Shown here: piece after piece, positions 1 through 55,155 of the stretch
Layout of the letters: every line of letters starts with the position of its first letter
Numbering within the stretch: the first letter of the stretch is position 1
NCBI GenBank assembly: GCA_002689995.1
Contig: NZIV01000081.1
Span: forward strand, 5,170 to 60,324
Source: Fidelibacterota bacterium
GTDB taxonomy: Bacteria > Fidelibacterota > Marinisomatia > SCGC-AAA003-L08 > GCA-2689995
Reading direction: 5' to 3'
Length of the DNA: 55,155 nucleotides
The notes under the pieces: generated by a model
Told to the model about the DNA's origin: nothing
What the model saw: the letters and a program-made list of their open reading frames with translations, nothing else
The model's database searches: none
Translations under genes and position numbers: made by a program

Positions 1-819
1 TCCAATTTAAAAATTGGATTTAGCATATTGAATACCTTGTCATCTAAAATAAGTTATCAGTTCATGACGGATACTTTACATACTGAATTATCTAACTTGT
101 CGCCTATTCAAAAAGAAAATGATAGAGTTAAAATTAATCAGTCAAATTCATTTAAAGTAGGTGTAGTATATGAGGATAAAAATGGTATAGATTTTAGTGT
201 TTTTTATCATAATTCTTTAAATTTAAAAGTTGATGGGAGTTATCCAATTGGATACTTAGATAATCAAACTGGATTAATTAAATACATTTTTAATGATGAT
301 TCATTACATGCTGATAATGAAAATATAATTGAATTATATAAGTCTAACTCTCATATAGTACTTCCAACTAAAAGTGGTTTTAGTATAGGATATACTCCAA
401 AATATTTACAAAAAACCTCCATTTATTTTGAATTTATAGATAATAAATATAGTAAACCAACATTGGTTTTATCTGATGTTCTAATAGATTCAAGTCTAAT
501 AAATACTCCAACTTATACACTTAAAAATTATAATGAATTAAAACTTGGTATTGAGTATTCAACTGTATTTAATTCAGTTTTAAGACTAGGACTTTCTTAT
601 AATCAACTACCTGTAGAAAATTTAAATTCGATGTCAATACTAACATTTGGATATGGAAAACATATTAATAATATTGACATTGATTTTGGTGTTTCTTATC
701 GATATAATAATTATCAATATCCAGATATTTTCCCGGTTGAAGATGATCCGAGGCCTGATTATGATAATGTTAAAGAATCAATTTTTAATATCTCAACATC
801 AATTCAATATTCATTTTAA
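1..819 (+). CDS. Outer-membrane beta-barrel protein (5' end outside window)
   Basis: The frame is open from base 1, so the gene starts upstream; a TTG at 28 is only an internal codon. About 272 residues are visible. The sequence alternates polar and hydrophobic residues in short strands (for example FNSVLRLGLSYNQLPVENL) and ends in QYSF, a C-terminal aromatic typical of beta-barrels inserted by BamA. I see no plug or enzymatic motif. The stop is immediately followed by the ATG of the next gene at 820, so it probably belongs to the same transcript as the secreted EEP genes. Family beyond 'outer-membrane barrel, FadL/PorV-like in general appearance' cannot be assigned. Confidence 0.7.
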   Translation, partial: SNLKIGFSILNTLSSKISYQFMTDTLHTELSNLSPIQKENDRVKINQSNSFKVGVVYEDKNGIDFSVFYHNSLNLKVDGSYPIGYLDNQTGLIKYIFNDDSLHADNENIIELYKSNSHIVLPTKSGFSIGYTPKYLQKTSIYFEFIDNKYSKPTLVLSDVLIDSSLINTPTYTLKNYNELKLGIEYSTVFNSVLRLGLSYNQLPVENLNSMSILTFGYGKHINNIDIDFGVSYRYNNYQYPDIFPVEDDPRPDYDNVKESIFNISTSIQYSF

Positions 820-2691
820 ATGAGAATAATTTTAATAATTTTTTCAATATTTTCATTATCAATTTTATTTGGTAAAAAGATTCACATTATTACTACGAAC
901 GATTTGCATGGTGTAATATCACCACAAAAAGCATATTTTATGAATCCAAATTTTCCACCAGATATTTTAGGATGGGCAGCATATAGTCAATACGTAAATG
1001 ATTTAAGAGATGAATTAAAATCTAAAGGTGAAAACTTGCTTATTTTAGATGGGGGTAATTTTTTTCAGGGTAGCCCTGTTGGATTGGTCGACGGAGGTAA
1101 ATCTATCATTGAGTGGATGAATTTAATTGGTTATGATGCAGTTACCATTGGTCCTGATGATTTTCTTTTAGGCTTAGATAATATATCTGAATTAGCAGAA
1201 TTAGCCGATTTTCCTATTCTTGCTGCTAATATTAATTTTAAATCTACCAAGCCTTATACAATAAGAAATATTGAAGATATTAAGATTGGAATTATTGGAA
1301 TAATTCCCTCCAACTTAAATGAGTTAGTTATTGAGTCCAACATTCAAAATATAAATTTAAAAAAAGAAATTCCTACACTTAATAAAATGGTTAAAGAAGT
1401 GAAAGAATTAGGTGCAGACATTATCATTGTATTATCTAGTAATGGTATACCATGGAATAGAGAAAGAGAATATGAAAAATTTATAAGTAATGTATCAAGA
1501 TTTGATTCCAAGTTAGATGATATAAATGCATTAGAATTAGGGTATTTTGCTGAAAGTGTAGATTTAATTGTAGCTGGTGGGAATTCAAAAGGTTATCCTA
1601 CAATTTGGTATGATAAAAACAGTCACGTATTTATTACTCAAAACTATGGAAATGGAACTGAGTTCGGACATCTTATATTAGAAACTGAAGATAATAAATT
1701 ATCTAATATATACCCAGCCACGTCTGGAAGAATTGGACAAACTTTATTGGCAGATAATTTTAATGCAGACTATGAAACTTTAACCTTATTGAGAGATTTA
1801 GAATCTAGAGCAATATTTCAGCTTGAATCTAAAAATAATACATATAATAAAAATCACTTAATGACAAATCTACCTGTTAATAAAGATAGATGGAAATGTC
1901 CAAATTTAGATATAATTGATGAACTTGAAGTTGTAACATGGAATTGTGAATTCTTCCCAAAAGCAAATGATTCAACTATTTATGCATTGGCAGAAATTAT
2001 TATAAAATTAAATCCAGATTTAATTGGATTTCAAGAAATTCGTAAACGAGGATGGTTTGATGATTTGATGATTTATCTTCCTGATTATGACTATGCCATA
2101 GCGATGCAATCTTCTTTTATGGATAACGCTTTTATATACAAGAAGGATAGATTAAGGCTATTAAATCAATATGAACCCTTCGCTAATAATGATTACAATT
2201 TCGCTGGACGCCCACCTCTTCAATGTGATTTTTTATATGACTTTAATGGAAAAAACATTGAATTTACAGCAATTAATATCCATATGAAATGTTGTGATTC
2301 GGGACTAAAAAGAAGAAAACGTGCCAGTCAAATGTTACATAAATATGTTGATAAATTATACAATAAAAATAAAAATATAATTGTTCTTGGTGACTGGAAT
2401 GATGATTTGCTTGATAAAGAAGGTGAACATTGTTTTAATTCTTTTTTTAATGATGATAGGATGTACTTTGCAAATAATAAAATTTTAAACGATATTTCTC
2501 AAGTTTCATATCCAAAAGAACCTTTTATGAGTTTCTTAGATCATATACTAATAACTGAACAGTTCTTAAATTCTAAGATAGACTACAGAGTTATGACAAT
2601 TCCGATTGATGAATATATGGGAGGGTTTAATGTTTATGAAACTTATATATCCGACCATAAACCTGTCATGGTTGGAATACCTGTAAAATGA
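820..2691 (+). CDS. Secreted fusion: degenerate 5'-nucleotidase-type metallophosphatase domain + EEP nuclease/phosphatase domain
   Basis: Signal peptide at residues 1-18. Residues 20-300 resemble the UshA/5'-nucleotidase metallophosphoesterase fold: TNDLHG (Asp28, His30) is kept, but the GGD motif reads GGN (Asn80), the GNHE motif reads GPDD (about residue 108), the later T-H-x-G site reads SSNG and the GHSH site reads GNSK. The usual metal and catalytic residues are therefore largely gone. Residues 368-623 form an endonuclease/exonuclease/phosphatase domain with its catalytic set intact: Asn375 (TWNCE), Glu406 (FQEI), His488 (NIHMK), Asp525/Asn527 (GDWND), Asp612-His613 (SDHKP). Likely an extracellular or periplasmic hydrolase of nucleic acid or phosphoester substrates in which only the second domain is active. 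The stop overlaps the next start (ATGA); the next gene repeats the EEP domain. Confidence 0.85.
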   Translation: MRIILIIFSIFSLSILFGKKIHIITTNDLHGVISPQKAYFMNPNFPPDILGWAAYSQYVNDLRDELKSKGENLLILDGGNFFQGSPVGLVDGGKSIIEWMNLIGYDAVTIGPDDFLLGLDNISELAELADFPILAANINFKSTKPYTIRNIEDIKIGIIGIIPSNLNELVIESNIQNINLKKEIPTLNKMVKEVKELGADIIIVLSSNGIPWNREREYEKFISNVSRFDSKLDDINALELGYFAESVDLIVAGGNSKGYPTIWYDKNSHVFITQNYGNGTEFGHLILETEDNKLSNIYPATSGRIGQTLLADNFNADYETLTLLRDLESRAIFQLESKNNTYNKNHLMTNLPVNKDRWKCPNLDIIDELEVVTWNCEFFPKANDSTIYALAEIIIKLNPDLIGFQEIRKRGWFDDLMIYLPDYDYAIAMQSSFMDNAFIYKKDRLRLLNQYEPFANNDYNFAGRPPLQCDFLYDFNGKNIEFTAINIHMKCCDSGLKRRKRASQMLHKYVDKLYNKNKNIIVLGDWNDDLLDKEGEHCFNSFFNDDRMYFANNKILNDISQVSYPKEPFMSFLDHILITEQFLNSKIDYRVMTIPIDEYMGGFNVYETYISDHKPVMVGIPVK

Positions 2692-4445
2692 AATTAATCT
2701 TTTCATACATTTTTACAGTATCATTCTTATTTTCGCAGTCTTGTCCACCTGAAAATTTAATACCTATTACTCCATTACAGAATGAGTGGAATATTCCTAG
2801 TCAAAATGGATATTCAACTTTAGAAGTAATGACATGGAATTTAAAGCAATTCCCATTATCTGGTGATGAAACTATTGAAAATGTTCAGGAAATCATCTCA
2901 GATTTAAAAGTTGATTTAATAGCTTTTCAAGAAATTAATAGTTATGCAGCTTATCAGACATTACAAAATTTATTACCAGCTTATGAATTTATTATTACTA
3001 ATTATTGGGGTGATTTTTCATTGAATCTCGCCTATGCTTATAGAACAGATTTTTTAAATTTAAACAATTCAACAACACTTTTTTCTTCTGAAGGATATAA
3101 TTTTGCATATCGTTATCCATTTATGGCTTCATTTAGTTGGCAATGTGGAAATAGTAGTTTGAATTTTTCTGCAATAAATATTCATTTGAAAGCTTATGGA
3201 GATTCTGAAAGTTTTCAAAGACGATATGAATCTTGCCAAATAATTTCTGATTATATAAATGCTCAAATTAATATAGGTAATGATAAGATTATAGTTCTTG
3301 GAGATTTTAATGATGAAACTAACGAATCGCAAAATAATAATTCACTTTGGCCTTTAGTTGTTAATTCTAATTCACAATTTATTACTAATCAAATTAATGG
3401 AGATAATTATTTTAATAGCTACATATTAGGCAGTAGTTCATTAATTGATCACATTCTTATTACTACAGGATTTAATGATTATTTAATTAATGACTTAGTG
3501 ACAACTATTCGTATTGATGATTATGTTGGTTATAATTATTATACTAATAATATTTCAGACCATAGACCTGTTCTATGGAAAATTTATATTAATGAGGGTG
3601 AATTTTCTAGTGACTTAATAATTAATGAAATAATGAGCAATCCAAGTGCAGTTAGTGATGAATATGGTGAATGGTTTGAAATTTTCAATAATTCAGCATA
3701 TCAAATTAATTTAGATAATTATATAATAAGAGATAATGACGATGATTTTCATATTATAAATCAAGCGAATTTAATAATCCAACCAAATGATTTTCTTCTC
3801 CTTGGAAGAAATTCAAACAATTCGTTAAATGGTGGGATTAATGTTGATTATGAATATTCAGATTTCTTATTAGGAAATAGTTTTGATGAAGTTATAATTA
3901 CCTCTCCAAATGGAATTATAATTGACGAGGTTTGGTATGATAATGGCAATTCTTTTCCAGATCCTGTTGGAAAAAGCATGTCTCTTAATGATTATCTATT
4001 AGATAATTCAAATGGTAGTAATTGGTCAGAATCCACAAATCAACTTTTTAGTGGTGACTATAGTACACCAGGAGAAGAAAATTTTGGTTGTATAGAAATT
4101 ACATGGTATGCTGATTTTGATAATGATGGATTAGGTGATCCAGAGTTCTCAATTTTATCCTGTGATCAACCTGAACAATTTGTAGAAAATAATTTAGACT
4201 TAGATCCAAATTGCTCCTCAAATGATACTGATATATGCGGGGTTTGTGGAGGTATGGGTGTTGATGGTGATGTAAATAATGATAATTTTACAAATATTGT
4301 GGATGTAGTACAACTGGTTAGTCATATATTAGACAACTCAAATTTAGAAGAATTAGGCATCTGTAAAGGTGATTTAAATTCTGACAATATGATTAATATA
4401 GTAGATGTTGTTTTAATTGTAAATTTAATTTTAGCTGACTCATGA
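2688..4445 (+). CDS. Secreted EEP-family protein with lamin-tail and dockerin-type domains
   Basis: Signal peptide ending FLFSQ (residue 17). Residues 45-297 are an EEP hydrolase domain with Asn51 (TWNLK), FQEIN, NIHLK, GDFND and SDHRP, so it should be catalytically competent on DNA, RNA or phosphoesters. Residues about 304-420 match a lamin-tail domain (LIINEIMSNP, EWFEIFNN), a module often attached to secreted nucleases. A D-x-CGVCGG segment follows near 515, then a dockerin-like calcium-binding pair (GDVNNDNFTNIVDVV, GDLNSDNMINIVDVV) to the C-terminus. It overlaps both neighbours by ATGA, which suggests translational coupling with the first EEP gene, its paralogue. Probably cell-surface or secreted, perhaps phosphorus scavenging from DNA (inference). 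Confidence 0.85.
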   Translation: MKLIFSYIFTVSFLFSQSCPPENLIPITPLQNEWNIPSQNGYSTLEVMTWNLKQFPLSGDETIENVQEIISDLKVDLIAFQEINSYAAYQTLQNLLPAYEFIITNYWGDFSLNLAYAYRTDFLNLNNSTTLFSSEGYNFAYRYPFMASFSWQCGNSSLNFSAINIHLKAYGDSESFQRRYESCQIISDYINAQINIGNDKIIVLGDFNDETNESQNNNSLWPLVVNSNSQFITNQINGDNYFNSYILGSSSLIDHILITTGFNDYLINDLVTTIRIDDYVGYNYYTNNISDHRPVLWKIYINEGEFSSDLIINEIMSNPSAVSDEYGEWFEIFNNSAYQINLDNYIIRDNDDDFHIINQANLIIQPNDFLLLGRNSNNSLNGGINVDYEYSDFLLGNSFDEVIITSPNGIIIDEVWYDNGNSFPDPVGKSMSLNDYLLDNSNGSNWSESTNQLFSGDYSTPGEENFGCIEITWYADFDNDGLGDPEFSILSCDQPEQFVENNLDLDPNCSSNDTDICGVCGGMGVDGDVNNDNFTNIVDVVQLVSHILDNSNLEELGICKGDLNSDNMINIVDVVLIVNLILADS

Positions 4446-5227
4446 AAATTTTAAAATCATTATATTTTATATTATTAACTTTCTCAATTACCTTATCAAA
4501 TGAATCTTTGCCTCCAACTGAATTAATTTCAATTCCTACAGCTGGGACTGTTGATAAAGGATCTTGGAGTTTAGATTTACATTTACAGAAAAATGGTGGA
4601 ATATTATCTTCATTGATGATTGGAATGACACCTAATTTCAATATTGGTATTTCTTATGGGATTCAACAGCTTATTGGAAATCAAAGGCCATCAATAAATA
4701 AAACTGTTCCAGAGGTTCATGTAAAATATCGTGTTCTTGAAGAGACTACTCTTTATCCTGCATTGGTTATAGGTTTAAATACTCAAGGCTTTGGTAATTT
4801 TTCGGATTCAACATTAATAAAGAAAGATTCAATATTTGTAAGCCGTTATGATTTTAAATCTCATGGGTTTTATGTAATCCTGAGTAAAAATTGGAACTTT
4901 TTAGGTAATTTAGGATTTCATATTGGCGGAAGTTTTAATTCTTGGGAGGGAGTTGAAGAGGAAAAAATTCCAAATATATTAGTAGGTATTGATAAAGATT
5001 TGAATAACAGTTTTACTTTTATGGCAGATTATAATTTTGGAATAAACGATAAAAATAACCGTACTTATGATGATAATGACAAATGGCCTGGATTTTTAAA
5101 CACAGGAATTCGTTGGTCGATTAGTGATAATCTTAAAGTAGAATTATGTATGAATCAAATAAAACAATATCAAAAGTTTTATGAGATGAATAGAGAATTT
5201 AAAATTTTATATAGACAATATTTTTAG
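4442..5227 (+). CDS. Outer-membrane beta-barrel protein, YjbH-like appearance
   Basis: Signal peptide (residues 1-20, ending TLSN). The N-terminal ELISIPTAGTVDKGSWSL resembles the opening of YjbH and related barrels that begin with a conserved IPTA(G) motif. The remainder is amphipathic strands of alternating residues (NFNIGISYGIQ, ALVIGLNTQGFG, LNTGIRWSISDNLKVEL) and the chain ends RQYF, an aromatic C-terminus suited to BAM insertion. It starts inside the preceding stop (ATGA) and is followed 6 bases later by a TPR gene with a good ribosome-binding site (AGGAG). Function unknown; co-transcription with the secreted EEP proteins suggests a surface role. Confidence 0.6.
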   Translation: MKILKSLYFILLTFSITLSNESLPPTELISIPTAGTVDKGSWSLDLHLQKNGGILSSLMIGMTPNFNIGISYGIQQLIGNQRPSINKTVPEVHVKYRVLEETTLYPALVIGLNTQGFGNFSDSTLIKKDSIFVSRYDFKSHGFYVILSKNWNFLGNLGFHIGGSFNSWEGVEEEKIPNILVGIDKDLNNSFTFMADYNFGINDKNNRTYDDNDKWPGFLNTGIRWSISDNLKVELCMNQIKQYQKFYEMNREFKILYRQYF

Positions 5228-5233
5228 GAGATT

Positions 5234-5977
5234 ATGATGAAATCATTTCAACTAATATTTGTAGTATTATTTAGTTTATTGATTGCAAATAATAGCAATT
5301 TAATTAATCAAATGGATGAACATTCAGATAATTATCGCTACATGAATGCATTAGAAATTGGCCAAAGTTGGATTAAAAATAATACGAATGATGTGGAAGT
5401 TTTATGGCGTTTAGCACAAATTCATTTTGATATTGCTGATCAATCGGAGGATCCTGCCGTTCACAAGGAACATTTTTACCCTGGATTGGGATACGCTAAA
5501 AAAGCATTAGATTTAAATTCAAAATCTGCAAGAGCTAATCATTGGTATGCAGTTTTAATAGGTAAAATTGGTATAATCGAAGGTACTGAACAAAAAATTA
5601 TAAATTCTTACGATGTGAAAAAATATTCTGAGATTGCAATTAGCTTAGATCCAGATTATGATGGTACCTACCATTTAATGGGACGCTGGCATTTTAATAT
5701 AGCAGATTTATCCTGGATTGAAAGATCAATTGCAAGTTGGGTTTATGCAACTCCGCCCGATGGAACTTTTGAAGAGGCAGTGCAATTTTTCGAAAAAGCA
5801 ATTAAAGCTAAAAATGATGAAATAAGACATTATGTATGGCTAGGTAATTCATATTATGAATTGAGTGATTATAAAAATGCTGAAAAAGCTTGGAGAGATG
5901 CTTTAAAAATTGCTCCAAAATCCGAAAGTGATAAAATCCTAATTAATCAAGCTAAAGAAACTTTAGCAGATTTATAA
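5234..5977 (+). CDS. Exported TPR protein resembling eukaryotic RMDN (regulator of microtubule dynamics) family
   Basis: N-terminal hydrophobic segment (residues 3-19) looks like a signal peptide. The body is tetratricopeptide-like helices. Several segments recall the RMDN/RMD-1 family: ANHWYAVLIGKIG, an IIEGTEQKI stretch, the AISLDPDYDGTYHLMGRWHFNIADLSW region around residues 135-160, ATPPDGTFEEAVQFFEKA near 175, and WLGNSYYEL near 205. The resemblance is from memory of the family, not a search. Start ATG at 5234 follows AGGAG by a suitable spacing; the second ATG at 5237 is an alternative. The stop overlaps the OsmC start as TAATG. Probably a periplasmic scaffold; no enzymatic role visible. 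Confidence 0.7.
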   Translation: MMKSFQLIFVVLFSLLIANNSNLINQMDEHSDNYRYMNALEIGQSWIKNNTNDVEVLWRLAQIHFDIADQSEDPAVHKEHFYPGLGYAKKALDLNSKSARANHWYAVLIGKIGIIEGTEQKIINSYDVKKYSEIAISLDPDYDGTYHLMGRWHFNIADLSWIERSIASWVYATPPDGTFEEAVQFFEKAIKAKNDEIRHYVWLGNSYYELSDYKNAEKAWRDALKIAPKSESDKILINQAKETLADL

Positions 5978-6384
5978 TGAGTGAAATCTCAATTGAGTAT
6001 TTAGGAAATTTAAAAACCAAAGCAGTTCATTCACTTTCAGGGGTTGAACTTATAACAGATGCCCCGCCTGATAATAATGGTGAAGGCAAATCTTTTTCTC
6101 CTACGGATTTACTTGCAACAGCTATTGGTAGTTGTATGCTAACTATTATGGGGATTTCTGCAAATACAAATAACATAGAATTTGATACCGCAAAAATTTA
6201 TGTTGAAAAAGTAATGTCATCAAATCCTAGAAGAATAGGGGAGTTAAATATAAAAATGGAACTACCTAATTCATTAACAGATAAAGAGCGAACAATTCTT
6301 GAACGTGCTGCCAAGCAATGTCCCGTTGCAAAAAGTATCCATCCAGATATAAATGAAAATTTAATTATAAAATACACACTTTAA
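5977..6384 (+). CDS. OsmC/Ohr family protein
   Basis: 135 residues, the normal length for a single OsmC domain, a thiol-dependent hydroperoxide reductase fold acting in the cytoplasm. Both expected cysteines are present, in AIGSCMLTIMG (about residue 53) and QCPVAKSIHP (about 114), and the FSPTDLLATAIGSC segment is characteristic. The family reduces organic hydroperoxides, though the closer YhfA-like subgroup has poorly defined substrates and this protein could belong there. Start codon overlaps the preceding stop (TAATG), so it is the last gene of the envelope operon or translationally coupled to it. Confidence 0.88.
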   Translation: MSEISIEYLGNLKTKAVHSLSGVELITDAPPDNNGEGKSFSPTDLLATAIGSCMLTIMGISANTNNIEFDTAKIYVEKVMSSNPRRIGELNIKMELPNSLTDKERTILERAAKQCPVAKSIHPDINENLIIKYTL

Positions 6385-6423
6385 GAATTTACTTAAATTC
6401 AAATAAACTTTATAAGGTATAAA

Positions 6424-8115
6424 ATGAAATTTGACGAATTTCCATATAAAAGATTAAATATTAACGAATTAAAATCTAAAGTTGATGAAATTATAGGAGT
6501 TTTTAATTCGAATTCATCATTTGAAAGTCAAGACCAATCTTTAAATCAAATGAATGACCTATTGGCAGAATATGAAAGCTATGAATCCATCGCAGGTTTA
6601 AATTTCAATAGAGATACGACTTCTGAAAAATATAAAGCTGAGAAAGATTATTACGACAATTTATCTCCAGAGTTTAAAGATTTAAAAAACCAATTTAATA
6701 GAGCAATAATGAGTTCTAAATGTTTACCAGAATTAAAGAGTAAATATGGCAAACATTATTTTAACATAAAGGCAACAGAACAAAAAACATTTGACTCAAA
6801 AATTATTAATTTATTAAAAAAAGAAACTGAACTCGAAAATGAATACACATCAATAATTGCCGGTGCTGAAATAGATTTTAAAGGTAAAACTTATAATCTA
6901 TCAGGATTAGGGCCTTTCCATAAATCACAGGATAGAGCTATTCGCAAAGAGTCATTTAAAGCTAGATATTCATTCTTTGATAAAAATGCGGAACAATTAG
7001 ATGACCTCTATGATAGAATGGTAAAACTTAGACATAAGATTGCAAATCAATTAGGATTTGAAAATTTTATAGAATTAGGATATTATCGTTTAGGGCGAAC
7101 TGATTATGGTCCTGAAGGAGTCGCTAATTTTAGAAAACAGATTGTCGAATATATAGTCCCTCTTGTACAAAAATTAAATAAACAGAAACAAGAGATATTA
7201 GAATTAGACCATCTATATTATTATGATGGAATTCAATACAAAGAAGGTGATCCCAAGCCAAAAGAAAATCCAGATAAAATGGTAGATGCCGCCAAAAAAA
7301 TGTACAATGATTTATCCAAAGAGACGGGTGAATTTTTTGAGATGATGGTCGATGAAAATTTATTAGACTTAGTAAATAGAGATGGAAAAATGGGCGGTGG
7401 ATTCTGCACAGCTTTTCCAAAATATGAACGACCATATATATTTTCAAATTTTAATGGCACTGCTCATGATGTTACTGTTTTAACACATGAAGCAGGTCAT
7501 GCGTTTCAATGTTATTCTAGTAGAAAACAACCTCTTGTTGAATATTTATGGCCTACGTTAGAAGCATGTGAAATACATTCAATGAGTATGGAGTTTTTTA
7601 CATGGCCGTGGATGGACTTGTTCTTTAAAGAAGAGGTAGAACGTTTTAAATACATGCATATTGTTGACTCACTATCATTTCTGCCTTATGGCGCTTGTGT
7701 AGATCATTTTCAGCATTGGGTGTATGAGAATCCTGAAGCCACTCCAAAAAAAAGAAAAAATAAATGGTTAAAATTAGAAAAAATTTACTTACCAGATAGA
7801 GATTACGATGATTTAGATTTTCCAAAATCAGGAGGTTTTTGGCAGGGCCAATTACATATTTATCAAATGCCATTTTATTATATTGATTACACTTTGGCTC
7901 AAACTTGCGCATTTCAATTTTGGATTAAATCACAAAATAATATGAAAACTGCCTGGGAAGATTACTATCGTTTATGTAAAGTTGGTGGAAGTATGCCTTT
8001 TACAGGATTGATAGATATTGCAAAATTAAAATCACCTTTTAAAGACGGTACTTTAAAAACTGTTTCTGAATATGTTTTTAATTGGTTAGACAGTATAAAT
8101 CCTAAAGAATTATAA
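6424..8115 (+). CDS. M3 family oligoendopeptidase (PepF-like)
   Basis: 563 residues, typical for the M3B group of cytosolic zinc oligopeptidases. The zinc-binding helix HEAGHAFQ lies at about residues 357-364 and the third ligand Glu in the LEACEIHSMSMEF segment about 25 residues later. The C-terminal part contains YIDYTLAQTCAFQFW, also characteristic of M3. There is no signal peptide, which fits degradation of short peptides in the cytoplasm. The gene stands alone: 39 bases after the OsmC gene and followed by a 164-base AT-rich spacer before the tRNA. Confidence 0.92.
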   Translation: MKFDEFPYKRLNINELKSKVDEIIGVFNSNSSFESQDQSLNQMNDLLAEYESYESIAGLNFNRDTTSEKYKAEKDYYDNLSPEFKDLKNQFNRAIMSSKCLPELKSKYGKHYFNIKATEQKTFDSKIINLLKKETELENEYTSIIAGAEIDFKGKTYNLSGLGPFHKSQDRAIRKESFKARYSFFDKNAEQLDDLYDRMVKLRHKIANQLGFENFIELGYYRLGRTDYGPEGVANFRKQIVEYIVPLVQKLNKQKQEILELDHLYYYDGIQYKEGDPKPKENPDKMVDAAKKMYNDLSKETGEFFEMMVDENLLDLVNRDGKMGGGFCTAFPKYERPYIFSNFNGTAHDVTVLTHEAGHAFQCYSSRKQPLVEYLWPTLEACEIHSMSMEFFTWPWMDLFFKEEVERFKYMHIVDSLSFLPYGACVDHFQHWVYENPEATPKKRKNKWLKLEKIYLPDRDYDDLDFPKSGGFWQGQLHIYQMPFYYIDYTLAQTCAFQFWIKSQNNMKTAWEDYYRLCKVGGSMPFTGLIDIAKLKSPFKDGTLKTVSEYVFNWLDSINPKEL

Positions 8116-8230
8116 AATTTTAAAATCAATTTTAAGATATTTTATTAATTATTTACAATATTACATAAATTTCATTTCATTATCTTTAAATCTATTCAAA
8201 TCTTCTCAACCTTTTTCTTTCTTTCATGTT

Positions 8231-8236
8231 TATAAT
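8231..8236 (+). promoter_or_regulatory. Possible -10 element for the tRNA-Val/thrS transcript
   Basis: A TATAAT hexamer lies 43 bases before the tRNA in the otherwise featureless, AT-rich spacer 8116-8279. No convincing -35 box is seen at 16-18 bases, and in 70 percent AT sequence such hexamers arise often, so this is only a suggestion. I see nothing else in the spacer beyond a weak all-A/T inverted repeat just after the M3 peptidase stop. Confidence 0.25.
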
Positions 8237-8279
8237 ATTTCGTAAATTTTTAATTATTTTTCTATGCATAAAAAAACTA

Positions 8280-8353
8280 GGTCGATTAGCTCAGTTGGTT
8301 AGAGTGCTACGTTGACATCGTAGAGGTCACTAGTTCGAATCTAGTATCGACCA
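8280..8353 (+). tRNA. tRNA-Val (GAC)
   Basis: A full cloverleaf can be folded by hand: 7-bp acceptor GGTCGAT/ATCGACC, D stem GCTC/GAGT with loop AGTTGGTTA, anticodon stem CTACG/CGTAG with loop TTGACAT giving anticodon GAC (valine), 5-base variable loop AGGTC, and T stem ACTAG/CTAGT with loop TTCGAAT. The discriminator base is A; the next bases are CTA, so the 3' CCA is not encoded and must be added after processing. The thrS start codon begins 7 bases after the tRNA end, so both are almost certainly on one transcript. Confidence 0.97.
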
Positions 8354-8360
8354 CTAAATT

Positions 8361-10313
8361 ATGAATCAGATAACAATTACATTACCAGATAATTCAAAAA
8401 AAATTATGAATAAGGGTTCAAGTCCCGCAGATATTGCCAAATCAATAGGTGAAGGACTTTTTAGAAATTCATATGCTGCAAAAATTAATGGTAAATTAGT
8501 TGATTTAAATACTGCAATTCAAAATGATTGTGATTTACAAATTTTGACAAATAGAGATAAAGAAAGTCATGATATTTTATTGCATAGTACTGCTCATCTT
8601 TTAGCGATGGCTGTTAAGGAATTATATCCAAAAGCTAAGATTGCTATAGGTCCTGCTTTAGAAGATAGATTTTACTATGATATTGATTTCCCTGAATTTT
8701 TATCTGAAGAAGATTTACCTAGAATTGAAGATAAAATGAAAAATTTGGCAAAATCAAATTTTGAAGTTAATCGACATTTATTGTCTCAGCAAGATGCTCT
8801 TATGAAGTTCAATGAAATGAATGAAGATTATAAAGCTGAAATTATTGCTGAAATCGATCCTGAAGAGAAAATTAGTGCATACTCACAGGGAGACTTTATT
8901 GACTTATGTAGAGGACCTCACGTTCCAAATACAGGTAAAATTAAGTATTTCAAATTACTTTCCACAGCGGGTGCATATTGGCGCGGCGATGAGAATAATA
9001 AAATGCTTCAGAGAATCTATGGTACAGCATGGTTTGATAAAAAAGATTTAAAAGACTTCCTTTTTAAACTTGAAGAGGCTAAGAAGCGAGATCATAGAAA
9101 GCTTGGAAAACAACTAAAAATATTTCATTTTGATGAAGAAGTTGGCCCAGGTTTACCTTTGTGGCTACCAAATGGAACAGTTATAGTAGATGAGCTAGAA
9201 AGTTTAGCTAAAGATACAGAGTATAAGGCTGGCTATAAACGCGTACGTACACCACATCTAACTAAAGGTGATTTATATGAACGTTCAGGACATTTATCTC
9301 ACTACAAGGATGCAATGTATCCTGCTATGGAGATGGATGGTTATGACTACTATGTAAAGCCTATGAATTGTCCACACCATCATAAAATTTTTAGTGCAGA
9401 ACAACGTAGTTATAGAGATTTACCACTAAGACTTGCAGAATATGGAACTTGCTACCGTTACGAAAAATCAGGTCAACTTTTTGGATTGATGCGTGTAAGG
9501 AGTATGCAAATGAATGATGCTCACATATACTGCACAGAAAATCAATTTAAAGATGAATTTATTGCTGTATGTAACATGTATATGAAGTATTTTGAAATTT
9601 TTGGAATTGAAAAATATCAAATGCGATTGAGTTTACATAATAAAGATGGTTTAGGAAAAAAATATGTAGATGACCCATTACTATGGGAAAAAACTGAAAA
9701 TTCAGTCAGAGAAGCACTTATACAAGGCGATTTTAATTATGTTGAAGTTCCTGGAGAAGCAGCATTTTATGGACCTAAAATTGACGTACAAGTATGGAGT
9801 GCTATTGGACGTGAATTTACATTGGCAACAAATCAAGTTGATTTTGCAGTTCCTCAGAAATTTAATTTAAAATTTATCAACTCTTCTGGAGAAGAAGAAA
9901 CTCCACTATGTATTCACAGGGCGCCTCTAAGTACGCATGAAAGATTTGTAGGATTTTTAATTGAACACTTTGGTGGTGATTTTCCTCTATGGCTAGCACC
10001 TGTACAAGCTATTATTGTCCCAATATCAGAAAAATATTTTAATTATGCACAAAAGGTTTATGAAAAATTATTTGATAAAAATATTAGAATTGAATTTGAT
10101 AGACGTGCTGAAAAAGTTGGTGCAAAAATTCGTGATGCAGAATTGATGAAAATTCCTGTTATGCTTATTGTAGGAAAAAAAGAACAAGAAACAAACTCTG
10201 TGTCTGTTAGAAGAAAATATCAGGGTGATTTAGGACAGCAATCATTAGATGATTTAGTAGTAAGTTTAACAGAAGAAATTAATAATAAAAATAAAGGAAG
10301 AAAAGAGAATTAG
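8361..10313 (+). CDS. thrS: Threonine--tRNA ligase
   Basis: 650 residues, the usual length. Order of domains: TGS (1-62, beginning ITITLPDNSKK), the second additional/editing domain (about 70-230, with HLLAMAVKEL and the DLCRGPHVP segment), class II catalytic core (about 245-535, motif 2 in the YRYEKSGQ region, zinc ligands in MNCPHHHKIF and the RAPLSTHERF segment), and the C-terminal anticodon-binding domain (AIIVPISEKY onward). It charges tRNA-Thr. The start is fixed by the TGS domain and lies only 7 bases after tRNA-Val with no ribosome-binding site in between, so processing of the tRNA would leave a nearly leaderless thrS mRNA. Its stop overlaps the infC start. Confidence 0.97.
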   Translation: MNQITITLPDNSKKIMNKGSSPADIAKSIGEGLFRNSYAAKINGKLVDLNTAIQNDCDLQILTNRDKESHDILLHSTAHLLAMAVKELYPKAKIAIGPALEDRFYYDIDFPEFLSEEDLPRIEDKMKNLAKSNFEVNRHLLSQQDALMKFNEMNEDYKAEIIAEIDPEEKISAYSQGDFIDLCRGPHVPNTGKIKYFKLLSTAGAYWRGDENNKMLQRIYGTAWFDKKDLKDFLFKLEEAKKRDHRKLGKQLKIFHFDEEVGPGLPLWLPNGTVIVDELESLAKDTEYKAGYKRVRTPHLTKGDLYERSGHLSHYKDAMYPAMEMDGYDYYVKPMNCPHHHKIFSAEQRSYRDLPLRLAEYGTCYRYEKSGQLFGLMRVRSMQMNDAHIYCTENQFKDEFIAVCNMYMKYFEIFGIEKYQMRLSLHNKDGLGKKYVDDPLLWEKTENSVREALIQGDFNYVEVPGEAAFYGPKIDVQVWSAIGREFTLATNQVDFAVPQKFNLKFINSSGEEETPLCIHRAPLSTHERFVGFLIEHFGGDFPLWLAPVQAIIVPISEKYFNYAQKVYEKLFDKNIRIEFDRRAEKVGAKIRDAELMKIPVMLIVGKKEQETNSVSVRRKYQGDLGQQSLDDLVVSLTEEINNKNKGRKEN

Positions 10314-10827
10314 TCAAAAAGATAAAAAAGAACTTCGTAAAAATGATGAGATTACCGCCTCAACTGTTAGATTAATTGGTGGTGATGGAGAGCAGCTTGG
10401 AATATTTGTAATTGAAAAAGCTTTATTGAAAGCAGATAACTATGGTTTAGATTTGGTCGAGATAGCACCAAATTCATCTCCACCAGTTTGTAAGTTAATT
10501 GATTTCGGTAAATATCGATTTGAACAAGAGAAAAAGAAAAAACTCAGCAAGAAAAAACAACATGTTGTTCAATTAAAAGAAATTCGTTTAAGACCACAAA
10601 TTAGTGATCATGATTTATTGACGAAGTTAACTAAAGCGCAAAAATTTTTAGCTAATGGTGCTAAACTTAAATTTACTGTAATGTTCAGGGGAAGAGAGAT
10701 GGCAAGGATGGATGTAGGAACTCAGCTTTTAGAGAGGGTAACTGAAATCTTAGAAGATGTCGCTAAAATCGATAAGGTTCCTGAAACAGAAGGTAGAAGA
10801 ATGACTCAGATAATGAGTCCAAGATAA
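10309..10827 (+). CDS. infC: Translation initiation factor IF-3, ATT start
   Basis: Conserved IF3 sequence extends well upstream of the first standard start codon (TTG at 10426): NDEITASTVRLIGGDGEQLG encoded from about 10342 is the family's N-terminal domain. Going further up, the frame holds no ATG, GTG or TTG before the stop at 10267; ATT at 10309 is the best candidate, spaced 8 bases from GGAAG and overlapping the thrS stop. That gives 172 residues, normal for IF3. AUU initiation of infC is a known autoregulatory device in many bacteria because IF3 discriminates against non-standard starts. N domain about 10-80, linker rich in lysine, C domain to the end. Followed by rpmI and rplT, the classic IF3-L35-L20 cluster. 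Confidence 0.9.
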   Translation: MSQKDKKELRKNDEITASTVRLIGGDGEQLGIFVIEKALLKADNYGLDLVEIAPNSSPPVCKLIDFGKYRFEQEKKKKLSKKKQHVVQLKEIRLRPQISDHDLLTKLTKAQKFLANGAKLKFTVMFRGREMARMDVGTQLLERVTEILEDVAKIDKVPETEGRRMTQIMSPR

Positions 10828-10844
10828 GATAAAAGGAGAGAAAG

Positions 10845-11039
10845 ATGCCTAAAATGAAGACCAAAAGAAATGCTGTAAAGCGTTTCAAAGTAAGTGGCTC
10901 TGGTAAGGTAAAGCGATTCAAAGCTGGTGCAAGACACCTATTGACTCGTAAAAGCCCAAAACGGAAAAGGCGTCTCCGTAAGGGTGGTATTTTGACTACA
11001 TCAATGTCAAAACGAATTCAAAAATTGGTTCAAGCATAA
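10845..11039 (+). CDS. rpmI: 50S ribosomal protein bL35
   Basis: 64 residues, highly basic, opening with [20 protein letters not shown] and containing [16 protein letters not shown], both hallmarks of bL35. A strong ribosome-binding site (AAGGAGAG) precedes the ATG. Sits between infC and rplT as in most bacteria. In enterobacteria this leader is the target of L20-mediated repression; no such structure was verified here. Confidence 0.97.
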
Positions 11040-11049
11040 GGAGAGAATC

Positions 11050-11394
11050 ATGCCAAGAGCAAATAGTAGCGTACCTCGACATCGTCGACATCGTAAATTA
11101 ATAAAACAGGCAAAAGGATATTTCGGAACTCGAAAATCTAATTATAGAACGGCTAAAGATGCAGTGCAAAAAGGTTTGCAATATGCCTATCGTGATAGAC
11201 GAAATAAAAAAAGAACATTTCGTGCATTATGGATTGCAAGAATTAATGCAGCTGTACGTCAACATGGAATGAGCTATTCAAAGTTTATTAATGAGCTGAA
11301 AAATGCAAATATTGAATTAAATAGAAAATCATTAGCACATATGGCAGTTCATGATTCTGTAGGGTTTGCACAGTTAGTTAAATCTTTAGGTTAA
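11050..11394 (+). CDS. rplT: 50S ribosomal protein bL20
   Basis: 114 residues with the family opening [20 protein letters not shown] and the segment [23 protein letters not shown], diagnostic of bL20, an early assembly protein binding 23S rRNA. Ribosome-binding site AAGGAGAG lies just before the ATG. 10 bases after rpmI and 6 bases before pheS, so the translation block runs on without a break. Confidence 0.97.
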
Positions 11395-11400
11395 TACTTA

Positions 11401-12420
11401 ATGTCTATTGTTGATAGAGCTCTAAATGTCAAAGAGCAGTTCCTTCAAGAATTGAAGGAACTGCCCTATGATACTCATAGTATTAAATTATTTAAAGATA
11501 AATATCTTGGAAGAAAAGGTCTGATTGCAGACCTTTTTTCTTCACTCAAAGATGAAACTCCTCAAAATCGACCAAACTCCGGAAAAGTATTAAATGAATT
11601 AAGGCAGTTTGCAACTCGAGAATTTGAAGCGAAAACTGTATATATAGATAATCAAAATTCAAAAAAAAATATAGGTGATCATTCTCTTCCAGAAGACCCT
11701 TATTTAATAGGTGGAATTCATCCTCTTACACATACTTTAAATGAAATAAATTTTATTTTTACAAAATTAGGATTTTCGACAGTATATGGTCCAGAGGTTG
11801 ATACAGATTTCTTTAATTTTGAAGCATTAAATATTCCTAAACATCATCCTGCAAGAGATATGCAAGATACATTTTATGTAAAAAATGGAATAGTACTAAG
11901 AACCCACACATCAAATACTCAAATTCATACAATGTTGAAAAATAAACCTCCTATAAAAATTATTGCCCCTGGCAGAGTATTTCGGAATGAAGATATTAGT
12001 GTTAGGAGTTATTGTTTATTTCACCAAGTTGAAGGATTATATGTAGATAATAACGTAAGTTTTTCAGATTTGAAAGGAGTTCTAAATTATTTTGCACGAG
12101 AGATGTTCGGACAAAGTGTAAAAACTAGGTTTAGACCAAGTTTTTTTCCATTCACTGAACCAAGCGCAGAAATGGATGTATCCTGTATTTTCTGCAATCA
12201 AAAAGGATGTAACATATGTAAATATGAAGGTTGGTTAGAAATTCTTGGATGTGGAATGGTTGATCCGGAAGTTTATAAATCTGTTGAATATGATTATGAT
12301 AAATGGTCTGGTTATGCCTTCGGTATGGGTATTGAAAGAATCGCAATGCTGAAGTATGGTGTTAAAGATATCCGTCTTTTCTATGAAGGTGATGTTCGTT
12401 TCTTAGGACAGTTTATATGA
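11401..12420 (+). CDS. pheS: Phenylalanine--tRNA ligase alpha subunit
   Basis: 339 residues with an N-terminal coiled-coil arm containing the conserved YLGRKGLIADLF, and a class II catalytic core with GRVFRNEDISVRSYCLFHQVEG and GMGIERIAMLKYG. The motif 2 region (RNEDISVRSYCLFHQ) and the insert near residue 260 with four cysteines (CIFCNQKGCNIC) are the form I associate with Bacteroidetes/Chlorobi rather than proteobacteria. Forms an alpha2beta2 enzyme with PheT, whose start overlaps this stop (ATGA). Two strong inverted repeats lie within the first 140 bases of the coding region. No phenylalanine-rich leader peptide is present in the 6-base gap after rplT. Confidence 0.96.
   Translation: MSIVDRALNVKEQFLQELKELPYDTHSIKLFKDKYLGRKGLIADLFSSLKDETPQNRPNSGKVLNELRQFATREFEAKTVYIDNQNSKKNIGDHSLPEDPYLIGGIHPLTHTLNEINFIFTKLGFSTVYGPEVDTDFFNFEALNIPKHHPARDMQDTFYVKNGIVLRTHTSNTQIHTMLKNKPPIKIIAPGRVFRNEDISVRSYCLFHQVEGLYVDNNVSFSDLKGVLNYFAREMFGQSVKTRFRPSFFPFTEPSAEMDVSCIFCNQKGCNICKYEGWLEILGCGMVDPEVYKSVEYDYDKWSGYAFGMGIERIAMLKYGVKDIRLFYEGDVRFLGQFI
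11436..11464 (+). promoter_or_regulatory. Perfect 13-bp hairpin inside the 5' coding region of pheS
   Basis: GCAGTTCCTTCAA at 11436-11448 and TTGAAGGAACTGC at 11452-11464 are exact reverse complements separated by the 3-base loop GAA. No T-run follows, so it is not itself a terminator. It begins 35 bases into pheS and precedes a second, terminator-like hairpin by 47 bases. A role in attenuation, translation or mRNA stability is inference from the structure only. Confidence 0.5.
11512..11539 (+). terminator. Terminator-like hairpin with T-run inside pheS
   Basis: AAAAGGTCTG (11514-11523) and CAGACCTTTT (11528-11537) pair perfectly around the loop ATTG; the arm runs into TTTTTTCTTC. By shape this is an intrinsic terminator, but it lies in sense orientation about codon 40 of pheS, where the protein motif GRKGLIADLF is conserved. 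It could be an intragenic attenuator acting when pheS is poorly translated, or a coincidence of codon choice in AT-rich DNA. Confidence 0.4.
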
Positions 12421-14798
12421 TAACCTCACTTAGTTGGTTAAAAGAACTTGTTAATATTACACTTCCGTATAAAGAGCTAGAAGAAGGACTGACTTCTCTC
12501 GGACTTGAATGTACATTAGATAAACAAAAATATCCATTTTCAGATGTGGTTATTGGTTATGTAGAAGATAAAATTCAACATCCAAATGCAGATAATTTAT
12601 CCGTATGTAAAGTAGATATTGGCTATGTCGAGCCTGTACAAATTGTTTGTGGTGCACCAAATGTTCGTAGAGGTATAAAAGTTCCTGTAATTAAAGTTGG
12701 TGGAACACTAAACAGCGGAGAGTTTAAAATTAAAAAATCTAAACTTCGTGGAGAATCATCTAATGGAATGATTTGCTCAGAACGTGAACTTGGAATAGGG
12801 GAAAGTAATGAAGGTATATTAGAGATTGACACTAAACTTCCAGTGGGATCTAAATTTGAATTATATTTACAAGAAGAGAAAGATACTTTATTTAATTTTG
12901 AATTGACTCCTAATAGGGGGGATTGCTTCAGTCATTTAGGAGTTGCAAGAGAAATTGCAATATTAGAAAAATCATCCATAAAAGAAAGAGATTTATCATT
13001 TAATGTTTCTGAAGAATTAACAAGTGATAATATTAAAGTAAAACTTGAAGATAAAGTTGGATGTCCAAGGTATACAGCACGTATAGTAAAGGGTATAAAA
13101 GTTGGACCATCACCTAGATGGTTAAAAATTAAAATTGAATCTATAGGGTTAAAATCGATAAATAATATTGTAGATGCTGCTAATTTTGTCATGATGGATT
13201 CTGGTCACCCTATGCATACATTTGATTTAGCAAACTTAAGTGGTCGTCAAATTATTATTCGATCTGCAAATCCCAATGAAAAAATGACTTTACTTGATGG
13301 TACTGATTTAGAATTAAACAACCACCATCTAATTGTTTGTGATAAAAATAAACCAATTGCACTTGCAGGAATTATGGGTAGTTTAGATTCAGGAATAACT
13401 GATCTAACTAAAGATGTATTAATTGAGTGTGCATATTTTAAGCCTACGGTAATACGTAAAGGTGCAAAATCTTTAGATTTATCAACTGATGCATCGAAAA
13501 GATTTGAAAGAGATATTAATTTTAATACTATTGAAAACGCTTCCAATCAATTAGCAAAATTAATACAAGAAATAGCTGGTGGTACCATAACTAAAGGTTT
13601 AGTTGACGTTGGAGTAAAAACAAAAGAGTTTCATAAAATTGAATTTTGTAGAAAAAAATGTAATAAATTTTTGGGAATTAAATTAGATGATGATAAAATC
13701 AAAGAGATATTTGGATTATTAAATATTTCAACTCAGAAAAAAAATAATCAATTAATTTGTGAAATACCTACATATCGTAATGATTTACAACGTGAAGTTG
13801 ATTTGTTTGAAGAGATTGCTCGTGTGTATGGTTATAATAATATACCTGAAGAATTTTCATTTACATCCAATTATAATACATTTATTGAAGATGAGCAGAA
13901 ATCGTTCAATATACTTCGAGAACTTAGTTCTTCTAATGGATTTTTAGAACATTATTCAAATAGTTTAACCTCTCAGAAGTATTGTGATTTATTTTCGGAA
14001 AAACCTAATATTAAGCTATCTAATCCGCTAAGTAATGAAATGACCTTACTTCGAAATTCCTTAATTCCAGGATTATTAGATGCAACTTCTATAAATGAAA
14101 GAAGACAACAAACTAGATTTAAATTATTAGAAATAGGCCAAGTTCATAGAAAAGTTGATGAATTAGAAACTACTTCCAAAGAAAATTCTAATTTTGGATT
14201 TGTATGGTTTGATATTGAAAACCCTCACTGGAGAGATGCTCATAAGATGGATATCTATAGTGCAAAAAGTGATTTATATTTAATCCTTAATAAAATGGGA
14301 TGTAAAAATTTAAAGGAAAAGGAAATAGAAGCATTAGGTTATGATTTTGCTTTAGAAATAAAAAATAAGAAGCATCGAATTGGTGTATTAGGATTTATAT
14401 CTTCTAAAGTATTAGATATATTTAGTATAAATAATGAGGTGATTGCATTTGAAGGAGATTTAAATAAACTAACTTCAATATACAATAATAAAACTTATAA
14501 GTTTCAAGCAATATCTCAATACCCAATAGTTACGAGAGATATTGCTTTATTAGTTGATTCAAATATACAGTCTGGAAAGTTAATATCTACTATTAAACAG
14601 TATGGTGGTGATATTTTAAATAAAATTACCCTTTTTGATTTATACGAAGGTAAAAAATTAGGGAAAAATAAAAAAAGCATAGCTTTTTCCTTAAAATTTC
14701 AGTCTGAAGTTAAAACATTAAATGATAAAATAATCGATATAACTATCAATAAAATTTTAAATGAACTAAAACAAAAACATGGAGCTACTCAAAGGTAG
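12417..14798 (+). CDS. pheT: Phenylalanine--tRNA ligase beta subunit
   Basis: 793 residues, the usual length. Domains in order: N-terminal segment; tRNA-binding OB domain (about 40-150, with IVCGAPNVRRGIKVPV); B3/B4 editing domain (about 210-380, with ARIVKGIKVG and HTFDLANLSG); B5 (about 400-475); class II-like core; and the C-terminal ferredoxin-fold anticodon-binding domain (ISQYPIVTRDIALLVD, then ITLFDLYEGKKLGKNKKSIAFSL). Start codon overlaps the pheS stop (ATGA), which couples synthesis of the two subunits. zapA follows 8 bases on with a good ribosome-binding site. Confidence 0.96.
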   Translation: MITSLSWLKELVNITLPYKELEEGLTSLGLECTLDKQKYPFSDVVIGYVEDKIQHPNADNLSVCKVDIGYVEPVQIVCGAPNVRRGIKVPVIKVGGTLNSGEFKIKKSKLRGESSNGMICSERELGIGESNEGILEIDTKLPVGSKFELYLQEEKDTLFNFELTPNRGDCFSHLGVAREIAILEKSSIKERDLSFNVSEELTSDNIKVKLEDKVGCPRYTARIVKGIKVGPSPRWLKIKIESIGLKSINNIVDAANFVMMDSGHPMHTFDLANLSGRQIIIRSANPNEKMTLLDGTDLELNNHHLIVCDKNKPIALAGIMGSLDSGITDLTKDVLIECAYFKPTVIRKGAKSLDLSTDASKRFERDINFNTIENASNQLAKLIQEIAGGTITKGLVDVGVKTKEFHKIEFCRKKCNKFLGIKLDDDKIKEIFGLLNISTQKKNNQLICEIPTYRNDLQREVDLFEEIARVYGYNNIPEEFSFTSNYNTFIEDEQKSFNILRELSSSNGFLEHYSNSLTSQKYCDLFSEKPNIKLSNPLSNEMTLLRNSLIPGLLDATSINERRQQTRFKLLEIGQVHRKVDELETTSKENSNFGFVWFDIENPHWRDAHKMDIYSAKSDLYLILNKMGCKNLKEKEIEALGYDFALEIKNKKHRIGVLGFISSKVLDIFSINNEVIAFEGDLNKLTSIYNNKTYKFQAISQYPIVTRDIALLVDSNIQSGKLISTIKQYGGDILNKITLFDLYEGKKLGKNKKSIAFSLKFQSEVKTLNDKIIDITINKILNELKQKHGATQR

Positions 14799-14806
14799 GA
14801 GATTAA

Positions 14807-15112
14807 ATGGCAGCAAATAAACCGGTTAAAGTATCTATAATGGGTCAAGAATATAATGTAAGAACAGATGCAGACTCTAAATATATTAAGAAAGTTGGTA
14901 AGTTTGTAGAAGAAAGGATGAAAGAAATTCAGGTAGCTGCACCTGACACTACCTCCCAGTTAAGAATTGCAGTACTAGCTGCAATGAATGTAACAGATGA
15001 ATATTTTTCTACAATGCAAAAAAAAAATGAAGCAATTGATAAACTTGAATCTAAAACTATTGCAATAACAGAATTTATTGAAAAGAAAATTTCTGAGTTA
15101 GAAACCAATTGA
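14807..15112 (+). CDS. zapA: Cell division protein ZapA
   Basis: 101 residues with the ZapA opening KVSIMGQEYNVRTDADSKYIKKVG and the following VEERMKEIQ helix, then the QLRIAVLAAMNVTDEYF core and a C-terminal coiled coil. ZapA crosslinks FtsZ filaments at the division site in the cytoplasm. Start ATG at 14807 has GGAG upstream. The TGA stop overlaps the TTG start of folD. In enterobacteria a 6S RNA gene lies between zapA and the next gene; here there is no space for one. Confidence 0.9.
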   Translation: MAANKPVKVSIMGQEYNVRTDADSKYIKKVGKFVEERMKEIQVAAPDTTSQLRIAVLAAMNVTDEYFSTMQKKNEAIDKLESKTIAITEFIEKKISELETN

Positions 15113-16005
15113 ATAATTTTTTTTTTAATACTATTCTTCTTAAAGGTTCTAATGTAAGTAACCATATACGCAAAAATTTAACTTTACAAATAAATGAATT
15201 AAAAAAAACATATAATATAACACCAAAACTATCAGCTATTTTAGTTGGCGATAATCCAGCGTCACAATTATATATAAAAAGTAAAGAAAAAGCCTTTAAA
15301 AAAATGGATTGTATAAGCGAAACACATAACCTTCCAATCAATACAACAGAAAGTAATTTAATTGAACTAATTAAAGGATTAAATAACGATAATTCTGTCC
15401 ATGGAATTTTAGTCCAATTGCCATTACCTAAAAGTCTAGACTCTAAAAAAATTCTACATTCAATTTCTCCGGAAAAAGATGTTGACGGATTTCATCCTAT
15501 GAACATTGGTTATCTTTATCAAGGTGAACCAAAGTATGTGCCATGCACTCCTGGTGGTATAATTGAAATTTTAGATTTTTATGATATACCTACAGAAAGA
15601 TGCCATGCGGTTATAGTTGGTAGAAGTAATATTGTTGGCAAACCAATGTATGGGCTTTTAGCGCAAAATCTTCGCAAAGGAAATGCAACTGTGACTATGT
15701 GCCATACTGGTACAAAGGATTTATCTTATTTTACAAAACAGGCTGATTTATTAATTATAGCAGCAGGTATTCCCGAATTTATAAAAGGAGATATGATATC
15801 AGAAGGAACTCACATTATTGATGTAGGTATTAATCGGGTTAACGATGCATCTGAAAAAAAAGGATATAAAATTGTAGGTGATGTTGATTTCTTTGATTGT
15901 TTTGATAAATCTGCCTCTATTACTCCTGTTCCTGGGGGTGTAGGTCCAATGACTATTACAATGCTTTTAAGTAATACAGTAACGTCTGCTAAAAATTCGA
16001 TTTAA
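15109..16005 (+). CDS. folD: Bifunctional methylenetetrahydrofolate dehydrogenase/cyclohydrolase
   Basis: 298 residues, normal for FolD, which interconverts methylene-, methenyl- and formyl-tetrahydrofolate with NADP. Visible signatures: LSAILVGDNPASQLYIKSKEKA with the catalytic-lysine YIKSK segment, GILVQLPLPK, PEKDVDGFHPMN, VIVGRSNIVGKPM for the dinucleotide-binding motif, and TPVPGGVGPMTITMLL near the C-terminus. The only suitable start is TTG at 15109, overlapping the zapA stop; the resulting N-terminus is a few residues longer than usual but there is no nearer standard codon. Confidence 0.96.
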   Translation: MNNFFFNTILLKGSNVSNHIRKNLTLQINELKKTYNITPKLSAILVGDNPASQLYIKSKEKAFKKMDCISETHNLPINTTESNLIELIKGLNNDNSVHGILVQLPLPKSLDSKKILHSISPEKDVDGFHPMNIGYLYQGEPKYVPCTPGGIIEILDFYDIPTERCHAVIVGRSNIVGKPMYGLLAQNLRKGNATVTMCHTGTKDLSYFTKQADLLIIAAGIPEFIKGDMISEGTHIIDVGINRVNDASEKKGYKIVGDVDFFDCFDKSASITPVPGGVGPMTITMLLSNTVTSAKNSI

Positions 16006-16083
16006 TTTTTTATCTAAATAGAAATAAAAGTGTATTTATAATTTAAAAATTGGAGTATTATCCGTTTTATTATTAATAAATTT

Positions 16084-16308
16084 TTGAAACTAATTATTTT
16101 ATTAGTCGGAGTTTTTATAATAATATTAGGTATTGTAATGCTCTTTACTCCAGGACAGGGTATCGCGACAATAATTATCGGGTTAAGTATTCTAGCAACT
16201 GAATTTACTTGGGCAAAAAAATTAAAAATAATAATAAAAAAAAATCTTAAAAATAAAACAAAAATAATAAAGTCATATTTTAGGGAAAGAAATGATAAAG
16301 AAACTTAA
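16084..16308 (+). CDS. Small membrane protein of the PGPGW type
   Basis: 74 residues. One hydrophobic segment (about 3-20), then FTPGQGIATIIIGLSILATEFTWAKK, which matches the pattern of the PGPGW transmembrane family (P-x-P-G-x-G, second hydrophobic stretch, LATEFxWA, basic tail), with the usual PGPG partly replaced by TPGQG. Function of that family is unknown. The start is uncertain: TTG at 16084 has no ribosome-binding site, while a GGAG at 16052-16055 would suit an ATT at 16069 or so. The end overlaps the next gene by 17 bases. Confidence 0.6.
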   Translation: MKLIILLVGVFIIILGIVMLFTPGQGIATIIIGLSILATEFTWAKKLKIIIKKNLKNKTKIIKSYFRERNDKET

Positions 16309-16918
16309 AATAATATTAACTAATTATTTAATTCTATTTTTTATGGCTTGTAGCTCAAAACCACCGATTTCTGTTGAAGAAGCTCGTAAAATGGAGACGG
16401 AAATAATTTATGCAATTCCTAAAGATGTGTTAAAAGCTTCTATTAATGTATTGCAAGATATGTATTATTCAATAGAAGAAGTTGATAATGAAATGGGAAT
16501 ATTAGTAGCTACTAAAGAAACACAAAGTCAACAAGGTGAAATTAGAAAAGAACAGAATATTAATAGTGATGAATCATTATTTCAAAAAATAGTAGTTGGA
16601 TTTTTTTTATTTACAATAATTACCGGATTTTTTATACTAGTTGAAAAAATTAGTAATTCAGATATTAATGATAATGAAAATCATCATTATCATCCAGAAA
16701 AAAGTATTGATAGGAAAGAACAATATAATGGGACTGAATTTTATAGATATAGAGTTACTATAAATGTATCTAGTTTAAATATAGAAGATACTAATTTAAG
16801 AGTGTCTGTTGTAGGTCAAAAAATTATTGGAGGTGAAGTAAGCAATGTAGGTCCAATTCAAGATAGAAGTTTCTTTAATAATTTTTTTAATAAACTAAAC
16901 AACGAATTGGGATATTAA
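16292..16918 (+). CDS. Lipoprotein of unknown function with an internal membrane segment
   Basis: N-terminal signal with lipobox FFMAC, so lipidation at Cys20 is expected. A soluble part (about 30-90, including LKASINVLQDMYYSIEEVDNEMGILVATKE) looks like the repeated pattern of short envelope domains that compare conserved 'change over time' residues, but I cannot name the family. Residues about 97-122 (IVVGFFLFTIITGFFILVEKI) are a second, strongly hydrophobic segment followed by a His/Asp-rich stretch and a beta-rich C-terminal region. A lipid anchor together with a transmembrane segment is an unusual layout. Its stop overlaps the convergent minus-strand gene by four bases. Confidence 0.65.
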   Translation: MIKKLKIILTNYLILFFMACSSKPPISVEEARKMETEIIYAIPKDVLKASINVLQDMYYSIEEVDNEMGILVATKETQSQQGEIRKEQNINSDESLFQKIVVGFFLFTIITGFFILVEKISNSDINDNENHHYHPEKSIDRKEQYNGTEFYRYRVTINVSSLNIEDTNLRVSVVGQKIIGGEVSNVGPIQDRSFFNNFFNKLNNELGY

Positions 16919-17172
16919 AAATTAATTTTCTCTTGATTTACTAATTCTCTTAAAGCAGGCTTAACATAAACGTTAGTTAAATCTAGTTTCGCAAATATTT
17001 GTGCAAAAAGTTTTAACTTTTGTTCAACTGGTTTATTTTTATTTAAAACTATATATTTATCTTCATTTATCAAACAAGAGTCTCCTGTAAATGAGCCTTT
17101 TCCATGAATAACTTTATATCCTAGCTTCATTGATAATGATTCAAATTCTTCAAATATTTTATTTTTATTCAT
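16915..17172 (-). CDS. Small conserved-looking protein of unknown function
   Basis: 85 residues, no signal peptide or membrane segment. The centre GKGSFTGDSCLINEDKYIVLNKNKPVEQKL, followed by LFAQIFAKLDLTNVYVKPALRE, looks like a compact conserved domain; I believe similar small proteins occur in Bacteroidetes/Chlorobi-type genomes but cannot give a function. It begins within the end of the guanylyltransferase gene (4-base overlap), so it is the distal gene of that operon. Confidence 0.65.
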   Translation of the reverse strand: MNKNKIFEEFESLSMKLGYKVIHGKGSFTGDSCLINEDKYIVLNKNKPVEQKLKLFAQIFAKLDLTNVYVKPALRELVNQEKINF

Positions 17173-18242
17173 AGAAAATCTACCATCCCAGATTCTTTTA
17201 ATTGTTTAACAATATCTTTAACTTTTTCGGCTTTATTAAGAGGCATAATAAGTGTAGCGTCATCCGTATTAACAACTACTAAATTATTAATATCAATAAC
17301 AGCTGTTAGTTTATTTTGACTATATATTATAGAATTTTGAGACTGATTTGAAATTACATTTCCCTGTAAGACCATTCCATTTTCATCTTTAGAAAGTACA
17401 TCATAAACTGATTTCCAAGTACCCATATCATTCCAAGTGAAATCAGCCTCGATAGAAAAAACGTTTTTAGATTTTTCCATAATACCATAATCTATACTTT
17501 CTGATTTAATTATTTCCCACTCTCGCTTTAAAGCAATATCATATTTACCAACTTTAAGTGAATCATATATTACATCTAGCGATTCATGAAGTTCGGGCAT
17601 AAAAGTTTTCATTTCTAACAAAATAGTCTCGGCCTTCCAAATGAATATTCCTGAGTTCCATAAAAAATCACCACTTTTTATAAACCTTTTAGCACTTTCA
17701 ACTGGAGGTTTTTCTGCAAATGTTTTTACTTTATTTATTCCATTATCAGTTGCATGCTTTGTGTCAATCTGAATATAACCATAACCAGTTGAGGGATATG
17801 TAGGTTTTATTCCCATAGTGATTAAAGCTGAACTATTAATAACAAAATTAATTCCATTTTCAACTATTTCACAAAATTTTTTAGTTTCCGTAATAAGATG
17901 ATCAGCAGGATGAACACACATTACGGCATTGACATCTCTATTATAGACATGAATTGCTGCTAGACCTATCGCCGGAGCTGTATTTTTACCACTGGGCTCT
18001 ATAATAAAATTTTCGTTAGGAATTTCGGGTAATTCTAGTTTCATTAAAGTACATAATTTTTCTGATGCTACAATTAAAATATTTGATGTATTAGATATAG
18101 ATTTTAATCTATTAACAGTTAATCTAATCATTGATTCATTACCAAATATTTTCAATAATTGTTTTGGATATATTTTTCGACTGCGAGGCCAAAATCTTGA
18201 TCCAAAACCTCCTGCTATTATGATATGATAGTTATTCTTCAT
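17169..18242 (-). CDS. manC: Mannose-1-phosphate guanylyltransferase
   Basis: 357 residues, the short form without a C-terminal phosphomannose isomerase domain. The nucleotidyltransferase signature GGFGSRFWPRSRKIYPKQ is at residues 11-28; other family segments are PSGKNTAPAIGLAA, MCVHPADHLI (metal-binding Asp), GYGYI, FAEKP and SGIFIWKAETIL, and ADFTWNDMGTW. It makes GDP-mannose from mannose-1-phosphate and GTP, for LPS or exopolysaccharide. The gene overlaps the upstream Ig-like lipoprotein by 11 bases and the downstream orphan by 4. The symbol is given by function; other GDP-sugar guanylyltransferases of this family are a minor alternative. Confidence 0.92.
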   Translation of the reverse strand: MKNNYHIIIAGGFGSRFWPRSRKIYPKQLLKIFGNESMIRLTVNRLKSISNTSNILIVASEKLCTLMKLELPEIPNENFIIEPSGKNTAPAIGLAAIHVYNRDVNAVMCVHPADHLITETKKFCEIVENGINFVINSSALITMGIKPTYPSTGYGYIQIDTKHATDNGINKVKTFAEKPPVESAKRFIKSGDFLWNSGIFIWKAETILLEMKTFMPELHESLDVIYDSLKVGKYDIALKREWEIIKSESIDYGIMEKSKNVFSIEADFTWNDMGTWKSVYDVLSKDENGMVLQGNVISNQSQNSIIYSQNKLTAVIDINNLVVVNTDDATLIMPLNKAEKVKDIVKQLKESGMVDFL

Positions 18243-19800
18243 TAAAATTTATTTCAATTCCTTCAATTTCCCACCTAGCTCTAATATCAATTTTTGACGG
18301 ATGTAATGCAAATTTAGCAGCACGTGAATATGGTTTGATATTTCCAGAATAATAAATATTTTCTCTAGTAGTATCATTTAATATTTCAAATGCTCTTATA
18401 AAATATTCACCAGGGTCTAGTTTTTTAAATAAAAAAATATTATCTTCTGACTTGGTATAATATTTAATTCCTGAATCATTATTCTTTGCTTCTACCATAA
18501 CTACTGAATTTATATTATTAATTTTACCCGATAATTGACCAAAAGAATTATTTATAGTTGGTTGAGATGTGATACTTTGATTAATAATAATAGTCTCTAA
18601 TGAGTCATTAAAGACATTGCTTGAATAGTCTAGAATCGAATTAGGCTTTATGTGTAGTTGATTTGAATTTATTTTATGATTGGTCCTAATATTAAAAGGA
18701 GTTTCTTGAAGAAAATAAATGGGAACCATAGAAGAATCTACATCATAATAGTAGGCTATATTATTAATATTTTTATTCATTAATATAGGTTCATCAAAGT
18801 TTAAATGATATTCATTGTTATTATATTCATGTAAAATAAGAGTAGGTGCAATGGTATCATTAAATATCGAATTTAATAATTTAAATCCACTTGTAGTGTA
18901 TGTTGACAGTCTATTATTTAATATACTTTTTATTAAAATAGAGTCTGAACTAATTTTATTAATTTTTAGATGTTTTGGATAAATAGTATTCATGTCTGTA
19001 GAAAAATAAAATTTCTCAATCTCACCATTAGAGTAATTTAATTCTCCATAATTATTTCCAAGAAATTTCCCATTTGAAATATTTAATTTTACTAAAGCCT
19101 CATCTATATATAAATCTGCGTGAATTGAATCATTTTTAGTGATTTTTATAAATTCATCTGTGTTCATTCCATAAGTATGAAATCTAAAGGATTTATAAAT
19201 ATTATCTACATTTCCATCTGTAGCAATTATTATGTAATTGTTTTCATTAATATAATCAAAATTAAATTCACCATTTTTATTTGACTGTGTTTTATATATT
19301 AATTTTAATGAATCTTCAATAGGATAATTAAATAGACCAACATTATAAACTTTTTGGTTTATAATATTATGTAGTTTACCGGATAAATTATTAAAATATA
19401 AATTTGTTGTAGGGGAGTATACTATTTCAATTGCAGAATCTATACCATTATTTTGATAATCTCTAATATTTCGTTCAATTGATATACGGATATTTTTTTG
19501 TCTATCCCACGGTAAAACGGGGATTATTGTAATTATATTTCTTCTAATATTTAATTTGGTGTGATGTTTAGGTGTTATCCGAATAGATGCTTTTACTGAA
19601 TTTGGATCAACAGGCTCGGAAAAAGTTAAAACTATATTTTGATTTAAATTTAAATTTTTAGTTCCATTCGCTGGACTTATTGATAATAATTTAGGACCTT
19701 CTTTATCTATTTTTCCGCCACTAGCAGGACCAATTGCTGCACAATTATATAAAAATAATATTAAGAAAATAAAAAAAAGTACTAGAGGTCTTGTATTCAA
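18232..19800 (-). CDS. Lipoprotein with N-terminal bacterial Ig-like (SbsA-type) domain
   Basis: Lipobox LFLYNCAA puts the lipidated cysteine at residue 20, followed by GPASGGKIDKEGPKLL, a start common to Bacteroidetes-type Ig-like lipoproteins. Residues 34-130 form an SbsA-type Ig domain (LLSISPANGTKNLNLNQNIVLTFSEPV). The rest is beta-rich, with a stretch resembling carboxypeptidase-regulatory folds (GQLSGKINNINSVVMVEAKN and PGEYFIRAFE near 430-490). Likely outer-membrane or surface. Starts 3 bases after the stop of the giant secreted protein and overlaps manC, so the three are co-transcribed. No enzymatic motif. Confidence 0.8.
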   Translation of the reverse strand: MNTRPLVLFFIFLILFLYNCAAIGPASGGKIDKEGPKLLSISPANGTKNLNLNQNIVLTFSEPVDPNSVKASIRITPKHHTKLNIRRNIITIIPVLPWDRQKNIRISIERNIRDYQNNGIDSAIEIVYSPTTNLYFNNLSGKLHNIINQKVYNVGLFNYPIEDSLKLIYKTQSNKNGEFNFDYINENNYIIIATDGNVDNIYKSFRFHTYGMNTDEFIKITKNDSIHADLYIDEALVKLNISNGKFLGNNYGELNYSNGEIEKFYFSTDMNTIYPKHLKINKISSDSILIKSILNNRLSTYTTSGFKLLNSIFNDTIAPTLILHEYNNNEYHLNFDEPILMNKNINNIAYYYDVDSSMVPIYFLQETPFNIRTNHKINSNQLHIKPNSILDYSSNVFNDSLETIIINQSITSQPTINNSFGQLSGKINNINSVVMVEAKNNDSGIKYYTKSEDNIFLFKKLDPGEYFIRAFEILNDTTRENIYYSGNIKPYSRAAKFALHPSKIDIRARWEIEGIEINFNEE

Positions 19801-19803
19801 AAA

Positions 19804-22800
19804 TTATTTATATGAATTAGTATGGATACTATTAATTATTTTAGGATTATCAAATTCTAAGTTTATCTGTCCAGTAAATTTGGTATTAAATAATGAATAT
19901 GCAACAATCTTGTCACTATAATTAATAAATTTCCAATCTTGTGTTAAATTATGGTTAATGATTTTTGTTTCATGATTTAGATTAATTTCAAAACTATAGA
20001 TTTCATCAACATTAAATATTATTGAATTTTCATCAAAAATATAATCTTGTATAATACTAACATTATTAGAAGGGCAAATAATATCATTTTGGATAAAATA
20101 AACTAGACATCCTAAATCTTGAACATCAATTATTCCATCAAAATTCAAGTTACTAGCCCATAATTCATATTCTGTTGGATTAAGTAAGAAATCATCTGTA
20201 CAAGAAAAGGATTGATTACACGCTATTGATTGTGCCATTGTTAAATCTAGTATATCAACTAAACTTGAATCATCAATTGTACCATTAAGATTACCTTGAC
20301 CATTTAAATATATATCTTGAAAGCTAACATTACCAATATTACCATATGATGTTATTTGAACTGGGGATAATTCGGACTGATTTCCATGTACATCATATGC
20401 TCCAATTTGATACTGTAATAATTGTCCAAAATTAAACCCGCCAGGGATAGTATAGTTATGATCTATAAATGAATGGGTATTAGACAGGTCTATTTGACTA
20501 CCATTTCTATAAATAACATAATGACTAAAGTCATTTTCAAGATTAGGATTCCATTCTAAAATTATTTCATCAGTAGCAAATCCTTCTTCATTGATAGCTA
20601 TTCTTGTTGTCAGTCCAGATGGCGTTAGTGGTTCAATATCATCCGTTGAATATCCATATTCAGGAAAATTACTAAAAGCAGATGAATCTAAATATCCTCT
20701 ATAATATACTTTAAAATAGTGGTAATTAGGATTATTTGGAATAAAGTTAGCTAAGGTAGGTGAAATAAAATAATAGCTATCTTCACCGGTTCCAGGGAAG
20801 GAACCAACATAATCCCATGTATCACTTTGGAAATTTCTAAAAACTTGATATAACGAATCTACAGTACCATTGTCAGAGTATGATCTTTGAACTTTTAATT
20901 TAACGTAACCACCCTGATCCCCTGGCACGTCATTAATTTCTCTTATTACAGGTAATTCGCCGATTTGCGGATTTGTTTCATCGCACTCAATCCTAGAATT
21001 TCCATTTATATTTCCATTTATATTTCCATTGTCTGGATCTAACATTCCATTCATTGTAGTTAATTTACCCTGACTAGCCATTATGAAATAACAATGTTCT
21101 TCTTGATAATCTAATCCTACATCGCTGTACTGTGTATTAGTTGTTATGACTAATGGAGTGAAGCATTGAGCCTCCCAAATACCATTATTTGATATACAGT
21201 TTTCTTCAGTTAAAAAAGATGAATTATCTCTATAAACTGTGTATTCCACATCATAGGGTTCCATACAATCTCCATATATACCATCTTGTTCTACATCTGC
21301 ACTGCAAGGTAAATATTCAATTGGATTAGTACTACAATTAGGAATATCATTACTATTATTATCACAATAGTTTTCAAAATTTGACCAATCACAGACTTCA
21401 TTTCCACATGATAAACAATCATCACTACACCATGTCCAGTTTTCGAATTGCTGTGGATGAGGTGCTCCATCTGTATATCCGCATTGCAATACACCATTTA
21501 CAAGTTGACAGTAATTTTCATCTTGGCATATACCATCACCACAATTTTGTTCAGGAATACAATCTCCTTGGTAGGATGAGCCTAAAAAAATCTCTGTTAA
21601 ACCTGTACTACATGTAAAAGGGTATCCATCTGGAACTATTTGACCAAAATATTCTGAATCTTCATTAGTATCTAGTGAAGGAGAATTTTCATCACTTCCT
21701 GATTCTTCAAACGGTTCTTGACAAATTCCATCACCACATGAAAAAATAGATGCCAAACCAAAACCTACTTGCCAAACAGAGGTATCAAATCTAACATTAG
21801 CTTTTTCATAAATAGTATTATTTGTTAAACTATTTTTAAGTACATATAAGGAATCAGATTCTGATTGAATAGTTAATGTATGTGTAACATATAACTCTTT
21901 TCCTACTAAAGATTCAGGATCATATGTTGCATCCATTTTAAATAAGGTTGTTCCTTCTTGAAGTATTTCACTATCAATATAATCACCTGAAAATGATTGT
22001 AAAGTTGCACTACCATTTGTTTCTGTATATGCAGAAAAGTCTAAGTCATCATCATCTAAAACTCCTATAGATGGTTGACCAAATTGAATACAATTTTGAT
22101 TTCCACCAAAGCAATCATCTTCATTTTCTGATAAATCATTTAAATTTGGAAATTCTTGAAAAACACTTAAGGTATCATAAATATCATAAATATCTAGATT
22201 TATTCTTGCAAAGTAAATATCTACGTCAGCTTGTAAACTTAGATAAAAACTCACAGTACCCTGACCATCATCTTCAATTTGATCGATAGATATTTTTGCA
22301 TCTAAGTTATTTATATTTTCGCGAATAGTATTATTATTCGACGAAGTATGAAATACATCATTATCTAAATTCATATCACAGTCATAAATGTAAGGATTAC
22401 ATAGGTTTACTGGATCCCAATTCAGACCAATTTGTAAATTTGATGCTTGGGCAACTAAGTTAGTCGGTCCATCGAAGTAAGGGAAACATGCTGAAAAGTT
22501 CCCACCACAAATTCCACATTCATCTACACCTCCATTAGGACCAAGATAATCAAAACAATTGTCTCCTGATGGTTGATAAGGATTATATCCTAATATACCA
22601 TCACAATTATCCAATGAATAAGGATCATTTGGACCACAAGTGTTGTTGCAGTCTAGAGTTTCATTATAGTTTATTGTTGTCATACCACCCGAACAAACAC
22701 CACAATCATCTTTTTCGGCTGAACCAAAACATTGTCCATTACAATCAAAGTTACTTCCTGGATCAGTATGAGGAGTAAAACATATTGGGTAATTATCAGG

Positions 22801-23865
22801 ACATATGCACAAGCCATCTTCATTAACTGGTAGATCGTCTCCATTTTCATTTGTACAATAATTTTGTCCATTGCATAATCCACATGCTCCGAAATTATTA
22901 GAAACACAATATACTAAATCATTTTCATCATCGCAGTTATCAACATAGTTTTCAATAGGGAAACACGATGGTATCACCATATCTGAATTACCCAATCCAT
23001 CACCATCAAGATCTTGACAATAGTTTATTTCAGAGCAAAGAGTTGTGGAACATGAATTATTTGAAGTTTCAGTCACTCCTGAATTATTATCGATAGCCTC
23101 AACTTGAAAGCAATATTCATTTAATGGATACATATTTATTCCTTCAAATGAATTATCTACTAATAAATTATTTTCTGAAACTTCAGTAAATAATAATGTT
23201 GGATCAATTCTAGAAACTTTATAATTTATATCTAGTTCACACTCATCAGGACAAATACTATAATTCTCGTTTACTGTACAAATATTATCGCCACATTCAT
23301 CATCTGCAAGACCGCTTCCTACTTCCCAAATTACATTTTTCCATCTGATTGCTAATTGATTAGTAAAACTATTTGCAAATATTGATTCGTCATAATTTAA
23401 TCTAAAACTTGTTTCATCACTTTGATCAAAATCATAATTAGCAGTTAATTGAAAAAAAATCCCTGAAGTAGATGGAATGACACTACCATTATTACTGCCT
23501 ATAATTGAAAAATTACCAAATTCGTTGTTTATTGCTTCTACTGACCATCCAAAATTCTGTGTTAATCCGCTTGATATATTGAAGTTAGATAAGTATATAT
23601 CAGAAAGAATAGATAATTCAAACTGAGAAAATTGGACAGAATTCTCTATATAAAAATTCATTATTATAGTTTGATTATTAATATCCTGAATATCTGAAAT
23701 ATATATAATTGCATCAAAATAAGAATCTGAAGGATCCCATACATTCCAATTAAGTTGAATTTGATTATGACTTAAAGATTCAGATTCTAAATTTACTGGA
23801 GTGTCTTGGCTAAATAGTAAATAACACAAAGTATAAAAGATTAATAAATATTTTAAAGATCTCAT
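19804..23865 (-). CDS. Giant secreted Cys-rich protein with FN3-like domains and C-terminal dockerin-type repeats
   Basis: 1353 residues with a signal peptide ending LLFSQ. Fibronectin-III-like segments recur (ESLSHNQIQLNWN near 28; NLVAQASNLQIGLNWDP near 465; LTTRIAINEEG...ILEWNP near 1090). Between them are cysteine-rich blocks of two kinds: ECGICGG/DDCGVCSG, and CGDGIC/CGDNIC followed by CPDEC or WCSDDC, which may bind metal or form disulfides. A short run GNINGNINGN near 955 reflects a 12-base DNA repeat at about 20999-21030. A dockerin-like pair of segments (about 1205-1270, NLNGTIDDSSLVDILDL and NLNFDGIIDVQDL) sits before a final beta domain. Probably displayed on or released from the surface; function unknown. 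First gene of a minus-strand operon. Confidence 0.8.
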   Translation of the reverse strand: MRSLKYLLIFYTLCYLLFSQDTPVNLESESLSHNQIQLNWNVWDPSDSYFDAIIYISDIQDINNQTIIMNFYIENSVQFSQFELSILSDIYLSNFNISSGLTQNFGWSVEAINNEFGNFSIIGSNNGSVIPSTSGIFFQLTANYDFDQSDETSFRLNYDESIFANSFTNQLAIRWKNVIWEVGSGLADDECGDNICTVNENYSICPDECELDINYKVSRIDPTLLFTEVSENNLLVDNSFEGINMYPLNEYCFQVEAIDNNSGVTETSNNSCSTTLCSEINYCQDLDGDGLGNSDMVIPSCFPIENYVDNCDDENDLVYCVSNNFGACGLCNGQNYCTNENGDDLPVNEDGLCICPDNYPICFTPHTDPGSNFDCNGQCFGSAEKDDCGVCSGGMTTINYNETLDCNNTCGPNDPYSLDNCDGILGYNPYQPSGDNCFDYLGPNGGVDECGICGGNFSACFPYFDGPTNLVAQASNLQIGLNWDPVNLCNPYIYDCDMNLDNDVFHTSSNNNTIRENINNLDAKISIDQIEDDGQGTVSFYLSLQADVDIYFARINLDIYDIYDTLSVFQEFPNLNDLSENEDDCFGGNQNCIQFGQPSIGVLDDDDLDFSAYTETNGSATLQSFSGDYIDSEILQEGTTLFKMDATYDPESLVGKELYVTHTLTIQSESDSLYVLKNSLTNNTIYEKANVRFDTSVWQVGFGLASIFSCGDGICQEPFEESGSDENSPSLDTNEDSEYFGQIVPDGYPFTCSTGLTEIFLGSSYQGDCIPEQNCGDGICQDENYCQLVNGVLQCGYTDGAPHPQQFENWTWCSDDCLSCGNEVCDWSNFENYCDNNSNDIPNCSTNPIEYLPCSADVEQDGIYGDCMEPYDVEYTVYRDNSSFLTEENCISNNGIWEAQCFTPLVITTNTQYSDVGLDYQEEHCYFIMASQGKLTTMNGMLDPDNGNINGNINGNSRIECDETNPQIGELPVIREINDVPGDQGGYVKLKVQRSYSDNGTVDSLYQVFRNFQSDTWDYVGSFPGTGEDSYYFISPTLANFIPNNPNYHYFKVYYRGYLDSSAFSNFPEYGYSTDDIEPLTPSGLTTRIAINEEGFATDEIILEWNPNLENDFSHYVIYRNGSQIDLSNTHSFIDHNYTIPGGFNFGQLLQYQIGAYDVHGNQSELSPVQITSYGNIGNVSFQDIYLNGQGNLNGTIDDSSLVDILDLTMAQSIACNQSFSCTDDFLLNPTEYELWASNLNFDGIIDVQDLGCLVYFIQNDIICPSNNVSIIQDYIFDENSIIFNVDEIYSFEINLNHETKIINHNLTQDWKFINYSDKIVAYSLFNTKFTGQINLEFDNPKIINSIHTNSYK

Positions 23866-24107
23866 TAGTAACTTCCCAAAATGATTAAAACAGAATTATT
23901 GTCCCATAAAAAGGATAAATTTAGCATGTTTAGTAATTTAAAAAGAAATGAATCACATTTTATGAAATATATTAATTAATATATTATCATTAATTTACGA
24001 TTAAGTATTTTACTATAAATTGATTTCTTTAAAAATAAGTATATTATTTTTAATTAATTGAATCAATAATTCATCATTTGTAATAATTTAAAAAAGCAAT
24101 ATATTTA
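23866..24107. other. Divergent intergenic region
   Basis: 242 bases of over 80 percent AT between the minus-strand secreted protein and the plus-strand YqgE gene. It must hold promoters for both directions, but no pair of boxes stands out from the AT background and no hairpin or ORF of note is seen. Confidence 0.5.
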
Positions 24108-24653
24108 ATGAATTTTAAAAATCATTTTTTAATATCAATGCCTCATTTAGTCGATTCTTATTTTACTAAAAGTATAATCTATTTATGCGAACATGAAGCA
24201 CATGGTGCTATGGGCATAATTATAAATAAAAATATATCTAATGAAAAAAGTCAAATTATACTTACTCAAACAGGCTTAAACATTATTAAACCAAAACCAT
24301 CTATCTATTTTGGAGGACCAGTACAAATGAATAGAGGTTTAATACTACACAGTTGTGATTATACAAATAATGATTCAAAAGTTATTTCTAGTCATATATC
24401 AATTACTTCAAATGAACAAATATTAAATGACCTAGCAGTTGGGAAAGGACCAAATAAATTTAGATTTACATTTGGATTTACTGGATGGAGTGAGAATCAA
24501 CTAGAAAGAGAATTTGAAAATGGAGATTGGTTATTACTTCCAGCATCAAATAACTTTATTTTCGATACACCTGATAACGATAAATGGACAAAAGCTACAA
24601 ATTCATTTGGAATAGATATTTTAGATATAACTGGTAACACTGGAATTTCATAG
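24108..24653 (+). CDS. YqgE/AlgH family protein (UPF0301)
   Basis: 181 residues, normal length. Family signatures are plain: an opening HFLISMPHLVDSYFTKSIIYLCEHEAHGAMGIIINK, then IYFGGPVQMNRGLILHS, and near the end FTFGFTGWSENQLEREFENGDWLLLPAS. The biochemical role of the family is not settled; it was linked to alginate regulation in Pseudomonas. Start at ATG 24108, 2 bases separate it from the serine dehydratase gene, so the two are co-transcribed. Confidence 0.92.
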   Translation: MNFKNHFLISMPHLVDSYFTKSIIYLCEHEAHGAMGIIINKNISNEKSQIILTQTGLNIIKPKPSIYFGGPVQMNRGLILHSCDYTNNDSKVISSHISITSNEQILNDLAVGKGPNKFRFTFGFTGWSENQLEREFENGDWLLLPASNNFIFDTPDNDKWTKATNSFGIDILDITGNTGIS

Positions 24654-24655
24654 AG

Positions 24656-26017
24656 ATGAATTTTAGTATTTTTGATCTTTTTAAAATTGGAATTGGGCCT
24701 TCAAGCTCACATACTATGGGTCCAATGCTTGCAGTTTATAGGTTTATGAAAAATTGTAATTTAAATGGAGTATTAAAAAATATTAGCAGGTTAAAAATTT
24801 CTTTACATGGTTCTCTTGCATGGACTGGTAAGGGACATAGTACTGATTCTGCGATTTTACTTGGATTATCTGGCTATACACCTGAAAGTTTAAATCCTGA
24901 TCAAGTAAGTAAGATATTAAATTCTATTAATGATAAAAAATATATTAAAATTTTTTCTCATAAAATTAAATTTAACAAACAGAAAGATTTAGTTTTTGAT
25001 TATGATAACTTATTTGAATTTCATTCAAATGGTATTCAGATAATCGCATATGATAAAAGTAATAAAATAATTAAAAGAAAAGTTTATTTTTCAATTGGCG
25101 GTGGTTTTGTTATTGACCAAAATAAAATTAAAAAAGTTGAAAGTATAAATAAATTAATCCCATTCAAATTCAACTCGTGTGATGAATTATTAAGAATTAC
25201 TAAAAATAAAAAAATAACAATTTCTGAAATAGTAAAGCAAAATGAATCAACCATTAATCCTAAAATTAATATTTCACAACAGATTCATATAATTTGGAAT
25301 ACAATGAATAATTGTATTGAGAGGGGATTGACTATAAATTCAATTTTACCTGGGAAATTAAATGTTCAAAGAAGAGCACCAAACTTATATAAATCATTAT
25401 TAGAAGAAGGTGATGTTAATAATATTAATATAATGGATTGGGTTAATGTATGGGCTATCTCAGTAAACGAAGAAAATGCTAGTGGAGGTAAAATTGTTAC
25501 AGCACCAACAAATGGTGCTGCAGGAATAATACCCGCCGTAATCAAGTATTTTAATGTATTTATTGATAAAAATAATAAAAAATCTATTGAAGACTTTATT
25601 TTAACTGCAGGAGCAATAGGATTATTATATAAAAATAATGCATCTATTTCCGGAGCAGAAGTAGGATGTCAAGGTGAAGTCGGTGTTGCATGCTCAATGG
25701 CTGCAGGAGGTCTTACTGCAGCAATGGGTGGAACTCCTAAACAGATTGAAAATGCGGCTGAAATTGGAATGGAGCATAATTTAGGATTGACTTGTGATCC
25801 TATTGGAGGTTTAGTACAAATACCGTGTATTGAAAGAAATGCGATGGGAGCAGTTAAAGCAATTAATGCTGCTAGAATGGCTATAAAAGGATCAGGTGAC
25901 CATGTAGTATCTTTAGATCAAGTAATAAAAACAATGTTTGAAACTGGTAAAGATATGCAATCAAAGTATAAGGAGACTTCTCAAGGAGGCTTAGCTGTAA
26001 ATGTAGTTGAGTGTTGA
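24656..26017 (+). CDS. sdaA: L-serine ammonia-lyase (iron-sulfur, single chain)
   Basis: 453 residues carrying both beta and alpha domains. The beta domain starts FSIFDLFKIGIGPSSSHTMGPM, with the conserved SSSHT; the alpha domain has NASGGKIVTAPTNGAAGIIPAV, AEVGCQGEVGVACSMAAGG and LTCDPIGGLVQIPCIERNA, the cysteines of the last two serving the [4Fe-4S] cluster that binds serine. Deaminates serine to pyruvate and ammonia in the cytoplasm. The stop is TGA, showing that TGA is a normal terminator here. It converges on the minus-strand gene with a 29-base gap and no clear terminator. Confidence 0.95.
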   Translation: MNFSIFDLFKIGIGPSSSHTMGPMLAVYRFMKNCNLNGVLKNISRLKISLHGSLAWTGKGHSTDSAILLGLSGYTPESLNPDQVSKILNSINDKKYIKIFSHKIKFNKQKDLVFDYDNLFEFHSNGIQIIAYDKSNKIIKRKVYFSIGGGFVIDQNKIKKVESINKLIPFKFNSCDELLRITKNKKITISEIVKQNESTINPKINISQQIHIIWNTMNNCIERGLTINSILPGKLNVQRRAPNLYKSLLEEGDVNNINIMDWVNVWAISVNEENASGGKIVTAPTNGAAGIIPAVIKYFNVFIDKNNKKSIEDFILTAGAIGLLYKNNASISGAEVGCQGEVGVACSMAAGGLTAAMGGTPKQIENAAEIGMEHNLGLTCDPIGGLVQIPCIERNAMGAVKAINAARMAIKGSGDHVVSLDQVIKTMFETGKDMQSKYKETSQGGLAVNVVEC

Positions 26018-26046
26018 ATCTTTATATTTTAAGCTTATTGATTACA

Positions 26047-27966
26047 TTAATTTTCCCAAATAAGTTGTTTCGAGTGAGTTTTATGAAAACCTTTATCTGC
26101 ATTATTACCATTTCTTAAAACAAAATAACTATAATTTTTAAAAAAGTTTAATTTTTCTATTAATGGAAGTATTTGGATACTTGATTTTGAATATATAATT
26201 AAGTTTGTAATACTTTTTTGATTATTAAATGTATAAGCAAGGCAATGATTCTTTAAGTAAAATTTTCTTCCATTTAAAATTAAGTCATATTTAGTTGATA
26301 AATATTTATATTCAGATGGTAAATCTCCAATGATGATAGCTGGCCAGCTAGGGTTTATATTTTCATATTCGACAAAATCTAATTTTTTTGATTTAAAATG
26401 TTTTGTTATTTGACTCTTAATTTTTTCATTATTTTTCAGCTTAGAAGATATAACTATTTGTATATTTTTATAATAATAAATATCTTTTATTTTTATTTCT
26501 AATTCAGTTTCATGTAGTTTTCTCAAACAGCTGTTATTTTTATCTACTTCTATTTTAATAATATTATCATCTATTTTACTAAATATGTTTGTTTTGAATG
26601 ACTTTGTGAATAATAGGCTGTCTTGGATTTTTCCATTTTCATGATGAAATCTTAAAGGAATAAAAATTGGAAGGACCTTTTCAGGTTGGAGTATAGATAT
26701 AGATTTATCTGACTCAATTATCTCAAAAAAGGAATAATTTATTTCATTATTAAATCTTTCAGAAAAATAAAAGTCAAGACTGAAGTTTGGATTTATTTTC
26801 GAAAATAAATATTGATAAAATTTTAAATCATCTATTAATTTATTTTTATTCTTAGATAAAAATTCTTGAACCAAATTGATTAATTTATTTTTACCAAAAT
26901 AATCTTCAAGCGTAAATAGTAAGAATAAATAAGTTTGTATCTTGTATTGGTTATAAATGTTATCAGAAAATAAAATAAGATTTTGTGGGATTAAAGATTT
27001 TGAATGTGAATTTAAAATTTCTTTTCTAAATAAATTTGCAGATTTATAGCTTTTATCTAATAGTGGTATATATTCTAAAAAATATGCCTGAATGGCATAA
27101 ATCCAAAATATTTCTTTATTATTATATGGGTAAATATTATGTTTGAAATATTGATTGAATATCACTTCTTCCAGAGTTGTTTTTTGATTAAAAAATATTA
27201 ATGAATTTGATGAAAAAGAAAAATCTGATAAAATTAAATCAATTTTAGTATTTGGGAATGGTCCAAGTAAACTTTCTATTTTTTTAATTTTCTTAAAAAA
27301 TAATGTTATGAACTCATCTTTTTCAGTTTTATCTAATTCATTTGAATAAAGATTTAATAAAATATCATTGAATTGTGGTGTTTTGTTATAATTTTTAAGA
27401 AAGAATAAGTTTAGTTGTTTTAAGCTAATATTTGAAGAAATTTTATAGCTATTTTTTTTATCTTTTAATTTAATAATATTTTCATTACTTACAACACTCC
27501 AATCATTAGAAACTTGTAAATGAATTTCCAATTTAGTTGAACGTTCAATTCCCTTTGGATAATAAATCTCATCTGCATTTAATTGAATTAACTTATTATT
27601 TTTTATTTCTTTGAATAATGAATCTGAATTGGTTTGATACCGAACTGTTATTAATGCATCTTTTGGCTCCCAAATGTTTCTCTTAATTTTATAAGAGTAT
27701 TTAGACTTAGATTTTTTTGATATAATATATTCTTTAGGGACATCATCTATAGAGACTGATTTAACATTCAATTTAGCTGAAAGTGTAAATTCAAAATGAG
27801 GATTAGCTGTACATTTAAATTTATCAATGAATGTAGCACTTTTATTGTTAATATCAAAATTTACACCTAAAAAATGTTGAGATATTTCAGATGAAAAAGA
27901 AAAATAAATCAGGAGTAAAAATAAAATAATAATTTTTATCCTGGTCTTTTTAAGGTATTGATTCAT
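26047..27966 (-). CDS. Exported M1-aminopeptidase-like protein lacking catalytic residues
   Basis: 639 residues, signal peptide 1-26. The layout follows M1 peptidases: N-terminal beta domain with ADEIYYPKG and TKLEIHLQVSNDWSVVSNE, a FFKKIKKIESLLGPFPNTKIDLIL helix/strand before the active site, then the helix where HExxH is expected, and a later LFTLEDYFGKNKLINLVQEFL. But the HExxH position reads FNQYF (residues 270-274), and the downstream WLxEG position reads WIYAI (288-292), so zinc ligands and the catalytic glutamate are absent. It is probably a non-enzymatic binding or chaperone-like relative. It starts directly after the tldE-type stop with no gap. The M1 assignment comes from pattern only. 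Confidence 0.65.
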   Translation of the reverse strand: MNQYLKKTRIKIIILFLLLIYFSFSSEISQHFLGVNFDINNKSATFIDKFKCTANPHFEFTLSAKLNVKSVSIDDVPKEYIISKKSKSKYSYKIKRNIWEPKDALITVRYQTNSDSLFKEIKNNKLIQLNADEIYYPKGIERSTKLEIHLQVSNDWSVVSNENIIKLKDKKNSYKISSNISLKQLNLFFLKNYNKTPQFNDILLNLYSNELDKTEKDEFITLFFKKIKKIESLLGPFPNTKIDLILSDFSFSSNSLIFFNQKTTLEEVIFNQYFKHNIYPYNNKEIFWIYAIQAYFLEYIPLLDKSYKSANLFRKEILNSHSKSLIPQNLILFSDNIYNQYKIQTYLFLLFTLEDYFGKNKLINLVQEFLSKNKNKLIDDLKFYQYLFSKINPNFSLDFYFSERFNNEINYSFFEIIESDKSISILQPEKVLPIFIPLRFHHENGKIQDSLLFTKSFKTNIFSKIDDNIIKIEVDKNNSCLRKLHETELEIKIKDIYYYKNIQIVISSKLKNNEKIKSQITKHFKSKKLDFVEYENINPSWPAIIIGDLPSEYKYLSTKYDLILNGRKFYLKNHCLAYTFNNQKSITNLIIYSKSSIQILPLIEKLNFFKNYSYFVLRNGNNADKGFHKTHSKQLIWEN

Positions 27967-29289
27967 TTATAAGGTTAATTTAAAATCATCGACAATTACT
28001 CCAGGACATTTTACACCACCGAGAGATCTTCCACTATAGGTAGAAACATTAGGAATAATCTCATTTCTATCTGTAATGGCATAAAGATTATCACCAAAAA
28101 AATTGTAAAAACTATCATCAAATCTCATTTGCTCTATAGGAGCTTTAATTTCACCATCTTCTATCCAAAATGAAGCATACCTTGTCATTCCAGTGATTCT
28201 TCCATTTGGTTTATCACTCCAATTTAAATAGTGTAAGTTGGAAAGATAAATGCCAGTTCCAATTTCGTTAAGTATTTTTTCATTATTTAAATCACCCGGT
28301 TTAAATATTGGTGTTCTAAGTCCTTCACTTCCTTCTGCCTTATTACTTATTAGGTTATATTCTAAAGCTGTTCTAGACGAAATAAGAGTATTTGTTAATA
28401 TTCCAGAAGATATCAAGTCTAATTTGGTTGGTGATAATTCTCCATATGAGTTAAATCGTGTCATTAAACCCATACTGAAATCTTCTCTTAAGTTAAATTT
28501 AGGACTAAGAGATATTTTATTTTCTCTCATTTTACAAAAAGCACTAGATCCTTGTCTTATTGCACTTTCGCTTATACCTCCCCAATTAAACATATTAATA
28601 AAATCCGCAACTCCGGCAGGAGCGATAAAAGTCCTATATTTTCCTGGTTTTAATTTTAAACTAAAACCTCGCATTGAATGCAGTTTAGTAATTGAATTTT
28701 CAACAAAAGTCAAGTAGTCTTTCTGTTTCCACTCATTTCCCGCATAAGTTTCTTTAACCATTTTCTCTTCTTCTGTGATTAGTGAATAATCAAAAGAGTA
28801 GTTCTCCGTCTCAAACCAATGAAAAACATCTTTGCAATTAGCAATTCCTCTAAATATCTTACCTGATGCCCAAATACCCGAGCAATCTACACTCGAAAGA
28901 ACTGGTAAAATTGCATCTAATATTTCGTCATCTTCTAATAAGTTTCCATTAATAACTTCTCTACTTGAGTTTTCTGAACTTGGGTTTACAATAAATGGAT
29001 CCTCAGGGAGCTCATTTATATAATTTCTCATTTTTTTTAACTCATTATTTACTCTAAACAGATTTATATCGAAATCTTTTGTGAATGTAAATTCATGGGA
29101 AGCTTTTTTATTTCCAATAATTAATTCAAGGCTAATGCTTGCATTTATAACGTTAGTAGTTTGTCTAACTTTTGATTTATTTATTCTGATAAAATTACTT
29201 TCTTCTCCACTAAAAGATATTGTTAATAATTCATTAGATTTTAATTTTTTAAATATCATTTTAGTTAAATCTTTAAATAAGTTTTCCAT
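27967..29289 (-). CDS. TldE/PmbA-like subunit of a TldD/TldE-type protease
   Basis: 440 residues when started at ATG 29289 (MENLFKDLTKMI); the frame stays open further up inside the neighbouring gene, but GGAGG 8 bases before 29289 fixes the start there. Family features: C-terminal SGRSLGGVKCPGVIVDD, AYSFWIEDGEIKAPI-like ASFWIEDGEIKAPIEQMRF, and GRITGMTR. It has no HExxxH, as expected for the non-catalytic TldE half. With TldD these proteins cut unfolded or modified peptides (microcin, antitoxin and RiPP maturation in known cases). One base separates it from the TldD gene. Confidence 0.88.
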   Translation of the reverse strand: MENLFKDLTKMIFKKLKSNELLTISFSGEESNFIRINKSKVRQTTNVINASISLELIIGNKKASHEFTFTKDFDINLFRVNNELKKMRNYINELPEDPFIVNPSSENSSREVINGNLLEDDEILDAILPVLSSVDCSGIWASGKIFRGIANCKDVFHWFETENYSFDYSLITEEEKMVKETYAGNEWKQKDYLTFVENSITKLHSMRGFSLKLKPGKYRTFIAPAGVADFINMFNWGGISESAIRQGSSAFCKMRENKISLSPKFNLREDFSMGLMTRFNSYGELSPTKLDLISSGILTNTLISSRTALEYNLISNKAEGSEGLRTPIFKPGDLNNEKILNEIGTGIYLSNLHYLNWSDKPNGRITGMTRYASFWIEDGEIKAPIEQMRFDDSFYNFFGDNLYAITDRNEIIPNVSTYSGRSLGGVKCPGVIVDDFKLTL

Positions 29290-29290
29290 A

Positions 29291-30730
29291 TTAAATTCCT
29301 CCGAAAACATCAATTTTTTCAAAGTGGCAAACGGGGGATGCGTGTCCAACTCGAATAATTTGATTTGGTTCACCCTTACCGCAATATGGAGTGCCGTATA
29401 TTTTAAATGTAGAACCATCACCTACATTTTTTAGATTATTCCAAAATGGAGTAGTTATACCTCTATAATTTGGATTGCGGAGAGTTTTAGTTAATTGCCC
29501 ATTTTCAATTAATTTAGCGTATTCACAGCCAAATTGAAATTTATTTCTATAATCATCAATAGACCATGATTTATTAGCTTTCATATAAACACCATATTCA
29601 ATACTCGAAATAATTGATTCAAATGTGGAGTCCCCAGGTTCGAGGTTTAAATTAGCCATCCTATCAATTGGTGCTCTATTCCAAGATGATGATCTAAAAT
29701 TAGCAACTGTGCCTTTATTTGATCTGAAATTACTCTCTGTACCACCAAGTCCTTTCTGTAAAATTCCATCTTTTATTAGATAGTCTCTTTCAGCTTTCAA
29801 ACCACTATCATCAAATTTATAGGATGCATATTGATTTTTTATTGTTGGATCAAAAGTAACATTCATCTTTTCAGATCCATATTTTAGAGTTCCAAAATCA
29901 TCTAACTTAACAAAACTCCAGCCAGCATAATTTCTTTCATCACCTAAGATTCTATCAATTTCTAATGGATGTCCGATTGATTCATGTATTTGCAGCATCA
30001 TCTGATCTGGTGCTAAAACTAAATCCATGTTATCTGTAGGGCATTCTTCTGCAAATAAAAGTTCATCAGCTTCTTCTCCAATTTTTATACATCTATTTTC
30101 AACATCAACTTCAGTCAAAAACTCTGTACCTATTTGGTAGGATCTAGCAAGCATACCATGATCAGTTCTTTTTTGAATTACTCCATTATGTTGTCCCGTA
30201 GCAGAAAAATCTAAAGATATTAATTGAAAGTCTTGTTCAATATTACTACCATTACTACATAAATATTTATGCTGAGAATCAACTAGCATTGCAAAGCCAG
30301 TAGAACATATTATTCGTTTAGAATGTTTTAAGTACTTATCTGAGGAAATAAGAATTTTACTTATTTCAGGAATGGAAATATCTTTAATTATATTTATAGC
30401 ATTTGATTTGTAATTACCAATACTTTTAGGTCTAACTGATTGGTCAAATTTATTTAATGAAAATTTAGATGCATCAAAAGCTAATTTTTCAGCTTTTAAA
30501 AGAGCCTTCTGTAATCCACTAGTACTTAATTCTGTAGTAGCAGAATATCCGAACTGACCATTCATCAATACTTCCACCATTACACCATGCGAAGTGCTGA
30601 TATTTATTCCTTCTGGATTTCCGTCTCTAGAAACTATGGTATTAGTGGATTCATAAACTTCTCTCAATCCAAACCAGTCTGCAGAAGTTTTTAAATTATT
30701 TTTTATATTTTTTAAATTAAATGAATTCAA
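29291..30730 (-). CDS. TldD-like zinc metalloprotease subunit
   Basis: 479 residues. The family zinc motif HExxxH is HESIGH at residues 249-254, and the third ligand is likely the Cys in YCGKGEPNQIIRVGHASP near the C-terminus. Other signatures: GLGGTESNFRSNKGTVANFRSSSWNRAPIDRMANL and the GYSATTELSTSGL N-terminal domain. Catalytic partner of the following TldE-like protein; no modified-peptide precursor gene is seen nearby, so the substrate is unknown. First gene of a three-gene minus-strand operon diverging from the TetR regulator; the 173-base gap between them contains an operator palindrome. Confidence 0.93.
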   Translation of the reverse strand: MNSFNLKNIKNNLKTSADWFGLREVYESTNTIVSRDGNPEGINISTSHGVMVEVLMNGQFGYSATTELSTSGLQKALLKAEKLAFDASKFSLNKFDQSVRPKSIGNYKSNAINIIKDISIPEISKILISSDKYLKHSKRIICSTGFAMLVDSQHKYLCSNGSNIEQDFQLISLDFSATGQHNGVIQKRTDHGMLARSYQIGTEFLTEVDVENRCIKIGEEADELLFAEECPTDNMDLVLAPDQMMLQIHESIGHPLEIDRILGDERNYAGWSFVKLDDFGTLKYGSEKMNVTFDPTIKNQYASYKFDDSGLKAERDYLIKDGILQKGLGGTESNFRSNKGTVANFRSSSWNRAPIDRMANLNLEPGDSTFESIISSIEYGVYMKANKSWSIDDYRNKFQFGCEYAKLIENGQLTKTLRNPNYRGITTPFWNNLKNVGDGSTFKIYGTPYCGKGEPNQIIRVGHASPVCHFEKIDVFGGI

Positions 30731-30877
30731 TGTTATCCTTAGAAAATTTTTAATAAAAGATATTTTAAACAGAAAATAGTGATATAAATTACTATTAAAA
30801 CTTCTTTTATTTAATTATACAAAATTTATTCATATAATAAAACATTACTAAATTTTATAAAATTTGTTTTAAATTAA

Positions 30878-30891
30878 ACCGACTAGTCGGT
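30878..30891. promoter_or_regulatory. Perfect 14-bp palindrome, probable TetR operator
   Basis: ACCGACTAGTCGGT is its own reverse complement and stands out as GC-rich in a 75-80 percent AT spacer. It is followed by CGG, so the half-site CGGTCGG is partly repeated. It ends 12 bases before the ATG of the TetR regulator, covering the ribosome-binding area. Palindromes of this GACTAGTC/GACCGGTC kind are typical for TetR-family fatty-acid regulators, so autorepression of the regulator and the fad operon behind it is likely. A TATAAA at 30856-30861 could be the -10 box just upstream. Confidence 0.75.
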
Positions 30892-30903
30892 CGGAAACTT
30901 TAT

Positions 30904-31503
30904 ATGTCAGATAAATTTTTACAAAAAAAAGAAAAAATATTAGAATCTGCCTTGCAAATATTTGTCACTAAAGGTTATTCAGATGCAAGAATTGATGATA
31001 TAGTTGAACTTTCAGGGATGAGTAAGGGTGCAATTTATTATCATTATAAAAGCAAAAAAGATTTATTTCTATCTTTAATTGATCACTGGGAAACACATGC
31101 GTTTCCAGATTTTTATGAGAAAAATAAAAATGGAATATCCTCCAGTAAAATTTTAAGGTCATTTGCTCAAGCGGTTGCTGATATTTTTGAAAGAAGAAAG
31201 TATGTTTTTTTAGCAGAAGTAGAATTTTGGGCTCTCGCAAATAGAGATATTGATGTTTTAAATAGAACTAAAAAATTATATCAAAAAATATTAATTTTAT
31301 TTGAAAAAGTATTAATTAAGGGTATTGAATCTGGTGAATTTAAAAATTTAAATCCTAGAATGGCAGCAATTGCAATAATGACTACACTTCAAGGTGTTAA
31401 TTGGTTTTGTATTTTTGACCATAAAGATTTTACAGCAAGAGAATATCTGATGGAAGTAACCGAGTTTATGATTCATGGATTTATTACAAAATCATCATCC
31501 TAA
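30904..31503 (+). CDS. TetR/AcrR family transcriptional regulator of fatty-acid degradation
   Basis: 199 residues. The N-terminal helix-turn-helix ALQIFVTKGYSDARIDDIVELSGMSKGAIYYHYKSKKDLFL is textbook TetR; the C-terminal ligand domain (about 70-199) fits the FadR/YsiA-like size. It heads an operon with acyl-CoA dehydrogenase, thiolase and a hydroxyacyl-CoA dehydrogenase/hydratase and lies beside a perfect palindrome, so it most likely represses beta-oxidation genes and is released by long-chain acyl-CoA, as Bacillus FadR does (inference by analogy). Confidence 0.9.
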   Translation: MSDKFLQKKEKILESALQIFVTKGYSDARIDDIVELSGMSKGAIYYHYKSKKDLFLSLIDHWETHAFPDFYEKNKNGISSSKILRSFAQAVADIFERRKYVFLAEVEFWALANRDIDVLNRTKKLYQKILILFEKVLIKGIESGEFKNLNPRMAAIAIMTTLQGVNWFCIFDHKDFTAREYLMEVTEFMIHGFITKSSS

Positions 31504-31525
31504 GATTTGATTTAAAGGAGAAAAA

Positions 31526-33382
31526 ATGACAACATTTTCAGAAATATACAAAATAGCAGATCCAAATGGAGAAATGACATCAATAGATTTAAAATCTCTA
31601 AATGGAGTTGGAGGTTCTTTTTTAACCGTCCAAGTTGATGAGGGGAGAGTATTCGCTAGAGAGCAGTTTAGTGAAGAGCATAAGATGTTTGCACAAGCAG
31701 CTGTTGAATTTGGTGAATCTCGAATTAAACCGAATAGAGAAGCCTTAAATGTATTAAATAAGAGCTTATCATTGGAAATATTCAAAGAAATGGGAGAACT
31801 AGGTTTTCTCGCAATAGACGTTCCTGAAGATTATGAAGGTTTAGGTTTAGATAAAACAACAGCTTGCCTTGTTGTCGAATCGTTAAGTTCAGGTCGTAAT
31901 GCTTCTATTCTGGTAACAATGTCTGCACATACAGGAATAGCACTATTGCCAATCATTTGGTACGGTAGTGAAAAACAAAAAAAGAAGTATTTACCTAAGA
32001 TGGGTTCTGGTGAATGGATGGGTGCCTATGCTCTTACTGAACCAGGAGCAGGTTCTGATGCTTTGTCAGGTAAAATGACAGCAGAATTAAATGAATCTGG
32101 CTCTCACTACATACTTAATGGAACAAAAATATATATCACTAATGGAGCTTGGGCAGATATAGTTGTAACATTTGCTAAAACTGGAATAAATGAATATACC
32201 TCATTTATTGTTGAGAAAGATTTCCCTGGTTTTATTGTTGGAGCTGAAGAAAACAAAATGGGAATTAAAGGTTCTTCAACTGTTACTTTATTTTTTGAAA
32301 ATTGTGAAGTACCTGTAGAAAATGTTATAGGTAAAATTGGTCAAGGTGGAGCAATTGCCTTTAATGTTCTATATGTAGGCCGATACAAATTGGGTGTTGT
32401 TACTGCTGGAGGTGCTAAGTATGCGATAGAAAGTGCATATGAATTTGGAAAAGAAAGAGAACAATTTAATAGACCAATTACTGAATTTGGAATGATTCAG
32501 AAAAAATTTGCTAATATGGTAATTAATGCATGGGAAGCTGATTGCTTGAATTATATGACTTCAGGATCAATTGATAATCAACTTGATACTCTAGATAGAA
32601 ATTCGTCTGATTATTTTGATAGAGTTCAATCGGCTATTGAAGATCATGGAATTGAAGCTTCAATTTGTAAAATTGTCGGCAGTGAAACATTACAGAAAAC
32701 AACAGATGAAGCTTTACAAATATTTGGAGGTGCTGGATTTATAGAAGAATATCCATTTGCAGCAATGTACAGAGATGAGAGAATAAATAGAATTTATGAA
32801 GGTACAAATGAAATAAATAGAATGATAATAGGTGGCTATACTTTGAAAAAAGCAATCAATGAAGAGATACCAATTAGAAATATGATTTTAAAAAGAAAAG
32901 TTCAATGGAATCCCGAATTAAATATTAATAAAAATTCTAAGGTATTAATGGAGGCTAAAGTAACTGAATATTCTCGTTCATTATTATTAATGATTTTAGA
33001 TGATTTGATTTTAACTGAAGGTCAAGACCTTAAAAGTGAGCAATGGATTCTTGAACCTTTAGCAAATATGGTTATCGCATTTTCAATAATGGATACCGGA
33101 GTTAAGCGTTATTTGCAACTCAAACCAAATACAAAATTAAACATGGAAATGCTTGAAGTATTGAAGGTTTCAATAGCAGAAAAATCTAAAGAATTAAATG
33201 CAATTGCTGAAGACATTTGGAGTTATATTTATAAAGAAGATGTAGCGAAAGAGAAAGTAAGCATCGCTAAACAATATTATTTAAAGTTGAATTACAATCC
33301 TAATATTATTTCTGGTAAAAAGAAAATTATGGACAAAGTAAATCAATATGGTAAATATTATTTAGATAAGGAGGAAATTTAA
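31526..33382 (+). CDS. fadE: Acyl-CoA dehydrogenase, long form (FadE/VLCAD-like)
   Basis: 618 residues: an acyl-CoA dehydrogenase core of about 400 plus a C-terminal helical extension like that of VLCAD and Bacillus FadE. Signatures: MGAYALTEPGAGSDALSG, YILNGTKIYITNGAWAD, ALQIFGGAGFIEEYPFAAMYRDERINRIYEGTNEINRM with the catalytic Glu in YEGT. Catalyses the first, FAD-dependent step of beta-oxidation. A good ribosome-binding site (AAAGGAG) precedes the ATG. The stop overlaps the next start (TAATG). Confidence 0.95.
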   Translation: MTTFSEIYKIADPNGEMTSIDLKSLNGVGGSFLTVQVDEGRVFAREQFSEEHKMFAQAAVEFGESRIKPNREALNVLNKSLSLEIFKEMGELGFLAIDVPEDYEGLGLDKTTACLVVESLSSGRNASILVTMSAHTGIALLPIIWYGSEKQKKKYLPKMGSGEWMGAYALTEPGAGSDALSGKMTAELNESGSHYILNGTKIYITNGAWADIVVTFAKTGINEYTSFIVEKDFPGFIVGAEENKMGIKGSSTVTLFFENCEVPVENVIGKIGQGGAIAFNVLYVGRYKLGVVTAGGAKYAIESAYEFGKEREQFNRPITEFGMIQKKFANMVINAWEADCLNYMTSGSIDNQLDTLDRNSSDYFDRVQSAIEDHGIEASICKIVGSETLQKTTDEALQIFGGAGFIEEYPFAAMYRDERINRIYEGTNEINRMIIGGYTLKKAINEEIPIRNMILKRKVQWNPELNINKNSKVLMEAKVTEYSRSLLLMILDDLILTEGQDLKSEQWILEPLANMVIAFSIMDTGVKRYLQLKPNTKLNMEMLEVLKVSIAEKSKELNAIAEDIWSYIYKEDVAKEKVSIAKQYYLKLNYNPNIISGKKKIMDKVNQYGKYYLDKEEI

Positions 33383-34515
33383 TGAGTGAAAGATACTCTA
33401 TCATAATCGATGGTGTTAGAAGTCCTATTGGATTAAAAAATGGTAAAATGCTAGGAATTCTACCTGATGAATTATCTTCGCAGGTTATCAAAAATCTTTT
33501 GCAGAGAAATCAAAACCTTGAATCTAAACTTATTGAAGATTTAATTTTAGGCTGTGCATTTCCAGAAGGACCACAAGGCATGTTAATGGCTAGGGGGGTA
33601 GAGATTTTAGCAGGTATGCCAATTGAATCAGCAGCAAAAATTGTTAACAGATTTTGTGGTTCCTCTATGGATTCAGTTCATCAAGTTAGCCAGGCTATCC
33701 ATGCAGGAGATATTGATGCAGGTATTGCAGCAGGTGTTGAAGATATGTTTAGTGTTCCTATGGGAGGATTTAATCCAAGCTTTAATCCTGAATTATTTGA
33801 AAAAGAATACTATATAGGAATGGGTGAGACAGCAGAGAATCTTGCATCAGAAATGGGTATTTCTAGAAAAGAGCAAGAAGAATTTTCAGTTCAATCACAT
33901 GAAAAAGCCTTAAATGCGATTAACAATGGTAGATTTGATAATGAAATTGTTCCTATAAATAATAATGGAGTTGAAATCAAGAAAGATGAAGGACCTCGTG
34001 AACCAAATTTAGAAAAAATAAAATCACTAGAACCAGCATTTGATGAAAATGGTTCAATTACCGCTGCAACATCAAGTCCAGTTTCAATCGGTGCCTCTGC
34101 ATTATTAATTACAAGTAACACGCTCGCTGATAAAATTGGATCTAAAAGAAAGTTTAAAATTAGAGCTAGAGCGATTGCTGGCGTAGATTGGAAAACAATG
34201 GGTCAAGGACCTTTACCTGCCACAGAAAAAGCTCTTAAAAAAGCAGGGATGAAATTAGAAGATATAGATGCTATCGAATTAAATGAAGCTTTTGCAGCTC
34301 AATCATTATATGTAATTCACAAAGGTGGTTGGAATTTGAATAAAATCAATATTAATGGTGGAGCTATTTCATTAGGTCATCCATTAGGATGTTCTGGAGC
34401 AAGAATAATCGTCACTCTTATGAATGTAATGGAGCAAAATAATTTGACAATAGGATTAGCAACTATGTGTATTGGTACAGGGCAAGGTATTGCGACAATT
34501 ATTGAGAGAATTTAG
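33382..34515 (+). CDS. fadA: Acetyl-CoA acyltransferase (3-ketoacyl-CoA thiolase)
   Basis: 377 residues with all thiolase active-site elements: nucleophilic Cys in NRFCGSSMDSVHQ, His in GGAISLGHPLGCSGAR, and the second Cys in MCIGTGQG. Performs the thiolytic cleavage that ends each beta-oxidation round. Preceded by GGAGG and translationally coupled to fadE by TAATG; the dehydrogenase/hydratase partner follows after 11 bases. The order E-A-N behind a TetR regulator is the same set as the Bacillus fadNAE operon in a different order. Confidence 0.95.
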   Translation: MSERYSIIIDGVRSPIGLKNGKMLGILPDELSSQVIKNLLQRNQNLESKLIEDLILGCAFPEGPQGMLMARGVEILAGMPIESAAKIVNRFCGSSMDSVHQVSQAIHAGDIDAGIAAGVEDMFSVPMGGFNPSFNPELFEKEYYIGMGETAENLASEMGISRKEQEEFSVQSHEKALNAINNGRFDNEIVPINNNGVEIKKDEGPREPNLEKIKSLEPAFDENGSITAATSSPVSIGASALLITSNTLADKIGSKRKFKIRARAIAGVDWKTMGQGPLPATEKALKKAGMKLEDIDAIELNEAFAAQSLYVIHKGGWNLNKININGGAISLGHPLGCSGARIIVTLMNVMEQNNLTIGLATMCIGTGQGIATIIERI

Positions 34516-34526
34516 AAGAGGACATT

Positions 34527-36872
34527 ATGTCAGTAGAAATTAAAAAAGTAGCGGTATTAGGTTCAGGTGTTATGGGAGCCCAAATAGCTGCTCATGTAAC
34601 TAACGCAGGAATCCCGGTAAATTTGTATGATATGAATCAGGAAATTGTACAAAAAGGTTTTGAGTTTTGTAAGACATTAAAACCTAAACCTTTCTATAAT
34701 CCTAAAAATGCAAATTTAATTACTCCTCTTAATTATGATGATCATTTAAATAAATTAAAAGATTGTGATTGGATCATTGAAGTTATTGCTGAAAAGCTTG
34801 AATGGAAAAAAAAATTATATGCTAAGATAATACCATATTTAAATGAAAATTCAATTATTTCAACTAATACTTCAGGTATAAACCTAGAGGATTTAATAAA
34901 AGGTATGCCAAGTAAAATTTCTAAAAGATTCTGTTTGACACACTTCTTTAACCCTCCAAGATATCTTCAATTAGTTGAAGTAGTCCCCAATAAATATACT
35001 AGTGATGATATCATAACTACTATTTCTGATTTTTTAGAAAATACTTTAGGAAAAGGTGTTGTCCATGCTAAAGATACTCCTAATTTTATTGCTAATAGGA
35101 TTGGTGTCTTTGGAATGATGACAGTTTTAAATGTAGCAAAGAAATTAAAGTTAAGCGTTGAAGATGTAGATTTATTAACAGGAACATTAATTGGTCGAGA
35201 AAAATCAGCTACATTTAGAACTGCAGATGTAGTGGGATTGGATACACTATCTTATGTTGCCAATACAGCATATGATAAATGTTTAGATGATGAATCTAGG
35301 GAAGTTTTTAAACTTCCAGATTATATTCAAAAAATTATTAAGAACGGATGGCTCGGACAGAAGTCTGGACAAGGTTTCTATAAAAAAATTAGGAAAGGTG
35401 TTATCCATTCTTTAGATTTAAATTCATTAGAATATACTCCTCAAAATAAATCTCGATTTAAAGGTGTAGGCCTCGCAAAAGAAAAAATCTCTTTAGAAAG
35501 AAGATTAAAAACATTACTTTGGGCACCTGATGTAGCTGGTGAGTTTTCTTGGGAAGTTTTTTCAAAAACATTACTCTACAGCGCGAATAGAGTCGGAGAA
35601 ATTTCCGATAACATTATTTCTATTGATAATGCTTTAAAATGGGGTTTTGCATGGAGCAAAGGACCATTTGAAACATGGGATATATTAGGATTTAAAAGTA
35701 CCTTAAAAAGAATGAAATCAGATGGAAAGTCAATTCCGCAATGGATTCTAGATATGGATTTATGTGGATTTAATTCATTTTATAAAGTTTTAAACAAAGT
35801 TGAATGTTATTATTGTATAACTTCTAAAAATTATGTTCCAATTCCAAAGTCTGATAAAATACTCACATTTTCAATGGCTAAAGCAAGAGATGGCTTAATT
35901 CGTAAAGGTTGGTCTGCATCATTGATAGATTTGGGTGATAAAGTAGCTTCAATCGAACTACATTCAGTTTTAAAACCAGAATTAAATCCGATTGATGGTT
36001 CTTTAATTGAAATGATTTATTTTGCAAGGCACTGGGTCCAAGAAAATGATTACAAAGGATTAGTTATTTCAAGCTCAGGAGCACAATTTTCTGCTGGTGC
36101 TAATTTAAATCTAATATTAAATGCTGCGAAAAGAGGAAAATGGGACGAAATTGAAAGACTTACAAAAAGTATGCAGGATGTACTGCAATCAATACGATAT
36201 GCTCCTTTTCCGGTAATTGCAGCTCCATATAAATTAGCTCTCGGAGGTGGATTTGAAATTATAGGAGCGTGTGATAGAATTGTTGCATTAGGTGAGTTAT
36301 ATTGTGGCCTAGTAGAGGTTGGTGTTGGTTTAATTCCTGGTGCTGGAGGAAATCTTCGCGTTATATCAAACTTAACAAAAAAATTTAATACTGGCTTGAC
36401 TTCTAACTTTCAAGTAATTCAAAAAGCATTTGAGACTATTGGAATGGCTAAGTTTTCTATGTCTGCTAAAGAAGCTCAGAAATTAGGTTATTTAACAAAA
36501 GAAGATGAAATAGTTTTAAATAGTCAGCATCTTTTAAAAAGGGCTAAAGATTTAGTACTAGAAATGTCTGCCGAGTATCAAGCTCCTGAGCCAGAATCAT
36601 TTAGATTACCTGGAACTACTGGAAGACTACCAATCAAGGCAACAATTAAATCATTCCTTAAAAAAGGAAAAATAAGTGAACATGATGCATTTATTGGAGA
36701 AAAATTAAGCTATGTTCTTACTGGAGGATCAAAAGGAGGACCTCTTTCTAGAGTTGAGGAGCAATATTTACTCGATATAGAAAGAGAAGTTTTTGTTAGT
36801 CTATGTAAAGAGCAAAAAACAATAGATAGAATTGAGCATATGCTTTCAAAGGGAAAAGTTTTAAGGAATTAA
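34527..36872 (+). CDS. fadN: 3-hydroxyacyl-CoA dehydrogenase/enoyl-CoA hydratase fusion (FadN-type)
   Basis: 781 residues. The N-terminal half is the NAD-dependent dehydrogenase (VAVLGSGVMGAQIAAHVTNAGI at residues 8-29; STNTSGI; FCLTHFFNPPRYLQLVEVVP), followed by an enoyl-CoA hydratase/isomerase domain (about 475-700: SSSGAQFSAGANLNL, ALGGGFEIIGACDRIVA, GLIPGAGG). This order, dehydrogenase first, is that of Bacillus FadN and opposite to E. coli FadB. It supplies the two middle steps of beta-oxidation. Ribosome-binding site AGAGG upstream. Apparently the last gene of the operon. Confidence 0.94.
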   Translation: MSVEIKKVAVLGSGVMGAQIAAHVTNAGIPVNLYDMNQEIVQKGFEFCKTLKPKPFYNPKNANLITPLNYDDHLNKLKDCDWIIEVIAEKLEWKKKLYAKIIPYLNENSIISTNTSGINLEDLIKGMPSKISKRFCLTHFFNPPRYLQLVEVVPNKYTSDDIITTISDFLENTLGKGVVHAKDTPNFIANRIGVFGMMTVLNVAKKLKLSVEDVDLLTGTLIGREKSATFRTADVVGLDTLSYVANTAYDKCLDDESREVFKLPDYIQKIIKNGWLGQKSGQGFYKKIRKGVIHSLDLNSLEYTPQNKSRFKGVGLAKEKISLERRLKTLLWAPDVAGEFSWEVFSKTLLYSANRVGEISDNIISIDNALKWGFAWSKGPFETWDILGFKSTLKRMKSDGKSIPQWILDMDLCGFNSFYKVLNKVECYYCITSKNYVPIPKSDKILTFSMAKARDGLIRKGWSASLIDLGDKVASIELHSVLKPELNPIDGSLIEMIYFARHWVQENDYKGLVISSSGAQFSAGANLNLILNAAKRGKWDEIERLTKSMQDVLQSIRYAPFPVIAAPYKLALGGGFEIIGACDRIVALGELYCGLVEVGVGLIPGAGGNLRVISNLTKKFNTGLTSNFQVIQKAFETIGMAKFSMSAKEAQKLGYLTKEDEIVLNSQHLLKRAKDLVLEMSAEYQAPEPESFRLPGTTGRLPIKATIKSFLKKGKISEHDAFIGEKLSYVLTGGSKGGPLSRVEEQYLLDIEREVFVSLCKEQKTIDRIEHMLSKGKVLRN

Positions 36873-36958
36873 CTTATTTTCCAGTAACCAAATATTAGTT
36901 CTTATTCATAAAATATAGACTATTGGAACTTTTTAATTTTTAAAAGGTCATATCAAAT

Positions 36959-37240
36959 ATGTCAGAATTTATTTCACAATTTGTAAAATTTACTTACACT
37001 ATTCTTAGCCCACAAGGTATACCAAAATCTAAATCGTGGATTATTAACCTTCATCATATAGTTTCTGTAGAAGCTACTGCAGAAAACGATTTAAAAATAT
37101 TTTTAATTAACAATCAGATGATATCTATTTCACTAGGCAGAGATATGGACACTGAAGAAATTATGGATGACATACTTTCTATGTCTGCAGAAGGAAAAAA
37201 TTATTCTGTTTATAAAATAGATAGTTTTGAGAGAAAATAA
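36959..37240 (+). CDS. Small cytoplasmic protein of unknown function
   Basis: 93 residues with no signal peptide or membrane helix. The segment SKSWIINLHHIVSVEATAENDLKIFLINNQMISI reads like a small beta-rich fold in which a residue pattern 'I-V-x-V-E ... L-x-N-x-x-x-I' recalls short regulatory proteins such as FlbD, but the resemblance is weak and I would not assign it. The ATG is preceded by AAAAGG at 36941-36946. It sits 86 bases after the fad operon and 35 bases before the TPR lipoprotein; the preceding gap shows no clear promoter or terminator. Confidence 0.7.
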   Translation: MSEFISQFVKFTYTILSPQGIPKSKSWIINLHHIVSVEATAENDLKIFLINNQMISISLGRDMDTEEIMDDILSMSAEGKNYSVYKIDSFERK

Positions 37241-37275
37241 ATATCTCCTCCAGTTTAAATAAATTGAAAATATAT

Positions 37276-39306
37276 ATGTTTTCATCCACAAATAAATACA
37301 TAGTCCTATCTATTATATTAATTTTAAATAGTTGTGTTTATTTTAATACATTTTATAATGCTGAGACTTATTTTAAGGAAGGAATGAAGACTATCGAAGA
37401 ATCTGCTATTGAAGATTCTGAAGATATTCCAAATAAAGCAAAGATACAATTAGAAAAAGCTATTAATAAATGTAGTATAGTTATCGAAAAATTTCCAGAT
37501 AGTAAATATTTAGATGATGCGTATTATATCATAGGAAAATCAGGTTTCTATAGGAATGAATTTACTAGAGCATTGAAAAGTTTTAATACGTTAATCAATG
37601 ATTTTCCTGAAAGTAAATTTATTGATGAAGCGAAAATTTGGCATGCTTATACACAATTTAAACTAGGTGAGATAGATTCTTCAAAAATAAAACTTGAGTA
37701 TTTAAGAAATAAACAAAAAGAATCAAAAATTAATAAATATTTAATATATACTGCATTGGCAGATGTATCATTAGAATTAGATTCTATCTCAAAATCTTTT
37801 GACTATTTAGATTCAGCAGTAGAAAATGCAACAGAAAAGAGTATGCGAATATCTGCCTATAACAAAATAATCAAAATTGCTCAAAACGAAAAAGCATATG
37901 ATAGAGCTATAAAATATTTGCTTTTACTTGAAAAGCAATCGGATTCTAAAGTAGTTAGAAAAAATGCACGTTTAAAGTGGATAGAATTCAATAAAAAGTT
38001 AAGAAATTACGATATTATTTTGCAGGAAATAGATATTATGTTAGGAACTGCAGAATATGAGGCAATGTATTTAGATCTTGAACTAGAAAAAGCGCAGATA
38101 TTACTAGAAAAAGGCGATTTAATTGCTGGTCGTTCTGTACTGATTTCCTTTATTGAAAAATCTTTAGATAAAAAAGATAATAAGTATAAAAAAACAAGAG
38201 CTAAATCTTTCTTTTTATTAGGCAAGTCTAGCTTATTTGATGAATTTGATTTTTCATCCGCAAGAGATTATTTTGATAAAATGACAGAAGAATATAATCG
38301 ATCAGAGAATAGAAGTGAAGTAAATAAATTATTAGATATGATGGATAGTTTTAATGTTTTAAAAGAAAGCTATAGGAAAGCATTGAAAAATTATTCAAAA
38401 AAAGCAATTGAGCCTCTAGACGAAGATTTTGATTTGAATTTTAGTATAATGAAAGATACTTTAAAAGATGATTTTCAAGTAACTGATTCAGTGTTAGTTG
38501 ATCCAAAATTGGTCATGGATGTTTTTAATCCAGAAAAAATTGAAAAATCAAAAAGTACTTCAAAATCATCAAAGGATAAATTTATTAGTGGTTCTCCAGA
38601 TTCATTATTAATGCTTATTGGTGAGATGTTAGTATATGATTTTGGCAGGATGGATTCTGCAGCAGATAGATATGAAACTTTAATTAGTAATTATCCTGAA
38701 TCTAAATTTTCACCAAGAGCTATGTATGCATTAACTTTTTATTCAGAAGATTCTTTGGAATGGAAAATTAAATTTTCTGAAAAATATCCGAATCCAGATT
38801 TTTTAATTAAGAAAGAAATTTTCTTAGATGAAAATCCCTTTAAAAAAGAAAGAATGGAAGTATTAAAACTAGCTGATTTAAATCCTACTATTGCAAGAGA
38901 TTCACTAGGTAGTTTGTATAAGAAAAACAATGATCCTGATGCACTTTATTTATCTGCATATATTAGTGACTATATTTTGAATGATTTAGAACATTCTAAG
39001 TTGTATTACAAAATATTTGTTGACAGTTTTCCTGATAATAAATTACATAAAGATGCAGAAAATCGATTTAAAGAAATCGAACAATCAATTTTAGACACAA
39101 TATCTTCGATTATAGATTCAACAAGAATTGAGCAAATTGATTATAATATTAAAATTGATACAATTAAAAGTAATCAAATAAATTCTAACTTAATTACAAA
39201 TTATATGGATTCAATAAATAAAATTAAAAATTTAGAGGAACTCAATTTACAGATAGACTCAAACTATCAAAATATAAGATTATTAAATATACCAAATAAT
39301 GATTAA
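37276..39306 (+). CDS. Large TPR lipoprotein (BamD/YbgF-like repeats)
   Basis: 676 residues from ATG 37276; a TTG at 37264 would add four residues and neither has a ribosome-binding site. Signal with lipobox ILNSC, Cys20 in this numbering minus none of the added residues. Then tetratricopeptide repeats of the outer-membrane-lipoprotein type: CSIVIEKFPDSKYLDDAYYIIGKSGF, FNTLINDFPESKFIDEAKIWHAY, YETLISNYPESKFSPRAMYALTFY, FPDNKLHKDAENRF. The C-terminus is a charged low-complexity tail. Probably an outer-membrane-anchored scaffold; the BamD role itself is not claimed because the protein is more than twice BamD's length. Confidence 0.8.
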   Translation: MFSSTNKYIVLSIILILNSCVYFNTFYNAETYFKEGMKTIEESAIEDSEDIPNKAKIQLEKAINKCSIVIEKFPDSKYLDDAYYIIGKSGFYRNEFTRALKSFNTLINDFPESKFIDEAKIWHAYTQFKLGEIDSSKIKLEYLRNKQKESKINKYLIYTALADVSLELDSISKSFDYLDSAVENATEKSMRISAYNKIIKIAQNEKAYDRAIKYLLLLEKQSDSKVVRKNARLKWIEFNKKLRNYDIILQEIDIMLGTAEYEAMYLDLELEKAQILLEKGDLIAGRSVLISFIEKSLDKKDNKYKKTRAKSFFLLGKSSLFDEFDFSSARDYFDKMTEEYNRSENRSEVNKLLDMMDSFNVLKESYRKALKNYSKKAIEPLDEDFDLNFSIMKDTLKDDFQVTDSVLVDPKLVMDVFNPEKIEKSKSTSKSSKDKFISGSPDSLLMLIGEMLVYDFGRMDSAADRYETLISNYPESKFSPRAMYALTFYSEDSLEWKIKFSEKYPNPDFLIKKEIFLDENPFKKERMEVLKLADLNPTIARDSLGSLYKKNNDPDALYLSAYISDYILNDLEHSKLYYKIFVDSFPDNKLHKDAENRFKEIEQSILDTISSIIDSTRIEQIDYNIKIDTIKSNQINSNLITNYMDSINKIKNLEELNLQIDSNYQNIRLLNIPNND

Positions 39307-39317
39307 AACTCAAAATA

Positions 39318-39572
39318 ATGAGAATAAAAAATAAATTATATCATGAAACTAATAAATTGTTATCAATAATTATTTTTATAAAATTTTTTTATTTTAAAAT
39401 TAAATTAATAATATCAATGAGAAAATTATCATTTAAATATATTGATTGGAGAATAAATACTGCATATCCAAACGGATGGAAATTCATTTTTCAACATCCA
39501 ATAGTTTTTATTAAAGATTTAAATAGGTATTTAAATTGGTGTCTAGAAATAAATAAAATTATTAAATTTTGA
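39318..39572 (+). CDS. Small protein of unknown function overlapping pyrD
   Basis: 84 residues, basic and aromatic. The C-terminal half (WRINTAYPNGWKFIFQHPIVFIKDLNRYLNWCLEIN) looks more constrained than the lysine/isoleucine-rich N-terminal half, and a downstream ATG at 39417 (MRKLSFKYIDW) may be the true start. TGA stop overlaps the TTG start of pyrD. No ribosome-binding site is clear for either start. It may be real because of the coupled overlap, but this is moderate evidence only. Confidence 0.5.
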   Translation: MRIKNKLYHETNKLLSIIIFIKFFYFKIKLIISMRKLSFKYIDWRINTAYPNGWKFIFQHPIVFIKDLNRYLNWCLEINKIIKF

Positions 39573-40483
39573 AAGTAAAGATTAAAAATATATTATTTAA
39601 TTCTCCAATTATTGCAGCAAGTGGCACATTCGGGTATGGTGATGAGACAAACAGTTTTGTCGATATAAAAAAAATAGGATGTATTATAACGAAGTCAATT
39701 ACACTGGATGAAAGACTTGGTAATCCCCACCCAAGAATACATCAATCTTCAACAGGTATGCTGAATTCAATAGGCCTAGCAAATATAGGAGTTGATAGAT
39801 TTTGTAATGAAAAATTAATAAAATTTAATAAATTAGATACTAAATTCATTATAAGTATTGCTGGAAATTCAATTAGTGACTATATAAAAGTTCTAAGTAA
39901 AATAGAGAAATATAATGGTTGTCACGTTGGCTATGAGATTAATATTTCCTGTCCAAATGTAAAAAAGGGTGGTATCGAATTTGGGCTTGATAAAGATATA
40001 GTATTTAAATTAACCTCTAGAATTAGAAAATGTACAGATAAACTTCTATTTATTAAGCTAAGTCCAAATGTATCTAACATTGAAGAAATTGCAGTTAAAG
40101 CTGAAGAAGCTGGTGCAGATGGAATAAGTGCTGTAAATACATTTATAGGCCTAGCTATTGATTATAAAACTGGTAAGTTTTTACTTAGTACAAAATATGG
40201 TGGTATTTCTGGGCCCCCAATTAAACCTTTGGCTTTAGCAAAGATACACAAAATATATGAACATATTAAAATTCCAATTCTAGGAATGGGTGGTATATCT
40301 AATTATAAAGATATTTTAGAATTTATAAGAGTTGGATCCCATATGGTACAAGTTGGTACAATTAATTATCTTAATCCAACATTATTAACTAAATATTATG
40401 ATGAATTAAAGTTTTATTTAATACAAAATAAAATAAATTCAATTGAATCCTTGGTGGGTAATAATAGTTCTGCTACAATTTAA
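39569..40483 (+). CDS. pyrD: Dihydroorotate dehydrogenase, class 1B catalytic subunit
   Basis: 304 residues, TTG start overlapping the previous stop. Family 1 signatures: IIAASGTFGYGDE, GNPHPRIHQSSTGMLNSIGLAN, YEINISCPNVKKGG with the catalytic cysteine typical of class 1 enzymes, LFIKLSPNVSN, SGPPIKPLALAKI and GMGGISNYKDILEFI for FMN binding. It oxidises dihydroorotate to orotate in pyrimidine synthesis. Class 1B enzymes pair with the iron-sulfur/FAD subunit PyrK; no pyrK is adjacent, so it must lie elsewhere or another acceptor is used. Confidence 0.92.
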   Translation: MKVKIKNILFNSPIIAASGTFGYGDETNSFVDIKKIGCIITKSITLDERLGNPHPRIHQSSTGMLNSIGLANIGVDRFCNEKLIKFNKLDTKFIISIAGNSISDYIKVLSKIEKYNGCHVGYEINISCPNVKKGGIEFGLDKDIVFKLTSRIRKCTDKLLFIKLSPNVSNIEEIAVKAEEAGADGISAVNTFIGLAIDYKTGKFLLSTKYGGISGPPIKPLALAKIHKIYEHIKIPILGMGGISNYKDILEFIRVGSHMVQVGTINYLNPTLLTKYYDELKFYLIQNKINSIESLVGNNSSATI

Positions 40484-40556
40484 TTTATATTATGATTATA
40501 AAAAAAATAAGATATTTATAAAATTTTATTTGAAAAAAAATTTTAAAGTATAAAAA

Positions 40557-41105
40557 ATGGTCTTTCATTCTATTAATAAATTTAAATTATATTTCGCAAT
40601 ATTATATTTTATTGCATGTGTACCTGCCCCCAGGTATAATTCAGAAAATACTAAAGATATTACTTATTTAAAGTCTAATTCTCATAAAAATAATATAAAA
40701 ATTGAAAATGACAATTTAAAAAAACATATTAAAAAGTCTTCGAAAAAGAAAAAACAACCTAAATTTGATGTTAATAAAAAAACATATAAAGGAATATCAT
40801 CATTTTATGGGAAAAAGTTTCATGGAAAATTAACTGCTAATGGTGAGGTTTATGATATGTATGGTCTTACTGCAGCACATAAAACTTTCCCTTTAAATAC
40901 AATTTGCCGTGTTACCAATATGTCAAACAGTAAATCCTTAATACTTAGAATAAATGATAGAGGTCCTTATGTTGGCAACAGGATATTAGATTGTTCTTAT
41001 GGTGCCGCAAAAAAATTAGATTTTATTAATGAAGGCGTTACTGAAGTCAAAATTGAAATTATGGAATGGGGAGATAATATTTATATGCATCATGATAGAC
41101 ATTAA
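40557..41105 (+). CDS. rlpA: RlpA-like lipoprotein (septal lytic transglycosylase type)
   Basis: 182 residues. Signal with lipobox YFIAC (Cys near 21), a lysine-rich linker, and a double-psi beta-barrel domain: GISSFYGKKFHGKLTANGEVYDMYGLTAAHKTFPLNT, RVTNMSNSKSLILRINDRGPYVGNRILDCSYGAAKKLDF. The AAHKT histidine and NDRGP aspartate expected for RlpA activity on denuded glycan strands are present. There is no C-terminal SPOR domain, unlike many RlpA proteins. Acts in the periplasm, anchored to the outer membrane. The next gene begins at the base after its stop. Confidence 0.9.
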   Translation: MVFHSINKFKLYFAILYFIACVPAPRYNSENTKDITYLKSNSHKNNIKIENDNLKKHIKKSSKKKKQPKFDVNKKTYKGISSFYGKKFHGKLTANGEVYDMYGLTAAHKTFPLNTICRVTNMSNSKSLILRINDRGPYVGNRILDCSYGAAKKLDFINEGVTEVKIEIMEWGDNIYMHHDRH

Positions 41106-41303
41106 ATGGTAAATATAATTTATAAAATAGCATGGGCTATTTGGTTTATACTTATTTTCTTTTTCAGGGAATCTAGTATTAGTAAGTATATAATTGTATT
41201 ACTAGTTATCCCTCTATGCATTATTGCTGTAAGAAGGGCAATTAATGCAAGAGAGGATTGGAGACCAATAGCGGAAGAATATCATAAAGATTTAGAAGAA
41301 TAA
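41106..41303 (+). CDS. Small membrane protein of unknown function
   Basis: 65 residues: two hydrophobic segments (about 4-20 and 26-44, WAIWFILIFFFR and YIIVLLVIPLCIIAVR) and a short acidic, soluble tail with NAREDWRPIAEEYHKDLEE. ATG follows directly on the rlpA stop and the stop is 4 bases before the presumed queG start, so it is part of the run. No family recognised. Confidence 0.65.
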   Translation: MVNIIYKIAWAIWFILIFFFRESSISKYIIVLLVIPLCIIAVRRAINAREDWRPIAEEYHKDLEE

Positions 41304-41307
41304 GACA

Positions 41308-42252
41308 ATTCTAAAATCAAAAAAAACTCATATTGTAAAATCCACCTTAACTGATATTGGTTTTACTCATATTGGTATAACCAAACCTCAAAAACTTATA
41401 AAGGAATCTCAATATTTAAATTATTGGTTAGAAAATAATTATAATGCAGATATGCAATGGATTGAAAATCGTAAAGAAGAGCGTGAAAATGTATTCCAAT
41501 ATTTTCCCGAAGTAAAATCAATAGTATCAGTAGGTCTAAATTATTATACTGGTAGATCACATAAAAATGCTGAAAAATCAGGAATATCAAATTATGCTTG
41601 GGGTGATGACTATCATGAAGTTTTAAAGTCAAAACTTTTTTCATCTTTAAATAAAATAAAAGAGTTAATAAATATTGAAAAATTTAGAGTCTGTGTTGAT
41701 ACCTCACCAGTTATGGATAAAGTATGGGCTCAAAAATCAGGTATTGGGTGGCTGGGGAAGCATACAAATTTAATTACTAGAGATTTTGGCTCTTGGATTT
41801 TTATAGGTACATTAATGTTAGACATAGAATTAGACTTTGATAATGATTTTATAGATGATTTATGTGGAAGTTGTAATGCTTGTATTGAGGCTTGTCCAAC
41901 TGATGCAATTTTTCAACCATATCAGCTTGATTCAAATAAGTGTATATCATATCAGACAATTGAGCACAGAGGTGGATTCGATGAAGATATTGAATTAGAT
42001 AATTGGATATATGGTTGTGATATTTGTCAAGAGGTATGTCCTTGGAATAATAAATTTGAACAGATTTCTAAAGAAAAATCATTCCAACCAAGGCTTAAAA
42101 TAATTAATAAAACTAATAATGAATGGTTAGAAATTACAAAAAAAGAATTCACAAAATTAATGAAAAAATCTTCAATGAAAAGAACAAAATATCAAGATTT
42201 TATTAGAAATATAAAGAAGAATAATAAAAGTAAAAATCAAAATGAAAATTAA
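41308..42252 (+). CDS. queG: Epoxyqueuosine reductase, apparent ATT start
   Basis: QueG completes queuosine in tRNA wobble positions using cobalamin and two [4Fe-4S] clusters. Cluster motifs are CGSCNACIEACP and CDICQEVCPWN; VDTSPVMDKVWAQKSGIGWLGKHTNLI holds the conserved catalytic-region Asp. The family N-terminus is encoded upstream of the first ATG (41452): IVKSTLTDIGFTHIGITKP corresponds to the usual 'LGFDxVGI' start. From the stop at 41293 to 41452 the frame has no ATG, GTG or TTG. ATT at 41308, 7 bases after an AGAAGAA, gives 314 residues, normal for QueG. A frameshift or sequencing error upstream is the alternative, but no neighbouring frame offers a better N-terminus. Confidence 0.88.
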   Translation: MLKSKKTHIVKSTLTDIGFTHIGITKPQKLIKESQYLNYWLENNYNADMQWIENRKEERENVFQYFPEVKSIVSVGLNYYTGRSHKNAEKSGISNYAWGDDYHEVLKSKLFSSLNKIKELINIEKFRVCVDTSPVMDKVWAQKSGIGWLGKHTNLITRDFGSWIFIGTLMLDIELDFDNDFIDDLCGSCNACIEACPTDAIFQPYQLDSNKCISYQTIEHRGGFDEDIELDNWIYGCDICQEVCPWNNKFEQISKEKSFQPRLKIINKTNNEWLEITKKEFTKLMKKSSMKRTKYQDFIRNIKKNNKSKNQNEN

Positions 42253-42314
42253 AGTAGTATACAAAAAGAATATTTTCACGGTAAGTTTAGGATTAAGTAA
42301 TTATTTAAATTTAT

Positions 42315-42632
42315 ATGAAATATAATTCGAAAATTAATAAAAATGAGGTAATGAGGTTAGCCAGTTTATCTAGAATAAATATTGACGATTCAGAGGTCGA
42401 TTTATATATAAATCAACTAAATAAAATTGTTAAATATGTTTCAAAATTAGATGAACTTGATTTAAGTAGTATTGAACCATTATTTCATGTTTTAGATGAA
42501 ACTATAATAGGAAGAAATGATGAAGTTGAACCAAGTCTAAGGACTGAAGAATTATTAAGTAATGCAGTTAATACAGTTAATAATTTTTATAAAGTTTCTC
42601 AGGTTATTAAGGGAAAGAAAATATCCAAGTAA
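42315..42632 (+). CDS. gatC: Aspartyl/glutamyl-tRNA amidotransferase subunit C
   Basis: 105 residues with the GatC pattern: VMRLASLSRINIDDSEVDLYINQLNKIVKYVSKLDELDLSSIEP then HVLDETIIGRNDEVEPSLRTEELLSNA. GatC wraps around GatA to assemble the enzyme that converts misacylated Glu-tRNA(Gln) or Asp-tRNA(Asn). gatA and gatB are not in the window. The 62-base gap after queG contains nothing clear. Its TAA stop shares a base with the presumed lptC ATT start. Confidence 0.9.
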   Translation: MKYNSKINKNEVMRLASLSRINIDDSEVDLYINQLNKIVKYVSKLDELDLSSIEPLFHVLDETIIGRNDEVEPSLRTEELLSNAVNTVNNFYKVSQVIKGKKISK

Positions 42633-43156
42633 TTAGTAATATATTTTTAATTACATTTATTTTATTTTTATTTTCATGTTATAATAAAAGCGATAGTGAT
42701 ATTAACGAAATTAATCAAAGATTTGACCATGAGATTTTTAAACCAAAAATAATAATTAGCAACACAACTTCAAAGGTAATCGAAGCAACTTCTGATTACT
42801 TAAAAAAGAATAATAACGGCGAAGTTATTTTGCACAATAATGTTAACGCCTACTTTTTTAATGAAAAAAATAAAAATATCAGTAAATTAACTGCAGATAC
42901 TGCTAGAATAGATGAAAGTAATAATAATTTCAATGCAAACGGGAATGTAGTTGTGGTCTCTGACAGTGGATTGACTCTGAAAAGTAAAACTCTCTATTGG
43001 GATCATCACTATAGTATTGTAGTTACGAGCGATTCAGTTCAGTTTACTACAAAAGAAAGAGATACGTTATATGGTGTGGGGTTTGAATCTGATATGGATC
43101 TATCTCATTGGAAAATTATAAAACCGACAGGCGTAACAAGTAGGATAAATAATTAA
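42632..43156 (+). CDS. lptC: LptC-type LPS-export lipoprotein, apparent ATT start
   Basis: 174 residues from ATT 42632. Starting there gives a compact lipoprotein signal (SNIFLITFILFLFSC), whereas the first standard codon, TTG at 42830, would cut off a third of the protein. No ATG, GTG or TTG lies in frame between the stop at 42608 and 42830; ATC at 42623, 5 bases from GGAAAG, is the other option. The body carries the LptC/OstA beta pattern: ISKLTADTARIDESNNNFNANGNVVVVSDSGLTLKSKTLYW and DTLYGVGFESDMDLSHWKI. LptC links the inner-membrane transporter to the periplasmic bridge. The gene runs straight into lptB; no lptA lies between them. Confidence 0.82.
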   Translation: MSNIFLITFILFLFSCYNKSDSDINEINQRFDHEIFKPKIIISNTTSKVIEATSDYLKKNNNGEVILHNNVNAYFFNEKNKNISKLTADTARIDESNNNFNANGNVVVVSDSGLTLKSKTLYWDHHYSIVVTSDSVQFTTKERDTLYGVGFESDMDLSHWKIIKPTGVTSRINN

Positions 43157-43906
43157 ATGGATTTTCAAAGACTTTCTGCTACAAAATTAGTAAAAAAATA
43201 TGGAAAAAAAAGTGTAGTAAGAAATGTTAATTTAGAAGTTAATCGTGGTGAGGTCGTTGGTTTATTAGGGCCAAATGGTGCTGGCAAAACTACTACTTTT
43301 TACATGATAACAGGCATGGTTAGACCCTCTTCTGGTGCCATTTATTTAGACCAAAAAGAAATTACAAATTTACCTATGTACAAAAGGGCAAGAAATGGAG
43401 TGGGATATCTAGCTCAAGAACCATCTGTTTTTTCAAAATTATCTGTAGAACAAAATCTTCAACTTGTTTTAGAAATGACATCTTTAAGTAAATTTGATCA
43501 AAAGGTAAAACTCGAAAAATTATTAGATGATTTTTCAATAAAACACTTAAGAAAAAGTAAAGCAATATCTCTTTCGGGAGGAGAAAGGCGAAGAACAGAA
43601 ATTGCACGTGCGTTAGTTGTTCAACCAAATTTTATATTGTTAGATGAACCATTTGCTGGTGTAGACCCTATAGCAGTAGAAGATATTCAGAAAATTGTTA
43701 AAACTTTAAAAGATAATGGAATTGGTGTATTAATAACTGATCATAATGTGCGCGAAACATTAACTATAACTGATCGAGCGTATTTATTATATGAAGGTGC
43801 AATTTTAAAGTCTGGTACTGTAAAAGAACTTACATCAGATTTAGAGGTTAAGAGATTATATTTAGGTAATAAATTTAAAATGGATATTGAAAGAAATAAT
43901 GTCTAA
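43157..43906 (+). CDS. lptB: LPS export ABC transporter ATP-binding protein
   Basis: 249 residues. Walker A GLLGPNGAGKTTTFYMITGM, ABC signature LSGGERRRTEIARAL, Walker B NFILLDEPFAGVDP, and the H-loop in LITDHNVRETL; the last phrase (ITDHNVRETLxITDRAYLL) is characteristic of LptB. Powers extraction of LPS from the inner membrane with LptFG. ATG is directly after the lptC stop; the gene overlaps rpoN by 8 bases. Confidence 0.95.
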   Translation: MDFQRLSATKLVKKYGKKSVVRNVNLEVNRGEVVGLLGPNGAGKTTTFYMITGMVRPSSGAIYLDQKEITNLPMYKRARNGVGYLAQEPSVFSKLSVEQNLQLVLEMTSLSKFDQKVKLEKLLDDFSIKHLRKSKAISLSGGERRRTEIARALVVQPNFILLDEPFAGVDPIAVEDIQKIVKTLKDNGIGVLITDHNVRETLTITDRAYLLYEGAILKSGTVKELTSDLEVKRLYLGNKFKMDIERNNV

Positions 43907-45323
43907 ACTATCCCAAAAATTAGAACTCGGACAGAAGCTTACTCCTCAGCAAGTATTACAAGCAAATATTTTACAGTTAAATACGACTCTGTTGGAACAA
44001 AGGATTCTTCAGGAGTTAGAAGAAAATCCAGCACTTGAAATGGTCGAATTAGAAATAAAGTCAAATGATGAGAATCAAGAAGAGTATGACCTTAAAGAAG
44101 AGTCTAATTTGGAAATGGATGAATCTATTAAAGAGTTAGATGATAAGAGTGAAGAAACTGATTTTGAATGGGAGGAGCTAATTAGTGATCCCGAAGAATT
44201 TGACTATTCAAATATGGGTAAACCTGAAAAAAAAGAGCATTTTGACATACCAATTAAATCAGAAAAATCACTTTCAGAAAAATTATATGAGCAATTAAAT
44301 GATTTAAATTTAAATGATATTCAGTTGAAAATTTCTGAAGAATTAATTGGAAATATTGATGAATCTGGATATTTAACTATTGAAACTATACTTGTTGCTG
44401 ATCGTATGGATATTGATGAATCCGAGGTATTAACAGTTTTAAAAATTATTATGTCACTAGATCCTCCAGGAATTGGCGCGAGAAACTTAAGAGAGTGTTT
44501 AATGGCTCAAGTTGAAGATATTTCAGACACATTAACATATCGCGTTTTAGATAGTCATTTTGATGATTTTGCTAATAAAAGATATAGTAAAATAATGGAT
44601 AATTTAGACTGTACAGAAGATGAATTAAAAATTGTAATGGAGGATGTTTCGCAACTAAATCCAAATCCAGGTGATTCTTTACAAGAAACGGTAAAAGAGT
44701 TTATACTTCCTGATATTACATGTAGTTATGAAAAAAATGAGTGGGTTATTTTAATAAATGATTCTACAATACCAGAAATTCGAATTAGCGATAATTACAT
44801 AAGTATTTTAAACGATTATAAAGATAAATCGGAAGTCAGAAAGTTTGTTAAGGGTAAACTAGATTCAGCGAAATGGTTTATTGAAGCCGTTAACCAACGA
44901 AGAGATACAATGAGGACAGTTATGGCTGCTATTATTCATAAACAAAATACTTTTTTTAATTCTGATAAGCGTGAATTGACACCAATGATTTTAAAAGATA
45001 TAGCTAAGGATTTAAAATTAGATATTTCTACAATAAGCAGGGTTACAAATGGAAAGTATGTGCAACTTCCATTTGGAATCTATGAGCTTAAAGAGTTTTT
45101 CTCTGAAGGATTGAAAAATAAAGATGGTTTAATGATTTCAAATACAGTTATTAAAAATAGATTAAAAGAAATCATAGATAAAGAGAATAAAGTAAATCCA
45201 TTTGGAGATGAGGAATTAGCGGTAAAATTACAAAGTGATGGATTCCAAATAGCAAGACGTACAGTTGCAAAATATCGAGAGCAATTAAAAATTCCAGTGT
45301 CAAGATTAAGGAAAAAATTATAA
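43899..45323 (+). CDS. rpoN: RNA polymerase sigma-54 factor
   Basis: 474 residues from ATG 43899 (a TTG at 43887 inside lptB would add four). Region I LELGQKLTPQQVLQANILQLNTTLLEQRI is the activator-interacting, glutamine-rich part; an acidic region II follows (about 55-110); the core-binding and DNA-binding domains end with the RpoN box ARRTVAKYREQLKI. Directs transcription from -24/-12 promoters with enhancer-binding proteins. Placement after lptB is conserved in many Gram-negative bacteria. The hslV start follows its stop without a gap. Confidence 0.96.
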   Translation: MSKLSQKLELGQKLTPQQVLQANILQLNTTLLEQRILQELEENPALEMVELEIKSNDENQEEYDLKEESNLEMDESIKELDDKSEETDFEWEELISDPEEFDYSNMGKPEKKEHFDIPIKSEKSLSEKLYEQLNDLNLNDIQLKISEELIGNIDESGYLTIETILVADRMDIDESEVLTVLKIIMSLDPPGIGARNLRECLMAQVEDISDTLTYRVLDSHFDDFANKRYSKIMDNLDCTEDELKIVMEDVSQLNPNPGDSLQETVKEFILPDITCSYEKNEWVILINDSTIPEIRISDNYISILNDYKDKSEVRKFVKGKLDSAKWFIEAVNQRRDTMRTVMAAIIHKQNTFFNSDKRELTPMILKDIAKDLKLDISTISRVTNGKYVQLPFGIYELKEFFSEGLKNKDGLMISNTVIKNRLKEIIDKENKVNPFGDEELAVKLQSDGFQIARRTVAKYREQLKIPVSRLRKKL

Positions 45324-45851
45324 ATGAAAATTAAATCAACAACGATTTTGGGCGTAAGAGTTGGTAAGAACATTGCGCTTGGTGGTGATGGTCAGGTTAC
45401 ATTAGGAGATATGCAATTAAAATCAAAAGCTATAAAGGTAAGAGAATTTGGTAATGGTAATGTTTATGCTGGATTTGCAGGTGCCGCAGCGGATGCAATG
45501 TCTTTGTTTGAAAAGTTCGAAATGAAATTAGATGAGACTAATGGTAATTTGCAACGTGCTGTTGTAGAAATGGCTAAAGATTGGAGAATGGACAAGGTCT
45601 TGCGTGAACTTGATGCATTACTCGCAATTATGGATAGAAAAAGCTCGTTTATTCTTTCAGGAACTGGTGATGTAATTGAACCTGATAATAATATAATTTC
45701 CATTGGTAGTGGATCTGGTTTTGCAATAGCAGCAGCAAAAGCTTTTTTAAAAACTGGCCAAAAAAATCCTAAACAAGTAGTAACTGATTCATTACAAATA
45801 ACAGCAGATTTATGTATTTACACAAATGATAGAATTACAGTCTTAGGGTAG
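45324..45851 (+). CDS. hslV: ATP-dependent protease subunit HslV
   Basis: 175 residues, normal length. After removal of a short propeptide the mature chain would start at Thr (MKIKS before TTILGVRVGKN), giving the N-terminal threonine nucleophile. Other signatures: NIALGGDGQVTLGD, AGFAGAAADAMSLFEKFE and the GSGSGFAIAAAKAF segment. Forms the peptidase double ring that degrades unfolded proteins fed by HslU. Only two bases separate it from hslU. Confidence 0.97.
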   Translation: MKIKSTTILGVRVGKNIALGGDGQVTLGDMQLKSKAIKVREFGNGNVYAGFAGAAADAMSLFEKFEMKLDETNGNLQRAVVEMAKDWRMDKVLRELDALLAIMDRKSSFILSGTGDVIEPDNNIISIGSGSGFAIAAAKAFLKTGQKNPKQVVTDSLQITADLCIYTNDRITVLG

Positions 45852-45853
45852 AG

Positions 45854-47188
45854 ATGAAGAATTTAACTCCTAAACAAATAGTTCGTGAATTAGATAAATT
45901 TATCATTGGGCAAAAACGAGCAAAAAAAGCTGTAGCAATTGCGCTTAGAAATAGATGGCGAAGACAACAAGTAGAAAAATCATTAAGAGATGAAATAAAT
46001 CCCAATAATATCATATTAATTGGTTCAACAGGTATTGGAAAGACTGAGATTTCTAGGCGGCTAGCAACTTTAGTAAATGCACCTTTTGTTAAAGTTGAAG
46101 CAAGTAAATTTACAGAAGTTGGTTATGTCGGAAGGGATGTTGAATCTATGATTAGAGATTTAGCAGAGGTCTCTGTAAAAAAGGTAAAAATTGAAAGAGA
46201 AGAGGAGGTTAAGCAGCAAGCTCAGGTTCTTGCAGATGATAAAATAATGGAAATTTTATTTCCTAGAACCAAAATCTCCCCAGATGAAAAAGATAAAATT
46301 ACTCGTCAAGAAAAAACACAACTCAAATTTAGAAATAAACTTGAACAAGGTGACTATGAAAATACAATAATTGAAATAAAAGCAAAATCACAACCTGTAT
46401 CACCAATAAAAATAATGGGATCAATAGGTATGGAGGAAATGACTTCTAATATTCAAGATATGCTTTCAAATATTGTTCCCAAAAAAAGAAAAACTCAAAA
46501 ATTAAAAGTTCATGAAGCTAGAGATGTTTTAATAAAAGAAGAATCCGAAAAATTAATAGATATGGATGATGTTATACAAAATTCTCTTAAACTTGTTGAA
46601 GAGAATGGTATCGTTTTCATAGATGAGATAGATAAGATTGCTAGCGATCAGGGAAGTAATGGTCCTGATGTGTCTCGTGAAGGTGTACAAAGAGATATTT
46701 TGCCAATCATCGAAGGTTGTACTATTAGTACCAAATACGGACAAATTTCCACTGATCATATATTATTTGTCTGTGCAGGAGCATTTCATGTAAGTAAGCC
46801 ATCAGATTTAATACCTGAATTGCAAGGCAGACTTCCAATTCGTGTTGAGATGGATAATTTAACAAAACAGGATTTTATAAAAATATTAACTCGTCCCAAA
46901 AATGCAATAATTAAACAGTATCAAGCAATTTTAGGTGCTGAAAATGTAACATTGAATTTCTCAAAAGAAGCAATAGCAGAAATAGCAGAAATAGCAACAA
47001 TTGTAAATGAAAAAATGGAGAACATAGGTGCTAGAAGACTTCATACATTAATGACTACTTTGTTAGAAGACATTCTCTTTGATACACCATCTAGAACTAA
47101 GAAAGATATTGAGGTTGATAAAAGTTTTGTCGGGAAGAAATTAGATAATATAATCGAAGATGAAGACCTCAGACGCTACATCTTATAA
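45854..47188 (+). CDS. hslU: ATP-dependent protease ATPase subunit HslU
   Basis: 444 residues. Opening LTPKQIVRELDKFIIGQKRAKKAVAIALRNRWRR is diagnostic; Walker A GSTGIGKTEISRRLA, the GYVGRDVE pore motif, an intermediate I domain (about 110-230), Walker B GIVFIDEIDKIA, and the sensor 2 GARRLHT. The C-terminus ends RRYIL, the tail that inserts into HslV. Unfolds substrates for HslV. Confidence 0.97.
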   Translation: MKNLTPKQIVRELDKFIIGQKRAKKAVAIALRNRWRRQQVEKSLRDEINPNNIILIGSTGIGKTEISRRLATLVNAPFVKVEASKFTEVGYVGRDVESMIRDLAEVSVKKVKIEREEEVKQQAQVLADDKIMEILFPRTKISPDEKDKITRQEKTQLKFRNKLEQGDYENTIIEIKAKSQPVSPIKIMGSIGMEEMTSNIQDMLSNIVPKKRKTQKLKVHEARDVLIKEESEKLIDMDDVIQNSLKLVEENGIVFIDEIDKIASDQGSNGPDVSREGVQRDILPIIEGCTISTKYGQISTDHILFVCAGAFHVSKPSDLIPELQGRLPIRVEMDNLTKQDFIKILTRPKNAIIKQYQAILGAENVTLNFSKEAIAEIAEIATIVNEKMENIGARRLHTLMTTLLEDILFDTPSRTKKDIEVDKSFVGKKLDNIIEDEDLRRYIL

Positions 47189-47199
47189 TATAAAGGTAA

Positions 47200-48123
<924 letters not shown>

Positions 48124-48202
48124 CTGAAATTACTGTTTTCGGTATGAGTCTATTCAAAGTAAATTAAAACGGTTAAAATATAATTATATTAGGAAATTAT
48201 AA

Positions 48203-48955
48203 ATGTTTAAGAAAGCTAAAATAATAATTATTTGTTCAGGCTTGTATTTGACTGGAATTGCCTATGCAAATACAGATTTAAATGAAAAGTTAGACAGATT
48301 ATTAGATAATCAGAAAGTAATTTTAACTCGCTTGCAAAAGTTGGAAAAAAATCAAATTGAATTATCTAAAAAAGTAAATTCCAATTCTGGGGCTGCAAAT
48401 AAAAAAAATAATAGACCTCAGGTAGATTATAATAAAGAATATAAAGTACCTGTTGGTAACTCAATTGTATTAGGTAATCCAAACGCAAAAGTTACAATAA
48501 TCAAATGGACAGACTTTCAATGACCTTATTGCGCTAAATCTACCGGTCTGGTAGATGATATTTTGAAGAAATATCCAAAAGATGTTAGAGTAGTGGTGAA
48601 AAACTTTCCTCTTGGTTCACATAAACAAGCAAATAAAGCAGCATTATATTCACTAGCTGCCGGAAGACAAGGAAAGTATAAAGAAATGTTTAATAAAATA
48701 TTTGATAATTGGAGGCAACTTCGTAACAATGAAGATTTACCGATTGAATACGCAAAAGATTTAGGTTTAAATATTGACCAGATTAAATCTGATATCAGTG
48801 ACCCATCATTGCAAAAAATTATTAATGATGAGATGGATCAATTAAAAGGAACTGGAATGAGAATGGCCGTTCCAAAATTTCTGATAAACGGTAAAGAACC
48901 TCAAGGAAGAGATTTGGCTTCTTGGTCAAAAATAATTGATGGTTATCTAAAATAA
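48203..48955 (+). CDS. Predicted selenoprotein: exported DsbA/thioredoxin-fold oxidoreductase with Sec-Pro-Tyr-Cys active site
   Basis: 250 residues if TGA at 48521-48523 is read through as selenocysteine (residue 107). Upstream: signal peptide ending IAYA, a coiled-coil-like helix (LDRLLDNQKVILTRLQKLEKN), then VTIIKWTDFQ. The frame continues unbroken after TGA with PYCAKSTGLVDDILKKYP, VVVKNFPLGSHKQANKAALYSLAAG and the cis-proline loop VPKFLINGKEP before its TAA. In relatives the sequence is TDFQCPYC, so TGA replaces exactly the first active-site cysteine; the second (Cys110) is kept. A hairpin fitting a bacterial SECIS follows. Other genes in the window end at TGA normally. AGGA 8 bases before ATG and TATAAT at 48179-48184 suggest its own expression signals; an intrinsic terminator follows. 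Alternative: a nonsense mutation or sequencing error. Confidence 0.88.
48538..48556 (+). promoter_or_regulatory. Candidate bacterial SECIS element
   Basis: ATCTACC (48538-48544) and GGTAGAT (48550-48556) form a perfect 7-bp stem closed around loop GGTCT. The loop begins 21 bases after the TGA, inside the 16-37 base window usual for bacterial SECIS, and starts with GG as the consensus asks. From memory the E. coli fdhF SECIS apical loop is AGGUCU, almost identical. The bulged U known from fdhF is not seen. It lies within the coding sequence, as bacterial SECIS elements do. Confidence 0.78.
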
Positions 48956-48986
48956 TTATTATTATCTGTATATAGTAAGTACAAAT

Positions 48987-49019
48987 AAGGGAGGTATTTT
49001 AAGGCCTCCCTTTTATTTT
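48987..49019 (+). terminator. Intrinsic terminator after the selenoprotein gene
   Basis: AAGGGAGG (48987-48994) pairs with CCTCCCTT (49005-49012), an 8-bp stem with a 10-base loop, followed by a run TTTTATTTT. It is the clearest intrinsic terminator in the window and separates the selenoprotein gene from the giant LRR gene. The rest of the gap (49020-49113) is AT-rich with no feature beyond a purine-rich GAGAGAAGAGAG just before the next gene. Confidence 0.9.
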
Positions 49020-49113
49020 GTGATAGATTACACATAATTTATATTGATTTTATTCCCAAATTATACTTATCGTTATTATAATATATTTTTATTATTAGAG
49101 AGAAGAGAGTAAG

Positions 49114-52100
49114 CTGAAAAAAATATTAGTCATATTAACATTAATAATTTTTTTTAAAATTGGAGTTTCGCAAGAATACTATCCTGCTGAAAGAGCTGCA
49201 TTAAATGAGTTGATTTTAGCTAATAACTTAATACAACCTTTCAGTGGCAATTCAATAACTTTAGATAATTCATACCTTTTGAATTACATTCCATTTGGCA
49301 ATACAACAATAGAAACAATTGGAGTTGAAGAAAATTGTACAACTACTTTTTGTAGGATTGTATCCATAGACTTTACCAATTTCAATATTACAACTATTCC
49401 CGAAAGTTTCAACCAATTTATTATGTTGAAATCTCTTGTTTTAAAAAATAACAATATCGAAGAATTACCTTTAGAACTATATGATTTAATATACTTGGAA
49501 CATTTAGATTTATCCATAAATCAAATCGAAGAATTAGAATATAGTTTAGGTTCTTTTACTAACTTAAACTATTTAAATATTTCATCAAATAATTTATCTG
49601 AATTACCTGAATCTTTAACTTTACTTCCATTACTATCTTATCTAGATGTTTCGCTAAATAATTTATTAGAATTTAATTTTTATAATTTACCGAATATCGA
49701 AACACTTTTTTTAGGTGGTAATAGTATATCTGAATTAAATCAATTATTCTGTGATTTAAATATTAATTGGTCAAATTATGGTAATATAGTCACAGATAAT
49801 TATTTGTGTTCAAATATTCCTACTTGTTTATCTGAAACCAATACAGTAGGATCTCAATTTTGTAATGAAAATCAGAAGGAGCTATTACAATCTATAATTA
49901 ATCAAAATGGATTAAATGAAGATTCCAGTATTAATGACTATGATAATAATGATTCAGAATTTATACCAATAGAGCTAGGCTATCAAAGATGGGAACTAGG
50001 TCAAATTGTCGAACTAAACTTATCCTCAAATCCAAATAATAATATGGAATATGGATATGAAATATCTTTTTTTCCAAATGATTTATCACAATTTACATCT
50101 CTAGAATATTTAGATTTAGGGAATAATCAATTAACTAATATACCTATAGACATTGGGTTGTTAACCGAATTAATTTCCTTAAAATTTGATAATAATTTTA
50201 TTTCGGGAAATTTAACTGATGGTGGAGTTCCTAATGAAATTGGTCAATTGAGTAATCTTAAGATTTTATCAATAGCCAATAATTATCTTACAATCCCTAA
50301 CCCAGCAATTTACAATCTAAACAGTTTAGAAGAACTGTATCTAAATAATAATGAAATATACTACATTGATAATGAGATAGGTAGTTTAGTGGAATTAAAG
50401 ATTTTAAAATTAAATAATAATGATATCTCTACTATTCCTAATGAAATAAGATTTCTTGATGGTTTAGTTGAGTTTAATGCTTCACATAACGAACTTATTT
50501 CATTCAACACTAATTTCCGATATTTAAACCAATTACGGAATCTTGATCTTGGTAATAATTTTATACAAGAAATCCCAACTTCTATAAGCCAAATGTTGAA
50601 TTTGCGTGAAATAAAATTAAATAATAATCAATTAACATTAATTCCTGAAGAAATATTTAATTTATATCATTTAAAAAATTTACACTTACAATATAATTCG
50701 TTAATATCATTTGATCATGATTTTAGTAATTCGCCTCATCTTGAAGAATTAAAACTACATTATAATCAACTACATGAACTTCCTGGATCAATATGTTCAA
50801 TCGACATAGATTTCAATCAAGATGCAAATCAAATAAATAACCTTATCACATTACAACAGAATTACTTCTGCTTTAATTTACCTTATTGTATTGAAAACCA
50901 TGAAAATACACAGGAATTGATAGGAGAGCAGGATTGCTATGGTAGTGACATTCAAGTATTGGATGAGTTGATGGAGTTAAATCAAATTAGCGGAAGTCCT
51001 TCTAATTTAGGTGTTTGGGAAAATGATAGATTGGTCGAGCTAAATTTATCAAATCAAAATATCTCTACTTTACCAAACAATTTAGGATATCTTGCTGAGT
51101 TAAAATATTTAAATTTGTCAAATAATATTATTTCCGAAATCCCAGAAACAATTGGATATTTAAACCAATTAGATTCTTTAGATTTTTCAAATAATTTAAT
51201 GCAAAACCTTCCAAGTCAATTTGATGGTTTAACGGAATTAAAGATTCTAGATTTATCGTTTAATTCTTTAATAGAATATCCTGTTGTTATAAATGATTTA
51301 GCTTCCCTAACTAGTTTAGATTTAAGTTATAACATACTTTTAGAAATCCCTTCATCAATTAATGAGCTAATAAATATTAGACGTCTTTCTCTTTCAGGAA
51401 ATTCATTGACTGCAATTCCTAGTGAAATTGGCGATTTAAATCTATTAAATGAGCTTAATATATCTTTTAATAACTTGCTAGTATTACCAGAAGACATTAG
51501 TAACTTAAGTGAATTAACAATATTTTCGTTAGAAAATAATGAATTAGATAGTATACCACCTGTTTTTAATCATTTACATAACTTAAAAAATCTAAATTTA
51601 TCGAATAATAATATTGTTGAGTTACAGGAGAACTTCTTTGTTAATTCAAGTTTGGAGAACTTGAATCTATCACATAATAAATTACTTAGACTACCTGAAT
51701 CAATTTGTAGTGATAATAATATTAATATTGATTTAAATGATAATTACCTTTATTGCGTTTTAGGATTAGAAAATAATCAATATTTTGGTTACATGGATGA
51801 AGTCATGATTCCTGACTGTATTGATAATAACATTAACATAAATGGATTAATACCATCAAGTCAAGGCTGTAGCTATTATGGCTGTACTGCAGATCAAGGT
51901 TCTCCTAAGGGAGAAGCATTAAACTATGATGAAATGGCAATAATGTCTTGTAGTTCAGACGGATCATATGATAATTTGAATGATTGCTGTCTATATGTTG
52001 AGGGTCCAGATATCTTTGTAAGGCCAATTGATTCAGTAATAAATCCTGGTTCAGATGTAAGTGGAGATGGTTCTTTTGAGAATCCCTTTGCTAGTATAGA

Positions 52101-55100
52101 TAAAGCAGTCAGATTGGCTGGTTATCGAGACAGAGTTATTGTAGATGTCGGTGAATATTATGAAAGTATAAATATAGAAAATAAAAGTGCAGTTTCTATT
52201 GTATCTAACTCAATATTCGAATCGGATGTGAACTTACAAAATTATTACATGGAAAATACAATTATTAATGGAAACAATTTTGAAAGTTGCTTTAATATTT
52301 CAAATAGTGGGGATACTAGTGAAATCGAGATATCAGGATTAACAATAAAAAATGGACGAAATGATTTTGGTGGAGGTTTAAAAATAAATAACTCTAATGT
52401 ATTGTTAGATAATGTTATTTTAACTGAAAATACTGGAACTATTAATGGTGGTGCTTTATTTATCGGAGGTCTTTCTGATGTAAAGATATATAATTCATTA
52501 ATTGACACTAATTTATCAGTCACGGGTACTGGTTTTGGAGGCGGATTATATGCTGAAAATAATTCATCAATTCATATAAAAAATACAGAAATCTCACGAA
52601 ATAAAAGTAATAGTGGTGGGGGAATTTATTTAAATAATAATAATAAAGTTACATTTGAAAAATGTAATATTAACAATAATATAGCAATTAACGATGGTGG
52701 TGGATTTTTCAATACAAATGATTCACTAGAATTTTTACATTACATAAATGATATAAATGGTCAGCAAGATACAATACTTACCTACATTGAAGAAAATAAA
52801 TCAAGAAATGGTGCAGGTATATATCAATTAAATAATCATTCATCGATAGAAGGTGTTGTTATAAATAAAAATAATGCTGAAGAAAGAGGCGGTGGTTTAT
52901 ATTTATTTTCTCCAAATTTCGCAAATCAAATAAATAACTTAATTGTAACTCAAAATACTGCTGAACTAGGAAGTGGTGTTTATATTTCTAATTCTAATTT
53001 AAAATTTTATCATATGACATTTTACGATAATTTATCAGTAAACAGTAATATGATTTATATTGGAGAAAATTCACAAGTTGATATATATAATTCAATTCTT
53101 TGGAATAATAATGATGATAATATAATTTATACGCCTGAATCATCAAATCTAGATATACATCATTCTATATTATCATTCGAATTTAATGGTAATCATAATC
53201 AGTTTCTAAGCCCTGAATTTTCTGATTTAAATAATTTTAATCTTTCAAGAGTTAGTTCTGCGTTGGGAATGGGTATTAATAATCAAAATATTCCACTTAC
53301 AGATATATATGGTAATAATAGAATTATGTCAACAGAATTAGAACAAGATAGTAATCCGGATATTGGTGCAACTGAATTCTATCTTGGCTCTATGCAATTC
53401 TATAATTGGTTTGTAAGTAATAACGGAAATAACAGTAGTACTGGATTAACTACGGACGAACCAAAAGCAAGTATAAATAATACTATAAATAGTGCTTTAA
53501 ATGGAGATAGAATATATATAAAAAATGGTATTTATAATGAAAATATTATATTTAATGGTAAAAATATTAAATTAATGAATTATAAGTACTACACATTAAA
53601 TTCTACAGAATGTAATTATATTAATTACGAAACAATTGAAGATGTTATTATTCGAGGAATAAATAATTTTCCTGTAATTCAAATTCTAGACAATGATGAT
53701 AATGTAGAAATATGTGGTTTTACAATTAAGGATGGAGAGTCTAATAATGGTGCTGGAATTTTAATATCTAATTCTAATCCTAAAATTTCAAATTTAATTA
53801 TTAAAGATAATTACAGCCAATTAAACGGTGGTGGAATTTTTGGGGATAATTTTAATGGAGAATTAAATAATATTGAAATAACAGGAAATATATCAGCTGG
53901 TAATGGAGGAGGAATTTATTTAGTAAACTCATCGCCTATCATGAAGGATATAATTATCTCTGAAAATACAAATCGTGTAGGAAACTATGATCTAGATGGT
54001 GCAGGTATGTATTTGATTGATTCATATTTAGTAAACTTTGAATCAATAAAAATTTTCAATAATTATGCAAGCAGCCAAGGTGGTGGAATCTATTTGATTA
54101 ATTCTGTAATAGAAAATATAGTTGAATTAAAACTTGAATCAAACTCTTCAAATCAAAGTGGCGGTGGAATATATTCGTTAAATTCAGAAATTACATTTAA
54201 TGGAACATTTATTTCTGATATATTTAATAATTCTTCAAATCAAGATGGTGGTGGAATCTATTTAAAATCTGGAAATATAAATGGTAGCTATATTAATATT
54301 TCAGAAAATAATTCAAATAAAGATGGTGGTGGAATCTATATAGATGATGGTGGAATAATAAAATTAGTAGATTCAGATATAATTAATAATAGCGCCTCAG
54401 AAGATGGTGGTGCAATTAGTGTTAATGGATATGATACAAAATTAATATTAGAATATTGTAACATATCTAATAATACTTCAGAAACTTCCTCCATATTATA
54501 TGCAAATAATGGAGATGTTAAAATTAAAAACTCGCTAGTTGAAGGGAATAATTCATTTAATTATCCTGGTGGTATTCTTGCAAAAAATTCAAATATTTCT
54601 CTTTTAAATGTGACACTTACTAATAATAGAGTTGTCCAGCCTGGTGCAGGAGGTAATATTAATATAGAGCAATTCGGTACATTTAATATAATAAATTCGA
54701 TTCTTTGGAATAATGATGGTATTGGTATATATCTAAGAGATGATGGTTATTCCAAATCTATACTAGCAACCCATTCAGCATTTAATAATGGTAGGAATGG
54801 TATCCATAGCTCTCCTTCAGATTCTGTTTATTATTATAATGAATTCAATATTTCCTCAGATCCTAAATTTATATCCCCTAATGAAGGATTTTATTATATA
54901 ACAAAAGAATCACCATGCGTTGACACTGGGATTAGTTTATATCCACCGAATGCAAATTCATTCAATGATACTATTTTGTATATACCTCAAACTGATATTG
55001 TTGATGGAGATGGTGATGGTATTGCTAAGCCAGATATGGGTACTTATGATAAAAGAGTTCTGTCTGTATTTCCTGGTGATATTAATAATGATGGAATTGT

Positions 55101-55155
55101 AAATATAGATGACATTATAAATGTAATTACATATTTTAATTTCAATGGAATACCT
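49114..55155 (+). CDS. Giant secreted LRR/beta-helix/dockerin protein (3' end outside window), apparent CTG start
   Basis: One frame is open from a TAG at 49096 to the window's end (2014 codons from CTG 49114). Residues 2-19 are a signal peptide (KKILVILTLIIFF, ending GVSQ); no ATG, GTG or TTG precedes them, so CTG 49114 behind a purine-rich GAGAG is the likely start. Three blocks of 23-residue leucine-rich repeats (about 75-235, 290-590, 615-890; typical LxxLxLSxNxIxxIPxxIG) are separated by Cys-containing capping segments. Two right-handed beta-helix domains follow (about 965-1425 and 1430-1955), rich in GGGIYL turns, each starting with a 'GDGSFENPFASIDKAV'-like motif. A dockerin-type repeat (GDINNDGIVNIDDIINVITYF) begins near 1989. 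Probably a surface adhesin or carbohydrate-binding protein; no catalytic site is evident. Confidence 0.88.
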   Translation, partial: MKKILVILTLIIFFKIGVSQEYYPAERAALNELILANNLIQPFSGNSITLDNSYLLNYIPFGNTTIETIGVEENCTTTFCRIVSIDFTNFNITTIPESFNQFIMLKSLVLKNNNIEELPLELYDLIYLEHLDLSINQIEELEYSLGSFTNLNYLNISSNNLSELPESLTLLPLLSYLDVSLNNLLEFNFYNLPNIETLFLGGNSISELNQLFCDLNINWSNYGNIVTDNYLCSNIPTCLSETNTVGSQFCNENQKELLQSIINQNGLNEDSSINDYDNNDSEFIPIELGYQRWELGQIVELNLSSNPNNNMEYGYEISFFPNDLSQFTSLEYLDLGNNQLTNIPIDIGLLTELISLKFDNNFISGNLTDGGVPNEIGQLSNLKILSIANNYLTIPNPAIYNLNSLEELYLNNNEIYYIDNEIGSLVELKILKLNNNDISTIPNEIRFLDGLVEFNASHNELISFNTNFRYLNQLRNLDLGNNFIQEIPTSISQMLNLREIKLNNNQLTLIPEEIFNLYHLKNLHLQYNSLISFDHDFSNSPHLEELKLHYNQLHELPGSICSIDIDFNQDANQINNLITLQQNYFCFNLPYCIENHENTQELIGEQDCYGSDIQVLDELMELNQISGSPSNLGVWENDRLVELNLSNQNISTLPNNLGYLAELKYLNLSNNIISEIPETIGYLNQLDSLDFSNNLMQNLPSQFDGLTELKILDLSFNSLIEYPVVINDLASLTSLDLSYNILLEIPSSINELINIRRLSLSGNSLTAIPSEIGDLNLLNELNISFNNLLVLPEDISNLSELTIFSLENNELDSIPPVFNHLHNLKNLNLSNNNIVELQENFFVNSSLENLNLSHNKLLRLPESICSDNNINIDLNDNYLYCVLGLENNQYFGYMDEVMIPDCIDNNININGLIPSSQGCSYYGCTADQGSPKGEALNYDEMAIMSCSSDGSYDNLNDCCLYVEGPDIFVRPIDSVINPGSDVSGDGSFENPFASIDKAVRLAGYRDRVIVDVGEYYESINIENKSAVSIVSNSIFESDVNLQNYYMENTIINGNNFESCFNISNSGDTSEIEISGLTIKNGRNDFGGGLKINNSNVLLDNVILTENTGTINGGALFIGGLSDVKIYNSLIDTNLSVTGTGFGGGLYAENNSSIHIKNTEISRNKSNSGGGIYLNNNNKVTFEKCNINNNIAINDGGGFFNTNDSLEFLHYINDINGQQDTILTYIEENKSRNGAGIYQLNNHSSIEGVVINKNNAEERGGGLYLFSPNFANQINNLIVTQNTAELGSGVYISNSNLKFYHMTFYDNLSVNSNMIYIGENSQVDIYNSILWNNNDDNIIYTPESSNLDIHHSILSFEFNGNHNQFLSPEFSDLNNFNLSRVSSALGMGINNQNIPLTDIYGNNRIMSTELEQDSNPDIGATEFYLGSMQFYNWFVSNNGNNSSTGLTTDEPKASINNTINSALNGDRIYIKNGIYNENIIFNGKNIKLMNYKYYTLNSTECNYINYETIEDVIIRGINNFPVIQILDNDDNVEICGFTIKDGESNNGAGILISNSNPKISNLIIKDNYSQLNGGGIFGDNFNGELNNIEITGNISAGNGGGIYLVNSSPIMKDIIISENTNRVGNYDLDGAGMYLIDSYLVNFESIKIFNNYASSQGGGIYLINSVIENIVELKLESNSSNQSGGGIYSLNSEITFNGTFISDIFNNSSNQDGGGIYLKSGNINGSYINISENNSNKDGGGIYIDDGGIIKLVDSDIINNSASEDGGAISVNGYDTKLILEYCNISNNTSETSSILYANNGDVKIKNSLVEGNNSFNYPGGILAKNSNISLLNVTLTNNRVVQPGAGGNINIEQFGTFNIINSILWNNDGIGIYLRDDGYSKSILATHSAFNNGRNGIHSSPSDSVYYYNEFNISSDPKFISPNEGFYYITKESPCVDTGISLYPPNANSFNDTILYIPQTDIVDGDGDGIAKPDMGTYDKRVLSVFPGDINNDGIVNIDDIINVITYFNFNGIP

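Follow-up and report, generated by a model that had tools for sequence, protein, structure and literature searches.

A probable DsbA-like selenoprotein with a UPYC active site, conserved in an uncultured lineage of Fidelibacterota

What does a single in-frame TGA signify in the middle of an otherwise uninterrupted thioredoxin-fold gene? The question is raised by a locus in the window, i.e. the whole 55,155-nt stretch of DNA that was analysed, which belongs to a 2.9-Mb Fidelibacterota MAG of 87 contigs with 7.3% contamination. Ordinary ORF calling yields two pieces at this locus, 48203-48523 and 48563-48955, as the original prediction had stated. When TGA is read as selenocysteine (Sec, U) across 48203-48955, one product of 250 residues is obtained, in which the only TGA is U107 in the context TDFQ-U-PYC. 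The features of the locus are listed below.

48203-48955, + strand: predicted DsbA-like selenoprotein gene, whole; 250 aa with a single TGA in frame, ending in TAA; same TGA in 18 orthologues
48203-48268, + strand: residues 1-22, a predicted signal peptide, AYA preceding the cleavage site (translation inspected by eye)
48275-48376, + strand: residues 25-58, an N-terminal extension predicted to be helical, with a heptad-like pattern; a possible oligomerisation stalk (from the sequence, a low-confidence model and analogy with ScsC and Wolbachia alpha-DsbA2)
48458-48940, + strand: Thioredoxin_4/DSBA domain, residues 86-246 (Pfam match; relatives in the PDB include 3gyk at E 6.5e-14)
48521-48523, + strand: UGA, predicted to specify Sec107 at the start of UPYC (aligned orthologues; Cys codon TGT in the orthologue L068)
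48530-48532, + strand: Cys110, second redox-motif residue; Cys at that column in every protein aligned
48538-48556, + strand: bacterial SECIS hairpin AUCUACC-GGUCU-GGUAGAU, apical loop 48545-48549, invariant G 48546 (folding, covariation, published constraints)
48872-48874, + strand: Pro224, the presumed cis-Pro (AVPKF); VPKF or IPKF conserved across all orthologues
48987-49012, + strand: intrinsic-terminator-like hairpin 3' of the selenoprotein gene
49114-55155, + strand: next gene, a giant surface protein of at least 2014 aa and a possible substrate; contains LRR repeats and a right-handed beta-helix and extends past the contig end

The full-length reading matches PF13462 (Thioredoxin_4) with E 3e-23 over residues 86-246, spanning the TGA, and PF01323 (DSBA) with E 1e-14 and 54.7 bits against a cut-off of 25.6; Thioredoxin_4 is the best Pfam match, ahead of DSBA. 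Translation and domain matches together confirm the earlier description of a lone TGA at the N-terminal Cys of the CxxC motif of a thioredoxin-fold gene, and the PF01323 match combined with UxxC (here UPYC) is what characterizes a DsbA-like UxxC selenoprotein. The gene is almost certainly an intact selenoprotein gene whose UGA is read as Sec at the active site. Codon, decoding machinery, SECIS element, fold family and conservation are observed, and from these we infer Sec insertion itself: SelB and Sec-tRNA-Sec, recruited by the downstream SECIS hairpin, would decode the UGA at codon 107. Scarcity of selenium makes UGA/SECIS decoding inefficient, so that the short product might be made by design, with termination at UGA and selenium-dependent readthrough serving as a switch. 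This is very improbable, as the truncated product would have neither the thioredoxin active site nor the core of the fold, and a separate role for it is without supporting evidence.

Selenoprotein status of the gene was examined further by comparison with relatives, the class (171 genomes) and the phylum (245 genomes). Other genera yielded 18 more orthologues, with 45-63% identity where the sequences align, and all 18 have exactly one internal TGA, always at the same alignment column. In the phylum sample of 245 genomes TGA is present in 19/19 genes found, and no Cys version of the gene was found there. A wider contig scan, using motif patterns able to match only Cys codons at the site, returned the only Cys orthologue found, L068, from a MAG titled Rickettsiales bacterium MED721; it is 63% identical and has TGT at the Sec site. 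The in-frame UGA is thus aligned with the redox Cys of homologues, being TGA in 19 genes, TGT in L068 and Cys in the PDB homologues. The sequence after the TGA is under purifying selection, with dN/dS values of 0.02-0.33 in those pairs that allowed an estimate, and the relatives keep both frame and TGA, with no sign of the frameshifts or further stops that would accompany decay. Among viral contigs no relatives of the gene were found, and the plasmids searched gave only distant DsbA-family proteins of less than 60% identity.

The hairpin begins 14 nt after the UGA and folds with -7.7 kcal/mol (z -3.75). Published constraints on bacterial SECIS elements, as given in a 2026 review, are a loop of 3-9 nt, a stem of 4-16 bp, a G in the first two loop positions, a distance of 16-37 nt from the UGA and an MFE of at most -7.5 kcal/mol (PMC13188914). 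The element here lies within all of them, having a 7-bp stem, the loop GGUCU, a spacing of 21 nt and the energy given above. Over the hairpin 19 orthologues align without gaps, loop positions G26 and U27 are invariant, and standard pairing is seen in 97.4% of 114 base-pair cells. Changes on both sides occur in 3/6 pairs (10 cells), compared with a mean of 1.2 in shuffles, of which 0/500 were as high. Codon constraint alone is insufficient to account for the hairpin because the changes on its two arms compensate each other. As a control, sliding the pairing partner by 1-3 columns lowers pairing to 31-52%; RNAalifold recovers the same helix. When the hairpin shape was slid along the codon alignment through 660 offsets, the UGA-anchored place was best at 97%, the next best giving 84% and the background a mean of 38%.

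In the Cys orthologue L068 at most two of the six hairpin pairs remain, and most shuffles of the region fold better than it does. SelA was not detected in its genome. Where Cys is used, hairpin and SelA are thus both absent, a clean natural experiment on Sec versus Cys, and the TGT of L068 provides the kind of aligned Cys by which the original prediction was to be judged.

A pseudogene or a sequencing error, in which a Cys codon was mutated or misread to TGA, would be conceivable in a MAG that has at least one other apparent single-base error (in selB, below). The same TGA in 18 other genomes, purifying selection downstream of it and a covarying SECIS leave this reading with next to no probability, and it is rejected, the orthologues refuting it.

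The genome was also expected to encode selA, selB, selC and selD, and all four are present, on contigs other than that of the window. On contig C63 of the same MAG selA (421.6 bits) is found with selB just downstream, and contig C14 has the tRNA-Sec gene selC (65.3 bits; called tRNA-SeC with anticodon tca by ARAGORN). At C68:74966-75889 selD is located (L011), with one in-frame TGA at the active-site position, SGAG-TGA-ACK. G+C content of these contigs is 27-29%, like the 28.5% of the window. As a side observation, selD is a selenoprotein gene too, and a short hairpin whose loop begins with G follows its TGA. Across the lineage, SelA was over the cut-off in 49/60 genomes searched.

The selB gene of the MAG has an apparent single-base frame shift ~440 nt into the gene (C63 about 23290-23320, L014), near a short T/A homopolymer run. 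Among 18 relatives the region is one open frame in 16; in one the contig ends earlier and one is without a recognisable start. Because relatives read through the same region, an assembly error is the simplest account, and probably the correct one; if the shift were real, Sec decoding would fail in this MAG.

Bacterial readthrough of UGA is known by other routes as well, but a lineage-wide reassignment (e.g. to Trp), or readthrough inserting another amino acid, is hardly credible given that TGA ends 5/31 window genes, that orthologues L027, L030 and L070 have the Sec-TGA inside and a TGA terminator as well, that the sel gene set is complete, and that TGA is confined to the redox Cys position, where the aligned non-TGA residue is Cys. 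General reassignment is accordingly rejected, TGA being a normal stop elsewhere. The locus appears then to be an actively maintained selenoprotein gene, split by standard gene calling, in a part of an uncultured class with near-universal SelA.

Selenoproteins of this general kind have been described before. The Sargasso Sea survey of 2005 reports UxxC selenoproteins that are DsbA-like (9 sequences) and DsbG-like (1) (PMC1088965), and the GOS survey lists DsbA 1-3 and DsbG-like selenoproteins (PMC2398784). A later count gives 45 DsbA-like selenoprotein genes in 41 organisms (PMC5029168), and the 2026 review lists both DsbA-like and DsbG-like selenoproteins, with most functions uncharacterised (PMC13188914). 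DsbA-like form 1 (PF01323, UxxC; 'DsbA 1' of GOS), as described in these sources, shares with the window protein a DSBA-fold domain over the Pfam cut-off, UxxC and a bacterial SECIS directly downstream (PMC1088965, PMC2398784, PMC13188914). It differs in that Thioredoxin_4 is the best Pfam match here; the comparison was with published descriptions of such DsbA-like UxxC selenoproteins, whose exemplars include AACY01178397 and NIP15863.1. The N-terminal stalk or lipobox and the Cys-rich T9SS neighbours of the window family do not figure in the available parts of those descriptions.

Among NCBIfam models the best match is NF041057, the Rcas_1661 family of thioredoxin-like (seleno)lipoproteins (DsbG-like), which has a Thioredoxin_4-type domain, export or a lipoprotein form, and UxxC in common with the window family. 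The match (E 1e-14) omits the N-terminal part of the window protein and scores 54.7 bits, where the curated cut-off is 190. Because the score is below this cut-off, annotation that depends on NF041057, the only curated DsbG-like Sec model, would probably miss the family. By sequence, the closest solved structure is 3gyk, a '27kDa outer membrane protein' (E 6.5e-14), the CPYC of which aligns with UPYC; unlike the window protein, 3gyk is a Cys enzyme without Sec.

On these comparisons of sequence the family is probably a distinct, well-supported new subfamily of the already known UxxC DsbA-like/DsbG-like selenoproteins. What appears to be new is that the family extends across the lineage and that its genes often lie next to those for giant Cys-rich surface proteins. 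The original prediction had considered such a protein worth reporting in this lineage; the selenoprotein stands, while its DsbA-like UxxC kind was already established by earlier studies (PMC1088965, PMC2398784, PMC13188914).

Export and the N-terminus bear on function. The window protein has a predicted signal peptide, and in 13/18 orthologues a lipobox-like Cys replaces this signal-peptide type (translations read by eye), so the product would be exported, in most relatives as a lipoprotein. Proteins from the order of the window have, ahead of the catalytic domain, ~35-60 residues that are heptad-like and rich in Lys, Glu and Gln; those of two further families in the class (L029, L070-L072) have a short N-terminus and no stalk. 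Residues 25-58 form a helix in a single-sequence AlphaFold2 model, at low confidence (pLDDT 35.6). In ScsC-type proteins and Wolbachia alpha-DsbA2 an N-terminal helical extension of ~50-60 residues leads to oligomerisation and isomerase activity (PMC6450060). The window protein shares the DsbA fold (by weak matches to such PDB chains) and a predicted helical extension with P. mirabilis ScsC, Wolbachia alpha-DsbA2 and Legionella DsbA2. It differs from ScsC-type isomerases in using Sec where they use Cys, the extension is shorter or absent in some of its orthologues, and its oligomer is predicted only.

Two further components are found in the same genome: a Cys-type VKOR-Thioredoxin_4 fusion with CKHC (L036:874-2046; the VKOR domain was checked in L036) and one full-length DsbD-like reductase. 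Weaker matches of similar length in genomes G003, G006, G009, G012 and G015 may be of the same VKOR-fusion kind.

The most likely role, by analogy, is that of a disulfide isomerase/reductase, to which we give about an even chance. The product would have the DsbA/DsbG fold and act as a thiol-disulfide oxidoreductase through its active site, Sec-Pro-Tyr-Cys. Its helical extension may bring catalytic domains together in an oligomer, in the manner of ScsC-type isomerases; the DsbD-like protein would keep the Sec-Cys pair reduced, and the separate VKOR-DsbA fusion would make disulfides de novo. An isomerase kept reduced by DsbD beside a VKOR-DsbA oxidase is favoured because the VKOR fusion and the DsbD-like protein co-occur and the extension resembles those of oligomeric isomerases. 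From this context we infer the oligomerisation, redox direction and clients of the selenoprotein.

It is somewhat less probable, but a serious alternative, that the same selenoprotein is an oxidase of the DsbA type, with the VKOR domain feeding it, or else a peroxide/thiol reductase. The protein does match the DSBA model, a VKOR fusion is encoded in the genome, and the residue before the presumed cis-Pro is a hydrophobic Val, as in E. coli DsbA. However, a Cys-based VKOR-DsbA fusion is already there for oxidation, a DsbD-like reductase is present, and the N-terminal extension resembles that of ScsC-type isomerases. With Sec in it, a UxxC pair moreover has a lower redox potential, which favours reduction. 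Of the 'highly reactive periplasmic oxidoreductase' proposed originally, the exported DsbA-fold selenoprotein is retained; its reactivity and role are deduced, and isomerase/reductase is likelier than DsbA-type oxidase.

Possible clients of an isomerase/reductase may be suggested by the surrounding genes. Cys-rich ORFs, defined as ORFs of 150 aa or more with at least 2.5% Cys at position -1, +1 or +2, flank the selenoprotein gene in 12/19 loci. In 400 kb from the same genomes (20 sampled stretches of ~20 kb) 5-6% of ORFs are Cys-rich, which with about three neighbours each gives a chance expectation of ~16% of loci, the loci being related and not independent. Cys-rich neighbours are missing at the window locus and six other loci. 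The giant neighbour in the window, with an apparent CTG start at 49114 (the start codon being uncertain), contains only 1.2% Cys and is not Cys-rich. The terminator-like hairpin at 48987-49012 lies between the two genes, so that co-transcription is unsupported and only their position links them.

Type IX sorting domains (Por_Secre_tail, FlgD_ig) occur on several neighbours, and 75 matches to such sorting tails in the window's own genome indicate that T9SS-tailed genes are common there. Surface proteins encoded alongside the selenoprotein gene, which are giant, often rich in Cys and secreted by the type IX route, are put forward as its clients only tentatively. The fuller proposal, in which the lineage has its own Sec disulfide isomerase reserved for the folding of giant Cys-rich surface proteins that leave the cell by type IX secretion, is likewise possible rather than probable. 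Nothing relevant came up in a literature search on selenoproteins in connection with type IX secretion. The neighbourhood with giant Cys-rich secreted proteins nonetheless provides a testable hint of the targets of a UxxC DsbA-like selenoprotein, and, if true, selenium would serve oxidative folding of cell-surface proteins in uncultured T9SS bacteria.

Several observations on these and other genes may be added. The giant neighbour at 49114-55155 has a dockerin-like DINNDGIVNIDDI end. In giant neighbour ORFs at the other loci (L073-L087) Cys makes up 3-9% of residues, the highest count being 166 in 1916 aa (8.7%), and several of these ORFs carry T9SS sorting domains; the most Cys-rich neighbour ORF matched no Pfam family. 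Elsewhere in the window, 19804-23865 on the negative strand is an ORF of 1353 aa, 4.3% of them Cys, that matches neither Pfam nor NCBIfam, another Cys-rich giant protein. Two adjacent endonuclease/exonuclease/phosphatase-family proteins are encoded at 820-2691 and 2688-4445, of which the former resembles metallophosphatases (UshA-like) in its N-terminal part and the latter has a lamin-tail domain.

Follow-up and report, generated by a model that had tools for sequence, protein, structure and literature searches.

The segment 48521-48556 (forward strand) of the window, i.e., of the whole 55,155-nucleotide stretch of DNA analyzed here, comprises an in-frame TGA with the hairpin behind it and is almost certainly a bacterial selenocysteine insertion sequence (SECIS), which would be bound by SelB and direct selenocysteine (Sec) insertion at the UGA of an exported DsbA-like oxidoreductase. 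A covarying stem, a Cys homologue devoid of the hairpin and Sec machinery in the genome all support the SECIS reading, which had already been put forward in a preliminary description of this DNA; given these observations and the conservation of the TGA itself, the gene very probably encodes a secreted DsbA-like selenoprotein with a UPYC motif, the hairpin being its SECIS. In the mechanism envisaged, the ribosome would reach the UGA at 48521, the C-terminal part of the lineage's own SelB would bind the hairpin (positions 18-36, the U of UGA being 1), and SelB would deliver Sec-tRNA-Sec to the UGA in place of RF2 termination, yielding an exported thiol:disulfide oxidoreductase with the active site Sec-Pro-Tyr-Cys.

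The gene extends over 48203..48955 (+) and encodes 250 amino acids when the TGA is read as Sec, including a signal peptide, a helical stalk and a DsbA fold (Thioredoxin_4/DSBA). The TGA at 48521..48523 (+) is the sole interruption of this reading frame, and no other in-frame TGA in the window is convincing; the codon provides Sec107 in the redox motif DFQ-U-PYC, whose resolving Cys110 is encoded by TGC at 48530..48532 (+). Besides its UxxC motif, the protein exhibits PF13462 (E 3e-23) and PF01323 (E 1e-14) domains, and the AlphaFold model (pLDDT 85.8) displays a long N-terminal helix together with a DsbA fold, the closest known folds being 3gyk, ScsC, BdbD and alpha-DsbA1. A lipobox-like signal peptide can be recognized by inspection in most orthologues. 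The product is thus probably an exported thiol:disulfide oxidoreductase with Sec in place of the nucleophilic Cys, and may act in the periplasm as an oxidase or an isomerase. The Sec position coincides with the catalytic Cys of Cys homologues, in agreement with the earlier proposal that the TGA occupies the place of a redox cysteine. The nearest of these homologues (L041, from a MAG labelled Zetaproteobacteria, 44% identical) has TGT at the site and encodes SVPLVD with TCTGTTCCCCTTGTTGAT, where, by inspection, the hairpin cannot form. Regarding the genomic surroundings, no redox partner was found among the conserved gene neighbours, most neighbours of the orthologues being large secreted repeat proteins, often cadherin- or Ig-like by inspection (flanks L036-L045). 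A plasmid search returned no match.

The stem is formed by a 5' arm, ATCTACC (48538..48544, +), and a 3' arm, GGTAGAT (48550..48556, +), which pair in Watson-Crick fashion at 7/7 positions without a bulge and enclose the apical loop GGUCU (48545..48549, +) at a spacing of 21 nt from the TGA. The perfect 7-bp stem, the loop, the 21-base distance and all coordinates given in the preliminary description were confirmed, and folding with RNAfold, which it had suggested as a check, returned from 48 nt exactly the 48538-48556 hairpin at -8.8 kcal/mol. Published limits for bacterial SECIS (bSECIS) elements are a loop of 3-9 nt, a stem of 4-16 bp, a spacing of 16-37 nt, an energy <= -7.5 and a G within the first two loop positions (PMC13188914). 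The window hairpin lies within all of them (7 bp, 5 nt, 21 nt, GG, -8.8 kcal/mol), and the view that its distance from the TGA fits known bacterial elements therefore holds. An Rfam scan of the window at gathering thresholds gave no SECIS match.

Taken alone, the hairpin of one sequence is nevertheless weak evidence for a SECIS. Of the 36 hairpins with a 7-bp stem and a 5-nt loop on the two strands of the window, that at 48538-48556 alone has the loop GGTCT. However, 79 of the 2336 TGA triplets of the window (both strands; 3.4%) precede a hairpin that scores as well under bSECIS-like rules, and random synonymous recodings of the same peptide give 7/7 pairs and a GU loop in 4% of cases. The argument that a coincidence of stem, loop and distance is unlikely was for these two reasons too strong as drawn from a single sequence. 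What places the hairpin beyond chance is its conservation across 19 orthologues.

These 19 orthologues are those found when 245 genomes of the phylum were searched, the named relatives being Candidatus Neomarinimicrobiota (SAR406) MAGs. In each, the frame contains a single TGA, always at this codon, and the TGA and the hairpin are kept together in 19/19. It could be supposed that a TGC or TGT had been misread as, or mutated to, TGA in a pseudogene or through a sequencing error, with a hairpin behind it by chance; hairpins of similar quality do follow 3.4% of the window's TGA triplets, and selB in the same assembly carries an apparent indel. Such an accident is extremely improbable and was rejected, as the TGA stands at the same codon in 19 separately assembled genomes and the remaining protein is intact and conserved.

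The stem, which the preliminary description had expected to be conserved among TGA-containing homologues if it were a SECIS, is indeed conserved, and with compensatory base changes. Among the 18 distinct orthologue sequences, 91.3% of the stem cells are paired, and changes on both sides affect 4 of the 7 stem pairs (13 cells). The observed pairing or covariation score was reached by none of 500 shuffles, which ignore relatedness, and slid registers leave only 26-49% paired. At pair 21-33, a change from T-A to C-G is seen in L015/L016 as well as in L019, i.e., in two genera, and pair 23-31 displays a C-G/U-G/U-A series spread over many genera; pair 20-34 is always C-G in the DsbA-like family. 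Unaided, RNAalifold returned the same helix and, in addition, pairing of the first with the last loop base (A-U, G-U, G-C), which gives a loop of the form R-GU-N-Y, where the G and U at the second and third positions do not vary among the orthologues. The description of the loop as an fdhF-type GGUCU is therefore true of the window copy but not of the family, whose loop is R-G-U-N-Y, mostly AGUUU, GGUCU being the variant of the window copy. In several orthologues one or both of the two outermost pairs do not form, pair 18-36 being unpaired in 8/18, and in some the hairpin is not the minimum-energy fold when the sequence is folded singly.

While Sec insertion itself would then stand, it can also be supposed that the hairpin is a mere by-product of a conserved SxxLVD peptide and that some other element recruits SelB; the encoded peptide is conserved too, and some members lack the outer pairs. 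This is very unlikely, if slightly less so than an accidental TGA. Codons +7 to +10 after the TGA vary in the amino acid encoded, whereas their third bases and the pairing are constant, the Cys homologue has a similar peptide without the hairpin, and the same loop is found at the same distance in an unrelated TGA family. Of the 159 five-codon stretches in the gene, the one with the most conserved third bases is that of codons +5 to +9, overlapping the hairpin. Codon +9, which specifies Leu, Thr or Ala, ends in 19/19 orthologues in the G that closes the loop; none of the other columns in which at least three amino acids occur (153 in all) has an invariant third base. Codon +7 (Thr, Ile or Val) ends in C in 18/19, and codon +8 is either GGT or AGT throughout the orthologues. 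To judge from the aligned genes, it is the RNA rather than the protein that is conserved over the hairpin.

With regard to the decoding apparatus, selA, selB, selC and selD are all found in the genome, selC being a tRNA-Sec with anticodon UCA (65 bits). The selA gene directly precedes selB (L034:6862-8735, G000:C63), which, owing to a difference of one base within a short T run at about L034:7278, is split into two frames in the assembly; this split is likely an assembly error, as selB scores over the family cut-off in 45/60 relatives. The selD gene (L134 about 1530, G000:C68) has its own in-frame TGA, with a 7-bp hairpin, a GGA loop and a spacing of 17 nt. Within the 60-genome set, 16 genomes carry the TGA, and 15 of these have a tRNA-Sec or a selB that scores above the cut-off; the window's own genome is counted here through its tRNA-Sec, and the exception is a genome 58% complete. 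If TGA had been reassigned genome-wide, e.g., to Trp or Gly, a SECIS would be unneeded. Apart from one readable TGA nothing points that way, and the possibility is as remote as that of an accidental TGA: it was rejected, as TGA is in use as an ordinary stop, terminating 5/36 long ORFs of the window, as no other internal TGA is convincing and as the Sec machinery is present.

A covariance model of the window SECIS also matched a second site of the same genome, L138:1501 (G000:C34:61381-61428; 24.6 bits, E 9e-4), in a gene for a secreted thioredoxin-like protein with the motif W-U-PAC. This second family has no Pfam or NCBIfam match. The TGA is present in 13/13 close members, the window's genome included (L147-L159), whose loops, AGUUU or AGUAU, likewise begin 21 nt after it, and more distant paralogues have GGUCC, GGGCC or AGUUU on altered stems; in Cys paralogues the hairpin is absent, as judged by folding. 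Paralogues with TGA are many in the order, some being clustered on one contig (e.g., G008:C13, G005:C44), and one of them, L165, harbors two in-frame TGAs in a redox motif U-DI-U. Pair 20-34 lies six bases before the loop G, as does U17 in fdhF. It is C-G in the DsbA-like family and A.G or otherwise unpaired in several members of the second, and a single SelB therefore presumably tolerates both states. With about an even chance of being right, it can be hypothesized that a single SECIS core, standard for the lineage, serves two or more unrelated selenoprotein families in Neomarinimicrobiota, namely C-RGUNY-G on a stem lacking the bulged U, with the loop always 21 nt after the UGA. On this view their SelB would read mainly the loop GU, and the second family would be a hitherto undescribed one of secreted, thioredoxin-like selenoproteins, present in multiple copies and outside Pfam and NCBIfam.

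If UGA is decoded at this site as proposed, 48203-48955 is one functional selenoprotein gene and not two broken ORFs, and UGA is read as Sec in an uncultured marine lineage. Within its SECIS, selection acts on G and U of the loop, on the C-G that closes it and on the inner part of the stem; with these bases in hand, SelB recognition without a bulged U becomes directly testable.

Among known systems, the SECIS of E. coli fdhF has the same loop as the window copy, GGTCT standing 18 nt after its own TGA, so that the window loop, at 21 nt, is one codon further from the UGA. The family-invariant G and U align with G23 and U24 of fdhF, which are SelB contacts. Unlike the fdhF element, the window stem has no bulged U on its 5' side, as the preliminary description had remarked, none is found in the orthologue consensus, and the family loop is mostly AGUUU. 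The missing bulged U is lineage-wide here, yet unexceptional among bacterial SECIS elements, many of which differ from that of E. coli, the model needing a small loop and a G in the first two positions (PMC13188914). The window hairpin violates nothing in the bSECIS consensus (Zhang and Gladyshev; as in PMC13188914), with which it shares loop size, loop G, spacing, stem and energy as well as an N1-G-U-N-N2 loop in which N1 pairs with N2, the published loop pattern being N1-G-[G/U]-N-N2 (PMC13188914).

Regarding the protein, knowledge of DsbA-like selenoproteins with UxxC goes back to 2005, nine having been reported in the Sargasso Sea survey (PMC1088965) and 63, as "DsbA 1", in the GOS survey (PMC2398784). 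Sec-containing members of UshA-like and OsmC-like families were also found in the latter (PMC2398784); in-frame TGA is absent from the window's UshA-like (820-2691) and OsmC-like (5977-6384) genes. The window protein resembles form 1 of the DsbA-like proteins (PF01323; PMC1088965, PMC2398784) in its DsbA domain, its UxxC motif, its occurrence in marine bacteria and the loop G of its SECIS, but its family is assigned to Neomarinimicrobiota and has an N-terminal helical stalk. The Rcas_1661 thioredoxin-like (seleno)lipoproteins (NF041057) have a related domain (E 9.9e-15) and share the use of Sec; membership of that family was rejected (54.7 bits vs a cut-off of 190). The DsbA/ScsC-type structures (3gyk, Caulobacter and Proteus ScsC, BdbD, alpha-DsbA1) share the fold but have an active-site Cys where the window protein would have Sec. 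Both the DsbA-like UxxC selenoprotein and the bSECIS are thus already known kinds, of which the window gene is a well-supported further case.
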